This document shows, in pieces, positions 1 through 45,702 of a DNA stretch of 45,702 nt. How positions within the stretch are numbered: the stretch's first letter is position 1; every line of letters begins with the position of its first letter. The notes beneath the pieces were generated by a model. The model had not been told where the DNA came from and did no database searches. It saw nothing but the letters and a program-made list of their open reading frames with translations. The stretch spans positions 1-45,702 of the forward strand of contig JALHOE010000044.1 of assembly GCA_022843175.1 (NCBI GenBank). The letters are read 5' to 3'. The DNA is from Deltaproteobacteria bacterium (GTDB lineage Bacteria; Myxococcota_A; Polyangia; Polyangiales; JADJMO01). The translations under genes and the position numbers were made by a program.

Positions 1-1
1 T

Positions 2-2008
2 ACGACGACGCTTCGCCCCCTGCCCCCGTCGCGACCCTTGCCGAACGCGCGACCGAGCGCGCCGCCGCCCGCGCCCGAGCCGGTCGCCGAGGTGGAGTCC
101 GAGCCCCCGCCCCCCGCCCTGATCGATGCGCGCCCGATCGCGAAGGCGCCGAAGAACCTGCGGCGCGGGCGCGAGCTGTCGAAGAAGCCGCCGGCCGAGC
201 CCACGCGCTTCGATCTCGATCCGCGCGCCACGCCAACGCTCTCCGCGCTCGGCGTCAACCTCACGGCCGCGGCCGCCCGCGGCGAGCTCGATCCGGTCGT
301 CGGCCGCGACACCGAGATCGATCGCGCGCTCGACGTCCTCGCCAAGCGCAACGCCAACAACCCCTGCCTCGTCGGCGCGCCGGGCGTCGGCAAGACCGCG
401 ATCGCGCACGGCGTCGCGCGGCGCATCGCCGAGGGCGCCGGCGTGAGCGGGCTCGACGATCGGGTGGTGATCGAGATCGCGATCGGCGAGCTGCTCGCCG
501 GCACCGGCGTCCGCGGCGCGCTCGCCGAACGGCTCGGCGCGATCCGCAAGGAAGTGAGCGCGGCGCACGGACGCATCGTCGTGTTCCTCGACGAGATCCA
601 CGCCCTGCTCGGCGGCGACGGCGGCGAGGAGGCGGCCAACGAGCTGAAGACCGCGCTAGCGCGCGGCGAGCTGCCGTGCATCGGCGCGACGACCTCGACC
701 GAGTATCGGCGGACGATCGAGCGCGACGCCGCGCTGGCCCGCCGCTTCACGATCGTCGAGGTGCCCGAGCTCGAGGAGAGCGCCGCGCGCCGCGTGATCG
801 ACTCCGCCAGCCGCGTGCTCGAGCTGCACCACGGCGTGAGCTTCGACGCCGCGGCCAAGGACGGCGCCGTCGCCTGGACGGTCCGCTACGTTCCCTCGCG
901 CGCGCTGCCCGACAAGGCGATCGCGGCGCTCGATCTCGCCGGCGCGCGCGCGCGCCGCAACGGTCGGATCTCGGTCGGTCGCGAGGCGGTGGCCGAGGTC
1001 GTCGCCGAAATGGGCGACGTTCCGATCGCGCGGCTCCTCGAGCGCGACAGCGAGCGGTTCCTCGAGCTCGAGAAGCACCTCGCGGCGCGCGTGGTCGGGC
1101 ACACCGAAGCGATCGAGAAGATCGCCCGCGCGCTTCGCCGCGGGGCGGCCGGGCTGCGCGGGGGACGCCCGCTGTTGTCGGCGCTGCTCCTCGGACCGAC
1201 CGGCGTCGGGAAGACCGAGACGGCCAAGGCGATCGCCGAGGTCCTGTTCCATGACGCCAACGCGATGACGCGGATCGATCTCTCGGAGTACAGCGAGGCG
1301 CACTCCGTCGCGCGCTTGCTCGGCGCACCGCCCGGCTACGTCGGCCACGAGGACGGCGGGCAGCTGACCGAGTCGGTCCGCCGCAGGCCGTACCAGGTCG
1401 TGCTGTTCGACGAGATGGAGAAGGCGCACCGCGACGTGCTCGAGGCGCTGCTCCAGCTGCTCGACGAGGGTCGGATGACCGACGGGCGCGGCCGCACCGT
1501 CGACTTCACCAACACCGTCGTGGTCCTCACCTCGAACCTCGGCGCCGACGCGGCCAACGAACGCGCGCCGCGCCGGCTCGGCTTCGGGGCGACGAACGAG
1601 CCGACCGCCAGCGTCGCGCGCGACGAGCGTCTGCTCGCAGCGGCTCGGGCCGCGCTGCCACCCGAGCTCTACAACCGCTTCGACGAGGTGATCGTGTTCG
1701 CGCCGCTCACCCGCGAGGACACCCTCGCGATCGCGCGGCTCGCGCTCGCGCGCCTCGCCGAGGAGATCCGCGTCAAGCGCGGCCTCTCGCTGCAGGTCGA
1801 TCCCGAGGCGCTCGCGCTGATCATCGATCAGGGAGGGTTCGACCCGACGCTCGGCGGTCGGCCGATCCGCCGCGAGATCGCGCGACGGATCGAGGCGCCG
1901 CTCGCCGAGCTGCTCCTCCGCGGTCAAGCCAAGCCGGGCGACACGGTGTGGATCGCCGCCGAGGAGGATCGCGTCGTGGTCGATCTCGTCGGCAGCACGT
2001 CCCATTGA
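2..2008 (+). CDS. clpA: ClpA-type AAA+ protease ATPase, 5' end outside window
   Basis: Double-AAA+ unfoldase of the ClpA/ClpC class, expected to form hexamers that feed substrates to ClpP. Numbering from the TTG at 38, NBD1 has Walker A GAPGVGKT (113-120) and Walker B VVFLDEIH (181-188). NBD2 has Walker A GPTGVGKT (386-393) and Walker B VVLFDEME (454-461). There is no coiled-coil middle domain between them, so ClpA is a better fit than ClpB or ClpC. A LGF tripeptide at 514-516 lies where ClpP-docking loops carry IGL/IGF/VGF. The frame is open to the window edge, and the first 60 visible residues are a Pro/Ala-rich linker. The N-terminal Clp_N domain is therefore probably upstream and this CDS is partial; the TTG at 38 need not be the start. 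The next gene starts 31 bp downstream. Confidence 0.9.
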   Translation, partial: TTTLRPLPPSRPLPNARPSAPPPAPEPVAEVESEPPPPALIDARPIAKAPKNLRRGRELSKKPPAEPTRFDLDPRATPTLSALGVNLTAAAARGELDPVVGRDTEIDRALDVLAKRNANNPCLVGAPGVGKTAIAHGVARRIAEGAGVSGLDDRVVIEIAIGELLAGTGVRGALAERLGAIRKEVSAAHGRIVVFLDEIHALLGGDGGEEAANELKTALARGELPCIGATTSTEYRRTIERDAALARRFTIVEVPELEESAARRVIDSASRVLELHHGVSFDAAAKDGAVAWTVRYVPSRALPDKAIAALDLAGARARRNGRISVGREAVAEVVAEMGDVPIARLLERDSERFLELEKHLAARVVGHTEAIEKIARALRRGAAGLRGGRPLLSALLLGPTGVGKTETAKAIAEVLFHDANAMTRIDLSEYSEAHSVARLLGAPPGYVGHEDGGQLTESVRRRPYQVVLFDEMEKAHRDVLEALLQLLDEGRMTDGRGRTVDFTNTVVVLTSNLGADAANERAPRRLGFGATNEPTASVARDERLLAAARAALPPELYNRFDEVIVFAPLTREDTLAIARLALARLAEEIRVKRGLSLQVDPEALALIIDQGGFDPTLGGRPIRREIARRIEAPLAELLLRGQAKPGDTVWIAAEEDRVVVDLVGSTSH

Positions 2009-2039
2009 CGGAGCGCGCCGGTCGCGCGACCGTGCGTAC

Positions 2040-2435
2040 ATGACTCGCATCCTCGTCGCGCTCGCGCTCGCGATCCTCCCGCTCGCCTCGGTGGGCGCGT
2101 GCGTCGGCACCGACCGGGTGAACGCCGCGGCGTCCAAGCCCACGAGCCCCGCCAACGGCGCCGGCGACTACAAGGACAACCCCGGCGGCCCGCACGTCGC
2201 GCCCACCGTGCCCACGGTCACGCCCGGCGCGGAGCCCACGACCGCCGCTGCCGCCACCGAGGACGAGTGCCCGCCTCGCTGCAGCGAGGACGGCTCCTGG
2301 ATCGGCTGCGGCCTGAAGAAGCCTCGCGGCACCGGTTGCAAGGGCTGCACGCCCAAGTGCAAGGGCAAGGGCACCGCCACCGAGGGCTGGTACGACTGCA
2401 ACGGCGTGATGATCGCCGAGCGCAAGTGCGGCTGA
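2040..2435 (+). CDS. Small cysteine-rich lipoprotein of unknown function
   Basis: A 131-residue exported protein. The N-terminus MTRILVALALAILPLAS is a hydrophobic signal followed by a lipobox-like VGAC with Cys21, so lipidation is likely. A low-complexity Pro/Thr/Ala linker leads to a C-terminal domain of about 55 residues with nine cysteines (from DECPPRC to the final RKCG), probably disulfide-bonded in the periplasm or at the surface. I do not recognise the family. Its stop is only 1 bp from the stop of the convergent gene at 2437, so there is no room for a conventional terminator. The ATG lies 31 bp after the ClpA-like gene, so co-transcription is possible. Confidence 0.7.
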   Translation: MTRILVALALAILPLASVGACVGTDRVNAAASKPTSPANGAGDYKDNPGGPHVAPTVPTVTPGAEPTTAAAATEDECPPRCSEDGSWIGCGLKKPRGTGCKGCTPKCKGKGTATEGWYDCNGVMIAERKCG

Positions 2436-2436
2436 C

Positions 2437-3072
2437 CTACGGCTTGCGCCACTTCACGCGGTAGGTGCAGACCTCGTGGCCCCAGGCCTGGCAGCGTTCG
2501 CGGCGGACCTCGGCGATGAGGCCCGTCTTCTCGACGATGCGGCGGCGGGCCTCGCCGCACATCTTGCACACCGTGACGTCGTGGTTGGGCCAATCGCTCG
2601 TCTGCGCCACGTACTCGTTCTCGGTCAGGCTCAGCACCGTGAGCCGGCCCGAGTCGTGGAAGATGTTCCACATCTCCTGCGCGCGCGACGTGATCATCCG
2701 CGGTGACACGACGTAGCGGAGCACCGCCCGACCGACGGTGTTGAGCGTGGCGTCGACGCCGTGGTTGACGATCTCGCGGAGGAAGGCGTCCTCCTCGGCG
2801 CGGACGGCGTTCGCCATCGCGCGCATCAGCTCGCCCACGAACGCGTACGCGTATTTGCGCGCGCCGAGGATACCGAGCGCGGGGTCGTGTGGGTCGAGCA
2901 GCGCGCGATGCTGGCTGGCCATGCGCGCGACGGCCGTCTGCGCGGCGGCCGGCCCGTAGGTGCGCACGTACCACTCGATCCCGCCGCGGATGCCGGTGCC
3001 GTGGAAATGACCCAGCGACGGCTCGACGGGGCCGAGCGGCACGTAGACGGAGCGAGGGCCCGTGTCGGCCAC
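2437..3072 (-). CDS. DUF2378 (TIGR02265)-like protein
   Basis: A 211-residue soluble protein with a GTG start. The central GRAVLRYVVSPR stretch and a C-terminus ending in TYRVKW resemble the DUF2378/TIGR02265 family, which is expanded in myxobacteria and has unknown function. The C-terminal CQAWGHEVC pattern also recalls the Cys-bearing end of V4R ligand-sensing domains. Two further cysteines (CKMC) lie about 30 residues earlier, so a metal or small-ligand site is conceivable. It is the last gene of the minus-strand kinase operon, starting 9 bp after the kinase stop at 3082, which suggests an accessory or output role for the kinase pair. No strong Shine-Dalgarno precedes the GTG, so expression may depend on translation of the kinase. 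Family assignment is moderate; function is unknown. Confidence 0.6.
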   Translation of the reverse strand: MADTGPRSVYVPLGPVEPSLGHFHGTGIRGGIEWYVRTYGPAAAQTAVARMASQHRALLDPHDPALGILGARKYAYAFVGELMRAMANAVRAEEDAFLREIVNHGVDATLNTVGRAVLRYVVSPRMITSRAQEMWNIFHDSGRLTVLSLTENEYVAQTSDWPNHDVTVCKMCGEARRRIVEKTGLIAEVRRERCQAWGHEVCTYRVKWRKP

Positions 3073-3081
3073 CGTCGAAGT

Positions 3082-4386
3082 TTACACGCCCTTGGCCAGC
3101 TCGACGATGAAGGAGCTTCCGGAGCCGAGCACCGAGCGCACCCACACCCGTCCACCGTGCGCTTCGACGATGGAACGCACGATCGAGAGGCCGAGGCCCG
3201 TCCCGCGCCCTTCCGTCTTGGTCGTGAAGAAGGGGTCGAAGATGCGGATCACGTGCTCGGGGGAGATGCCGTTGCCGTTGTCGCCGATGGCGACCCGGAC
3301 GCCGGTCTCGGTCGCCGAGATCTCGATCTCGATGCGGCCCTCGTCGCGCATGGCGTCCTGGATGGCATGACACGCGTTGGTGACCAGGTTGACGAACACC
3401 TGGGTGAGCTGGCCGCGCCGGCCGATGATCGGCGGCGCCGACTCGTCGATGCGAGTGTTGACCTTCACGTTGTGCTCGACGACGACGTGCTCGCAGAACA
3501 CGACAGCTCGCTCGACGACCTCCCGCACCGAGACCAGCGACGCGGTCTCCTCGTTGGGGCGCGCATAGGTGGTGAGCTCGCGCGAGAAGCGCAGAATCCG
3601 GTCGGCGGACTCGCCGATGCGGCGGAGGCGCTCGACATCTGCCTCCTCGTGCCCCACGCGCTCGAGCTTCTTGGTGAGGAAGGCCGCGTAGGTGACGATC
3701 GCGGTGAGCGGGTTGTTGAGCTCGTGGACGACCTTCGCGGCGATCTGACCGACGCTGGCGAGCTTCTCGCTCTGGACAATGCGCGCCTGGAGCGCGCGCA
3801 GGTGACCACTGTCGACCCGCGAGCTCTGGAGGCGCTCGGCGGCGAGGATGCCGCTCGAGAGGACCAGCGCGGCGCGCTCGGCCAGCTCGGCGAGCAGTCG
3901 GCTGCGGAGCGGGTCGCGCGGACGCTGCGGCGCGAGGTCTGCCACGTGGAGCGAGGTCTCGCCGAAGGGGACGATCCATTCGTCGCCGGCCATCGGGAAG
4001 AGCCGTCGCGGCGGGCCGCCGTCGCGCGGGACGGCGGGCAGCTCGAGGTCGCGCAACGCGTAGGGCAGCGAGCGGATCGTCTCGCCATGGAGGACGATCG
4101 CGACCGCGCAGGGGTCTGCTGCTTCGCGGATCGTCTCGGCGACGGCGCGGGCGACGGCGGCGGGGCCGTCCTCGATCGGCAGCGTGCGGGCGAGACGGAG
4201 CAACTCCTCCTGGCCGAGCGTGACGATGGTGGGGGGCTCGGTGCGGGCGAACCGCGCGGGCGCGATGTCGGAGTTCATCGGGTGACCGTCGGTGCGGCCG
4301 ATCTCGCTCACCGGCGGCTGGGTGATCGCCCGCTCGCCGCTCTGCGCGTCGGCGGGCCCCGTCTCCGTCTTGCGCGAGCCGGTCAC
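3082..4386 (-). CDS. GAF-like sensor histidine kinase
   Basis: A 434-residue cytosolic histidine kinase. The N-terminal half (about 55-185) looks like a GAF-type sensory domain. HisKA follows with H-box HELNNPLTAI (phosphoacceptor His221). HATPase_c is complete: N-box FVNLVTNACHAI (331-342), G1 DNGNGIS (369-375), F-box FDPFFTTK (383-390) and G2 GRGTGLGLS (393-401). No membrane segments are seen. The start is GTG at 4386, which overlaps the upstream stop (GTGA, 4383-4386). It has a good Shine-Dalgarno, GGAGAAGG at 4391-4398; an internal ATG at 4278 lacks one. The overlap implies translational coupling to the upstream HisKA-only protein, which lacks an ATPase domain, so the two may act together. 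No response regulator is adjacent; the nearest intact one in the window is at 43005. Confidence 0.9.
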   Translation of the reverse strand: MTGSRKTETGPADAQSGERAITQPPVSEIGRTDGHPMNSDIAPARFARTEPPTIVTLGQEELLRLARTLPIEDGPAAVARAVAETIREAADPCAVAIVLHGETIRSLPYALRDLELPAVPRDGGPPRRLFPMAGDEWIVPFGETSLHVADLAPQRPRDPLRSRLLAELAERAALVLSSGILAAERLQSSRVDSGHLRALQARIVQSEKLASVGQIAAKVVHELNNPLTAIVTYAAFLTKKLERVGHEEADVERLRRIGESADRILRFSRELTTYARPNEETASLVSVREVVERAVVFCEHVVVEHNVKVNTRIDESAPPIIGRRGQLTQVFVNLVTNACHAIQDAMRDEGRIEIEISATETGVRVAIGDNGNGISPEHVIRIFDPFFTTKTEGRGTGLGLSIVRSIVEAHGGRVWVRSVLGSGSSFIVELAKGV

Positions 4387-6458
4387 CGGCCCTTCTCCGA
4401 GCTGGGAGCGTTCTCGTCGCGCGAGGCGCGGTCGAGATCGAGGATGCGCGCCGTGCCGACGTAGGACTTCGTTTCGTAGCGGGTGATCTTCCCGATCTTG
4501 CGGACGATCTCCGCCATGCGCTCGGCCTCGGAGACGATGATCTCGGCGGCGTGGTGCTGCGGCGTGCCCTCTTCGAGGCGGCGGCGAAGCAGCTCCGCGT
4601 AGCCCATCACGCTGGTGAGCGGCTGGTTGAGCTCGTGCGCGGCCGCGCCGGCGAGCTCGGCGACGATCGTCTGCTTCTCCTGCACCCGCAGCTGCTCTTG
4701 CGCGTGCTCGAGCCGCTGCTCCATGCGCAGACGGTCCCGGAGATCGGTGAAGATCCCGACGGTGCCGATGGGGCGATCGGCCCGGGTGATGAGGGCCGCC
4801 GAAAGGCTGATCGGCACCACCTCGCCGGTGTTGCTGAGGAAGTCGGTGCGGAAGCTCTCGAGCCGCCCGCGTCCGCCGTACGAATCGCTGCGGATGAGCG
4901 ACATGATCGTCCGCGCCATCCCCGGGGGGTAGAGCCGCTCGACGCTCGTTCCGAGGACGTCGCGCGCGGGGAGCCCGAAGACTCGCTCGGCGGCGCGGTT
5001 GAAGAGGATGATCCGCCCCTTCATGTCGGCGCTGACGATGGCGTCGACCGAGCTGTCGATCAGCTGCTCGAGGAACTCCTTGGTCTGGGAGAGCTCGTGA
5101 ACCCCCTGCCGCTCGGCGGTGACGTCGCGGAGGGTGAGGAGCACCGCGCCCTCCTCGTGCAACACCGAGCTGTAGGTGAGCGCGAAGACGCGGACCTGAC
5201 CATCCTTGCGGCGGATGCGCAGGTCGATCGCCTTCGGGTACTCCTTGCGGGCGATGCTCTCGCGGATCTGCTGCGCCTTGTCGCGGTCCTCCTCGGCGAT
5301 GACCGCCGAGAGCGGGGAGCCGGCGAGATCGGTCTCGCTGTAGCCGGTGAGCTGCTTGGCGCGTGGGTTGGCGAACAGGAGGTGCCCCTCCTCGTCCATG
5401 ACGATCACCCCGTCGTCGATGGACTCGAAGAAGTCGGCGTAGCGCTGCATCGCGCGCATCCGCCGCTCGGCCTCGTACCGCGCGAACGTGATCTGCTGGG
5501 TCTGGTCGCGCAGCGACTGGAGGATGCGCGCGTTGCGGAGGCCAATGGCGGTGGCGTTCGCCAGCGTCTTGCACAGCGAGAGGGCGCGATCGTCGAAGCT
5601 GCGGGGGTTGCGCGCGCGGAGGAAGAGCACGCCCATCGGGCGGTCCTCGAAGAGGAGCGGAACGATCGCCAGCGTGACGAACGGGATCGACGACGTGCGC
5701 TCGGGACCGCGCACCGTCGCGAGGAGCGGGTGCGTCGAGGCGTCCTCGATCACGAGGGGCTGCTTGTCGTTGAGGACGTGGCGGATCTCCGGGTAGTTCC
5801 CGAGATCGATCGGCAGATCGCGGAGCTCGCGGTCGTCGGACGTGACGACGACGAACGCTCGACCGTCGAGCGCGCCGCGCGACTCGCCGGGGACGCTCGG
5901 GCGCACGAGCACGATGCTCACCCGGTCGACCTGCACGACGTCGGCGGTGCGGGCGACGACGGTGTGGAGGATCTCTCGCAGGTCGAGCGACGACGCGAGC
6001 GCCTGGGTGAGCTCGACGAGCAGCTCGGCGTCGGCGCTGCGACGCGCCAGCTCCTCGGCCGAGGCGCTCCGTTGGTGGACCTGCTTGACCCGAGCCGCGA
6101 GCTCACCGAGCTCGAACGGACGGCCGGCGCCGCGGCGCACGACGTCGTCGACGCCGGCGGAGAACGCGCGGAGCACCTCGTCCTCGTCGTCGCCCACGAG
6201 CGCGATCACGGGCTTGTGCAGCGAGGTCACCGCGGCCCATTCGTCCGCGGAGCGCACCGTGGGCCGAAAGATGATCATGCTCGCGCGAGGGACCGCGACG
6301 CGGGCGGCCGCCATGTCGGCGAACCCGGAGGCAGCGAGGCCCAAGCCGCCCAGGGTGCGCAGCACCAACGCGCGCTCCGCTTCGTCGCCGTCGATCACGA
6401 CGACGTGCGGTGGAGGCGGGCTGTGAACAACCTCGTCCACGGTCTTTGATCGTAGCAT
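4383..6458 (-). CDS. Pseudo-receiver/GAF/PAS/PAS/HisKA protein without ATPase domain
   Basis: A 691-residue protein built like a hybrid sensor kinase but ending at the H-box domain. Residues 17-130 form a receiver-like domain that keeps the acidic pair (DGDE, 23-26). The phosphoacceptor position in MIIFRPTVR is Arg or Phe, not Asp, and the conserved Lys is Arg (GRPFEL, 112-117), so it is a pseudo-receiver. A GAF domain (about 146-310), PAS1 (about 343-450) and PAS2 (about 463-575) follow. HisKA has H-box HELNQPLTSV with His608. The protein stops about 80 residues later, with no N, G1 or G2 boxes. This is not a frameshifted single gene, because the next gene carries its own sensor and H-box. 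His608 may be phosphorylated in trans by the coupled kinase. The gene is divergent from 6540, sharing an 81 bp promoter region. Confidence 0.88.
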   Translation of the reverse strand: MLRSKTVDEVVHSPPPPHVVVIDGDEAERALVLRTLGGLGLAASGFADMAAARVAVPRASMIIFRPTVRSADEWAAVTSLHKPVIALVGDDEDEVLRAFSAGVDDVVRRGAGRPFELGELAARVKQVHQRSASAEELARRSADAELLVELTQALASSLDLREILHTVVARTADVVQVDRVSIVLVRPSVPGESRGALDGRAFVVVTSDDRELRDLPIDLGNYPEIRHVLNDKQPLVIEDASTHPLLATVRGPERTSSIPFVTLAIVPLLFEDRPMGVLFLRARNPRSFDDRALSLCKTLANATAIGLRNARILQSLRDQTQQITFARYEAERRMRAMQRYADFFESIDDGVIVMDEEGHLLFANPRAKQLTGYSETDLAGSPLSAVIAEEDRDKAQQIRESIARKEYPKAIDLRIRRKDGQVRVFALTYSSVLHEEGAVLLTLRDVTAERQGVHELSQTKEFLEQLIDSSVDAIVSADMKGRIILFNRAAERVFGLPARDVLGTSVERLYPPGMARTIMSLIRSDSYGGRGRLESFRTDFLSNTGEVVPISLSAALITRADRPIGTVGIFTDLRDRLRMEQRLEHAQEQLRVQEKQTIVAELAGAAAHELNQPLTSVMGYAELLRRRLEEGTPQHHAAEIIVSEAERMAEIVRKIGKITRYETKSYVGTARILDLDRASRDENAPSSEKGR

Positions 6459-6539
6459 CTCCCGGGTAGAATCACCTTTTTCGCCAAACGGTCGCGCTAG
6501 GTTCAGACTGGGAAGAGACCGCCGAGCCCTTCCGTTCCC

Positions 6540-8471
6540 ATGACGTTGGTACCCCCTCGCAGCACCTTCGCCGCCCTCGTGGCGGTCGCGCTTGCGGTCG
6601 GGCCGCTCCGTCCCTCATCGGTCCCGACGCAGGCAGAGCCCGCCGCGCGGCCCGCGCGGCCCCACGGCCCCGATCCGTGGACGCGCGTGTGGTCGTTCGA
6701 CCGGTCCACGCACGTATCGGTCATCCGCGCGCGCTTCGCGTCGACCACCTCCGGCGTCCCGATCCGCTACCGCTGGGAGATCAGGCCCTGCGACTCCGAC
6801 GCGTTCGCCCCGATCGACGACGCGAGCGAGACCAGGGACGACCCGGCAGGCCTGCTCGTGCTGCCCCGCCGCCGCACCTGGTTCGTCGACGCCGAGGGCT
6901 GCGCGCTCCGACTCTCGGTGACCGGGACCAACGGCGGCCTGCCGAGGGTCGACGCGGTGGAGGCGATCGAGGGCGCGCGCGACGTGTTGCGGTCCGCGAC
7001 CGCCGAGGGCGATCCGTCGCATGCGCTGAACGACGGTCGCTACGAGACGGCGTGGTCGGGCGCGCCGGGGCGCGGGCGCTGGTCAATCACCCTCGCGCTG
7101 CCGCACCCCGAGCGCGTCGATCGCGCACGGCTGGTCCTCGGCTCCACCGCCACCTCGGTCGCGCGCGCCGGGCTCGGCCGCAACTACGCCGTGGCGCGCG
7201 CGCCGCAGCGTTGGTCGCTCGCGGTCTCCGAGGACTCGATGACCTTCACGACGGTCGCGCGCGGCGAGTCGCCGCTCGTGCGCCGGCCGATGATCGAGAT
7301 CGCGCACCCGCGGCCGATCGTGGCGCTCAAGCTGGTGATGGAGGGCGCGACCGACGACACCGGGGTGCCCTCCCCCACCGCGGCGCCCGTCGTCCGTGAG
7401 CTCAGCGCCTTCGCTGCCGACGACGCCCACCCGGTCCTGGTCGAGCCGTGGGTCCTCTCGGTCAACGCCAACCCGGCGGCGAGCGCGCGCAAGGGCGCGG
7501 GCGGCGAGGTCGCCAACGACGCGTACTTCGCGAAGTTCCTCCAGATTCGCTTCGCAGCGCTGCACAGCGGCGTCGCGCGCGACGATCACTACGCGCGTCG
7601 GCTCGGCTCGTCGGGCGAGCTGCTCCGGCCCGAGGACGCGCCCTCCGACGGGCGCGCGCTCGAGTCGATCGAGGGAGACGACCCGGCGCTCGGCGAGGCG
7701 TTCCTCACCGCGTCGTGGCCGCCGCCGATCGCGGTGCTCTCGGGCTCCAACGACTGGGAATACGCGCGGCGCACCGCGCCCAACACCACCGGCACGACCA
7801 AGTGGAACCCGCTCCTGCCCGCGCGCGACGGCGGCATGGGCGCGCTCGCGAGCGCGGTGAAGAGGCGCACGGTGCCGTTCGTCGGCTTCTGCGGCGGCGC
7901 GCAGATCCTCGCGCTCCTCGAGGCGCGCACCGACGGCAGCGGCGCCGAGATCGACGCGGTCCTTCGCCGCAACACCGGGAGGCCGATCCGGGGCTTCGCG
8001 CCCGCGTCGGCGTTGATCCGCGCCTGGCCGGGCGAGGGCCGCCCTCCGACGCGCGTCGTGTTCGACGGGACCGACTCGCTGTTCGCCGATCTCGCGAGCC
8101 CGTCGGGCCGCACCACGACCCACGCGTTCCCCCAGAGCCACCTCGATCTGGTGCGCCCCGAGGCGTTCCTCGACAGCGGGCCGCTCGCGCGGATGCGGAT
8201 CGTGGCGACCAGCCAGTTCTGCAGCCCCGCGGTGATGGCGTCACTCCGGCCGCCGGCGGTCGAGAAGAGCCCCAATGGGCTCCGCTGCACGCGGGTCACC
8301 GAGGTGTTCCGCTCGCGCGACGGCGCGTGGCCGGTGATCGGCGCCCAATTCCACGCCGAGCAGCGCGACTTCGCCGCGCCGGGGGATCCGCCGGAGGCCG
8401 TCGCCGACGCGCGCCTGTTCGTCGCCGCGACCTACGAGGAGATCGTCGACGCGTATCTCCGCGCGCACTGA
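6540..8471 (+). CDS. Secreted F5/8 type C (discoidin)-glutamine amidotransferase-like fusion
   Basis: A 643-residue protein with an N-terminal hydrophobic signal (about 8-24), then Pro/Ala-rich sequence and an uncharacterised beta-rich region (45-150). A discoidin-like domain follows (about 155-300), with the typical order ALNDGRYETAW, W-x-I-x-L, and AVSEDSMTFTTVA. The C-terminal half (about 395-640) resembles class I glutamine amidotransferases. It has nucleophile elbow GFCGGAQ with Cys451, and VIGAQFHAEQ supplies His605 and Glu607, so a Cys-His-Glu triad appears intact. Class I GATases are normally cytosolic and release ammonia for biosynthesis. An exported one coupled to a carbohydrate-binding-type domain suggests an extracellular hydrolase or amidase, or a redeployed fold. 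It stops 29 bp before the kinase gene. The substrate cannot be read from the sequence. Confidence 0.8.
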   Translation: MTLVPPRSTFAALVAVALAVGPLRPSSVPTQAEPAARPARPHGPDPWTRVWSFDRSTHVSVIRARFASTTSGVPIRYRWEIRPCDSDAFAPIDDASETRDDPAGLLVLPRRRTWFVDAEGCALRLSVTGTNGGLPRVDAVEAIEGARDVLRSATAEGDPSHALNDGRYETAWSGAPGRGRWSITLALPHPERVDRARLVLGSTATSVARAGLGRNYAVARAPQRWSLAVSEDSMTFTTVARGESPLVRRPMIEIAHPRPIVALKLVMEGATDDTGVPSPTAAPVVRELSAFAADDAHPVLVEPWVLSVNANPAASARKGAGGEVANDAYFAKFLQIRFAALHSGVARDDHYARRLGSSGELLRPEDAPSDGRALESIEGDDPALGEAFLTASWPPPIAVLSGSNDWEYARRTAPNTTGTTKWNPLLPARDGGMGALASAVKRRTVPFVGFCGGAQILALLEARTDGSGAEIDAVLRRNTGRPIRGFAPASALIRAWPGEGRPPTRVVFDGTDSLFADLASPSGRTTTHAFPQSHLDLVRPEAFLDSGPLARMRIVATSQFCSPAVMASLRPPAVEKSPNGLRCTRVTEVFRSRDGAWPVIGAQFHAEQRDFAAPGDPPEAVADARLFVAATYEEIVDAYLRAH

Positions 8472-8500
8472 TCCCTGGCGCAGGGGTTAGACTCCCCCGG

Positions 8501-10225
8501 GTGACCTCCTGCCCCGCGTGCGGCGCCGCGCTCGTCGCCGCCGATGCAGAGTGCGCGCGCTGCGGCGCCCGGGTGCGCACGCTCGACGCGGTGCCGCCGC
8601 CGACCGAGCGCGCGGCGCAGGGGTTCGAGCTGCCCCCGATGCGCATCCCCCCGGGGACGATGGTGTCGGTCTATCGCATCGACGACGTGCTCGGCGAGGG
8701 CGGGATGGGCGTCGTCTATCGCGCGCACGACGACGTGCGCAACCGCACCGTCGCGCTCAAGTGCCTGCACTCGAACCTCGCGGGGGACGCCGGCATCCGC
8801 CGCCGGTTCATTCGCGAGGCGAAGGTGATGCGCGGCTGGTCGCACCCCAACGTCGTCGCCATCCACGATCTCGTCGAGCACGACTATCTGCTCGCGATCG
8901 TGATGGAGTACGTGCAGGGCCCCACGCTCGCGCGCCACCTCGAGCGCTGGCGCGGCCGCATGCCGTTCGACGAGATTTCCAGCATCTTTCGCGAGATCCT
9001 CGACGCCCTCGAGGAGGCCCATCGACGCGGCGTGATTCACCGCGACCTCAAGCCGGACAACGTGCTCCTGCGCGACGACGGCGGCGTGCTCCGCCCCAAG
9101 GTCGTGGACTTCGGGATCGCGAAGGTGCTCGAGGGCACGACCTACACCATGAGCGGCGCGCTGCTCGGGACGTGCCGCTACATGTCGCCGGAGCAGGTGC
9201 GCACGCCGCAGCTCGCCGACCACCGCAGCGACGTCTACTCCCTCGGCGTCACCCTCTACGAGCTGTGCACCGGGAGGGGGCCGTTCGATCACGGCAACCA
9301 CTTCGCGGTCATGATGGCGCACGTGAACGATCGCCCGCGCCCGCCGAGCGAGCTGCGGAGCGATCTTCCGCCGGCGCTCGAGACGCTGATCCTCGACGCG
9401 CTCGCGAAGGACCCGCGCGACCGGCCGCAGAGCTGCGCGCTCTTCCTCGAGCGCCTCGACGCGGCGTTCGCCACGGCCTCGATCGCCCCGCCCTCGCGCC
9501 TCTCGCAGCCCCCGCTGCCCTCGTCGATCGAGGACAGCGACGGCTCGGCGATGGTGCTCGTGCCCGCAGGCCCGTTTCAGATGGGCGGCGCGCGCCGCCA
9601 AGTGCACCTCGACGCGTTCTATCTCGACCGCGCGCCGGTCACCAACCAGCAGTTCAAGTCGTTCCTCGACGTGACTCGCTACGAGCCGCGCGACGAGGGA
9701 AAGAACCGCTTCCTCGCGCATTGGGCGAAGCGCGCGATCCCGCGCGGGCAGGCGCACCACCCCGTCGTCAACGTCTCGTGGCACGACGCGCGCGCGTACG
9801 CCGCGTGGGCTGGCAAGCGTCTCCCGACCGAGGCCGAATGGGAGAAGGCCGCGCGCGGCGTCGACGGTCGCAACTACCCCTGGGGCCGCGCGACGCCGAC
9901 GAGCAAGCACGCGAACTTCGGCAAGACCCGCGGGAGCACCACCGCGGTCGGCTCGTACCCGCTCGGCGCCTCGCCCTATGGCGCGCTCGATCTCGCGGGC
10001 AACGTGTGGGAGTGGTGCGATGACGCCGACGATCCGGCGTTCTACGAGGATGGGCCGCCGAACAATCCGAAGAACCTCGGGCGCGACGACTCGCTGCGGG
10101 TGATGCGCGGCGGCTCGTGGATGTACGGCGCGCGCTCGCTCAAGACGTTCGCGCGCACGAGCTTCGAGCCCCACTACCGCTTCGCCGGCGGCGGCTTCCG
10201 CTGCGCCAAGACCCCGGGGGCCTAG
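8501..10225 (+). CDS. Ser/Thr protein kinase with N-terminal zinc ribbon and C-terminal FGE-sulfatase-fold domain
   Basis: A 574-residue Hanks-type kinase. The N-terminus is a zinc ribbon (Cys4, Cys7, Cys18, Cys21). The kinase domain (about 58-320) has Gly-rich GEGGMGVVY, catalytic Lys87, HRDLKPDN (180-187), DFG (203-205) and MSPE (228-231), so it should be active. A Pro/Ser linker leads to an FGE-sulfatase-like domain (about 349-572) with VPAGPFQMGG, RLPTEAEWEKAARG and LAGNVWEWCDD. In true formylglycine-generating enzymes two catalytic cysteines follow RGGSW; here the segment is RGGSWMYGARSLKTFAR with neither. It is therefore likely a binding module and not an oxidase. There is no transmembrane segment, so it is cytosolic. 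The start is GTG at 8501, the first codon that includes the zinc ribbon. The stop is 1 bp from the convergent gene. Confidence 0.92.
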   Translation: MTSCPACGAALVAADAECARCGARVRTLDAVPPPTERAAQGFELPPMRIPPGTMVSVYRIDDVLGEGGMGVVYRAHDDVRNRTVALKCLHSNLAGDAGIRRRFIREAKVMRGWSHPNVVAIHDLVEHDYLLAIVMEYVQGPTLARHLERWRGRMPFDEISSIFREILDALEEAHRRGVIHRDLKPDNVLLRDDGGVLRPKVVDFGIAKVLEGTTYTMSGALLGTCRYMSPEQVRTPQLADHRSDVYSLGVTLYELCTGRGPFDHGNHFAVMMAHVNDRPRPPSELRSDLPPALETLILDALAKDPRDRPQSCALFLERLDAAFATASIAPPSRLSQPPLPSSIEDSDGSAMVLVPAGPFQMGGARRQVHLDAFYLDRAPVTNQQFKSFLDVTRYEPRDEGKNRFLAHWAKRAIPRGQAHHPVVNVSWHDARAYAAWAGKRLPTEAEWEKAARGVDGRNYPWGRATPTSKHANFGKTRGSTTAVGSYPLGASPYGALDLAGNVWEWCDDADDPAFYEDGPPNNPKNLGRDDSLRVMRGGSWMYGARSLKTFARTSFEPHYRFAGGGFRCAKTPGA

Positions 10226-10226
10226 T

Positions 10227-11156
10227 TCACCAGAACAGCCCCTTACGCTCCTTGAGGCCGCGGTTGATCATCGACTGGATGGTGGCGCGCACCATCCACA
10301 CCTTCTCTTCGATGACCGCGTCGTCGTCGTCGGGATCGCCGTCGAACAGCAGCGGCTCGCCGATGTACATGCGGTACTTCACCGGGAGCGGCATCTGCCC
10401 CCCGGGGATGAGCACCTGCGGGATCATCGGAAAAATGGGCATCTGGAACAGCTTGGCGAAGGCCTCGACGTTGCCGAAGTTGATGTACTGCTCCTCGGCC
10501 CCCACGAGCGCGATCGGCACGATCGGCGTGTTGGTCTCGAGCGCGAGGCGCATGAAGCCGAGCCCGAAGTCGCCGAGCTGGTAGCGCTTGGTGATCGGCT
10601 TGCTGATCCCTCGCGCGCCCTCGGGGAACACCAGCAGCATCTCCTCGTTCACGAGGAGCTGGCGCGCGTTCTCCGGCACGCCGACGACCTGGCCGCAGCG
10701 CGCGAAGAACGTGCCGACGAACGGCAGCGTCTGCGTCCACTTCTCGACCATGGAGCGGATGAAGCGCGGCGGCTCGGCGTCGAGGAACATCGACGCGCCG
10801 ATCACCATCCCGTCGAGCGGGAGCTGGCCGCTGTGGTTGGCGATGAGGAGCACCCGTCCGCGGGGGACGTTCTCGATGCCCTGCACCTCGGTCCGAAACC
10901 AAAATCGATGAAAGAACGCGGCGACGATGAGCGCGTACTTCGCGACCTCGGGGTCGAAGCCGAACGAGTCGACCCCGCTCGGTCCGAGCCGCATCGGCAC
11001 CCGGGCGAGCCGGTCGTGGAAGTCGGGACCGAGGAGCGCGCGGGCGAGCGCGTCGAGCCGCTCCTTGGTTTTCTCGGAGAGGGCGCGCGCGGCGGGGATG
11101 GCGTCCCTCCGGATGATCGCGAGTGCGTTCTCGAGCGAGCTGCCGTGTTCGTCCAT
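10227..11156 (-). CDS. PlsC-like lysophospholipid acyltransferase
   Basis: A 309-residue acyltransferase of the glycerolipid LPLAT superfamily, probably acting at the inner membrane in phospholipid or neutral lipid synthesis. Motif I is ANHSGQLPLD, with His108 and Asp115. The His-Asp spacing is longer than the HX4D of PlsC and is more like the DAGAT/TMEM68-type branch. Motif III is FPEGARG (177-183), and PIVPIALVG is the usual motif IV region. A hydrophobic patch at about 73-84 may dock the protein to membrane. The N-terminal 60 residues are helical and charged. It converges with the kinase (1 bp between stops) and is divergent from the lipoprotein at 11187. The exact acyl acceptor is not inferable. 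Confidence 0.82.
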   Translation of the reverse strand: MDEHGSSLENALAIIRRDAIPAARALSEKTKERLDALARALLGPDFHDRLARVPMRLGPSGVDSFGFDPEVAKYALIVAAFFHRFWFRTEVQGIENVPRGRVLLIANHSGQLPLDGMVIGASMFLDAEPPRFIRSMVEKWTQTLPFVGTFFARCGQVVGVPENARQLLVNEEMLLVFPEGARGISKPITKRYQLGDFGLGFMRLALETNTPIVPIALVGAEEQYINFGNVEAFAKLFQMPIFPMIPQVLIPGGQMPLPVKYRMYIGEPLLFDGDPDDDDAVIEEKVWMVRATIQSMINRGLKERKGLFW

Positions 11157-11186
11157 GCGCGCCGGTCATGGTACATCCTCGGAACG

Positions 11187-11711
11187 ATGCGGGTTGCGTA
11201 CTTGGTCGTCGCGATTCTGGCGGGGTGCTCCTCCAACGACGTGATCGCGCAGCTCGACGAGGACTCGAGCCCTCCGGTCGAGGACGCGGCGGTAGAAACG
11301 GCCGCCCCGGCCGACGCGGGCGACAGCGCGACCCCCGACGCGAGCGCAGACGGGGCGGATTCGAGCGCGCCCGACACCAAGCCCCCCGCGGACACGGCGA
11401 CGCCCCCGGTCGACACCGGCCCGGCGGACATCGGCACGACCTTCCCGTGCGGCGCCGAGCGGTGCGGCGGCTCGCTGCAGTTCTGTCGCCGCGCCACCGC
11501 GCCCGGCATCTGCCCGGCCATCGACTCCGGCATCTGCCCGGCCGGGTGCCCGGGGTGCGCGCCGCTGTCGCTCACCTGCGAGAACCTGCCGACCAAGTGC
11601 TGGGCCAAGCCGAGCTGCAGCTGCATCCTCGTCGAGGTGTGCGGCTCGGTCGCGGCCGGCGACTGCGTCGAGAAGGACGGCGGCTTCGTCGCCGGCTGTC
11701 GCGGCGTGTGA
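11187..11711 (+). CDS. Cysteine-rich lipoprotein of unknown function
   Basis: A 174-residue predicted lipoprotein. MRVAYLVVAILAGC ends in a good lipobox (LAGC, Cys14). Residues 20-85 are an Asp/Ala/Pro/Thr-rich disordered linker of the kind common in myxobacterial surface proteins. The C-terminal part (about 88-174) carries some 14 cysteines in closely spaced pairs, suggesting a disulfide-stabilised extracellular domain. I do not recognise a family. The start is ATG 11187, preceded by GGA; an upstream extension in the same frame lacks the signal peptide. The last bases overlap the GTG start of the LD-carboxypeptidase (GTGA, 11708-11711), so the two are translationally coupled. The pairing hints at an envelope or peptidoglycan-associated role. 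Confidence 0.75.
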   Translation: MRVAYLVVAILAGCSSNDVIAQLDEDSSPPVEDAAVETAAPADAGDSATPDASADGADSSAPDTKPPADTATPPVDTGPADIGTTFPCGAERCGGSLQFCRRATAPGICPAIDSGICPAGCPGCAPLSLTCENLPTKCWAKPSCSCILVEVCGSVAAGDCVEKDGGFVAGCRGV

Positions 11712-12580
11712 AGCGCCCCCCCTTCCCCGCGCCGGGCGATCGCGTCGCGATCGTCGCACCGAGCTCGCCGTTCGACGAGGACCGCTATCGCCGCGGCGCC
11801 GCGTGGCTCTCGGAGCGCTACGCACTGGTGGTGCGCGACGACGTGCACACGCGCCACGGCTACCTCGCCGGCGAGGACGCGCGCCGAAAGGAGGAGCTCG
11901 AGGCCGCGCTCCGCGATCCGACCATCCGCGCCATCGTCGCCGCGCGCGGCGGCTTCGGCGCGACGCGCATCTCGGCCGCCGTCGACTGGTCGCTGCTCGC
12001 GTCGCAGCCCAAGTGGCTCGTCGGCTTCTCCGACGTCACGGCGCTGCACGTCGAGGCCGTCGGGCACGGCGTGATGGCGCTGCACGCGCCGATGCTGGCG
12101 TGGCTCGGCGACGCCAACGAGCCCGCGCGCGCCGCGTGGTTGGCTGCGTTCGAGCAGGGCGACTACGGCCCGTGGAGCGAGCTCGACGTCATCGTGGAGG
12201 GCGCGGCGGAGGGCACGTCCTTCGGCGGCAACCTCGCGCTGATCGAGGCGTGCGCAGCGAGCGGACGGCTGCGGATGCCGAAGGACGCGATCCTGTTCCT
12301 CGAGGACTGCACCGAGCGGCCGTATCGACTCGACCGCATGCTCACCGCGTTGCTCGTCGGCGGCCACCTCGCGCAGGTGCGCGGGGTCGTGCTCGGCGAG
12401 TGGGCCGACTGCAACCCCGGCCCCGACGGCGTCACGGCGGAGCAGGTGCTCGGAGAGCGACTCTCGGGGCTCGGCGTTCCGATCGTCGGCCGGGCGCCGT
12501 TCGGTCACGGGGCCATCAATCGCTCGTTCCCCGTCGGCGCACGCTGCCGCATCGAGCGCGGCCGCGTGCACTTTCTGTAG
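11708..12580 (+). CDS. ldcA: LD-carboxypeptidase, peptidase family S66
   Basis: A 290-residue muramoyltetrapeptide carboxypeptidase-like enzyme that removes the terminal D-Ala from murein tetrapeptides during peptidoglycan recycling. S66 features are present: APSSPFD near the N-terminus, RGGFGATRI (80-88), and nucleophile Ser108 in VGFSDVTALH. Glu199 in FLEDCTE and His267 in FGHG complete the Ser-Glu-His triad of the family. Length is typical. There is no signal peptide, consistent with a cytosolic location. The start is GTG at 11708, overlapping the lipoprotein stop (GTGA). Two downstream GTG/ATG codons would cut into the conserved N-terminal strand. The DUF1206 gene starts 82 bp further on. 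Confidence 0.88.
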   Translation: MKRPPFPAPGDRVAIVAPSSPFDEDRYRRGAAWLSERYALVVRDDVHTRHGYLAGEDARRKEELEAALRDPTIRAIVAARGGFGATRISAAVDWSLLASQPKWLVGFSDVTALHVEAVGHGVMALHAPMLAWLGDANEPARAAWLAAFEQGDYGPWSELDVIVEGAAEGTSFGGNLALIEACAASGRLRMPKDAILFLEDCTERPYRLDRMLTALLVGGHLAQVRGVVLGEWADCNPGPDGVTAEQVLGERLSGLGVPIVGRAPFGHGAINRSFPVGARCRIERGRVHFL

Positions 12581-12662
12581 ACGACGCGTACGGGCGTGTG
12601 CACGAAGCTCGTGTGGGCCCGGGTCGCGGGAGACTGGTCCGGCGCTCGCATCCACGGAGTGC

Positions 12663-13484
12663 ATGAGCATTTCGTACGGCGACATCCAGCAACTCCCCCG
12701 CGCCGCCCGCAGGGCCGAGCACAGCGACTGGTTCCAGAAGGTCGCGCGCGCCGGCTACGCCGCGAAGGGCATGCTCTACATGGTCATCGGCGTGCTCGCG
12801 ACCCGGGCCGCTCTCGGCACGGGCGGCTCGCCGACCGATCAGAAGGGCGCGCTCCGCGAGATCGCCTCGTCGAGCTTTGGCGATGTGCTCCTCGCGCTCG
12901 TCGGCGTGGGGCTCGCGAGCTACGCGCTCTACCGCTTCGTCGAGGCGTTCGCCCGCCACGAGAGCGGCGCCAAGGGCGTCGGCAAGACGCTCCTCCGCGT
13001 GGTCAGCGGCTTCCTCCACGCGAGCCTCTCGCTCGCGGCGTTCCGGATGATCGTCGGCGACGACCGCGAGGGCCCGAGCCTCACCGCTCGCTTGATGGGG
13101 CAACCGTTCGGTCAGCTCCTCGTGGGCGGCGTCGGCGTGATCGTCCTCGGCTTCGCGCTCTACCTGCTGCGCAAGGCGTGGAAGACCGAGCTCGAGAAGG
13201 AGCTCGACACCCGCCGGATGAGTGAGCGGATGCACCGCCTCGCGATCCCGCTCGGACGCGTCGGGTACGCCGCGCGCGCCGTCGTGTTCAGCATCATCGG
13301 CGTGTTCTTCTTCCACGCCGCCGCCACCTACGATCCGAGCAGGGCGCAGGGGATCGACGGTGCGCTCCGCACGATTCAGCACAGCGACCTCGGCCCCCCG
13401 GCGCTCGGCGTCGTCGCGATCGGGCTGAGCTGCTTCGCCCTCTTCTGTTTCGTGCGCGCGCGCTACTTCCGCATCGCGCACTAG
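12663..13484 (+). CDS. DUF1206 integral membrane protein
   Basis: A 273-residue inner-membrane protein of the DUF1206 family, which has unknown function. It shows three internal repeats, each with a pair of hydrophobic helices. The repeats begin ARAGYAAKGMLYMVIGVLA (about 29), GKTLLRVVSGFLHASLSLA (about 107) and LGRVGYAARAVVFSIIGVF (about 197), so six membrane segments are expected. The recurring R-x-GYAAxxxxY/F pattern is the hallmark of the family. GGAG lies just upstream of ATG 12663. The stop codon sits inside a perfect 22-base inverted repeat shared with the stop of the convergent FadL-type gene. Confidence 0.85.
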   Translation: MSISYGDIQQLPRAARRAEHSDWFQKVARAGYAAKGMLYMVIGVLATRAALGTGGSPTDQKGALREIASSSFGDVLLALVGVGLASYALYRFVEAFARHESGAKGVGKTLLRVVSGFLHASLSLAAFRMIVGDDREGPSLTARLMGQPFGQLLVGGVGVIVLGFALYLLRKAWKTELEKELDTRRMSERMHRLAIPLGRVGYAARAVVFSIIGVFFFHAAATYDPSRAQGIDGALRTIQHSDLGPPALGVVAIGLSCFALFCFVRARYFRIAH

Positions 13485-13506
13485 AGCGACACGGTTGTCG
13501 CTCTAG
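13481..13506. terminator. Bidirectional hairpin terminator overlapping two stop codons
   Basis: Perfect inverted repeat CTAGAGCGACA / TGTCGCTCTAG, an 11 bp stem with the 4 nt loop CGGT. The left arm contains the TAG of the DUF1206 gene (13482-13484). The right arm contains the TAG of the convergent FadL-type gene (13503-13505 on the minus strand). The hairpin is symmetric, so it can fold in both transcripts. There is no long U tract, so termination efficiency is uncertain, but the position strongly suggests a shared terminator or 3'-end stabiliser. Confidence 0.7.
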
Positions 13507-15095
13507 AAGCGGACCGTCGTGCCGACCGAGAACATGTTGTAGCTGCTCGTCAGCTTGCCGTTGTTGCTGATGGTGCAGCTGCGATACGCGCCGGTCGGCT
13601 CGGTCGGACAGACCGAGTAGGTGCCGTTGGCGTCGGGTGCGGTGCCCACGAGCGCGCGGATCTTGCCGTTGTTGGTCTCGAAGTCCTCGACGAAGAGGTG
13701 GCCGTAGCCGACCGCGATGTCGACTGACTTGCTCGCGCGGATCGTCCCGCCGAGGAAGAAGCCGAACATCTGGCCCGGGTGGAAGTCGAGGTTGAGGTAG
13801 TCCGGGTCCTGGCCGCGGGTGCGGAAGTAGCCGCCGAGGCGGATGCCGAGCCGCTCGGGGATGGCGACGTACTCACCGCCGAGGCGGAACTCGAGGGTGT
13901 TCTTCCAGTTCTTCTGGATCGACGCGTCCGGCGGGACGGTGCTCGCGCGCGCGGTGTTGCCGAACGCGATGAACTGGTCCGGGTAGAAGAGGACCGTCAG
14001 CTTGTCCATCTGACGGTTGTTCGCGTACCCGATGTCGAGCTCGATATCGAACTGGTCGTGGGTGAGGAAGTCGCGGCGCCCCTCTTTCGGCAGCTCCACG
14101 CCCTTGCGGCGGGGGTGGAAGCGGAAGCCGATGCGCGCCTCCCACGGCTGCGGGATACGGAACTCCTTGAGCTTCACCGTGGTGTCGGTCGGCGTGTTGA
14201 CCGCGGTGGTGCCGCGACCGTAGACCGGCGCGGTGACCGTGACCTCGCCGTCCTTCTTCACGATGTCGGCGCTGTAGCGGAACATCGCGCCGATATCGAA
14301 GTCGTCCATCGGCGAGTACATCGCGCCGACCACGGCCGCGGGCGTGAAGTACTGGTTCCACTTCACCTCCGACGAGGTGCTCGACGCCGGCCCCTGCGCG
14401 ATGTCCTGCGCGGTCGACTGCGTGCCGTTGGAGGACACGCGCGAGTTGAACATCGTGATGACCCACTGGAACGACGCGCCGAGGCGGAAGCCGGGAGCGA
14501 CCTCGTAGCCGAGGCCGAATGTCGGCATGATGATGCGCGCGCCGCGCGACACGATCATGAAGCGCTGCGGCGCCGGCGCGGTGCTCGGTCCGGGCTCGGC
14601 GGGGCTGCCGTCGAAGTTCACGGCCAGCGGGAACTCCGCCTTGCCGGTGCCGCTCGGCGTCCACAGCGGGAGGATGCCGACCGAGAGCTTGTGGTTGATC
14701 GCGAAGTTGAGGCCGATCTGCGGGACGACGTTCACGTCCCCGACGCCGTTCTTCTTGCAGACCTTGGGGTACGGCTTGTTGTAGTACTGGTCGCTGAACG
14801 CGGTGCCGGTGAAGTTGCCGCCGTCGGCGTAGGTGCCCGCGCGGTCGAAGCACATCGACTGGTAGGTGAGGTTCGCGTTCACCACGAGGCCGGTCTTCTG
14901 ACCGGCGAGGCCCGCGGGGTTGAGCGCGGCGGCGAGCGGGTTGTCGGCGCGGGCGGTCCACGCGCCGGCGCGGCCCATCACCTCGGTGCCGTTCTCCGGG
15001 ATCTCGAGCCCGTTCGCCGACGCCGCCCCGGCGCCCGCGAAACAAGCTGTGCCGAGCGCGAGACCGAGACCAACACGCACCATCCGACTCGACAT
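13503..15095 (-). CDS. FadL/OmpP1-family outer-membrane transport protein
   Basis: A 530-residue outer-membrane beta-barrel of the FadL/TodX family, which moves long-chain fatty acids or other hydrophobic compounds across the outer membrane. The signal peptide is residues 1-28, with cleavage likely after ASA. The mature N-terminus has the family's hatch signature MGRAGAWTARADNPLAAALN followed by PAGLAG. The rest alternates aromatic and polar residues as in porin strands, and the C-terminal residue is Phe (TTVRF), as expected for BAM recognition. The start chosen is ATG 15095, with GGAGG at 15100-15104 and a proper signal peptide; the ATG at 15137 has neither. The substrate is not inferable. 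It lies downstream of the epimerase gene and may be separately transcribed from the 72 bp gap. Confidence 0.88.
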   Translation of the reverse strand: MSSRMVRVGLGLALGTACFAGAGAASANGLEIPENGTEVMGRAGAWTARADNPLAAALNPAGLAGQKTGLVVNANLTYQSMCFDRAGTYADGGNFTGTAFSDQYYNKPYPKVCKKNGVGDVNVVPQIGLNFAINHKLSVGILPLWTPSGTGKAEFPLAVNFDGSPAEPGPSTAPAPQRFMIVSRGARIIMPTFGLGYEVAPGFRLGASFQWVITMFNSRVSSNGTQSTAQDIAQGPASSTSSEVKWNQYFTPAAVVGAMYSPMDDFDIGAMFRYSADIVKKDGEVTVTAPVYGRGTTAVNTPTDTTVKLKEFRIPQPWEARIGFRFHPRRKGVELPKEGRRDFLTHDQFDIELDIGYANNRQMDKLTVLFYPDQFIAFGNTARASTVPPDASIQKNWKNTLEFRLGGEYVAIPERLGIRLGGYFRTRGQDPDYLNLDFHPGQMFGFFLGGTIRASKSVDIAVGYGHLFVEDFETNNGKIRALVGTAPDANGTYSVCPTEPTGAYRSCTISNNGKLTSSYNMFSVGTTVRF

Positions 15096-15167
15096 GTACC
15101 CTCCGCTCCGAGAATGACGGGCGAGCCTATCATTCACGTGTAGAGAATCGCACTCGAATAACGGGGA

Positions 15168-16184
15168 TCAGTAGCCGTAGTGGCGTCGGTACCAGGCGAC
15201 CGTCGCTGCGAGCCCCTGCTCGAGACCGACGGTCGGCCGGTAGCCGAAGCCGGCGATCTTCGCGATCGAGGGGCAGCGCCGGGGGGTGGAGCCGGCGGTG
15301 CGCGGTCCCGGCTCGGCGACGACGGCCACCCCCATCGCCCGGCCGACCGCCTCGAGGAGCGTCCGGACCGAGATCTCCTCCTCGGTGCCGATGTGGAAGA
15401 TGCCGCCGTCCTCACCCTTTTCCGTGGACAGCAGCATGCCCTCGACGAAGTCGTCGACGTGGCAGAACGAGCGCGTCTCGCTGCCGTCGCCCTGGATTCC
15501 GACCCGGACCTGCCCGCCCGACCCGAGGGCGACCCCCTGCTCCCCCGCGGCGGCGCCGATCTTCTTGATGAACTGGGGGATGACGTGCTCGTCGCCCATG
15601 TCGGGCCCGTAGACGTTGTGCGGGCGAATGACGATGCCGGGCACGCCCTTGCGCTGCAGGTAGTGGAACGTGAGCAGCTCGCTCGCGAGCTTGCCGCCGC
15701 CGTACGAGAAGCGGGGGTTGCGCACGTCGGGGATCATCGCGCGCTCGCTCTCGGTCGTCGGCACGTGCGTGGGCTCGTTGTAGACCTCGCTCGACGAGAA
15801 GTTCACGTAGCGCTTCACCGTGGCCCGATGCGCGATCGCCGCGTCCATCGTGGCGAGCGCGCCGCGGATCGCGACGTCGAGCACGACGTCCGGCTTGTTG
15901 TAGAAGTTCTCGGTGCCGTTGACGGCGGCGAGGTGGAAGACGACCTCGCAGCCCTCGGTCGCGCGGGTGGCCACCGCGACGTCGCGGACGTCGCCCTCGA
16001 TCAGCGTGAGCTTCGCCGTACTGTCCTCGAGGAGGTGGGCGATCCGCTTGGGCGAGCCGCGCAAGCCGTTCTCGACGGCGACCACGTGATGACCGAGCGC
16101 GCAGAGCCGCTTGGTGAGCGCGGCGCCGATGAAGCCGCCGGCGCCGGTGACGAGCACGCGCCGGGGAGTCGTCCGAAGATCCAT
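15168..16184 (-). CDS. NAD-dependent epimerase/dehydratase (extended SDR)
   Basis: A 338-residue extended short-chain dehydrogenase of the nucleotide-sugar epimerase/dehydratase class. The Rossmann motif is TGAGGFIG (14-21), FHLAAV follows beta4, and the active site is SSSEVY with YGGGK (Tyr-x3-Lys). RPHNVYGPDM is the usual substrate-binding region. It probably modifies an NDP-sugar for surface polysaccharide or glycolipid. The exact reaction (4-epimerase, 4,6-dehydratase or decarboxylase) cannot be fixed. The start is ATG 16184, with AAGAGG Shine-Dalgarno directly after the fmt stop, 8 bp away, so it is in an operon with fmt. No glycosyltransferase is adjacent. Confidence 0.85.
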   Translation of the reverse strand: MDLRTTPRRVLVTGAGGFIGAALTKRLCALGHHVVAVENGLRGSPKRIAHLLEDSTAKLTLIEGDVRDVAVATRATEGCEVVFHLAAVNGTENFYNKPDVVLDVAIRGALATMDAAIAHRATVKRYVNFSSSEVYNEPTHVPTTESERAMIPDVRNPRFSYGGGKLASELLTFHYLQRKGVPGIVIRPHNVYGPDMGDEHVIPQFIKKIGAAAGEQGVALGSGGQVRVGIQGDGSETRSFCHVDDFVEGMLLSTEKGEDGGIFHIGTEEEISVRTLLEAVGRAMGVAVVAEPGPRTAGSTPRRCPSIAKIAGFGYRPTVGLEQGLAATVAWYRRHYGY

Positions 16185-16192
16185 GCGGCCTC

Positions 16193-17134
16193 TTAGCCGA
16201 GCTTTTGTCCCACTGCGAGCGCGCGGCCGAGGACGAGGTCTCGCGCGGGCATTGGCTTCTTTCCCTCGGGCTGCGCCTCGACCAGCTCGATGGTGTCCTC
16301 GCCGCCGCAAGCGACGAGCACCCGGTGCTTGTCGGCGACGACCACGACGCCGGGGGCGCGCTCGGCCGACGAGGTGACCGGCGCGTCGACGAGCCGGGTG
16401 CGCAGGACCTTGAGCGTCTTGCCGTGGAGGCGCGTGCTCGCTCCCGGCCAGGGCGACATGCCGCGCACGTGGTCGTGGATCTCCCGGGCGGACTTGGACC
16501 AGTCGACGAGGCCGTCCTCCTTCTTGAGGATCGGGGCGAGCGTCGCGTGCGCGTGGTCCTGCTCGCGGAGCGGCAGCTTGCCCTCGACCGTGGGGACGAG
16601 CGCCTCGCGGACCAACTCGGCGGCGCTCGCCGCGATGCGCTTGGACAGCTCGCCGGCCGTCTCGTCGGGGTCGATCGCCAGCCGCTTCTCGGCGTAGACG
16701 CCCCCGGTGTCGAGGCCCTCCTCCATGCGCATGAGGCCGACGCCGGTCTCCTTCTCGCCGCGCACGATCGCCCAGGTGATCGGCGCGGCGCCGCGGTACT
16801 TCGGGAGCAGCGAGGCGTGGACGTTGAGGCAGCCGTGCCTCGGCGCGTCGAGGACCGCGCGCGGCAGGATGCGGCCGTAGGCGACCACCAGCGCGACGTC
16901 GGCGTGCTTGTCGAGGATCCACTGGGCGACGGCGCCGTCGCGCAGCTTCGTCGGCTGGATCACCTCGAGCCCGCGCTCGAGCGCGCGCACCTTCACCGGC
17001 GGCGGCGTGAGCTGCAGCCCGCGGCCGGCCGGGCGATCGGGCTGGCAGATCACGCCGACGACCTCGGCGACGTCGCACAGGGCGTCGAGCGACGGGACCG
17101 CGAGCTCGGGGGTTCCCATGAAGATGGCGCGCAT
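16193..17134 (-). CDS. fmt: Methionyl-tRNA formyltransferase
   Basis: A 313-residue enzyme that formylates initiator Met-tRNA using 10-formyl-THF. N-terminal MGTPELAVPSLDAL and the catalytic signature NVHASLLPKYRGAAP contain the conserved Asn and His. GLDTGGVYA contains the catalytic Asp. The C-terminal OB-like domain (about 205-313) includes the family's GMSPWPGA. Length is normal. GAGGGG precedes the ATG. The usual partner def (peptide deformylase) is not next to it here. The neighbours are a ferritin-like protein upstream (40 bp) and the epimerase downstream (8 bp). Confidence 0.96.
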   Translation of the reverse strand: MRAIFMGTPELAVPSLDALCDVAEVVGVICQPDRPAGRGLQLTPPPVKVRALERGLEVIQPTKLRDGAVAQWILDKHADVALVVAYGRILPRAVLDAPRHGCLNVHASLLPKYRGAAPITWAIVRGEKETGVGLMRMEEGLDTGGVYAEKRLAIDPDETAGELSKRIAASAAELVREALVPTVEGKLPLREQDHAHATLAPILKKEDGLVDWSKSAREIHDHVRGMSPWPGASTRLHGKTLKVLRTRLVDAPVTSSAERAPGVVVVADKHRVLVACGGEDTIELVEAQPEGKKPMPARDLVLGRALAVGQKLG

Positions 17135-17173
17135 GAGCGCCCCTCATACTCCAACCCTGCTCGCGGGGTTATT

Positions 17174-17653
17174 TCACAGGATCGGCGCGGAGGGACGCTC
17201 GGCGCGCCCCTCGGCCAGGGCGTCGATGAGCCAAGCGCGGTGACGGCGCTCGTCGGCCAGGTTGCGGACGAGGATCTCCTGCACCCTCGGGTCGACGCCG
17301 CCGTGCCGCACCGCGCGCTTGTACGCGGTGTTGGTGTCCTCCTCGTTGGTCCTCATCGCGAGGAGGATCGCGCGGTCTCCGAGGAGCGCGCCGAGCCTCA
17401 CCTTCCCCTCGGTGAGGACCCGCTTGATGTCGGGGCCGAGCACCGGCCTGCCGCCGAGCTCACGAATGACCGGGCCGAGCTCGGCGATGTGGCGGCGGTG
17501 GTCCGCGCAGAACGACTCCATTTGTTGTCGATAGCCAGGGTCCCTCAGCTTCTCGATCGCGGCTTCGTCCGCCTCGACGGCGTCGTAGTCGAGCTCGACC
17601 AGACTGCGGAGAAGGGCGACCGGACTGCTTTGCGTACCGACGAGTGTTGCCAT
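17174..17653 (-). CDS. Ferritin-like DUF2383-type four-helix protein
   Basis: A 159-residue helical protein resembling DUF2383/ferritin-like proteins. It has four amphipathic helices with metal-ligand-like residues: DYDAVEADEAAIE (helix 1), CADHRRHIAEL (helix 2), MRTNEEDTNTAY (helix 3) and LADERRHRAWL (helix 4). A di-iron or stress-related role is plausible but not shown. The start is ATG 17653, with a strong GGAGG 9 nt upstream (17663-17667). The longer frame to 17785 would run into the divergent gene and has no ribosome site. It is first in a minus-strand run with fmt, and divergent from the monooxygenase gene at 17722 across 68 bp. Confidence 0.75.
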   Translation of the reverse strand: MATLVGTQSSPVALLRSLVELDYDAVEADEAAIEKLRDPGYRQQMESFCADHRRHIAELGPVIRELGGRPVLGPDIKRVLTEGKVRLGALLGDRAILLAMRTNEEDTNTAYKRAVRHGGVDPRVQEILVRNLADERRHRAWLIDALAEGRAERPSAPIL

Positions 17654-17721
17654 GGGCTGTTTCCTCCGGTGCTCCTCCAGCGACATCCGTGCCGAGACCC
17701 CGGTGCTGCTGAGCGCATCCG

Positions 17722-18705
17722 ATGTCGCGCATGATCCCCTTCTCCGTCCTCGATCTCGCGCCGATCGGCGAGGGAAGCAGCGCACGCGCGGCGCTCGACA
17801 ACAGCCGAGACCTCGCCGGCCACGCGGAGCGTTGGGGATACCGCCGCTTCTGGCTCGCCGAGCACCACAACATGCGGGGGATCGCGAGCGCGGCCACCTC
17901 GCTCGCGATCGCGCACGTCGCCGCGGGTACGTCGACGATCCGCGTCGGCGCCGGCGGGATCATGCTCCCGAACCACGCCCCGCTGATCATCGCCGAGCAG
18001 TTCGGCACGCTCGCCGCGCTCCACCCGGGGCGCATCGACCTCGGCCTCGGTCGCGCGCCCGGCACCGACCCGCTCACCGCCCGCGCCCTCCGTCGCAACC
18101 TCGGCGGCGACTCGTTCCCCGAGGACGTCGTCGAGCTCATGGGCTACTTCGGCGAAGAGGGCGAGGAGCACCCGGTGCAAGCGGTGCCCGGCGTGGGGCT
18201 CGAGGTGGAGTTCTGGATCCTCGGCTCGAGCCTGTTCGGCGCGCAGCTCGCGGCCGCCCTCGGCCTTCCGTTCGCGTTCGCGTCGCACTTCGCGCCCGCG
18301 CAGCTGATGAACGCGCTCGAGGTCTACCGCGCGCGGTTCCGGCCCTCCGCCCGACTCGCGGCGCCGCGCGCGATGGTCGCGGCCAACGTCTTCGCCGCCG
18401 ACACCGCGCTCGAGGCGCGACGTCTGATGACGTCGCTCGAGCAAGCGTTCGTCAACCTCCGGCGCGGCACGCCGGGGCTGCTGCCCCCGCCGCGAGACGA
18501 CCTGCGGCTCGAGCCCGCCGAGCGCGCGATGCTCGATCAGGCGCTCTCGTGCTCGGTGATCGGCACCCGCGACGACGTCCGCGAGGGCCTCCGCGCGCTC
18601 GTGGCCCGCACCGGCGCCGACGAGTTGATCGTCACGGCGCAGGTGTTCGATCACCGAGCGCGGCTGCGCTCGTTCGAGCTCACGGCCGACGCGCTTCGCG
18701 CGTAA
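17722..18705 (+). CDS. LLM-class flavin-dependent oxidoreductase
   Basis: A 327-residue luciferase-like monooxygenase of the MsnO8/YhbW type, with a TIM barrel and FMN/F420-type flavin use. Family marks are [12 protein letters not shown] at the N-terminus, [10 protein letters not shown] (42-51), [14 protein letters not shown] and [11 protein letters not shown], a flavin phosphate-binding region. The substrate is unknown. An alternative ATG three codons in would give MIPFSV, the usual N-terminus of this group; neither has a good Shine-Dalgarno. The TAA stop directly abuts the stop of the convergent coiled-coil gene with no spacer. Confidence 0.9.
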
Positions 18706-21225
18706 CTACTCCGCGTCCGGTTCGCTCGCGCGGTCGACGCCGGTCATGGCCTCGGCGAGCGCCCGGCGCGCCGCGGCGAGGAGCTCGCGATCGCGGGCGA
18801 GCCGCTTTTGCGCCGCCTGGACGCGCTTGGACTCGGTGTCGAGCTCCTGCCGCGTCTTCTCGAGCTCCGCGGCGCGCTGGCTCAAGTCGGACTCGACGCT
18901 CGAGATGCGCGCGTCGCGCGCGGCCACGGTCTTCTCGAGCTCGGCGATCCGCGGGGCGGCGGCCGCGAGCTCGGCGCGCGCCTTGTCGCGCTGTCGGATC
19001 ATGTCCGCGAGCTGCAGATCGCTCATCTCTTCGAGGTTCTTCAGCTCGGCGTCGGCCGCTGCGCGCGCGTCGGCGAGCGCGGCCTCGGACGCCGCGTGGA
19101 GCCGCGCCTCGATGCCGGCGCGCTGCTTGTCGAGCTCGCGCTGGTGTCTTTCTTCCTGCTCGGCGACGGCGCGCGCGTGCCGGTCCTCGGCGGCCGCCAT
19201 CGCCGCCGCGAGCTCATTCTCGAGCTTGTGGCGAAGCTCCGCGTATTTGCGATCGAACTCCGCGCGGAGCTCGTTCTCCTGGGCGTCGAGCGCCTCGAGC
19301 TTCTGCTCCTCGGCGCGCTTGGCCATGGCCGCAGCGGCGTCTCGCTCGATCGCGACGCGCTGCTCGTCGAGCTCTCGCTTGTGCGCGGCGCCGAGCTCCT
19401 CGCGGAGGGCTTCGAGCGCGCGCCTCGTGCTCTCGCCTCCGTCGGCGCGGAGCTTGGCGCTGGCCTCGGCGAGCTCGCGCTGATGGCTCGCGCGCGCGAG
19501 GTCGAGCTCTTGCTTGGCGCGCGCCTGCTCGGCGTCGAGCTCTTGCCTGGCGCGCGCCTGCTCGGCGTCGAGCTCTTGCTTGGCGCGCGCCCTCTCGGCG
19601 TCGAGCTCCTGCTTCGTCGCGGAGACCGCGGCGGCGATCGCGGCGGCGCGCGCACCCTCGACGGCGCCGAGCTCCTCGCGCACCGCGGCGAGCTCGGCCC
19701 GCAGCTCGAAGAAGCTCTTGTCGGCCGCGGCGTTGAGCTCTGCGACCGCGCGCTCGTGCTCGGCGGCGAGCGTGCGGAGCTCCTCGACGCGCGCCCCGGC
19801 GAGCTCGTCGCGGAGCCGCTCGAGCGCCTCGGTCTGCAGCCGCTCGGCCTCGGCGGAGCGCGCGGCGAGCTCGTCGCGGTGCGCGACGGCGAGCGCCTCG
19901 AGCTTCTCCCCGTGCGAGATCGCGGCGAGGCGTGCGCGCTCCTTCTCGGCAGCGAGCTCCTCGCGCGCCTTCTCCTCGGCCTGCTTGGAGCGCTCGGCCC
20001 TCGCGACGAACGTCTCGGCCTTCTTGTTGGCGAGCTCTTTGTCCGCGCGCGCCGCGGCGAGCTGGGTCGCGAGCGCCTCGCCGCCGGCGAGCAGCTCGTC
20101 GCGCTCGCGCAGCTTGTCGAGGAGCTCGAGGTTCGCGCTGCGCAGCCCCTCGGCGCGCTCGCTCGCCTCGGCGACGCGCGCTTCGGTCGCCTGCAGCTGC
20201 TCGCGGAGCTGGAACAACTCGCGGTCGCGCGCGGTGAGCTGCTCGCGGAGCTCGATGTAGTCGCGCGAGGCCGATGGGCGCAGCGACGGAGTCATCGACG
20301 GGAAGACCGAAGACCGCGCGGGGCGCGCGGGGAACGAGGACTGGGAGGGGGGCTCGGTGGCGGTGGGTTGGGGTGCGGGTGCGGGTTCGGGCGCGGGTTC
20401 GGGGGCGGGTTCGGGTTCGGGGGCGGGTTCGGGTTCGGCCTCAACTGCGGGCACGGGCACGGGCACGGGCACGGGGGCGGCCTCGGCTGCAGGCTCGGGC
20501 TCGGGGGCGGGGGCGGGCTCGGGGGCGGGCTCGGGCTCGGGGGCGGGCTCGGGCTCGGGGGCGGGCTCGGGGATTTCTTCGCTGTCGACCGGTGCGCCGA
20601 GCTCCTCCTCGGTCGGCATCGCGATTTGCGGGAGGCGCGGCGGCGGCGGCACGTCGTCGATCGAGGCGGTTTCGGCGACCGCGGGCAGGCTCGACTTCTT
20701 CTTCGCGTGCTTGCTCGGCGCGCGCACGGGAACCGCGCTCTTCGCCTTCTTCGGCGGCGGGGGCGGCCGTCGCGGCTTCTGCTCCTCGACGACCTCGACC
20801 TCTTCGACCAGCGAGCCCTCGTCGTCGTTCGTCGAGGCCGGCTGCGACGAGTCCATCAGATAGTGGCCGACGCGCTGCAGGATCGCCGTCACCGACAGCG
20901 GCCGGAAGAGATACGCGTCGGCTCTCGTGTTCGTCTCGCGATGCCGCTCCGCCGCGGCCGTCGAGGCCTCGTCGCAGAGGATCACCACCGGCACGTTGGC
21001 CAGGTTCGGGTTCGCGCGGAGGTGGTCGCACAGCGTGAAGCCGTCGGTGTCGAGCAGCTCGGCGGAGGCGATCACGAGCTCGGGCTTCTCGGCGTTGGCC
21101 GCGATGAGGGCGGCGTGCATGTCGAGACACGACTGCGGCTCGCACCCGAGCCGCCGCAGGCTGCGTCCGAGCGCCCCGGCCTCTTGGCCGTCGGGATCGA
21201 CGATCAGCACCACCCTGTCCGACAT
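18706..21225 (-). CDS. Pseudo-receiver/coiled-coil protein, AglZ/FrzS-like architecture
   Basis: An 839-residue protein in three parts. Residues 1-125 form a receiver fold with the start [11 protein letters not shown], but the phosphoacceptor position is Ser54 ([11 protein letters not shown]) and the conserved Lys is Arg108 (LFRPLS), so it should not be phosphorylated. Residues about 205-305 are a Pro/Glu/Ala-rich disordered linker. Residues about 330-830 are an almost continuous Ala/Glu/Arg/Lys coiled coil. A pseudo-receiver plus long coiled coil is the layout of FrzS and AglZ, polarity and gliding-motility scaffolds of Myxococcus xanthus. Orthology is not shown. The coil includes four near-identical 11-residue hendecad repeats ([11 protein letters not shown] type). 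It is last in a tight minus-strand operon, starting 9 bp after the upstream stop. Confidence 0.8.
19500..19618 (-). repeat. 33-bp tandem repeat encoding hendecad coiled coil
   Basis: About 3.5 copies of a 33 bp unit within the coiled-coil gene. They encode [33 protein letters not shown] and KQELDLARA. The nucleotide copies differ at only a few positions, which points to recent duplication or gene-conversion homogenisation. Eleven-residue periodicity favours a weakly right-handed coil segment. Confidence 0.75.
20350..20580 (-). repeat. Low-complexity Pro-Glu-Ala/Pro-Val coding repeat
   Basis: A simple-sequence region within the same gene. On the plus strand it reads as runs of GGGTTCGGG, GGGCTCGGG and GGCACG units. 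It encodes alternating [10 protein letters not shown] segments and a PVPVPVPVP core, giving an extended linker between the pseudo-receiver and the coiled coil. Such tracts vary in length between strains by slippage. Confidence 0.75.
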
Positions 21226-21234
21226 GACACCCCC

Positions 21235-22017
21235 CTACGGTTCGCGCGATCGCGGCTCGCCGTCGGGTAGCGTCGCACAGAATGCGTCCGCAGCCTGCTT
21301 TACTCGCGAGACGTCGCGCCCGTCGAACGTGAGCTTGGTGCGATAGGGCGCGCCGATCCAGGCCGGGTAGCTCCCGACGTCGATGTCGGGGAACTCGGCG
21401 ACGACCGCGTCGAGCAGCGGCTTGAGGTGCCCCTCGTCCATGTCCGTGAAGACCGCGTGCGAGACGAAGGCTCTGGCGCCGAGCTTCCGGAGCCGCGCGC
21501 GCACCGCCGAGAGCTTCATCTGGAAGACCTGCGGGATCCCCGGCAGCACGAACACGTTGCGCACCAGGATCGCCGGCCACGGGAGCTTGCGGCCCCCGAT
21601 CTCGACGAGGTCGGGGTTGTGGTCCATCTCGCTGACGAACTCGGTGCCCTCCGGCACGTCTGCCATGCGGAGATGGCCCTCGGTGCACTTCTCGCCGTAG
21701 AAGCCGCGGAGCAGCGAGGCGAGCTCCTCGCGCCGCTCGATCTTCACACCGAACGCGCGCGCGACCGAGGCGAGCGTGACGTCGTCGTGGGTGGGCCCGA
21801 CACCGCCGGAGGTGAAGAGCCAGTCGTGACGCGTGGAGAGCTTCTGCACCTCGTCGGCGATCGTCTCGACGTCGTCGAGCACCATCACCACCCGCTGCAG
21901 CCGCACGCCGAGCGCGCGCAGATCGCGCGCCAGCACGACCAGGTTGGCCTCTTGGATCTTCCCCGAGAGGAGCTCGTTGCCGATGAGCAGCATCGCCGCG
22001 GTGGGCGCGTCAGCCAT
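21235..22017 (-). CDS. Molybdopterin-binding (CinA N-terminal/MoaB-like) domain protein
   Basis: A 260-residue protein with the MoCF_biosynth/CinA N-terminal domain: AMLLIGNELLSGKIQEANL at the start and the nucleotide-binding FTSGGVGPTHDDVTLASVARAF (split at 69-90). VFVLPGIPQVFQMK is the usual CinA-type follow-up. It lacks the C-terminal amidohydrolase domain of full CinA (nicotinamide nucleotide amidase). It is like stand-alone competence/damage-inducible proteins, or the MPTb half of FAD synthases. The activity is not clear. It starts 14 bp downstream of the patatin-like gene and ends 9 bp before the coiled-coil gene, inside a four-gene operon. Confidence 0.85.
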   Translation of the reverse strand: MADAPTAAMLLIGNELLSGKIQEANLVVLARDLRALGVRLQRVVMVLDDVETIADEVQKLSTRHDWLFTSGGVGPTHDDVTLASVARAFGVKIERREELASLLRGFYGEKCTEGHLRMADVPEGTEFVSEMDHNPDLVEIGGRKLPWPAILVRNVFVLPGIPQVFQMKLSAVRARLRKLGARAFVSHAVFTDMDEGHLKPLLDAVVAEFPDIDVGSYPAWIGAPYRTKLTFDGRDVSRVKQAADAFCATLPDGEPRSREP

Positions 22018-22031
22018 CGAGGGATGGTAAC

Positions 22032-23129
22032 TCAGACCACCGACCTGCGATCGTCCCGCGGCGGCGGCGAGGTGGCCCCGTTCTTGATTTGCTCGCGCAC
22101 CGATCGGAAGGCGTCCTCGACGATGGTGCGACGGGCCGAGTATTTCATGGGGGAATCCATGAAGCGCACCGCGTCGACGGCGGTGGGCTCGATCACCAGC
22201 ACCTCGACCTCGGGGTGCCGCGCCGAGAGCAGCGAGATCTCGGCCTGGAGGCGGGCCTGCTCGCCGATGCGCATCGCCTGGTTGAACACCCAGAGCAACC
22301 CCTTGTCGCGCACGCCCGCACCCGCGCCGTGCCCGGTGGGCACCTTCGTGCCGCCGCGCGCCGAGACCGGGACGAGCGGGTTGATCACGAGCAGCGTCTC
22401 CGCGCGCATCGCGGTGATGGCCAGATCGAGCGCGCTCGCGTTGCCGGTGGAGCCCGCGAAGAACATGCGGTCGCCGATGCGGACCGGCGCGAAGAACAGC
22501 GGCAGCGACATCGACGCGCAGATCGCGCGCGCGATGCGGGTGTGCTCGTGCCCGGGGGCGCCGAAGGGGACGATCTCGCCGGTGTCGAGGTCGTGCGCGG
22601 GGACGATGAGCGGACGCTTGAGATCGCGGAACAGCGAGCCGATGCCCCGCCGCTCGAGATAGCCGTCGATGAAGTGCTCGAACGGCTCGAGCGAGAAGAG
22701 GCCCGCGGGCAGCACGTCGTACAGGCGATCGAGCTCCTTCCAGGGATCGGTCGCCGTCTCGACGGGCGCCTTGCGCGCGCTCGCCACGGCGTTGCGGATC
22801 GCACCGAAGAGCGCGACCGCGGCGCGACGCCACTCGCCGACGTCGAACCCGAGGAGGTGCCGTCGCTCGAGCGCGAAGAAGGTGTCGGCCGGGTCGAGGA
22901 GCGCGCGATAGAGGCGCTGGGTCTCGAGGCCGCCCGCGAGGGAGGCCGCGAGCACCGCGCCGCTGCCGACCGCGAGGTAGCCGTCGAGCGCGTTGGCGCG
23001 AAAGCCCTCGATGCCCTCTTCGAGCGCGGCGAGCGCGCCGAGCTGGTAGAGGCCGCCGGTGATCCCGCCGCCCGGGAAATACGCCACCGTGCGGCGGCCC
23101 TCGCGGAGGACTTCGCGCGCGTTCTTCAT
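22032..23129 (-). CDS. Patatin-like phospholipase fold, catalytic motifs degenerate
   Basis: A 365-residue patatin-like protein. The oxyanion-hole segment AYFPGGGITGG (16-26) is recognisable and the nucleophile region is YLAVGSGAVLAA. Ser56 aligns with the catalytic Ser, but the GXSXG elbow reads V-G-S-G-A. The DG(G/A) motif that should supply the catalytic Asp reads MFFAGSTGNAS, with Ala225 in place of Asp. On this reading the Ser-Asp dyad is broken and normal phospholipase activity is doubtful. C-terminal LLVINPLVPV and EVLVIEPTA fit the patatin core strands. The start is ATG 23129, overlapping the CPBP gene's stop (ATGA). A pseudoenzyme with a lipid-binding role is possible. Confidence 0.82.
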   Translation of the reverse strand: MKNAREVLREGRRTVAYFPGGGITGGLYQLGALAALEEGIEGFRANALDGYLAVGSGAVLAASLAGGLETQRLYRALLDPADTFFALERRHLLGFDVGEWRRAAVALFGAIRNAVASARKAPVETATDPWKELDRLYDVLPAGLFSLEPFEHFIDGYLERRGIGSLFRDLKRPLIVPAHDLDTGEIVPFGAPGHEHTRIARAICASMSLPLFFAPVRIGDRMFFAGSTGNASALDLAITAMRAETLLVINPLVPVSARGGTKVPTGHGAGAGVRDKGLLWVFNQAMRIGEQARLQAEISLLSARHPEVEVLVIEPTAVDAVRFMDSPMKYSARRTIVEDAFRSVREQIKNGATSPPPRDDRRSVV

Positions 23130-23977
23130 TGCTCTTCTCCCTCGGGCGCGGCGACCGGCTCGCCCTCGCTCACGCGCGAGAGCAGCCACGCCGAGAACAC
23201 CACCCCGAGCGCTGCGGCGACGAGCACGCGCGACGAGAGGCGCTGCCCGGTCAGACCCGTGACGAGCGGGTCGATCGTTCCGTGGGTGCGGAGCGTGTAG
23301 GCCAGCTCGGCGGCGCGATAGCCGAGGTGTGCGCCGATCGCCGCGAGCACCGAGCCGGTGGCGAGTCGCGCGTGCGCGAGGATGAGGCCCATCGCGAAGT
23401 AGAGCGGCAGGTAGTGAAGGTCGTTGGCGGAGGACACCAGCGCGAACACCAGCGACGTGGTCGCGGCGGCGGCGATGCGGCCGCGCTCGCGCGCGATGCC
23501 GGTGGTGAACGCGCCACGAAACAGGAGCTCGTCGGCGATCGGCGCCACGAGCAGGAGGGCCGCGACGCCCGCGACGCGCTCGTTGCGCCCGACGCTGGAG
23601 AGGATCTTGGTGTACTCGGCGGCCTGCTCGGCGGTGACGAAGCGACGGGTGATCACGTCCTCGAGCGCGCCGAGCGGGAACGACGCGCACGCGCCCATCA
23701 CGGCGGCGAGGAACGCCGACACGACGCCGAGCGGACGCGCGCCGACCACCTCGCGCAGCTCGGCCTCGGGCGCGTGGACCCGCGCGATGAAGAACAGAGC
23801 GACGAGACCGGCGGCCGTATAGAGCAGCGCGGCCGTGACGCCGTCGTGCTCCGAGCCCGGCCGTACGCCGGCGAGGACGCTGCCGAGCAGCACGAATACG
23901 AGGAGAAAGAGCGCCGACCAGCCGGCCGCGGCCATCGGCCCGAGGGGCCGCGCGAACGGAGGTTGGTCGTCACCCAT
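23126..23977 (-). CDS. CPBP-family intramembrane protease-like protein
   Basis: A 283-residue polytopic membrane protein (about 7-8 hydrophobic segments) of the CPBP/Abi family. That family includes Rce1-like prenyl proteases and bacteriocin-immunity proteins. Motif 1 is ADELLFRG (Asp149, Glu150, Arg154), a DE version of EExxxR. Motif 2, normally FxxxH, appears as FALVS (178-182), with Ser in place of His. His217 in IGAHLGYR fits the third motif. Proteolytic activity is thus uncertain. It is first in a minus-strand operon; its stop overlaps the patatin-like start by ATGA. It is divergent from the START-like gene across about 90 bp. Confidence 0.8.
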   Translation of the reverse strand: MGDDQPPFARPLGPMAAAGWSALFLLVFVLLGSVLAGVRPGSEHDGVTAALLYTAAGLVALFFIARVHAPEAELREVVGARPLGVVSAFLAAVMGACASFPLGALEDVITRRFVTAEQAAEYTKILSSVGRNERVAGVAALLLVAPIADELLFRGAFTTGIARERGRIAAAATTSLVFALVSSANDLHYLPLYFAMGLILAHARLATGSVLAAIGAHLGYRAAELAYTLRTHGTIDPLVTGLTGQRLSSRVLVAAALGVVFSAWLLSRVSEGEPVAAPEGEEQ

Positions 23978-24066
23978 CCCTGGTCTTTGGCACGACCTCG
24001 GCCATGACGAAAGGCTCCGCGGAGGGGCTTGCCACTCGGCAGCAGGGGACCAGGCTTGTTCCGGTC

Positions 24067-24705
24067 ATGAAGCTGCCGAAGATCGTCACCCTCGCGCTCC
24101 TCACGGGTCCCCTCGCGGTCGCGCCCCTGGCCACCGCGCAGAGCACCTACGCCCCGCCCGTCGCGGACGCGCAGGCCATGGAGCTGTTCAAGCTCGGCAA
24201 CGAACGTCGCACCTTCACCAAGTCGCTCGGCAGCAAGTACGAGACGGGGCGCGCCGAGATCTTCATCCACGCGCCGGTGTCCACCGTAAAGGCGGCCGTC
24301 ACCGACTACGCGAACTACGCCAAGGTCATCCCGAAGTTTCAGAAGGCGAAGGTGCTCAAGAAGAGCGCTGCGGCGACCGACGTCTACTTGCTCATCCCGA
24401 TCCTCAAGGGCGCTGCCAGCATGTGGAGCGTGCAGCACTTCGAGGCGCCGGTGACGAACGGCAAGCTCGAGACGGTCCTCGGCAAGTCGCTGCAGGGCAA
24501 CGTCGACGCGCTCAACACCAAGTGGACCTACCGCGCGGTCGACGCCACGCACACCGTGTTGTCCGCGGAGATCTACGTCGAGCCGAAGCTGCCGGTGCCC
24601 TCGGGCACGATCTCGCGAGAGGCGCAGCGCGCCGCGGCCGAGGCGGTCATCTCGGTGCGGGCGCACGCCGAGAACGCGTCGAAGAAGGTCGCCGGCGTAC
24701 CGTAA
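24067..24705 (+). CDS. Exported START/SRPBCC-fold protein
   Basis: A 212-residue protein with a clear signal peptide (MKLPKIVTLALLTGPLAVAP, cleavage near ATA-QS). The mature domain resembles START/polyketide-cyclase (SRPBCC) lipid-binding folds: AEIFIHAPVSTVKAAVTDYAN, YAKVIPKF, and a C-terminal long helix AAAEAVISVRAHAENA. It probably binds a hydrophobic ligand in the periplasm. The start is chosen at ATG 24067 because it gives a proper signal peptide; an upstream ATG at 24004 adds 21 residues with no hydrophobic start. The ligand is unknown. SspB follows after an 80 bp gap. Confidence 0.75.
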   Translation: MKLPKIVTLALLTGPLAVAPLATAQSTYAPPVADAQAMELFKLGNERRTFTKSLGSKYETGRAEIFIHAPVSTVKAAVTDYANYAKVIPKFQKAKVLKKSAAATDVYLLIPILKGAASMWSVQHFEAPVTNGKLETVLGKSLQGNVDALNTKWTYRAVDATHTVLSAEIYVEPKLPVPSGTISREAQRAAAEAVISVRAHAENASKKVAGVP

Positions 24706-24785
24706 CGCGGTGTGGACGACGCCCCGCGGTTCTGCACGCAGGGCCAGTATGGCCACCGCCGGACGGTCGCGCTAAGAAGGGTCCT

Positions 24786-25493
24786 GTGACGACGAAGCCG
24801 CCGCCGAAGCGTGACGTGATGCTCACCCTGCTGGAGCAGGCGGAGAGCGTCTTCGTCAACTTCGACCCCCGCCGCGACGGGGTCGTGGTGCCGGCACACC
24901 TCAAACGGCAGCCGCGCGTCGTCCTCCAATACGGCCTCAACATGCGCATCCCGATCCCCGATCTCGACATCGGCGAGGATGGCATCGGCGCCACGCTGTC
25001 GTTCGACCGCCTGCCCACGTGGACGTTCGTCCCCTGGTCCGCGGTGTTCGCGATCATCAGCCAGGACCAGCGCGGCATGCTGTGGGAGGCCGATCTCCCG
25101 CGCGAGATCGAGGCCGAGCACAAGAAGGCCACCTCGCCCGGCGAGGGAAAGAAGTCTGCGCAGCCCCCTCCGACCGCGACCGCCAGCCCGGCGGAGCGAC
25201 CGGCCAGCCAGAAGAGCGGCCGCAAGAGCAGCGGCGGCAAGCGCCCTGCCCTGCGCGCGGTCGACGGCGGCGGCGAGACCAAGCAGCCCGAGTCGAGGCC
25301 GCAGCAGGAGCTGCGCGCTGCGAGCGACCCGCCTGCGCGAGCGCCCGTGCGGGCCCCCGCGAACGAGCGCGCGAGCGAACCGGTCGACGAGAGCCCGCGC
25401 CCGGCGCGCGAGAGCGATGAGATCGTCGAGCTCCCCGAGCCGGAGCCCAAGAAGAAGCGGGAGATCCCGCCGTACCTGCGCGTCGTGAAGTAG
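24786..25493 (+). CDS. sspB: ClpXP adaptor SspB with extended two-motif tail
   Basis: A 235-residue stringent-starvation-type adaptor that delivers ssrA-tagged and other substrates to ClpXP. The core (about 12-110) has VPAHLKRQPRVVLQYG, IGATLSFDRLP, TFVPWSAVFAII and RGMLWEADLP, all typical of SspB. Residues about 115-228 are a disordered Pro/Ala/Ser/Lys-rich tail, much longer than in E. coli. The C-terminus YLRVVK matches the E. coli SspB XB motif (LRVVK) that docks on the ClpX N-domain. An internal GGKRPALRAVD (150-160) is strikingly like the E. coli tail end GGRPALRVVK. The start is GTG 24786, after AAGAAGGG. It converges on coaD, with a 24 bp inverted repeat between them. Confidence 0.9.
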   Translation: MTTKPPPKRDVMLTLLEQAESVFVNFDPRRDGVVVPAHLKRQPRVVLQYGLNMRIPIPDLDIGEDGIGATLSFDRLPTWTFVPWSAVFAIISQDQRGMLWEADLPREIEAEHKKATSPGEGKKSAQPPPTATASPAERPASQKSGRKSSGGKRPALRAVDGGGETKQPESRPQQELRAASDPPARAPVRAPANERASEPVDESPRPARESDEIVELPEPEPKKKREIPPYLRVVK

Positions 25494-25510
25494 GCGGGCG
25501 CTCACGGGTC

Positions 25511-25575
25511 AGGCGCTCGCTGACGCGCGCGCCTATCTGCAGCGCCCCCGCAGGCGCGCGCGTCAGCGAGCGCCT
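25511..25575. terminator. 24-bp perfect inverted repeat, likely bidirectional terminator
   Basis: The left arm at 25511-25534 and the right arm at 25552-25575 are perfect reverse complements over 24 bp (AGGCGCTCGC... / ...GCGAGCGCCT). They are separated by a 17 nt loop. The repeat lies in the 100 bp gap between the convergent sspB and coaD genes. The stem is extremely GC-rich without a U tract. It could be a shared terminator, or a small mobile or dispersed palindromic element; sequence to its right (GCGCAGGCGCAACGCGC) is also GC-repeat-like. Confidence 0.7.
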
Positions 25576-25593
25576 ACGCGCAGGCGCAACGCG

Positions 25594-26073
25594 CTACTTG
25601 CCGTACTTCGTGCGGAGCGCCTCGGTGACCGGAGCCGGCACGTAGCGCGACACGTCCCCGCCGTGCGACGCGATCTCGCGTACGAGCGACGCGGAGACGA
25701 AGCCGCGCTCGACGCGCGTGGGGAGGAAGATGGTGTCGATCTCCGGGCACATGTCGGAGTTGGCGTGCGCGATCTGGAGCTCGTATTCGAAGTCGGTCGC
25801 CGCGCGCAGGCCGCGGATCATCGCGACCGCGTCGCGCGCCTTGGCGTAGTGGATGGAGAGGCCCTCGAACTCGGCGATCTCGACGTTCGCGATGCCCTTG
25901 GTGACCTCGTGGAGCATCGCGATGCGCTCCTCGTTGGAGAAGAGCGGTCGCTTCGTGGGGTGCCGGCCGATCGCGACCACCACGCGATCGAACAGCAGCG
26001 AGGCGCGCTGGATGAGGTCGAGGTGCCCGAAGGTCACCGGGTCGAAGCTGCCGGCGTAGATCGCGAGACGCAT
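25594..26073 (-). CDS. coaD: Pantetheine-phosphate adenylyltransferase
   Basis: A 159-residue enzyme that adenylylates 4'-phosphopantetheine in CoA synthesis. The N-terminus MRLAIYAGSFDPVTFGHLDL contains the nucleotidyltransferase T/HxGH motif (TFGH). FDRVVVAIGRHPTKRPLFS, RGLRAATDFEYELQIAHAN and the C-terminal FVSASLVREIASHGGDVS, which carries the SSS-like ATP-binding motif, are all typical. Length matches E. coli CoaD. It is divergent from uvrC (59 bp between starts) and convergent with sspB. Confidence 0.96.
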   Translation of the reverse strand: MRLAIYAGSFDPVTFGHLDLIQRASLLFDRVVVAIGRHPTKRPLFSNEERIAMLHEVTKGIANVEIAEFEGLSIHYAKARDAVAMIRGLRAATDFEYELQIAHANSDMCPEIDTIFLPTRVERGFVSASLVREIASHGGDVSRYVPAPVTEALRTKYGK

Positions 26074-26132
26074 GGGACTCGGGCGGGGAGCCTACTCGAA
26101 TCGGGGCCGGGCGCTTAGATTCGTCACCGCCC

Positions 26133-28070
26133 ATGCGCGACGTGATTCGGCCCGAGGTCGTGGCCAAGCTGGAGGAGCTACCCAGCCGGCCCGGCTGCTA
26201 CCTCTTCCGTGGCCGCGCGGGCGAGGTGCTCTACGTCGGCAAGGCGAAGAGCCTCCGGGCCCGGGTGCGGAGCTACTTCCAGGAGGGCACCGGCGACGAT
26301 CGGTTCTTCGTCCCGCTGCTCCGCAAGGTCGTGCACGACGTCGAGACGGTCGTCACCGCCACCGCCAAGGAGGCGGCGATCCTCGAGAACAGCCTGATCA
26401 AGCAGTACCAGCCCCGCTACAACGTCAAGCTCCGCGACGACAAGGAGTTCCTCAGCCTGCGCATCGACGTGGCGCACGCGTGGCCGCGCGTCGACGTCGT
26501 GCGCCGCCCGAAGAACGACGGCGCGAAGTACTTCGGTCCCTATCACACGGCGACGGCGGCGCGGCGCAGCCTCCACCTCGTGAACAAGCACTTCCAGCTC
26601 CGCACCTGCACCGACCAGGAGCTGACCTCGCGCAAGCGCCCGTGCCTGCAGCACCAGATCAAGCGCTGCGCGGCGCCCTGCGTCTATCCCGTCGACGCCG
26701 GGTGGTACGGAGACCAGGTCCGCGCCGTCGAGCTGTTCCTCGCCGGTCGGCACGACGAGCTCACCCGCGAGCTCAAGGGCAAGATGCGCGACGCCGCGGG
26801 CAGCAGCGAGTTCGAGCTCGCCGCGATCTACCGAGACCAGCTGCGCGCGGTCGAGGCCACGCGCGAGCAGCAGCGCGTCGTGCAGACCGGCGCCGCGCTC
26901 GATGTGAGCCAGGACGTCGTCGGCCTGCACCGCGAGGGCGATCTCGCCGAGATCGTCGTCCTCTACGTCCGCTCCGGCCGCTTGATGGACACCGCGAACT
27001 TCAGCTTCGCGGGCGCGGAGATCGAGAGCGTAGAGCTGATCGGCGCGTTCCTCGCCCAGCACTACGCGACCCGCGAGGAGGGGGGCGCCGAGCCGCCCGA
27101 CGAGATCCTGCTGCCGATCGTCCCCGAGGCCGTGGAGGGCGTCGAGGAGCTGCTCGGCGAACGTCGCGGCAAGCGCGTGGAGATCCTTCGCCCGCAGCGC
27201 GGCCCGCGCGCCCACCTCGTGCAGATGGCGACCGACAACGCGCTGCACGCCTATCAGCAGAAGCGACGCGCCAGCGAGGACATGGACGCGCGCCTCGAGC
27301 AGCTCCGCCAGCGCCTGCGCCTGCCCACGGTGCCGCGGCACATCGAGTGTTGCGACATCAGCCACCTCGGCGGCGGCGACACCGTCGGCGCCATCGTGGC
27401 GATGGTCGACGGCGCGCCGGCGTCACGGAAGTACAAGTGGTTCCACGTCCGCGGGGTCGCCGAGGGCGACGACTACGGCGCCATGTACCAGGTGCTCGCG
27501 CGGCGGTTTCGTCGCGCGAAGGTTGCGGCGAACGCCGCGGCGGCGACGTACGGGGACGTCGAGGGGCAAGAGCCCGGGCCCGGGGACGACGAGTGGGATC
27601 TGCCCGATCTCTTCGTCGTCGACGGCGGCAAGGGGCAGCTCGCGGTCGCGCTTTCGGCGTCGCGCGATCTCGGGCTCCACCAGCTCCCGATCGTCGCGCT
27701 CGCCAAGGAGAAGGACTACGAGAGCGGCCCGGTCGTCGACCGCGTGTATCTCCCCGGCCAGAAGAACGCGATCGAGCTGCGCGAGCACTCGGCGTCGATG
27801 TTCTTCCTCGCCCGCGCGCGCGACGAGGCGCACCGCTTCGCCAACAAGGCGCGCGAGCGCGCCGGGACCAAGCGGCGGATGCGCTCCGGCGTCGAGGACC
27901 TGCGCGGCATCGGCCCGGCGCTCAAGAAGGAGCTGCTGCGCACGCTCGGCTCGCTCCGCGCGATCGAGGCCGCCGACGACGCCGCGCTGCTCGCGGTGCC
28001 GGGGTTCACCAAGCGTCACCTCACGGCGCTGCGAAAGCTCATCCCGGTGCCGCGCGCCGACGTCACTTGA
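26133..28070 (+). CDS. uvrC: UvrABC excinuclease subunit C
   Basis: A 645-residue nucleotide-excision-repair nuclease. The N-terminal GIY-YIG domain (about 17-95) has GCYLFRG, VLYVGKAKSLRARVRSYF and the catalytic-Glu region AAILENSLIKQ. A UVR motif lies near 205-240. The UvrC homology/RNase H-like domain starts near 390, with IECCDISHLGGGDTVGA (first Asp) and DLFVVDGGKGQL (second Asp). The C-terminal helix-hairpin-helix pair is present (LRGIGPALKKELL, LLAVPGFTKRHLTALRK). Length is normal. The last 8 bp overlap the convergent VWA lipoprotein gene. Confidence 0.97.
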   Translation: MRDVIRPEVVAKLEELPSRPGCYLFRGRAGEVLYVGKAKSLRARVRSYFQEGTGDDRFFVPLLRKVVHDVETVVTATAKEAAILENSLIKQYQPRYNVKLRDDKEFLSLRIDVAHAWPRVDVVRRPKNDGAKYFGPYHTATAARRSLHLVNKHFQLRTCTDQELTSRKRPCLQHQIKRCAAPCVYPVDAGWYGDQVRAVELFLAGRHDELTRELKGKMRDAAGSSEFELAAIYRDQLRAVEATREQQRVVQTGAALDVSQDVVGLHREGDLAEIVVLYVRSGRLMDTANFSFAGAEIESVELIGAFLAQHYATREEGGAEPPDEILLPIVPEAVEGVEELLGERRGKRVEILRPQRGPRAHLVQMATDNALHAYQQKRRASEDMDARLEQLRQRLRLPTVPRHIECCDISHLGGGDTVGAIVAMVDGAPASRKYKWFHVRGVAEGDDYGAMYQVLARRFRRAKVAANAAAATYGDVEGQEPGPGDDEWDLPDLFVVDGGKGQLAVALSASRDLGLHQLPIVALAKEKDYESGPVVDRVYLPGQKNAIELREHSASMFFLARARDEAHRFANKARERAGTKRRMRSGVEDLRGIGPALKKELLRTLGSLRAIEAADDAALLAVPGFTKRHLTALRKLIPVPRADVT

Positions 28071-29148
28071 TCTTCGTGGCGCACCCGAGCGCGATGTCGA
28101 CCCTACCCTTGAGGTCGGCGCTCACCGTGGTGCACGTCGCCGGGCAGAGGAGCACCGTCGTCGGCTTCATCGGGTCGTCGTAGTACCAGCCGGGGCCGCC
28201 GGCGCAGCCGTCCTTGCTGCCGACGTAGACGAGCGTCTCGGGCGCGCCGCCGCTGCCCTTGGTGTAGTTGACGTTCACCTTCGTCGGATCGATCTCGCCG
28301 GACGCGGGCGCCGGGATGGTGAACGCGCAGGGGATCTTCGCCTTCACCGCGACGGTCTTGGTGAGCGTCGCGAACAAGCCCGTCCAGTCGCTCGTGCAGA
28401 TCGAGAACTTGAGCCCCTTGGTCGCGTCGGCGAGCTTGTAATACTGGATGCCCGGCGCCGCCGCGCCCTCGGGCGGGAAGCCGCTCGTCGTCTGGCAGGC
28501 GCCCTCGGGGTTGGTGAAGGTGGGCGCCACCTGCTCCGACGCGATCGCGTGGAACGTGAAGTGGTGGCCGAGCTTCATCTGCATCGCGGTGTAGAACGCC
28601 TCGGCCTTGAGGTTGCTCTCGTCGTCGGTGACGCCGACGAAGTGAGTGATCGCGAGCGGGCGGAGGAACGAGCCGTACTTCGGGAACTCGTCGAGCAGCA
28701 CCTGGAGCGGCTCGTTGGAGTTGACCATGCGATCGATGAACTTGTAGTTCGGGCTCGAGCCGAGGGGCGGCGGCACCTTCACGAACGACGACGACGTGAT
28801 CATCACCACGCGGTAGTCGATCCCGACCTTGCCCATCTCGGTGCTGAAGGCGTTGAGGTTGTCCTGAACGCGCTTCGCCTCGTTGTCCATGCTGCCCGAC
28901 GAGTCGACGACCCAGATGAGATCGACGGGCGCGATCGACGGCTCGGCGGCGAAGCTCTTCGCCGCGCACGTGCCGGTGCCGCTGTCGTCGCCGACGGTGA
29001 AGCCATCCGGATCGCCGCCGCTGTCGAGCGCGAACGCCGAGTCGGCCCCGGCGTCGCCGCCGAGCGGCCCGGTGGTCCCCTCGTTCTCGCCCTTCCCGGC
29101 CGAGCACCCCATGAGCACCACGAACAAGAAGACCGCGCGCTTCGTCAT
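28063..29148 (-). CDS. VWA-domain surface lipoprotein
   Basis: A 361-residue predicted lipoprotein with signal MTKRAVFLFVVLMGC (lipobox LMGC, Cys15). A short Gly/Asp-rich linker and a von Willebrand A domain follow. The MIDAS is largely visible: VVDSSGS (DxSxS) and GVTDDES supply metal ligands, so divalent-cation-dependent ligand binding is expected. The C-terminal half (about 240-361) has paired cysteines and a beta-rich extension. The start is ATG 29148, with GGAGG at 29154-29158; the upstream ATG at 29181 would spoil the signal peptide. It overlaps uvrC by 8 bp, tail to tail. A role in adhesion or surface assembly is inferred from the domain only. Confidence 0.82.
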   Translation of the reverse strand: MTKRAVFLFVVLMGCSAGKGENEGTTGPLGGDAGADSAFALDSGGDPDGFTVGDDSGTGTCAAKSFAAEPSIAPVDLIWVVDSSGSMDNEAKRVQDNLNAFSTEMGKVGIDYRVVMITSSSFVKVPPPLGSSPNYKFIDRMVNSNEPLQVLLDEFPKYGSFLRPLAITHFVGVTDDESNLKAEAFYTAMQMKLGHHFTFHAIASEQVAPTFTNPEGACQTTSGFPPEGAAAPGIQYYKLADATKGLKFSICTSDWTGLFATLTKTVAVKAKIPCAFTIPAPASGEIDPTKVNVNYTKGSGGAPETLVYVGSKDGCAGGPGWYYDDPMKPTTVLLCPATCTTVSADLKGRVDIALGCATKIK

Positions 29149-29216
29149 GACGTCCTCCGACGTAAGGAGCACGGGCAGCATACGACGCGCCGGCGAAACA
29201 GCCCGTCGGTTCTGCT

Positions 29217-29232
29217 GTCACACGCGCGTGAC
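29217..29232. promoter_or_regulatory. Candidate operator palindrome GTCAC-N6-GTGAC
   Basis: GTCACACGCGCGTGAC is symmetric at its outer five bases and nearly so inside. It sits about 70-85 bp upstream of the VWA lipoprotein start, in the 123 bp gap after the SDR gene. Regulator unknown; the symmetry alone supports the call. Confidence 0.3.
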
Positions 29233-29271
29233 TCGAGCCGCGCTCGCGGGAATTGCCGCCGTTTCCCTGCG

Positions 29272-30108
29272 TTAGGGCCGCTTGGCGCGTTGGCGCTTCG
29301 CGCCGGCGATGAGGAGCTTCTGGTAGCTCTCGGGGAAGACCCGCTGCATCAGGTCGATGACCACCGCGTCGGCGCCGATCAGCTGGCGGGGGCGGTTGTT
29401 GAGGATCGCCTTGAGGATGTCGCGCGCCGCGTACTCCGGGGTGGAGCGCGCCATCTTCTCGAAGCGCACGCCGGCCTCGGCCGCGTCGGCGACGCCCCAG
29501 TCCTCGCCGGTGCGCATGCGGGCGCGGCGCGCGATGTTGGTCTTGATGCCGCCCGGGTGGACGCTGGTGACGCCGACGCCGCAGCCCTCGACCTCGAGCT
29601 CCTCGCGGAGCGCCTCGGTGAAGCCGCGCACCGCGAACTTGGCGGCGTTGTAGGCGGACTGGGTGGGCACCGCGATGAGCCCGAAGACGCTCGACAGATT
29701 GACGATGTGACCGTCGCCCGTGGCCTTGAGGTGGGGGAGGAACGCCTTGGTTCCGTAGACCACGCCCCAGAAGTTGATGGCCATGAGCCACTCGAGGTCG
29801 TCGTAGCTCATCGACTCCACCGTGGCGCCCATGGCGACGCCGGCGTTGTTGACGATGATGTTGACGCGCCCGTGGGCTGCGACCGTGGCGTCGCACCAGT
29901 CGTGCACCGCCTTGCGGTCGGCGACGTCGACGCGCGACGTGGTGACCTTCACGCCGTGGCACGACGCGGCCGTCTCTTGCGCGCTCGCCTCGTCGATGTC
30001 GGAGAGCGCGAGGTGGCAGCCCTCGCGCGCGAGGAGCACCGCCGTGGCGCGCCCGATGCCCGAACCCGCGCCGGTGATCGCGGCGACCTTGTCGCGGACG
30101 GTCTTCAT
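29272..30108 (-). CDS. Short-chain dehydrogenase/reductase
   Basis: A 278-residue classical SDR. The cofactor motif is TGAGSGIG (13-20), DVADRKAV is the adenine-binding Asp region, and NNAGVAMG is the structural motif. The catalytic Ser is in VNLSSVFGL and Tyr-x3-Lys is in YNAAK. PGGIKTNIARR follows. Asp and no Arg after beta2 (LSDIDEAS) favours NAD(H). Substrate specificity is not inferable; similar enzymes act on lipids, steroids or alcohols. The start is ATG 30108, overlapping the upstream glycosyltransferase-like stop (ATGA). Confidence 0.9.
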   Translation of the reverse strand: MKTVRDKVAAITGAGSGIGRATAVLLAREGCHLALSDIDEASAQETAASCHGVKVTTSRVDVADRKAVHDWCDATVAAHGRVNIIVNNAGVAMGATVESMSYDDLEWLMAINFWGVVYGTKAFLPHLKATGDGHIVNLSSVFGLIAVPTQSAYNAAKFAVRGFTEALREELEVEGCGVGVTSVHPGGIKTNIARRARMRTGEDWGVADAAEAGVRFEKMARSTPEYAARDILKAILNNRPRQLIGADAVVIDLMQRVFPESYQKLLIAGAKRQRAKRP

Positions 30109-31586
30109 GCTTCGAGCTGCTGGATGATGGCCTCGAGCCGGCGCGCCGCGCGCTCCCACCCACCCTCGATACGCATGGCGCGGCGCCGGAGCTTGGACCA
30201 ACCCGCGTGCGCGAAGGCGGAGACCGCGCGCTGGATGCCGCCGAAGAGGTCGTCGGCGGAGACGCCCGGCACGAGGATGCCGGTGCCCGAGACGAGGGCC
30301 GCGTCGACGTCGACGATCGCCTCCTGCATGGCGGCCGACTGCGGCGCGATCGGGATCGTGCCGTAGCGCATCGCCGCGCGCGCCGGGGTGCCGGTGGCGC
30401 TGGCGGTGTCGAGGACGAGGGTGAAGTCGGCCGAGGCGACGACCCGATGGAGGAACGCCTCGTTGGCGTTGGTGCGAACCGCGATGCGCCCCTGATGGGT
30501 GCGCACCAGCCGCTCGAGCGCGGGGTCGAGCGCGCTGCCGCTCGTGCGCGCGACGACGACGAGCAGCTCGCCGCGGAGCGCGCGACCGAGCGCGGCGACG
30601 AGGCCCTCTTCGGCGGACTTGTCGATGCCGCCGACGATCGCGAGGAGCGGCAACGTGGCGGTGTGCTCGAGCTCGAGCTCGGCGAGCAGCGAGGAGCGGC
30701 CGCGCAGCTTGCCGCTGGTGTCGTCGGCGTCGAAGCGGGCGACGAGGTGCGGGTCGGTCGCGGGGTTGTATTGCGCCTGGTCGATGCCGCTCCCGATCGA
30801 GACGAGCTCGGCGCTGCGCGCGCGGTAGACGCCGTCGAACCGGTGCGGCGCGCCGGGCGCCATCAGCGCCTGCCGCGCACCCTCGCCGAGGGCGACCACG
30901 CGATCGGCCGCGATCGCCGCGGCTTTGACGAGCGACGCCTGACCGTAGAACTCGATGCCCTCGGGCGTGAACAGATCGGGGGCCACCCCGAGCACGGCGA
31001 GCGCCTCGCGCGGGACCGTGAAGTCGCGGGAGGGATCGATCGGGACCGCGATGCGCGCGAGCCCGGCGAGCAGACGGGGGCTCGGCCCCTCGCGGACGGG
31101 CGCCTTGGCGCCCTCTCGGATGGCGAGCGCGGAGAACCCGGCGCCCTCTCCGACGCCGATCACCGCCTCGAGCTCGCTCTCGCCCTGGGCGCGCACCTGA
31201 CCGAGACGCTGCCGCGCGAACGACGCGACCGCGTGGCCGAACCAAGCCCACCGGCGCGTCGCGTCTGCCGGGTCGGTGGCCTCGCTCGGCACCTCGCCGC
31301 CGAGGAGCACGAGCTCGACGCCGCTCGGGAGCCGCGCGTCGAACACGACGCGCTCGTGGTCGCGACCGGCGACCTCGAAGACGAGCGGCGACAACCGCCG
31401 AGCGAGGCCCAGGCCGGATTGACCGACCTCGGCGTCGAGCGGCGCCATCAGCGTCGTTCGATGGCCGAGCGCCCGAAGGCCCTTGGCGAGCCCGAGCGCG
31501 GCGTGCGCGGTCTCTCCGTGGACGCTTCCCCACGCTGAGATTCCGGGCGAATTGAGGAACGAGCTGGTCGCGACGATGAGGTCCAT
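30105..31586 (-). CDS. Glycogen synthase-like GT5 protein lacking catalytic motifs
   Basis: A 493-residue GT-B protein related to bacterial glycogen/starch synthases. It keeps the family backbone: SIGSGIDQAQYNPATDPHL (263-281) and the following ARFDADDTSGK (283-293) mirror the GS hinge, and AMRYGTIPIAP (405-415) matches the C-terminal core. Catalytic features are missing. The N-terminal KxGGL loop reads SPGISAWGS, the HDWH segment reads VGEGAGFS, and the Arg/Lys pair after beta (SRLxxQKG) reads GGIDKSAEEG. The EPCGLTQ glutamate region reads TASATGTPA. ADP-glucose transfer is therefore unlikely; a regulatory or altered-substrate role is possible. It is first gene of a two-gene operon with the SDR and divergent from pyrC (38 bp). 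Confidence 0.78.
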   Translation of the reverse strand: MDLIVATSSFLNSPGISAWGSVHGETAHAALGLAKGLRALGHRTTLMAPLDAEVGQSGLGLARRLSPLVFEVAGRDHERVVFDARLPSGVELVLLGGEVPSEATDPADATRRWAWFGHAVASFARQRLGQVRAQGESELEAVIGVGEGAGFSALAIREGAKAPVREGPSPRLLAGLARIAVPIDPSRDFTVPREALAVLGVAPDLFTPEGIEFYGQASLVKAAAIAADRVVALGEGARQALMAPGAPHRFDGVYRARSAELVSIGSGIDQAQYNPATDPHLVARFDADDTSGKLRGRSSLLAELELEHTATLPLLAIVGGIDKSAEEGLVAALGRALRGELLVVVARTSGSALDPALERLVRTHQGRIAVRTNANEAFLHRVVASADFTLVLDTASATGTPARAAMRYGTIPIAPQSAAMQEAIVDVDAALVSGTGILVPGVSADDLFGGIQRAVSAFAHAGWSKLRRRAMRIEGGWERAARRLEAIIQQLEA

Positions 31587-31624
31587 GCGCTTGCGATAGA
31601 GCCCGTACCATCGCGACGGGGAGC

Positions 31625-32940
31625 GTGCTAGCCACCGTGTTCGTGCGCGACCTGCTTCTTCGCGACGTTCGCATCCTCGACCCGCACAGCGGTCGCGACG
31701 AGCGTGGCGACGTCCTCGTCTCCGGCGGCGTGATCCGGGCGGCCGGCAAGGGCGCCGGCCACGGCCTCGCGCCGTCCGACACCCTCGAGGTCGTCGACGG
31801 CCGCGGGCGCATCGTCGCCCCCGGCTTCATCGATCTCCACGCCCACATGCGCGAGCCGGGCGAGGAATGGAAAGAAGACATCACGTCGGGGCTGCGCGCC
31901 GCCGTCGCCGGCGGCTTCGTCGACGTGTGCGTGATGCCCAACACCAAGCCGGTGAACGACTCGCGCGCGGTCACCGAGCTCATCGTCGCGAGGGGCAGGA
32001 GCGCGGCGCTCGCCCGCCTCCACCCCATCGCCGCGGTCACCCGCGGCCTCGCCGGCAACGAGCTGACGGACCTATCCGAGCTCCGCGACGCCGGCGCGAT
32101 CGCCATCAGCGACGACGGCCGCTGCGTGCACAAGTCGCGCGTCATGCGCCGCGCGCTGCAGTACGCGCGCACTTTCGATGTGCCGGTGATCCAGCACGCC
32201 GAGGACCACGACCTCACCGAGGGCGCCGAGATGCACGAGGGCGCGGTGTCCACGCGGCTCGGGCTCCGCGGGTGGCCGCGCGAGGCCGAGGACATCATCG
32301 TCGCGCGCGACTGCATCCTCGCCGAGGAGGCGAGGAGCCGATACCACGTCGCGCACCTCTCCACGCGCGGCGCGGCGCGCATCGTCGCCGAGGCCAAATC
32401 GCGCAACGTGGCGGTCACGGCCGAGGTCACGCCCCACCACCTGCTGCTCGATCACGAGTCGGTCCTCGGCTACCGCACCGACTGCAAGGTCAACCCGCCG
32501 CTGCGCGAGTCGGGCGACATCGAGGCGCTCCGTCGCGCGCTCGCCGACGGCACCATCGACGCGATCGCCACCGATCACGCGCCCCACGCCCCCGGCGACA
32601 AGGACGTCGAGTTCGCCGAGGCGCGGCCGGGCATGATCGGCCTCGAGATCTGCGCGCCGCTCCTCCTGAAGCTCGTGCGCGACGGCGCCGTTCCGCTGAT
32701 GCGGCTCCTGTCGGCGCTCACCCTCGGCCCCGCGCGCGTGGTGGGGCTGCCCCTCCCCCGCGTGCACGACGGCGCGCGCGCCGACCTCGTGCTGATCGAT
32801 CCCGAGGCGCGGTGGCGCGTCGGGCGCGACACCCTGCAGAGCAAGAGTCAGAACACCCCGTTCCTCGGACAAGAGCTCCAGGGAGCGATCGACCGGACCC
32901 TCGTCGAGGGCCGCACCGTGTACACGCGAAAGGAAGCGTT

Positions 32941-32944
<4 letters not shown>
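31625..32944 (+). CDS. pyrC: Dihydroorotase (class I)
   Basis: A 439-residue metal-dependent amidohydrolase that cyclises carbamoyl-aspartate to dihydroorotate in pyrimidine synthesis. The metal and active-site motifs are DLHAHMREPG (HxH), AISDDG, IQHAEDH, VAHLST and ATDHAPHAPGDKD (catalytic Asp). It resembles the 45-kDa class I enzymes found with CarA. The start is uncertain: GTG 31625 is used, but GTG 31637 or 31643 gives the usual short N-terminus before RDLLLRDVRILDP, and GGGGAG at 31619-31624 is better spaced for the later ones. The stop overlaps the carA start (GTGA, 32941-32944). Confidence 0.94.
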
Positions 32945-34085
<1,141 letters not shown>

Positions 34086-34089
<4 letters not shown>

Positions 34090-34646
34090 AAGTCCTGGTC
34101 ATCGCCGGCTCGCTCCGCACGGCCTCGTTCAACCGCAAGCTCGCGAAGCTCGCGGCCGCCCACCTCCGCGAGAAGGGCCACGAGGTCGACGAGCTGGATC
34201 TCCGCCAGGTCGAGATGCCGATCTACGACGGCGACCTCGAGTCGGCGTCCGGCCTCCCCGACGGCGCCAAGGCGTTCCGCGCCCGGATCGCGGCCGCGCA
34301 GGCGATCTTCCTCGCCTCGCCCGAGTACAACAACGGCGTGCCCGGGGGCATGAAGAACGCGATCGACTGGGCGTCGCGCGGCGCCGACCAGCCGCTCAAG
34401 GGCAAGGTCATCGCCCTCGGGGGCGCGTCGCCCGGCGCGTACGGCACCACGCGCGCGCTGAGCGCGTGGCGGATGATCTTCCGCTTGGTCGAGGCGTTCG
34501 TCATCCCGCCCGAGCTCGCGCTGCCGCTGGCGAGCAAGGCCTTCGACGAGCACGGCGCGTTCGTCGAGGACCGCCCCAAAAAGCAGCTCGGCAACCTTCT
34601 CGACGAGCTGGTCCGTGTCGCCTCGGCGCTCAGTTCCGCTTCCTAG
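34086..34646 (+). CDS. NADPH-dependent FMN reductase family protein
   Basis: A 186-residue flavodoxin-fold reductase. VIAGSLRTASFNRKLA is the FMN phosphate loop, and ASPEYNNGVPGGMKNAIDW is the conserved isoalloxazine-binding and dimer segment. GGASPGAYGTTRA completes the FMN site. Members reduce FMN, quinones, chromate or azo dyes using NAD(P)H. The start is GTG 34086, overlapping the carA stop (GTGA). Its placement at the end of the pyrC-carA operon could provide redox capacity linked to dihydroorotate oxidation, but this is speculative. Confidence 0.9.
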
Positions 34647-34707
34647 CTGCGCATGACCCGGGCACGCCCCGTGCTGCTTCCTCGGCAAACAACCGCTGGA
34701 GGCACTG

Positions 34708-34956
34708 ATGGGCTTTCTCCCGAAGAAGTGGCTGCGTGCGCTGTGGGGCGTGCGCGAGGAATCGACGATGCTCGCGGCACCGATCGACTGTGACGACTGT
34801 CGCGCCGCGCGCGCCGCCGGCGGCGACGCCTGCGCGGTCCACGGCGAGAAGCACCCCGGGCCGCACACCTACCGCTTCGGCCACTCGGTGTCGTGGGGGT
34901 CGCCGTTCAGCTCGCAGGACACGATGCCGCGTCGAGAGTCGGTGTCGATCTCGTAG
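34708..34956 (+). CDS. Small Cys/His-containing protein of unknown function
   Basis: An 82-residue protein, MGFLPKKWLRALWGVREEST at its start. A CDDCRAARAAGGDACAVH segment (about 28-45) has CxxC plus a later Cys and His that could bind zinc. GGAGG is 7 nt upstream of the ATG, which supports expression. There is no signal or membrane helix. I do not recognise a family. It lies between the reductase gene (61 bp) and the desaturase gene (122 bp). Confidence 0.55.
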   Translation: MGFLPKKWLRALWGVREESTMLAAPIDCDDCRAARAAGGDACAVHGEKHPGPHTYRFGHSVSWGSPFSSQDTMPRRESVSIS

Positions 34957-35012
34957 AGCGGGAACCGAACGTTCTATAGGAACAGAACCGCCCACCTGAC
35001 CGCGCAGCAGCA

Positions 35013-35038
35013 CGATTGTGATCGAATCCTGACAATCG
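35013..35038. promoter_or_regulatory. Inverted repeat upstream of fatty-acid desaturase
   Basis: CGATTGT (35013-35019) and ACAATCG (35032-35038) form a perfect 7 bp inverted repeat with a 12 nt spacer, 41-66 bp before the desaturase ATG. Just upstream, 34962-34988 is dense in GAAC/GTTC elements (GAACGTTC, GTTCTATAGGAAC). The placement suits an operator for lipid-responsive control of the desaturase, but no regulator can be named. Confidence 0.4.
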
Positions 35039-35078
35039 CGGGGCGCGCACCTGACCTCACTCCGCCATCGTACGGGCC

Positions 35079-36029
35079 ATGGACGCGACGCCCGCAGACA
35101 CGCGGCACAATCGGTGGGAACGCAACTTCAACATCGCCGGCATGGCCGCGATGCACTTCGGCGCGGTCATCGCGCTGTGGATGGGCGCTCGCCCAATTGA
35201 TCTGGCGATCTGCTTCGGCTTGTACTTCATCCGCATGTTCGCGATCACCGGGGGCTATCACCGGTACTTCTCCCATCGCGGCTACAAGACGTCGCGGGCG
35301 TTCCAGTTCCTGCTCGCGCTCATCGGCACCACCGCCACGCAGAAGGGCCCGCTCTGGTGGGCCGCCGTCCATCGCCGCCACCACCGCGAGAGCGACACCG
35401 TGCGTGACGTCCACTCGCCCGTGCAGCGCGGCTTCTGGTGGTCGCACATGGGTTGGATCATCGCCAACGAGCACGAGGAGTACGATCCGAGCGAGGTCAA
35501 GGACCTCTACAAGTACCCGGAGCTCCGCTGGCTCGACCGCTACCACGTGATCCCGGTGCTCGTGCTCCTCGGCACCTGCACCGCCGTCGCCGGGCTCCGC
35601 GGCCTGTGCTGGTGGTACTGCGTGTCGACGGTGCTGCTCATGCACGGCACCTTCACCATCAACTCGCTCTCGCACGTGTGGGGTCACCGCCGGTTCAACA
35701 CCAGCGACGACAGCCGCAACAACCCCATCCTCGCGCTCGTCACGCTCGGCGAGGGCTGGCACAACAACCACCACCGCTACATGCAGACGGCCAACCAGGG
35801 CTTCTACTGGTGGCAGGTCGACATCGCCTACTACATCATCAAGGCGCTCTCGTTCGTCGGCATCACCCGCGAGCTCCGCCTCCCGCCCCAGCGCATCCTC
35901 GACGAGGGTCGCTTGGGCAACCCGGCCCCGTTCGTGAAGGTCGAGGGCGACAAGCCCGCCGTGGCGAAGCCCGCGCGCGAGCCCCGCTCGGTCCTCCCGA
36001 CCATCCCGCAGCCCGCTGACGCCGAGTAG
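35079..36029 (+). CDS. Acyl-CoA/fatty-acid desaturase
   Basis: A 316-residue integral-membrane di-iron desaturase of the delta-9 acyl-CoA (OLE1/DesC) type, introducing a double bond into acyl chains. All three histidine boxes are present: HRYFSH (about 62-67), HRRHH (about 99-103) and HNNHH (about 228-232), plus HVWGHRRF. Hydrophobic helices flank the boxes as expected. There is no fused cytochrome b5. The C-terminal 45 residues are a Pro/Ala/Lys-rich tail. It lies 72 bp upstream of selD on the same strand. Confidence 0.95.
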   Translation: MDATPADTRHNRWERNFNIAGMAAMHFGAVIALWMGARPIDLAICFGLYFIRMFAITGGYHRYFSHRGYKTSRAFQFLLALIGTTATQKGPLWWAAVHRRHHRESDTVRDVHSPVQRGFWWSHMGWIIANEHEEYDPSEVKDLYKYPELRWLDRYHVIPVLVLLGTCTAVAGLRGLCWWYCVSTVLLMHGTFTINSLSHVWGHRRFNTSDDSRNNPILALVTLGEGWHNNHHRYMQTANQGFYWWQVDIAYYIIKALSFVGITRELRLPPQRILDEGRLGNPAPFVKVEGDKPAVAKPAREPRSVLPTIPQPADAE

Positions 36030-36101
36030 GTCTCTCACGGATTCTTGGTCGTGGCCGCTTGCGCGTTCCTCCTTGGGGCGGGACGCGCTAGGGTCGCGCG
36101 C

Positions 36102-37148
36102 ATGAGCGGATCGGATGTCGTGCGCCTGACTCACCTCGCGCACGGCGCGGGGTGAGCCTGTAAAATCCGCCCGGCGGATCTCGCGCAGGTGCTGCGCGCA
36201 ACCCAGGCTCTGTTGCCCGCCCTGCCCGTCGGCACGGTCGGCCTCTCCATCCCGGACGACGCCGCGGTGGTCCCGCTCCCCGGCGCGCCCGAGGGCACGC
36301 CGTCGCTCGTCCTCACGACCGACTTCTTCACCCCCATCGTCGACGATCCGCGCACCTTCGGGCGCATCGCCGCGGTCAACGCGATCAGCGACGTCTACGC
36401 GATGGGCGGAGTGCCGCGGTTCGCGCTCAACCTCGCGGCGTTCCCCACCAAGACGCTCCCGCTCGAGATCCTCGGCGCGATCCTGGCCGGTGGCGGCGAG
36501 GCGTGCGCGGCCGAGGGCGTCATGGTCCTCGGCGGCCACACCGTCGACGATCCGGAGCCCAAATTCGGCCTCTGCGTGATCGGCACGGTCGATCCCGCGA
36601 GGGTGTGGACGAAGCGCGGCGCGCGCCCCGGCGACGCGCTCGTGCTCACCAAGGGGATCGGCACCGGCGTCCTCGCCACGGCCTTCAAGCGCGACGCGCT
36701 CGCCCCCGAGGCCTACGAGGCCATGGTCGCCTCGATGAGCGAATCCAACCGACGCGCCGCCGATCTCGCGCGGGCGCTCGAGGTCCACGCCGCCACCGAC
36801 GTGACCGGCTACGGCCTCCTCGGCCATCTCCTCGAGATGCTCGGCGGCAACGACGTCGACGCCACCCTCGAAGCCGCGGCGGTCCCGCTGCTCCCCAACG
36901 TCCGCGCGTTGATCGAGGGCGGCTTCGTCCCCGGCGGCAGCGGCGCGAACCTCGCCTTCGTCGCGCCGCGGGTCGACTTCACGGTCGACGACACGACGCA
37001 GAAGCTCCTCGCCGACGCGCAGACGAGCGGCGGCCTCCTGCTCGCGATGCCCCGCCTCATCGCCGAGGGCTACGTCGCCGCGTACGGTCTGCCGGCGGCG
37101 ATCATCGGCTCGATCGCGAGCGGCAGCGGGCGCATCCGGGTGGGGTAG
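36102..37148 (+). CDS. selD: Selenide, water dikinase with in-frame UGA (selenocysteine)
   Basis: SelD makes selenophosphate from selenide and ATP for selenocysteine and selenouridine synthesis. The true start is ATG 36102. Codon 18 is TGA (36153-36155), read here as Sec, followed by GCC TGT AAA. The N-terminus thus reads VVRLTHLAHGAG-U-ACKIRPADLAQVL, matching the catalytic HGAGCGCK of E. coli SelD, with Sec at Cys17 and the essential Lys retained (Lys21). Full length is 348 residues, normal for SelD. Gly-rich VLGGHTVDDPEPKFGL and DVTGYGLLGHLLEM are typical. An annotation ignoring recoding would start at 36189 and lose the active site. SelA, SelB and the Sec tRNA are outside the window. Confidence 0.93.
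36153..36190 (+). promoter_or_regulatory. Sec UGA codon and candidate bacterial SECIS hairpin
   Basis: Directly after the UGA, ATCCGC (36165-36170), CCG and GCGGAT (36174-36179) form a 6 bp hairpin with a short loop. A lower CCTG/CAGG pairing (36157-36160 with 36186-36189) could extend it. Position and spacing suit a bacterial SECIS recognised by SelB. The loop does not show an obvious textbook guanine placement, so the exact fold is tentative. Confidence 0.5.
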
Positions 37149-37192
37149 CGCGCGCGGCGTGACGCGCGCCGGGCGCATGCGATGCTCACGGC

Positions 37193-38359
37193 ATGCGCGC
37201 CCTCTTGTTCGTCGGAGCTCTCGGCTGCACCGTCGGCGGAGAGCTCGCCGCGCCTCCCGCCGACGCGACCGACGCGACCGACGCGCTCGAGGACACGACG
37301 ACCACGACGACCGAGACGAGCGCCGGCGACGCTGCGCCGGACACGACGCCGATCGTCGAGGACACCGCGGTCGCCGATACCGCCCCGCCGAGCAAGCCCG
37401 CGGCGACGCGTAAGATCAAGGACCTCACCGGCTCGGCGACGAGCTCGAAGAAGTTCGGCGTCGGCGGCACCGATCTCGGGATCCCGGTGCGCCAGCCCAA
37501 CGGTCAGATCGCGTACATCTTCGGCGACACGTTCGAGAACGACGGCGTCGGCGGCCCCGGATGGCGCTCGCCGGTGCTCCTTCGCTCGTCGCCCGGCCTC
37601 GCTCCGATCACCTTCACCAGCGCCGCGGGCGGGGCGTACGCGAAGCAGCTCCTCGACTATCGCCACGACACCGCGGCCTACACGACGTGGCTGCCGACCG
37701 ACGCGATCACGATCGGCGGTCGGATGTACCTGCACTACATGGTCAACAAGGGCCTCGGCAACGTGCTGTGGACGAAGATCGCGTACTCCGACGACAACGG
37801 CGAGACGTGGACCGACAGCGCGGCCCGCTGGGAGGGCGCCGAGAACGGCAACCTGCGCCAGATGTGGACGTGGGAGCGCGGCGGCGACGGCTACGTCTAC
37901 GTGCTGTCGACGAGCTTCAAGCGCGCCGATCCGATCCTCCTCCACCGTGTCCCCGAGGCGAAGCTGCTCGACCGCACCGCCTACGAGCCGTGGGGCTACA
38001 AGGACTCGAAGTGGGCGTGGGGCAACCCGCCGACGCTCGTCCTCGACGGGAAGTTCGGGGAGCTGTGTCTGCGCCGCGTCGAGACCAAGTGGCTCCTCTC
38101 CTGGTTCAACGCCGCCGACTACGACATCACGATCAAGGTCTTCGACAGCCCGACCTCGAACCTCTTCACGGCGAAGGCGTACAAGCCGATCAAGGGCGGC
38201 GCCTGGGGCGCCGAGAGTGACACGGTCGTCGCGCAGCTCTACGGCGGGTACATCCACCCCGACTCCACGCTGCACAACCTCCACCTCATCGTGTCGCAGT
38301 GGAACACGTCGACGAACTGGCCCTATCGAGCGATGCAGTTCGTCACGGGGGTGGAGTAG
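37193..38359 (+). CDS. DUF4185-domain lipoprotein, probable glycan-active beta-propeller
   Basis: A 388-residue predicted lipoprotein. MRALLFVGALGC has a lipobox (ALGC, Cys12), followed by a 60-residue Asp/Ala/Thr-rich linker including a TTTTTT run. The domain (about 75-388) fits DUF4185: GVGGTDLGIPVRQPNGQIAY with FGDTFE, YSDDNGETW, a Trp/Tyr-rich middle, and HPDSTLHNLHLIVSQWN near the end. To my knowledge, some DUF4185 members are endo-D-arabinanases (GH183). A surface glycosidase, perhaps for prey cell-wall or polysaccharide degradation, is plausible but unproven. Its stop is 1 bp from that of the convergent lepB. Confidence 0.78.
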   Translation: MRALLFVGALGCTVGGELAAPPADATDATDALEDTTTTTTETSAGDAAPDTTPIVEDTAVADTAPPSKPAATRKIKDLTGSATSSKKFGVGGTDLGIPVRQPNGQIAYIFGDTFENDGVGGPGWRSPVLLRSSPGLAPITFTSAAGGAYAKQLLDYRHDTAAYTTWLPTDAITIGGRMYLHYMVNKGLGNVLWTKIAYSDDNGETWTDSAARWEGAENGNLRQMWTWERGGDGYVYVLSTSFKRADPILLHRVPEAKLLDRTAYEPWGYKDSKWAWGNPPTLVLDGKFGELCLRRVETKWLLSWFNAADYDITIKVFDSPTSNLFTAKAYKPIKGGAWGAESDTVVAQLYGGYIHPDSTLHNLHLIVSQWNTSTNWPYRAMQFVTGVE

Positions 38360-38360
38360 C

Positions 38361-39761
38361 TCAGGGCGTCGTCGCGCCACTCGTGTCGAGCGGCGGGTTC
38401 GGGGAGAGGCACTTGTCGAGCTGGGGCTGGAGCAGCTTCATGCTCACCGGCAGCCGCGGGCGGCCCATGACGCTCGAGCCGATGCGGTCGGACTTGCTGC
38501 CCTCGCCGCCGGTGTACGAGAGCCAGATCCACAGCGCGCGACCGCGGATGTTCTCGAAGGGGACGCCGCCGCCCTTCTGGCCCCACCACTCGCGCGAGTC
38601 GCGGGAGTTGTTGCGGTTGTCGCCGAGGACGTAGACCTCGCCGGGCTTGGGGAACCACGGGCCGGCGTTCGTGCGCGCCGGGGTGAGCGTGTAGAACGTG
38701 AGATAGGCCTGCTTGTCGAGGTACTCGACGTAGAGATCGCCCTCTTGCGCCACGTTGGCGCCGGGGACGAGCGGGCCGGTCTCCGGCACATCGGCGTAGC
38801 TGGTGCGGCCGACGAAGCAGCGGGGGATCGGCTTGTCGTTGAGCCACACCCGCGCGTCGCGCACCTCGAGCTTGTCGCCGGGGAGCGCGATCACCCGCTT
38901 GATGAAGTCCTCTTCCGGGTTCTCGGGGAACGCGAAGACGATCACGTCGCCGCGCTTGGGCGGCATGGAGTTCCACAGGCGCGTCTTGCTGAACGGCACG
39001 AGCGGGCCGTAGGCGAGCTTGTTGACGAAGATGTGGTCGCCGACCAGCAGGGTGGGGATCATCGAGCCCGACGGGATCTTGAACGCCTCGATGACGAAGG
39101 CGCGGATCGCGAGCGCGACCATGACCGCGACCAGGATCGACTCGGCGTACTCGCGGGCCTCGCTCTTGCGCCAGCGGCCGAGCCGCTCGTCGACCGTGTC
39201 CTCGGCCTTGTCGTGGGCGGCGGTGAAGCGCTGCTCGTCGAAGGTGGTGGCGTCCATCGACTTGGCGAGCTCGTCGAGCGCCTCGTCGAGCTCGCGACGG
39301 TGCTCCTCGCGGAGGGTGCGCTCGATCTCCTTGGCGTGCGCGCGGCGGATGGCGCGGACCTCCTCGCGCAGAGCACGGGCGCGGTCGAACCGCTTGCGCA
39401 TGGACGCGGGGAGCCCCGGGCGACCGCCGATGCCGGCCGCCTGCGCGCCCGGCAACGCGAAGCGCTGGCTGTAGAGGGCGATCGCCGCGATCGTGTACAG
39501 CACGATCGACACCGGGATCGGCTGCCCCCGAAGCATTTCGATAAACGGCGTGTCGGGGAACGCCGCGAGCACGAAGACGCGCGACTGCGCGATGAGCAGC
39601 GGGACCGCGAGGTACCACACCCCGGCGAAGAGGAGCCGCGCGACCGGCGACTGCTCGGGCGGCGTCGGCCCGCGTTCGTCTCCTCGCGCCAACGCCTTTT
39701 CGCCCGGACCAGCCTCTTCGGCGTCCGCGACGTCTTTTTCGGACGTTTCTTTCTCGCTCAC
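38361..39761 (-). CDS. lepB: Signal peptidase I with long N-terminal extension
   Basis: A 466-residue leader peptidase. The catalytic part has FKIPSGSMIPTLLVGD (nucleophile Ser233), DFIKRVIALPGD (general-base Lys288) and box E VLGDNRNNSRDSREWW. The N-terminal 205 residues are unusual: an acidic start, two hydrophobic helices (about 42-68 and 82-98), then a highly charged coiled coil (about 120-200) before a third membrane helix (about 204-224). A typical LepB has two helices and is about 320 residues. The start is GTG 39761. It is divergent from argS across 92 bp. The cytoplasmic coiled coil may tether the protease to a partner. Confidence 0.93.
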   Translation of the reverse strand: MSEKETSEKDVADAEEAGPGEKALARGDERGPTPPEQSPVARLLFAGVWYLAVPLLIAQSRVFVLAAFPDTPFIEMLRGQPIPVSIVLYTIAAIALYSQRFALPGAQAAGIGGRPGLPASMRKRFDRARALREEVRAIRRAHAKEIERTLREEHRRELDEALDELAKSMDATTFDEQRFTAAHDKAEDTVDERLGRWRKSEAREYAESILVAVMVALAIRAFVIEAFKIPSGSMIPTLLVGDHIFVNKLAYGPLVPFSKTRLWNSMPPKRGDVIVFAFPENPEEDFIKRVIALPGDKLEVRDARVWLNDKPIPRCFVGRTSYADVPETGPLVPGANVAQEGDLYVEYLDKQAYLTFYTLTPARTNAGPWFPKPGEVYVLGDNRNNSRDSREWWGQKGGGVPFENIRGRALWIWLSYTGGEGSKSDRIGSSVMGRPRLPVSMKLLQPQLDKCLSPNPPLDTSGATTP

Positions 39762-39853
39762 GTGGTCGGGTCCGAAGCGGGTTCTAGCCCTGTGCGCAGA
39801 GCGGCCGCAAGGCCCGCTTTGTTCCCCGCGACCGCGCGGGCTAAGGCGACGGC

Positions 39854-41626
39854 ATGAAACGGGAAGTCGAGAGCCGGCTCGCGAGGGCCCTTCGCGAGGT
39901 CGCCCGCGCTCGGGGCATCACCGCCGCGCTGCCCACGCCCACGATGGAGCGTCCGAAGAAGCCCGAGCACGGCGACTTCGCCACCAACGTCGCGCTCGCT
40001 TCGGCCAAGGTCTTTGGCCAGAAGCCGCAGGAGATCGCCGCCGCGCTCCGCGGCGCGCTCGAGGGCGACCCCCACTTCGCCCGCATCGACGTGGCCGGTC
40101 CCGGGTTCCTCAACGTGAAGCTCTCGCCCCGCGCCTTCCACAGCGCCCTCGCCGAGGTCCTCGCCGAGGGCCGCACCTTCGGCCGCGCGCGCGCCGCGAC
40201 CGGCGAGCGGATCAACCTCGAGTTCGTCAGCGCCAACCCCACCGGCCCCCTGCACGTCGGGCACGGCCGGAGCGCCGTCGTGGGCGACATCGTCGGTCGC
40301 CTGCTCGACGCGGCGGGCCACCGCGTCATCCGCGAGTACTACGTCAACGACGCCGGCAACCAGGTCCGTCTCCTCGCCGAGAGCGTCATCGCCAAGGCGC
40401 GGGGCGAGGCGGATCCCGAGGGCGGCTACGGCGCCAACGCCTACGTCGACGAGCTCGGCGCCTGGGCGAACGACCACTATCAAGAGCTTATCGAAACACG
40501 CGCGATCGCCGAGCTGTCCCGCCGGCTCGTGGCGGTGATGCTCTCCGGCTACACCCCGGGCACCGGCATCCAGCGCACGCTCCGCACGCTCGGCATCTTC
40601 CACGACGTGTGGTCGTCCGAGGCCGCGGTGCACATGGACGGCCGCGTCGAGCGCGCGCTCGACACCCTGCGCAAAGAGGGCTGGCTCGAGGACCGGGAGG
40701 GCGCCACGTTCTTCCTCTCGACCAAGCTCGGCGACGACAAGGATCGCGTCGTCTTCAAGTCCGACGGTGGCCACACCTATTTCGCGAGCGATGTCGCCTA
40801 CCACAAGGACAAGCTCGATCGTGGCTTCGACCGTCTGATCGACGTGTGGGGCGCCGACCATCACGGCTACATCCCGCGCCTGAGCAACGCGCTCTCCGCG
40901 CTCGGTCTGCCCAAGGAGCGCTTCGAGGTCATCCTCGTGCAGATGGTCTCGATCCTGAAGAACGGCGAGCCGTACCGCATGGGAAAGCGGCTCGGGAACT
41001 TCATCACCATCGACGAGATCCTCGAGGAGATCGACGAAGCGACGGGCCGCCCCGGCTCCGGTCGCGACGCGATTCGCTACTACTTCGCGGCGCGCCGCAC
41101 CGACGCGCACATCGACATCGACGTTGAGATCGCGAAGAAACAATCCCTCGATAACCCGGTGTATTACCTCCAGTACGGCCACGCTCGGCTGTGCTCGATC
41201 CTGAAGAAGGGGGCGGAGGAGTGCGGCCTGCTCGAGGGCGAGCTCCCCGTCGACGTCGACGCGCTCGCGCCGCTCACCCACGGAGACGAGCTCGCGATCG
41301 TGCAGCTCCTCGCCGAGTGGCCGGACACGATCGCCGAGGCCGCGCGCGGTCGCGAGGCGCACAAGATCGTCACCTACCTCACCACGCTCACCCAGAGCTT
41401 CCAGAGCTACTACACGCGGCTGAGCAAGGAGAACGACACCATCCTCCCGCGCTCGTCGGCGCGCGCGGACGGCTCGTGGCGGAGCGATCCGGCCACCGTT
41501 GCCAAGGTCGCCGCGCGCCTCGCGTGGGTGCGCGCCATTCGCGACGTCTACGCCGCGGGCCTCGAGCTCCTCGGGATCAGCGCGCCGGAGCGGATGGACC
41601 GCGTGGCGGTCGAGGAGACCGAGTAG
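39854..41626 (+). CDS. argS: Arginyl-tRNA synthetase
   Basis: A 590-residue class I synthetase charging tRNA-Arg. The N-terminal Add1 domain ends with GPGFLNVKL. The HIGH motif is NPTGPLHVGHGRSAVVGD, and YYVNDAGNQ is the usual following segment. The KMSK position reads RMGKRLGNF, a common degenerate form in ArgRS. The C-terminal DALR anticodon-binding domain ends at about 588. Length is normal. It directly abuts the convergent CBM-like lipoprotein gene. Confidence 0.97.
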   Translation: MKREVESRLARALREVARARGITAALPTPTMERPKKPEHGDFATNVALASAKVFGQKPQEIAAALRGALEGDPHFARIDVAGPGFLNVKLSPRAFHSALAEVLAEGRTFGRARAATGERINLEFVSANPTGPLHVGHGRSAVVGDIVGRLLDAAGHRVIREYYVNDAGNQVRLLAESVIAKARGEADPEGGYGANAYVDELGAWANDHYQELIETRAIAELSRRLVAVMLSGYTPGTGIQRTLRTLGIFHDVWSSEAAVHMDGRVERALDTLRKEGWLEDREGATFFLSTKLGDDKDRVVFKSDGGHTYFASDVAYHKDKLDRGFDRLIDVWGADHHGYIPRLSNALSALGLPKERFEVILVQMVSILKNGEPYRMGKRLGNFITIDEILEEIDEATGRPGSGRDAIRYYFAARRTDAHIDIDVEIAKKQSLDNPVYYLQYGHARLCSILKKGAEECGLLEGELPVDVDALAPLTHGDELAIVQLLAEWPDTIAEAARGREAHKIVTYLTTLTQSFQSYYTRLSKENDTILPRSSARADGSWRSDPATVAKVAARLAWVRAIRDVYAAGLELLGISAPERMDRVAVEETE

Positions 41627-42178
41627 TCACTTCTTCCGCAGCCACACCCGGTCGATCCCCAGCGAGCGCCGCGCCATCGCGTTCGCGCCCACGCCGATCG
41701 TCAGCGAGTCGACGGGCCCGGTGAGCGTGAGCGAGCCCTCGAAGCGGACCCACGCGCCCTTGGACGGCAGCGCACGGAAGACGTGCTTCTCCGGCCCGCC
41801 GCTCGGCGCGATGAGGAACACGTCGCCCTCGGCCGCGTTGTCGTCGAGGCGCTGCACCGAGGCGCCGAATTCGTAGACGGCGCCCGCGACGCCGGTCAGC
41901 GGGATGCGCACCGACGTCGCGTCCCACTCGCGCGCGGCGTCGAAGCGCGCCCACCTCGCGCAGTGATCGGCGCCGCCATCGACGAGAGTGACGGGCGTGC
42001 GCCAGTCGCTCTCCGCCTCGAACGACCCGTTGGGCACGAGGTTTCCGACGACATCGTCGCACGCGCCGGTGTCGCCGGCGTCCGCGCTCGCCTCCGCGCT
42101 TGCCTTGCCCGAATCGACGGCCTCCGCGACGGACTCACCCTGACACCCGACGATCAACAACGCGACGGCGATGCGCAC
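41627..42178 (-). CDS. Lipoprotein with carbohydrate-binding-like beta-sandwich
   Basis: A 183-residue predicted lipoprotein. MRIAVALLIVGC ends in a lipobox (IVGC, Cys12), followed by an Ala/Asp/Ser linker. The domain begins NLVPNGSFEAESDWR, the usual opening of CBM4/9-like or DUF642-like galactose-binding folds. It continues with alternating strands to IGIDRVWLRKK-like endings. Two cysteines (DTGACDD, ADHCARW) may pair. A surface glycan-binding role is likely; the ligand is unknown. It abuts argS tail to tail with no spacer. Confidence 0.7.
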   Translation of the reverse strand: MRIAVALLIVGCQGESVAEAVDSGKASAEASADAGDTGACDDVVGNLVPNGSFEAESDWRTPVTLVDGGADHCARWARFDAAREWDATSVRIPLTGVAGAVYEFGASVQRLDDNAAEGDVFLIAPSGGPEKHVFRALPSKGAWVRFEGSLTLTGPVDSLTIGVGANAMARRSLGIDRVWLRKK

Positions 42179-42195
42179 GGTCGGCAGAGTGTAGC

Positions 42196-42960
42196 TCAGT
42201 GCGGGTCGACGCCGCTCTTCACCACGAAGCCCGGCATCTTCTCCTTGGCCTCGAACGACGAGCGGTACTTGATCGCCTCGTGCTGGGTGCCGAACGGCCC
42301 GATCTTCACGCGGAACCAGGTGCCGCGGGTGGGGATCTCGGCGCGCTGCACGTGGGCCTTGTGGCCGCGCGCGCGGAGCTGCGTCGCGAACGCGTCGGCC
42401 TCGGCCTGGGTGCGGAAGCTCGAGACCTGGACCTGCCAGCCGCCCTCGGCGCCGGACGCGACGAGCGTGCCGCCCGCCGACATCGGGTCGGTGGCACCCG
42501 CGGCGAGCGCGGAGAGCTTGTCCTTCGGTTTCTCGGCGGAGGGCGACGGCGCGATGTACGCGTTGCCGGTGAGCGCGTGGCGCGCCGGCAGCGGCACCAC
42601 CGAGAGCTTGTCGGTCGCCGGCGGCGGCGCGGGCACCGTCATCGCGCCAGTGGCGGTCGCGGCGGCGAGCGCGGTGGCCGGGTTCGGCTTGTCGGAGAGG
42701 ATGCCCGGGAAGGTCACCTCTCCCGGGAGGATCGTCGGCGACGCGGTGCTCTTGCTCGCGAGCTCGGCGAGCGGGTCGACCTTCTTCTGCGCGGGCGTCG
42801 ACGAACGTCGCGCGCCGAACGCCATCGTCGCGAAGAGGACGCAGGCGCCGCCCATCACCACGAGCGCGAGCGTCGCGCCGCGGCCGCCGCCCTCGCGCGG
42901 ACCGTCTTCCTGAATGCGCTCGAGGTTGCGAACGCTGGCGGCGTCGTGGATGTCGATCAT
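42196..42960 (-). CDS. SPOR-domain membrane-anchored protein
   Basis: A 254-residue bitopic membrane protein. A short cytosolic N-terminus is followed by one hydrophobic helix (about 30-49), then a Pro/Ala/Thr-rich periplasmic linker. A C-terminal SPOR domain (about 173-250) contains WQVQVSSFRTQAEADAFATQL and WFRVKIGPFGTQHEA. SPOR domains bind denuded septal peptidoglycan, so a cell-division or cell-wall role is expected, as with FtsN or DedD. The start is ATG 42960, with GGAG about 9 nt upstream. It lies 44 bp downstream of the response-regulator gene. Confidence 0.88.
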   Translation of the reverse strand: MIDIHDAASVRNLERIQEDGPREGGGRGATLALVVMGGACVLFATMAFGARRSSTPAQKKVDPLAELASKSTASPTILPGEVTFPGILSDKPNPATALAAATATGAMTVPAPPPATDKLSVVPLPARHALTGNAYIAPSPSAEKPKDKLSALAAGATDPMSAGGTLVASGAEGGWQVQVSSFRTQAEADAFATQLRARGHKAHVQRAEIPTRGTWFRVKIGPFGTQHEAIKYRSSFEAKEKMPGFVVKSGVDPH

Positions 42961-43004
42961 GGCCTTGCTCCTGCGGTACCGCGCACCGCCGGCCGCGGCC
43001 AAGT

Positions 43005-43781
43005 TCACTGCGCGGGCGGCGCCGCGACCACGCTGTGGATGAGCGCGATGACGTCTGCCGCGTCCCTCCGCGGCGCGACGTGGAGCTGGGTTCCCGCGAG
43101 GCCGCGAGCCTCGCGATCGAGGATGATCGGGAGCCCGCGGACGTTGGCCTCGGCGACGAAGTCCGGCAGGAGTGGGTCGTCGGAGGCGCCGCAGACCACG
43201 ACGGCGTCGAGCCGGAACGACGAGAGCGCGCGCATCGCGTCCTCGACCCGCTCGACGCAGGCGACCTGCATGGGCCGCTCGTGCTCGCGCAGACCGTTGC
43301 GGATCGGGGTGACCAGGTCGCGGTGGCCGACCATCATCACCGCGCGCTGCACGCGCATCGCCCGGGAATCGGGCACCGAAGACACCGGTCGCAATCGGCC
43401 CGAGGCCGTGCGCGCCTCGTCGAACGCGCGCTGCACCGCCTCGATGAGATCGCCCCGCTCGAACGGTTTGCGCAGGAACTGGTGCACGCCGACCCGGCCG
43501 CACCAGTCCTCGACCTCGGGCGTGCCCGACATCGCGACGAGCCCGAGCCGGCGCCCGACCTCGCGAATGCCCTGGAGCAGCTCGCGGCCGTCTGCGACGG
43601 GCATCCAGAAATCGAAGATGACGACGTCCGGGCAGAACGTCAGCACCTCCTCGAGCCCGAGCGCCCCGTTGTTGGCGCTGCGCACGTCGAAGCCGGAAAG
43701 CCCCAGCATCGTGCGTGTGGACTCGAGCGAAGCTGCATCGTCATCGACAACGAGAACGCGTACCTCCGAACTTTCACCCAT
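43005..43781 (-). CDS. Response regulator with second, degenerate receiver-like half
   Basis: A 258-residue protein without a DNA-binding domain. Residues 7-125 are an intact receiver: acidic DDD (13-15), phosphoacceptor Asp57 (VIFDFWMP), Ser85 and Lys105 (LRKPFE). Residues about 150-255 again look receiver-like (RAVMMVGHRDLVTPI, LDAVVVCGASDD) but lack a convincing Asp/Lys set. It may act as a phosphate sink or interaction relay. The start is ATG 43781 just before the conserved RVLVVDDD strand; the longer frame to 43925 runs through a non-conserved sequence. It is co-directional with the SPOR gene (44 bp). Confidence 0.85.
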   Translation of the reverse strand: MGESSEVRVLVVDDDAASLESTRTMLGLSGFDVRSANNGALGLEEVLTFCPDVVIFDFWMPVADGRELLQGIREVGRRLGLVAMSGTPEVEDWCGRVGVHQFLRKPFERGDLIEAVQRAFDEARTASGRLRPVSSVPDSRAMRVQRAVMMVGHRDLVTPIRNGLREHERPMQVACVERVEDAMRALSSFRLDAVVVCGASDDPLLPDFVAEANVRGLPIILDREARGLAGTQLHVAPRRDAADVIALIHSVVAAPPAQ

Positions 43782-43952
43782 TCCCTGGAACCCCCCCGGG
43801 TCACGCTGCCAACTATCCAGATTCGTGATCCGAGCGATTCGGTCAAGGAATAAGAGTCCCTGCAAAGTAGAGACCGAGCGCATGCCGAGCGACGTCGGCC
43901 ATGGACTGTCCGGTTGGACGCGCACGCCGACGTGCTAGAACGATGCGCGACC

Positions 43953-45702: not shown

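Follow-up and report, generated by a model that had tools for sequence, protein, structure and literature searches.

In the current study, we analyzed the window, a 45,702-nucleotide stretch of DNA from a Deltaproteobacteria bacterium (contig JALHOE010000044.1), and found that the product of its selD gene is almost certainly both a working selenophosphate synthetase and a selenoprotein in its own right, with the UGA at 36153 read as selenocysteine (Sec) through SelB and a downstream stem-loop. The intact frame across the UGA, the conservation of that UGA, the genes of the Sec machinery and a covarying stem-loop were seen directly; SelB binding, Sec insertion and catalysis would be expected from what is known of the family. 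Sec-type selD genes are already known in many bacteria, and in that sense the finding is correct but ordinary. The gene and the two codons that matter most for its annotation are as follows.

36102 to 37148, forward strand: selD, with read-through of the UGA, coding for selenophosphate synthetase (selenide, water dikinase); match to TIGR00476 with one TGA inside it, and orthologues with the same TGA.
36153 to 36155, forward strand: in-frame UGA, Sec codon 18; same codon position in the 51 Sec-SelD loci examined.
36189 to 36191, forward strand: GTG, apical loop of the SECIS and codon of Val30, not a start; taken from the open reading frame list and the fold, with the protein match and the orthologues reaching further upstream.

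The frame opens at ATG 36102, crosses a single in-frame TGA at codon 18 (36153-36155) and closes at the stop codon 37146-37148, just as the first-pass annotation had read it, and the read-through protein has 348 residues, Sec18 included. The motif around the TGA is HGAG-U18-A-C-K21 (HGAG-U-ACKI), so that both the N-terminal Sec and Lys21 of the selenide-handling loop are present. Sec18 occupies the position of Cys17 in the Escherichia coli enzyme; the earlier claim that Sec stands in for that catalytic Cys holds and, Sec-type SelD being a long-known kind, is no surprise. Against the selD family model TIGR00476, the read-through protein scored 366 bits (cut-off, 125 bits) over model positions 1-307 of 311, with the match beginning before the TGA, at residue 8; when the SelD family model was run against the whole genome, the same locus was recovered with exactly one TGA inside the match. 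The mechanical open reading frame list does give the form anticipated as the conventional call, 36189..37148 with a GTG start and 319 aa. A start at 36189 would drop catalytic Sec18 and Lys21 and thus yield a truncated selD without its catalytic residue; this GTG is the SECIS loop and not a translation start. Directly upstream of selD, at 35079-36029, lies a gene whose product resembles fatty-acid desaturases (95 bits with the DesA family model, short of the cut-off of 400), and no selenium genes adjoining selD were seen among the neighbors checked.

To place the TGA in an evolutionary context, orthologues were sought in 379 genomes of the phylum, and the TGA was counted by hand in the best 150 SelD places listed, a sample in which one genome may occur twice and which favors genes resembling this selD. 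One TGA was present in 101 of these 150 best-matching places and none in the other 49. The closest orthologue among the matches listed, from the same family (73% identity), carries one TGA at the same codon, as do five orthologues from the same order (58-59% identity). Where the DNA was read, the TGA shares its column with the catalytic Cys of other SelDs, and at least one further genome of the same order (G341; 57% identity) has TGC in place of TGA, which indicates that Sec/Cys exchange occurs nearby. Judged from the sequences compared, conservation of the TGA is far beyond chance.

Folding of the stretch 3′ of the UGA gave two hairpins, of which the distal one is the SECIS.

36182 to 36198, forward strand: bacterial SECIS stem-loop, 7-bp stem CGCGCAG/CTGCGCG with loop GUG at 36189-36191, 33 nt past the UGA; from the fold, compensatory changes, a synonymous-codon null and the published model.

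The published bacterial SECIS model calls for an apical loop of 3-9 nt with a G in its first two positions, an upper stem of 4-16 bp and a distance of 16-37 nt from the UGA (PMC13188914). The stem-loop at 36182-36198 lies within these constraints in its loop (GUG), its stem (7 bp) and its spacing (33 nt), and it covaries across Sec-SelDs, which bears out the suggestion that a SECIS should be sought in 36153-36200. For the comparison, 51 Sec-SelDs and 36 Cys-SelDs from several phyla were aligned without gaps from the UGA or Cys codon. In the Sec-SelDs, 84% of cells in the distal stem were paired, with changes on both sides at 6/8 pairs, whereas in the Cys-SelDs only 54% were paired; the covariation score of the two-helix structure in the Sec-SelDs was 0.320, versus 0.165 for shuffled sequences. 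The null model held the protein sequence constant and drew codons according to the usage of each gene, over 400 sets of synonymous sequences. Under this null, distal pairing was 0.841 versus 0.623 expected in the 51 Sec-SelDs (z 13.2, 0/400) and 0.542 versus 0.491 expected in the 36 Cys-SelDs (z 2.4); these z values are overstated because related sequences are not independent, although the contrast between Sec and Cys types is still clear. Taken singly, this selD shows SECIS pairing only marginally above that of synonymous codons (p ~0.06), and the strength comes from the whole set. A further 7-bp stem, pairing 36154-36160 with 36204-36210 and enclosing both hairpins, improved the single-sequence fold; it is not kept in relatives and was therefore taken as chance.

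The first-pass annotation had staked its reading on the presence of selA, selB and selC, and all three were found above their cut-offs in the assembly (9.75 Mb, 470 contigs, 95% complete). The tRNA-Sec gene (selC; C76:29230-29325) scored 65.1 bits against the Rfam cut-off of 47, and ARAGORN agreed on a tRNA-Sec with anticodon TCA. A selA gene cut by a contig edge lies on contig C455 (389 bits; cut-off, 268), and selB on contig C405 (C405:4007-5044, L010; 279 bits; cut-off, 242) runs to the contig end. The C-terminal winged-helix SECIS-binding domain of SelB was not found in the assembly, either with PF09107 or with the C terminus of a same-genus relative as the query. That relative has a full-length SelB, with PF09107 at 58 bits; the likeliest account is that the domain is missing through an assembly gap, a genuinely truncated selB being the less likely alternative.

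Two other explanations of the UGA have to be weighed. It might be that a Cys codon (TGC or TGT) was mutated to, or misread as, TGA, leaving a product that is dead or that begins at the GTG at 36189. An assembly in 470 contigs, and gene callers that would give the 319-aa form, might make one suspect as much, but the same TGA recurs in independent genomes at 73% and at 58-59% identity, the frame is intact over the rest of the protein, the Sec machinery is complete or nearly so, the SECIS covaries, and translation from 36189 would leave out the catalytic Sec/Cys and the Lys. Since relatives keep the TGA, it does not come from a sequencing error or mark a dead gene, and we give this explanation practically no credence.

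Read-through of another kind, whether by near-cognate suppression or through a reassigned UGA, would place Trp, Cys or another residue at position 18. We regard this as very improbable: the TGA falls exactly at the catalytic Cys/Sec column, the downstream SECIS is seen where the codon is TGA but not where it is Cys, and a tRNA-Sec is present. Reassignment of UGA should moreover show up in many genes, whereas no internal stops occur in the family matches examined elsewhere (e.g., selA, selB and Fdh). The incompleteness of selB in the assembly is the one point in favor of such read-through, and nothing speaks for it directly.

Insertion of Sec at codon 18, the reading that we prefer, would proceed as follows. 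SelB with Sec-tRNA-Sec would bind the stem-loop 33 nt downstream (loop 36189-36191), and the UGA at 36153 would thereby be read as Sec; Sec18 and Lys21 would sit in the flexible N-terminal loop that handles selenide and has it phosphorylated with ATP; and the selenophosphate would pass to SelA for the formation of Sec on tRNA-Sec, which would also serve SelD's own synthesis. The assembly yielded no second selD. Three other family matches, considered as a possible Cys-type SelD, scored 62, 48 and 31 bits, below the cut-off of 125, and represent general AIRS domains only. With only one selD found, synthesis of the enzyme would depend on its own product, the same self-dependence as in species whose sole SelD contains Sec.

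The prediction that further genes with in-frame UGA should exist led to two others in this genome, each a match above the cut-off to the Rdx/SelW family model with one TGA inside.

C425:1745-1951 (L140:1501-1707): SelW/Rdx-like gene; motif CVAU (CxxU), SECIS-like stem-loop with GGUCU as its loop.
C18:61092-61325 (L141:1501-1734): SelW/Rdx-like gene; motif CRAU (CxxU), SECIS-like stem-loop with GGA as its loop.

In both, the loop opens with G ca. 21-22 nt past the UGA. Like selD, these genes thus have an in-frame TGA and a stem-loop that conforms to the SECIS model, although their products are small CxxU redox proteins unrelated to SelD; they are probably the second (C425:1745-1951) and third (C18:61092-61325) selenoproteins of the genome. 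Together with tRNA-Sec, selA and selB, they support the earlier claim that this organism decodes UGA as Sec. Glutathione peroxidase (GSHPx, PF00255) had no match in the genome, and the best match to formate dehydrogenase alpha (836 bits) has no stop inside and is thus not a Sec-FdhA. No selenouridine synthase (MnmH/YbbB) scored above the cut-off in the genome, where only matches of 27-30 residues at ~25 bits were seen, so Sec synthesis is the sole use of selenophosphate found.

The second hairpin lies between the UGA and the SECIS.

36165 to 36179, forward strand: proximal hairpin ATCCGC-CCG-GCGGAT; from the fold, covariation and the synonymous-codon null, with a role that is inferred.

Sec-SelDs form this hairpin in one of two registers, which were picked after viewing these same sequences. 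In the best register, proximal pairing in Sec-SelDs was 0.869 versus 0.656 expected under the synonymous-codon null (z 11.5), whereas Cys-SelDs showed no excess (0.731 versus 0.726 expected, z 0.3). The pairing extends to codons for different amino acids: in Sec-SelDs, GAG (Glu) at Sec+8 occurs solely with CTC (Leu) at Sec+4 (15/15; Fisher p 2e-8, kinship ignored), GAT (Asp) solely with ATC (Ile) (6/6), and GTC (Val) solely with GAC (Asp) (3/3). One speculative possibility, which we are inclined to doubt rather more than to affirm, is that in many phyla the Sec-SelD mRNA carries a composite recoding element, made up of the canonical SECIS and a two-register proximal hairpin 9-12 nt past the UGA, that constrains the protein. 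Its role may be to set the pace of the ribosome or to place SelB at the UGA. If it is truly part of the recoding signal, mRNA structure would be dictating amino-acid pairs in an enzyme.

A 2006 report described Sec-containing SelD in Anaeromyxobacter dehalogenans, Geobacter and others (PMC1794560), and a survey covered bacterial Sec-containing SelD (PMC4561486), with RNAz recovering the bacterial SECIS of Sec-SelD genes (PMC4561486). With the Sec-SelDs (SPS2 type) of those texts (PMC1794560, PMC4561486), the protein described here has in common Sec where the catalytic Cys would be, a Lys three residues on, a SECIS shortly downstream and selA/selB/selC in the genome; the host lineage alone differs, besides the proximal hairpin, of which those main texts, supplements aside, hold no description. 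The hairpin is possibly less described, and it may already be known too; a literature search on tandem SECIS hairpins or on Sec use in myxobacteria gave nothing useful. With the Cys-type SelD of E. coli, this SelD has family, fold and Lys in common and differs in having Sec where the former has Cys; the 36 Cys-SelDs compared here are without the SECIS stem-loop.

What the analysis adds is a corrected selD annotation, for which automatic callers would give a truncated form without the catalytic residue, and a large-genome lineage that appears to decode UGA as Sec and has three or more candidate selenoproteins. Because the caller's start is the SECIS loop, and GTG stands in that loop in 11 of the 51 Sec-SelDs examined, the same misannotation may recur in those. 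Elsewhere in the phylum, Sec-SelDs of other genomes (L120, L121, L122, L125, L128 and L130) have other residues instead of the usual HGAG ahead of Sec and of the Cys that precedes Lys (e.g., QSAG-U-AAK, RTAG-U-AAK and PAGG-U-ARK), and these altered motifs suggest a divergent catalytic loop.
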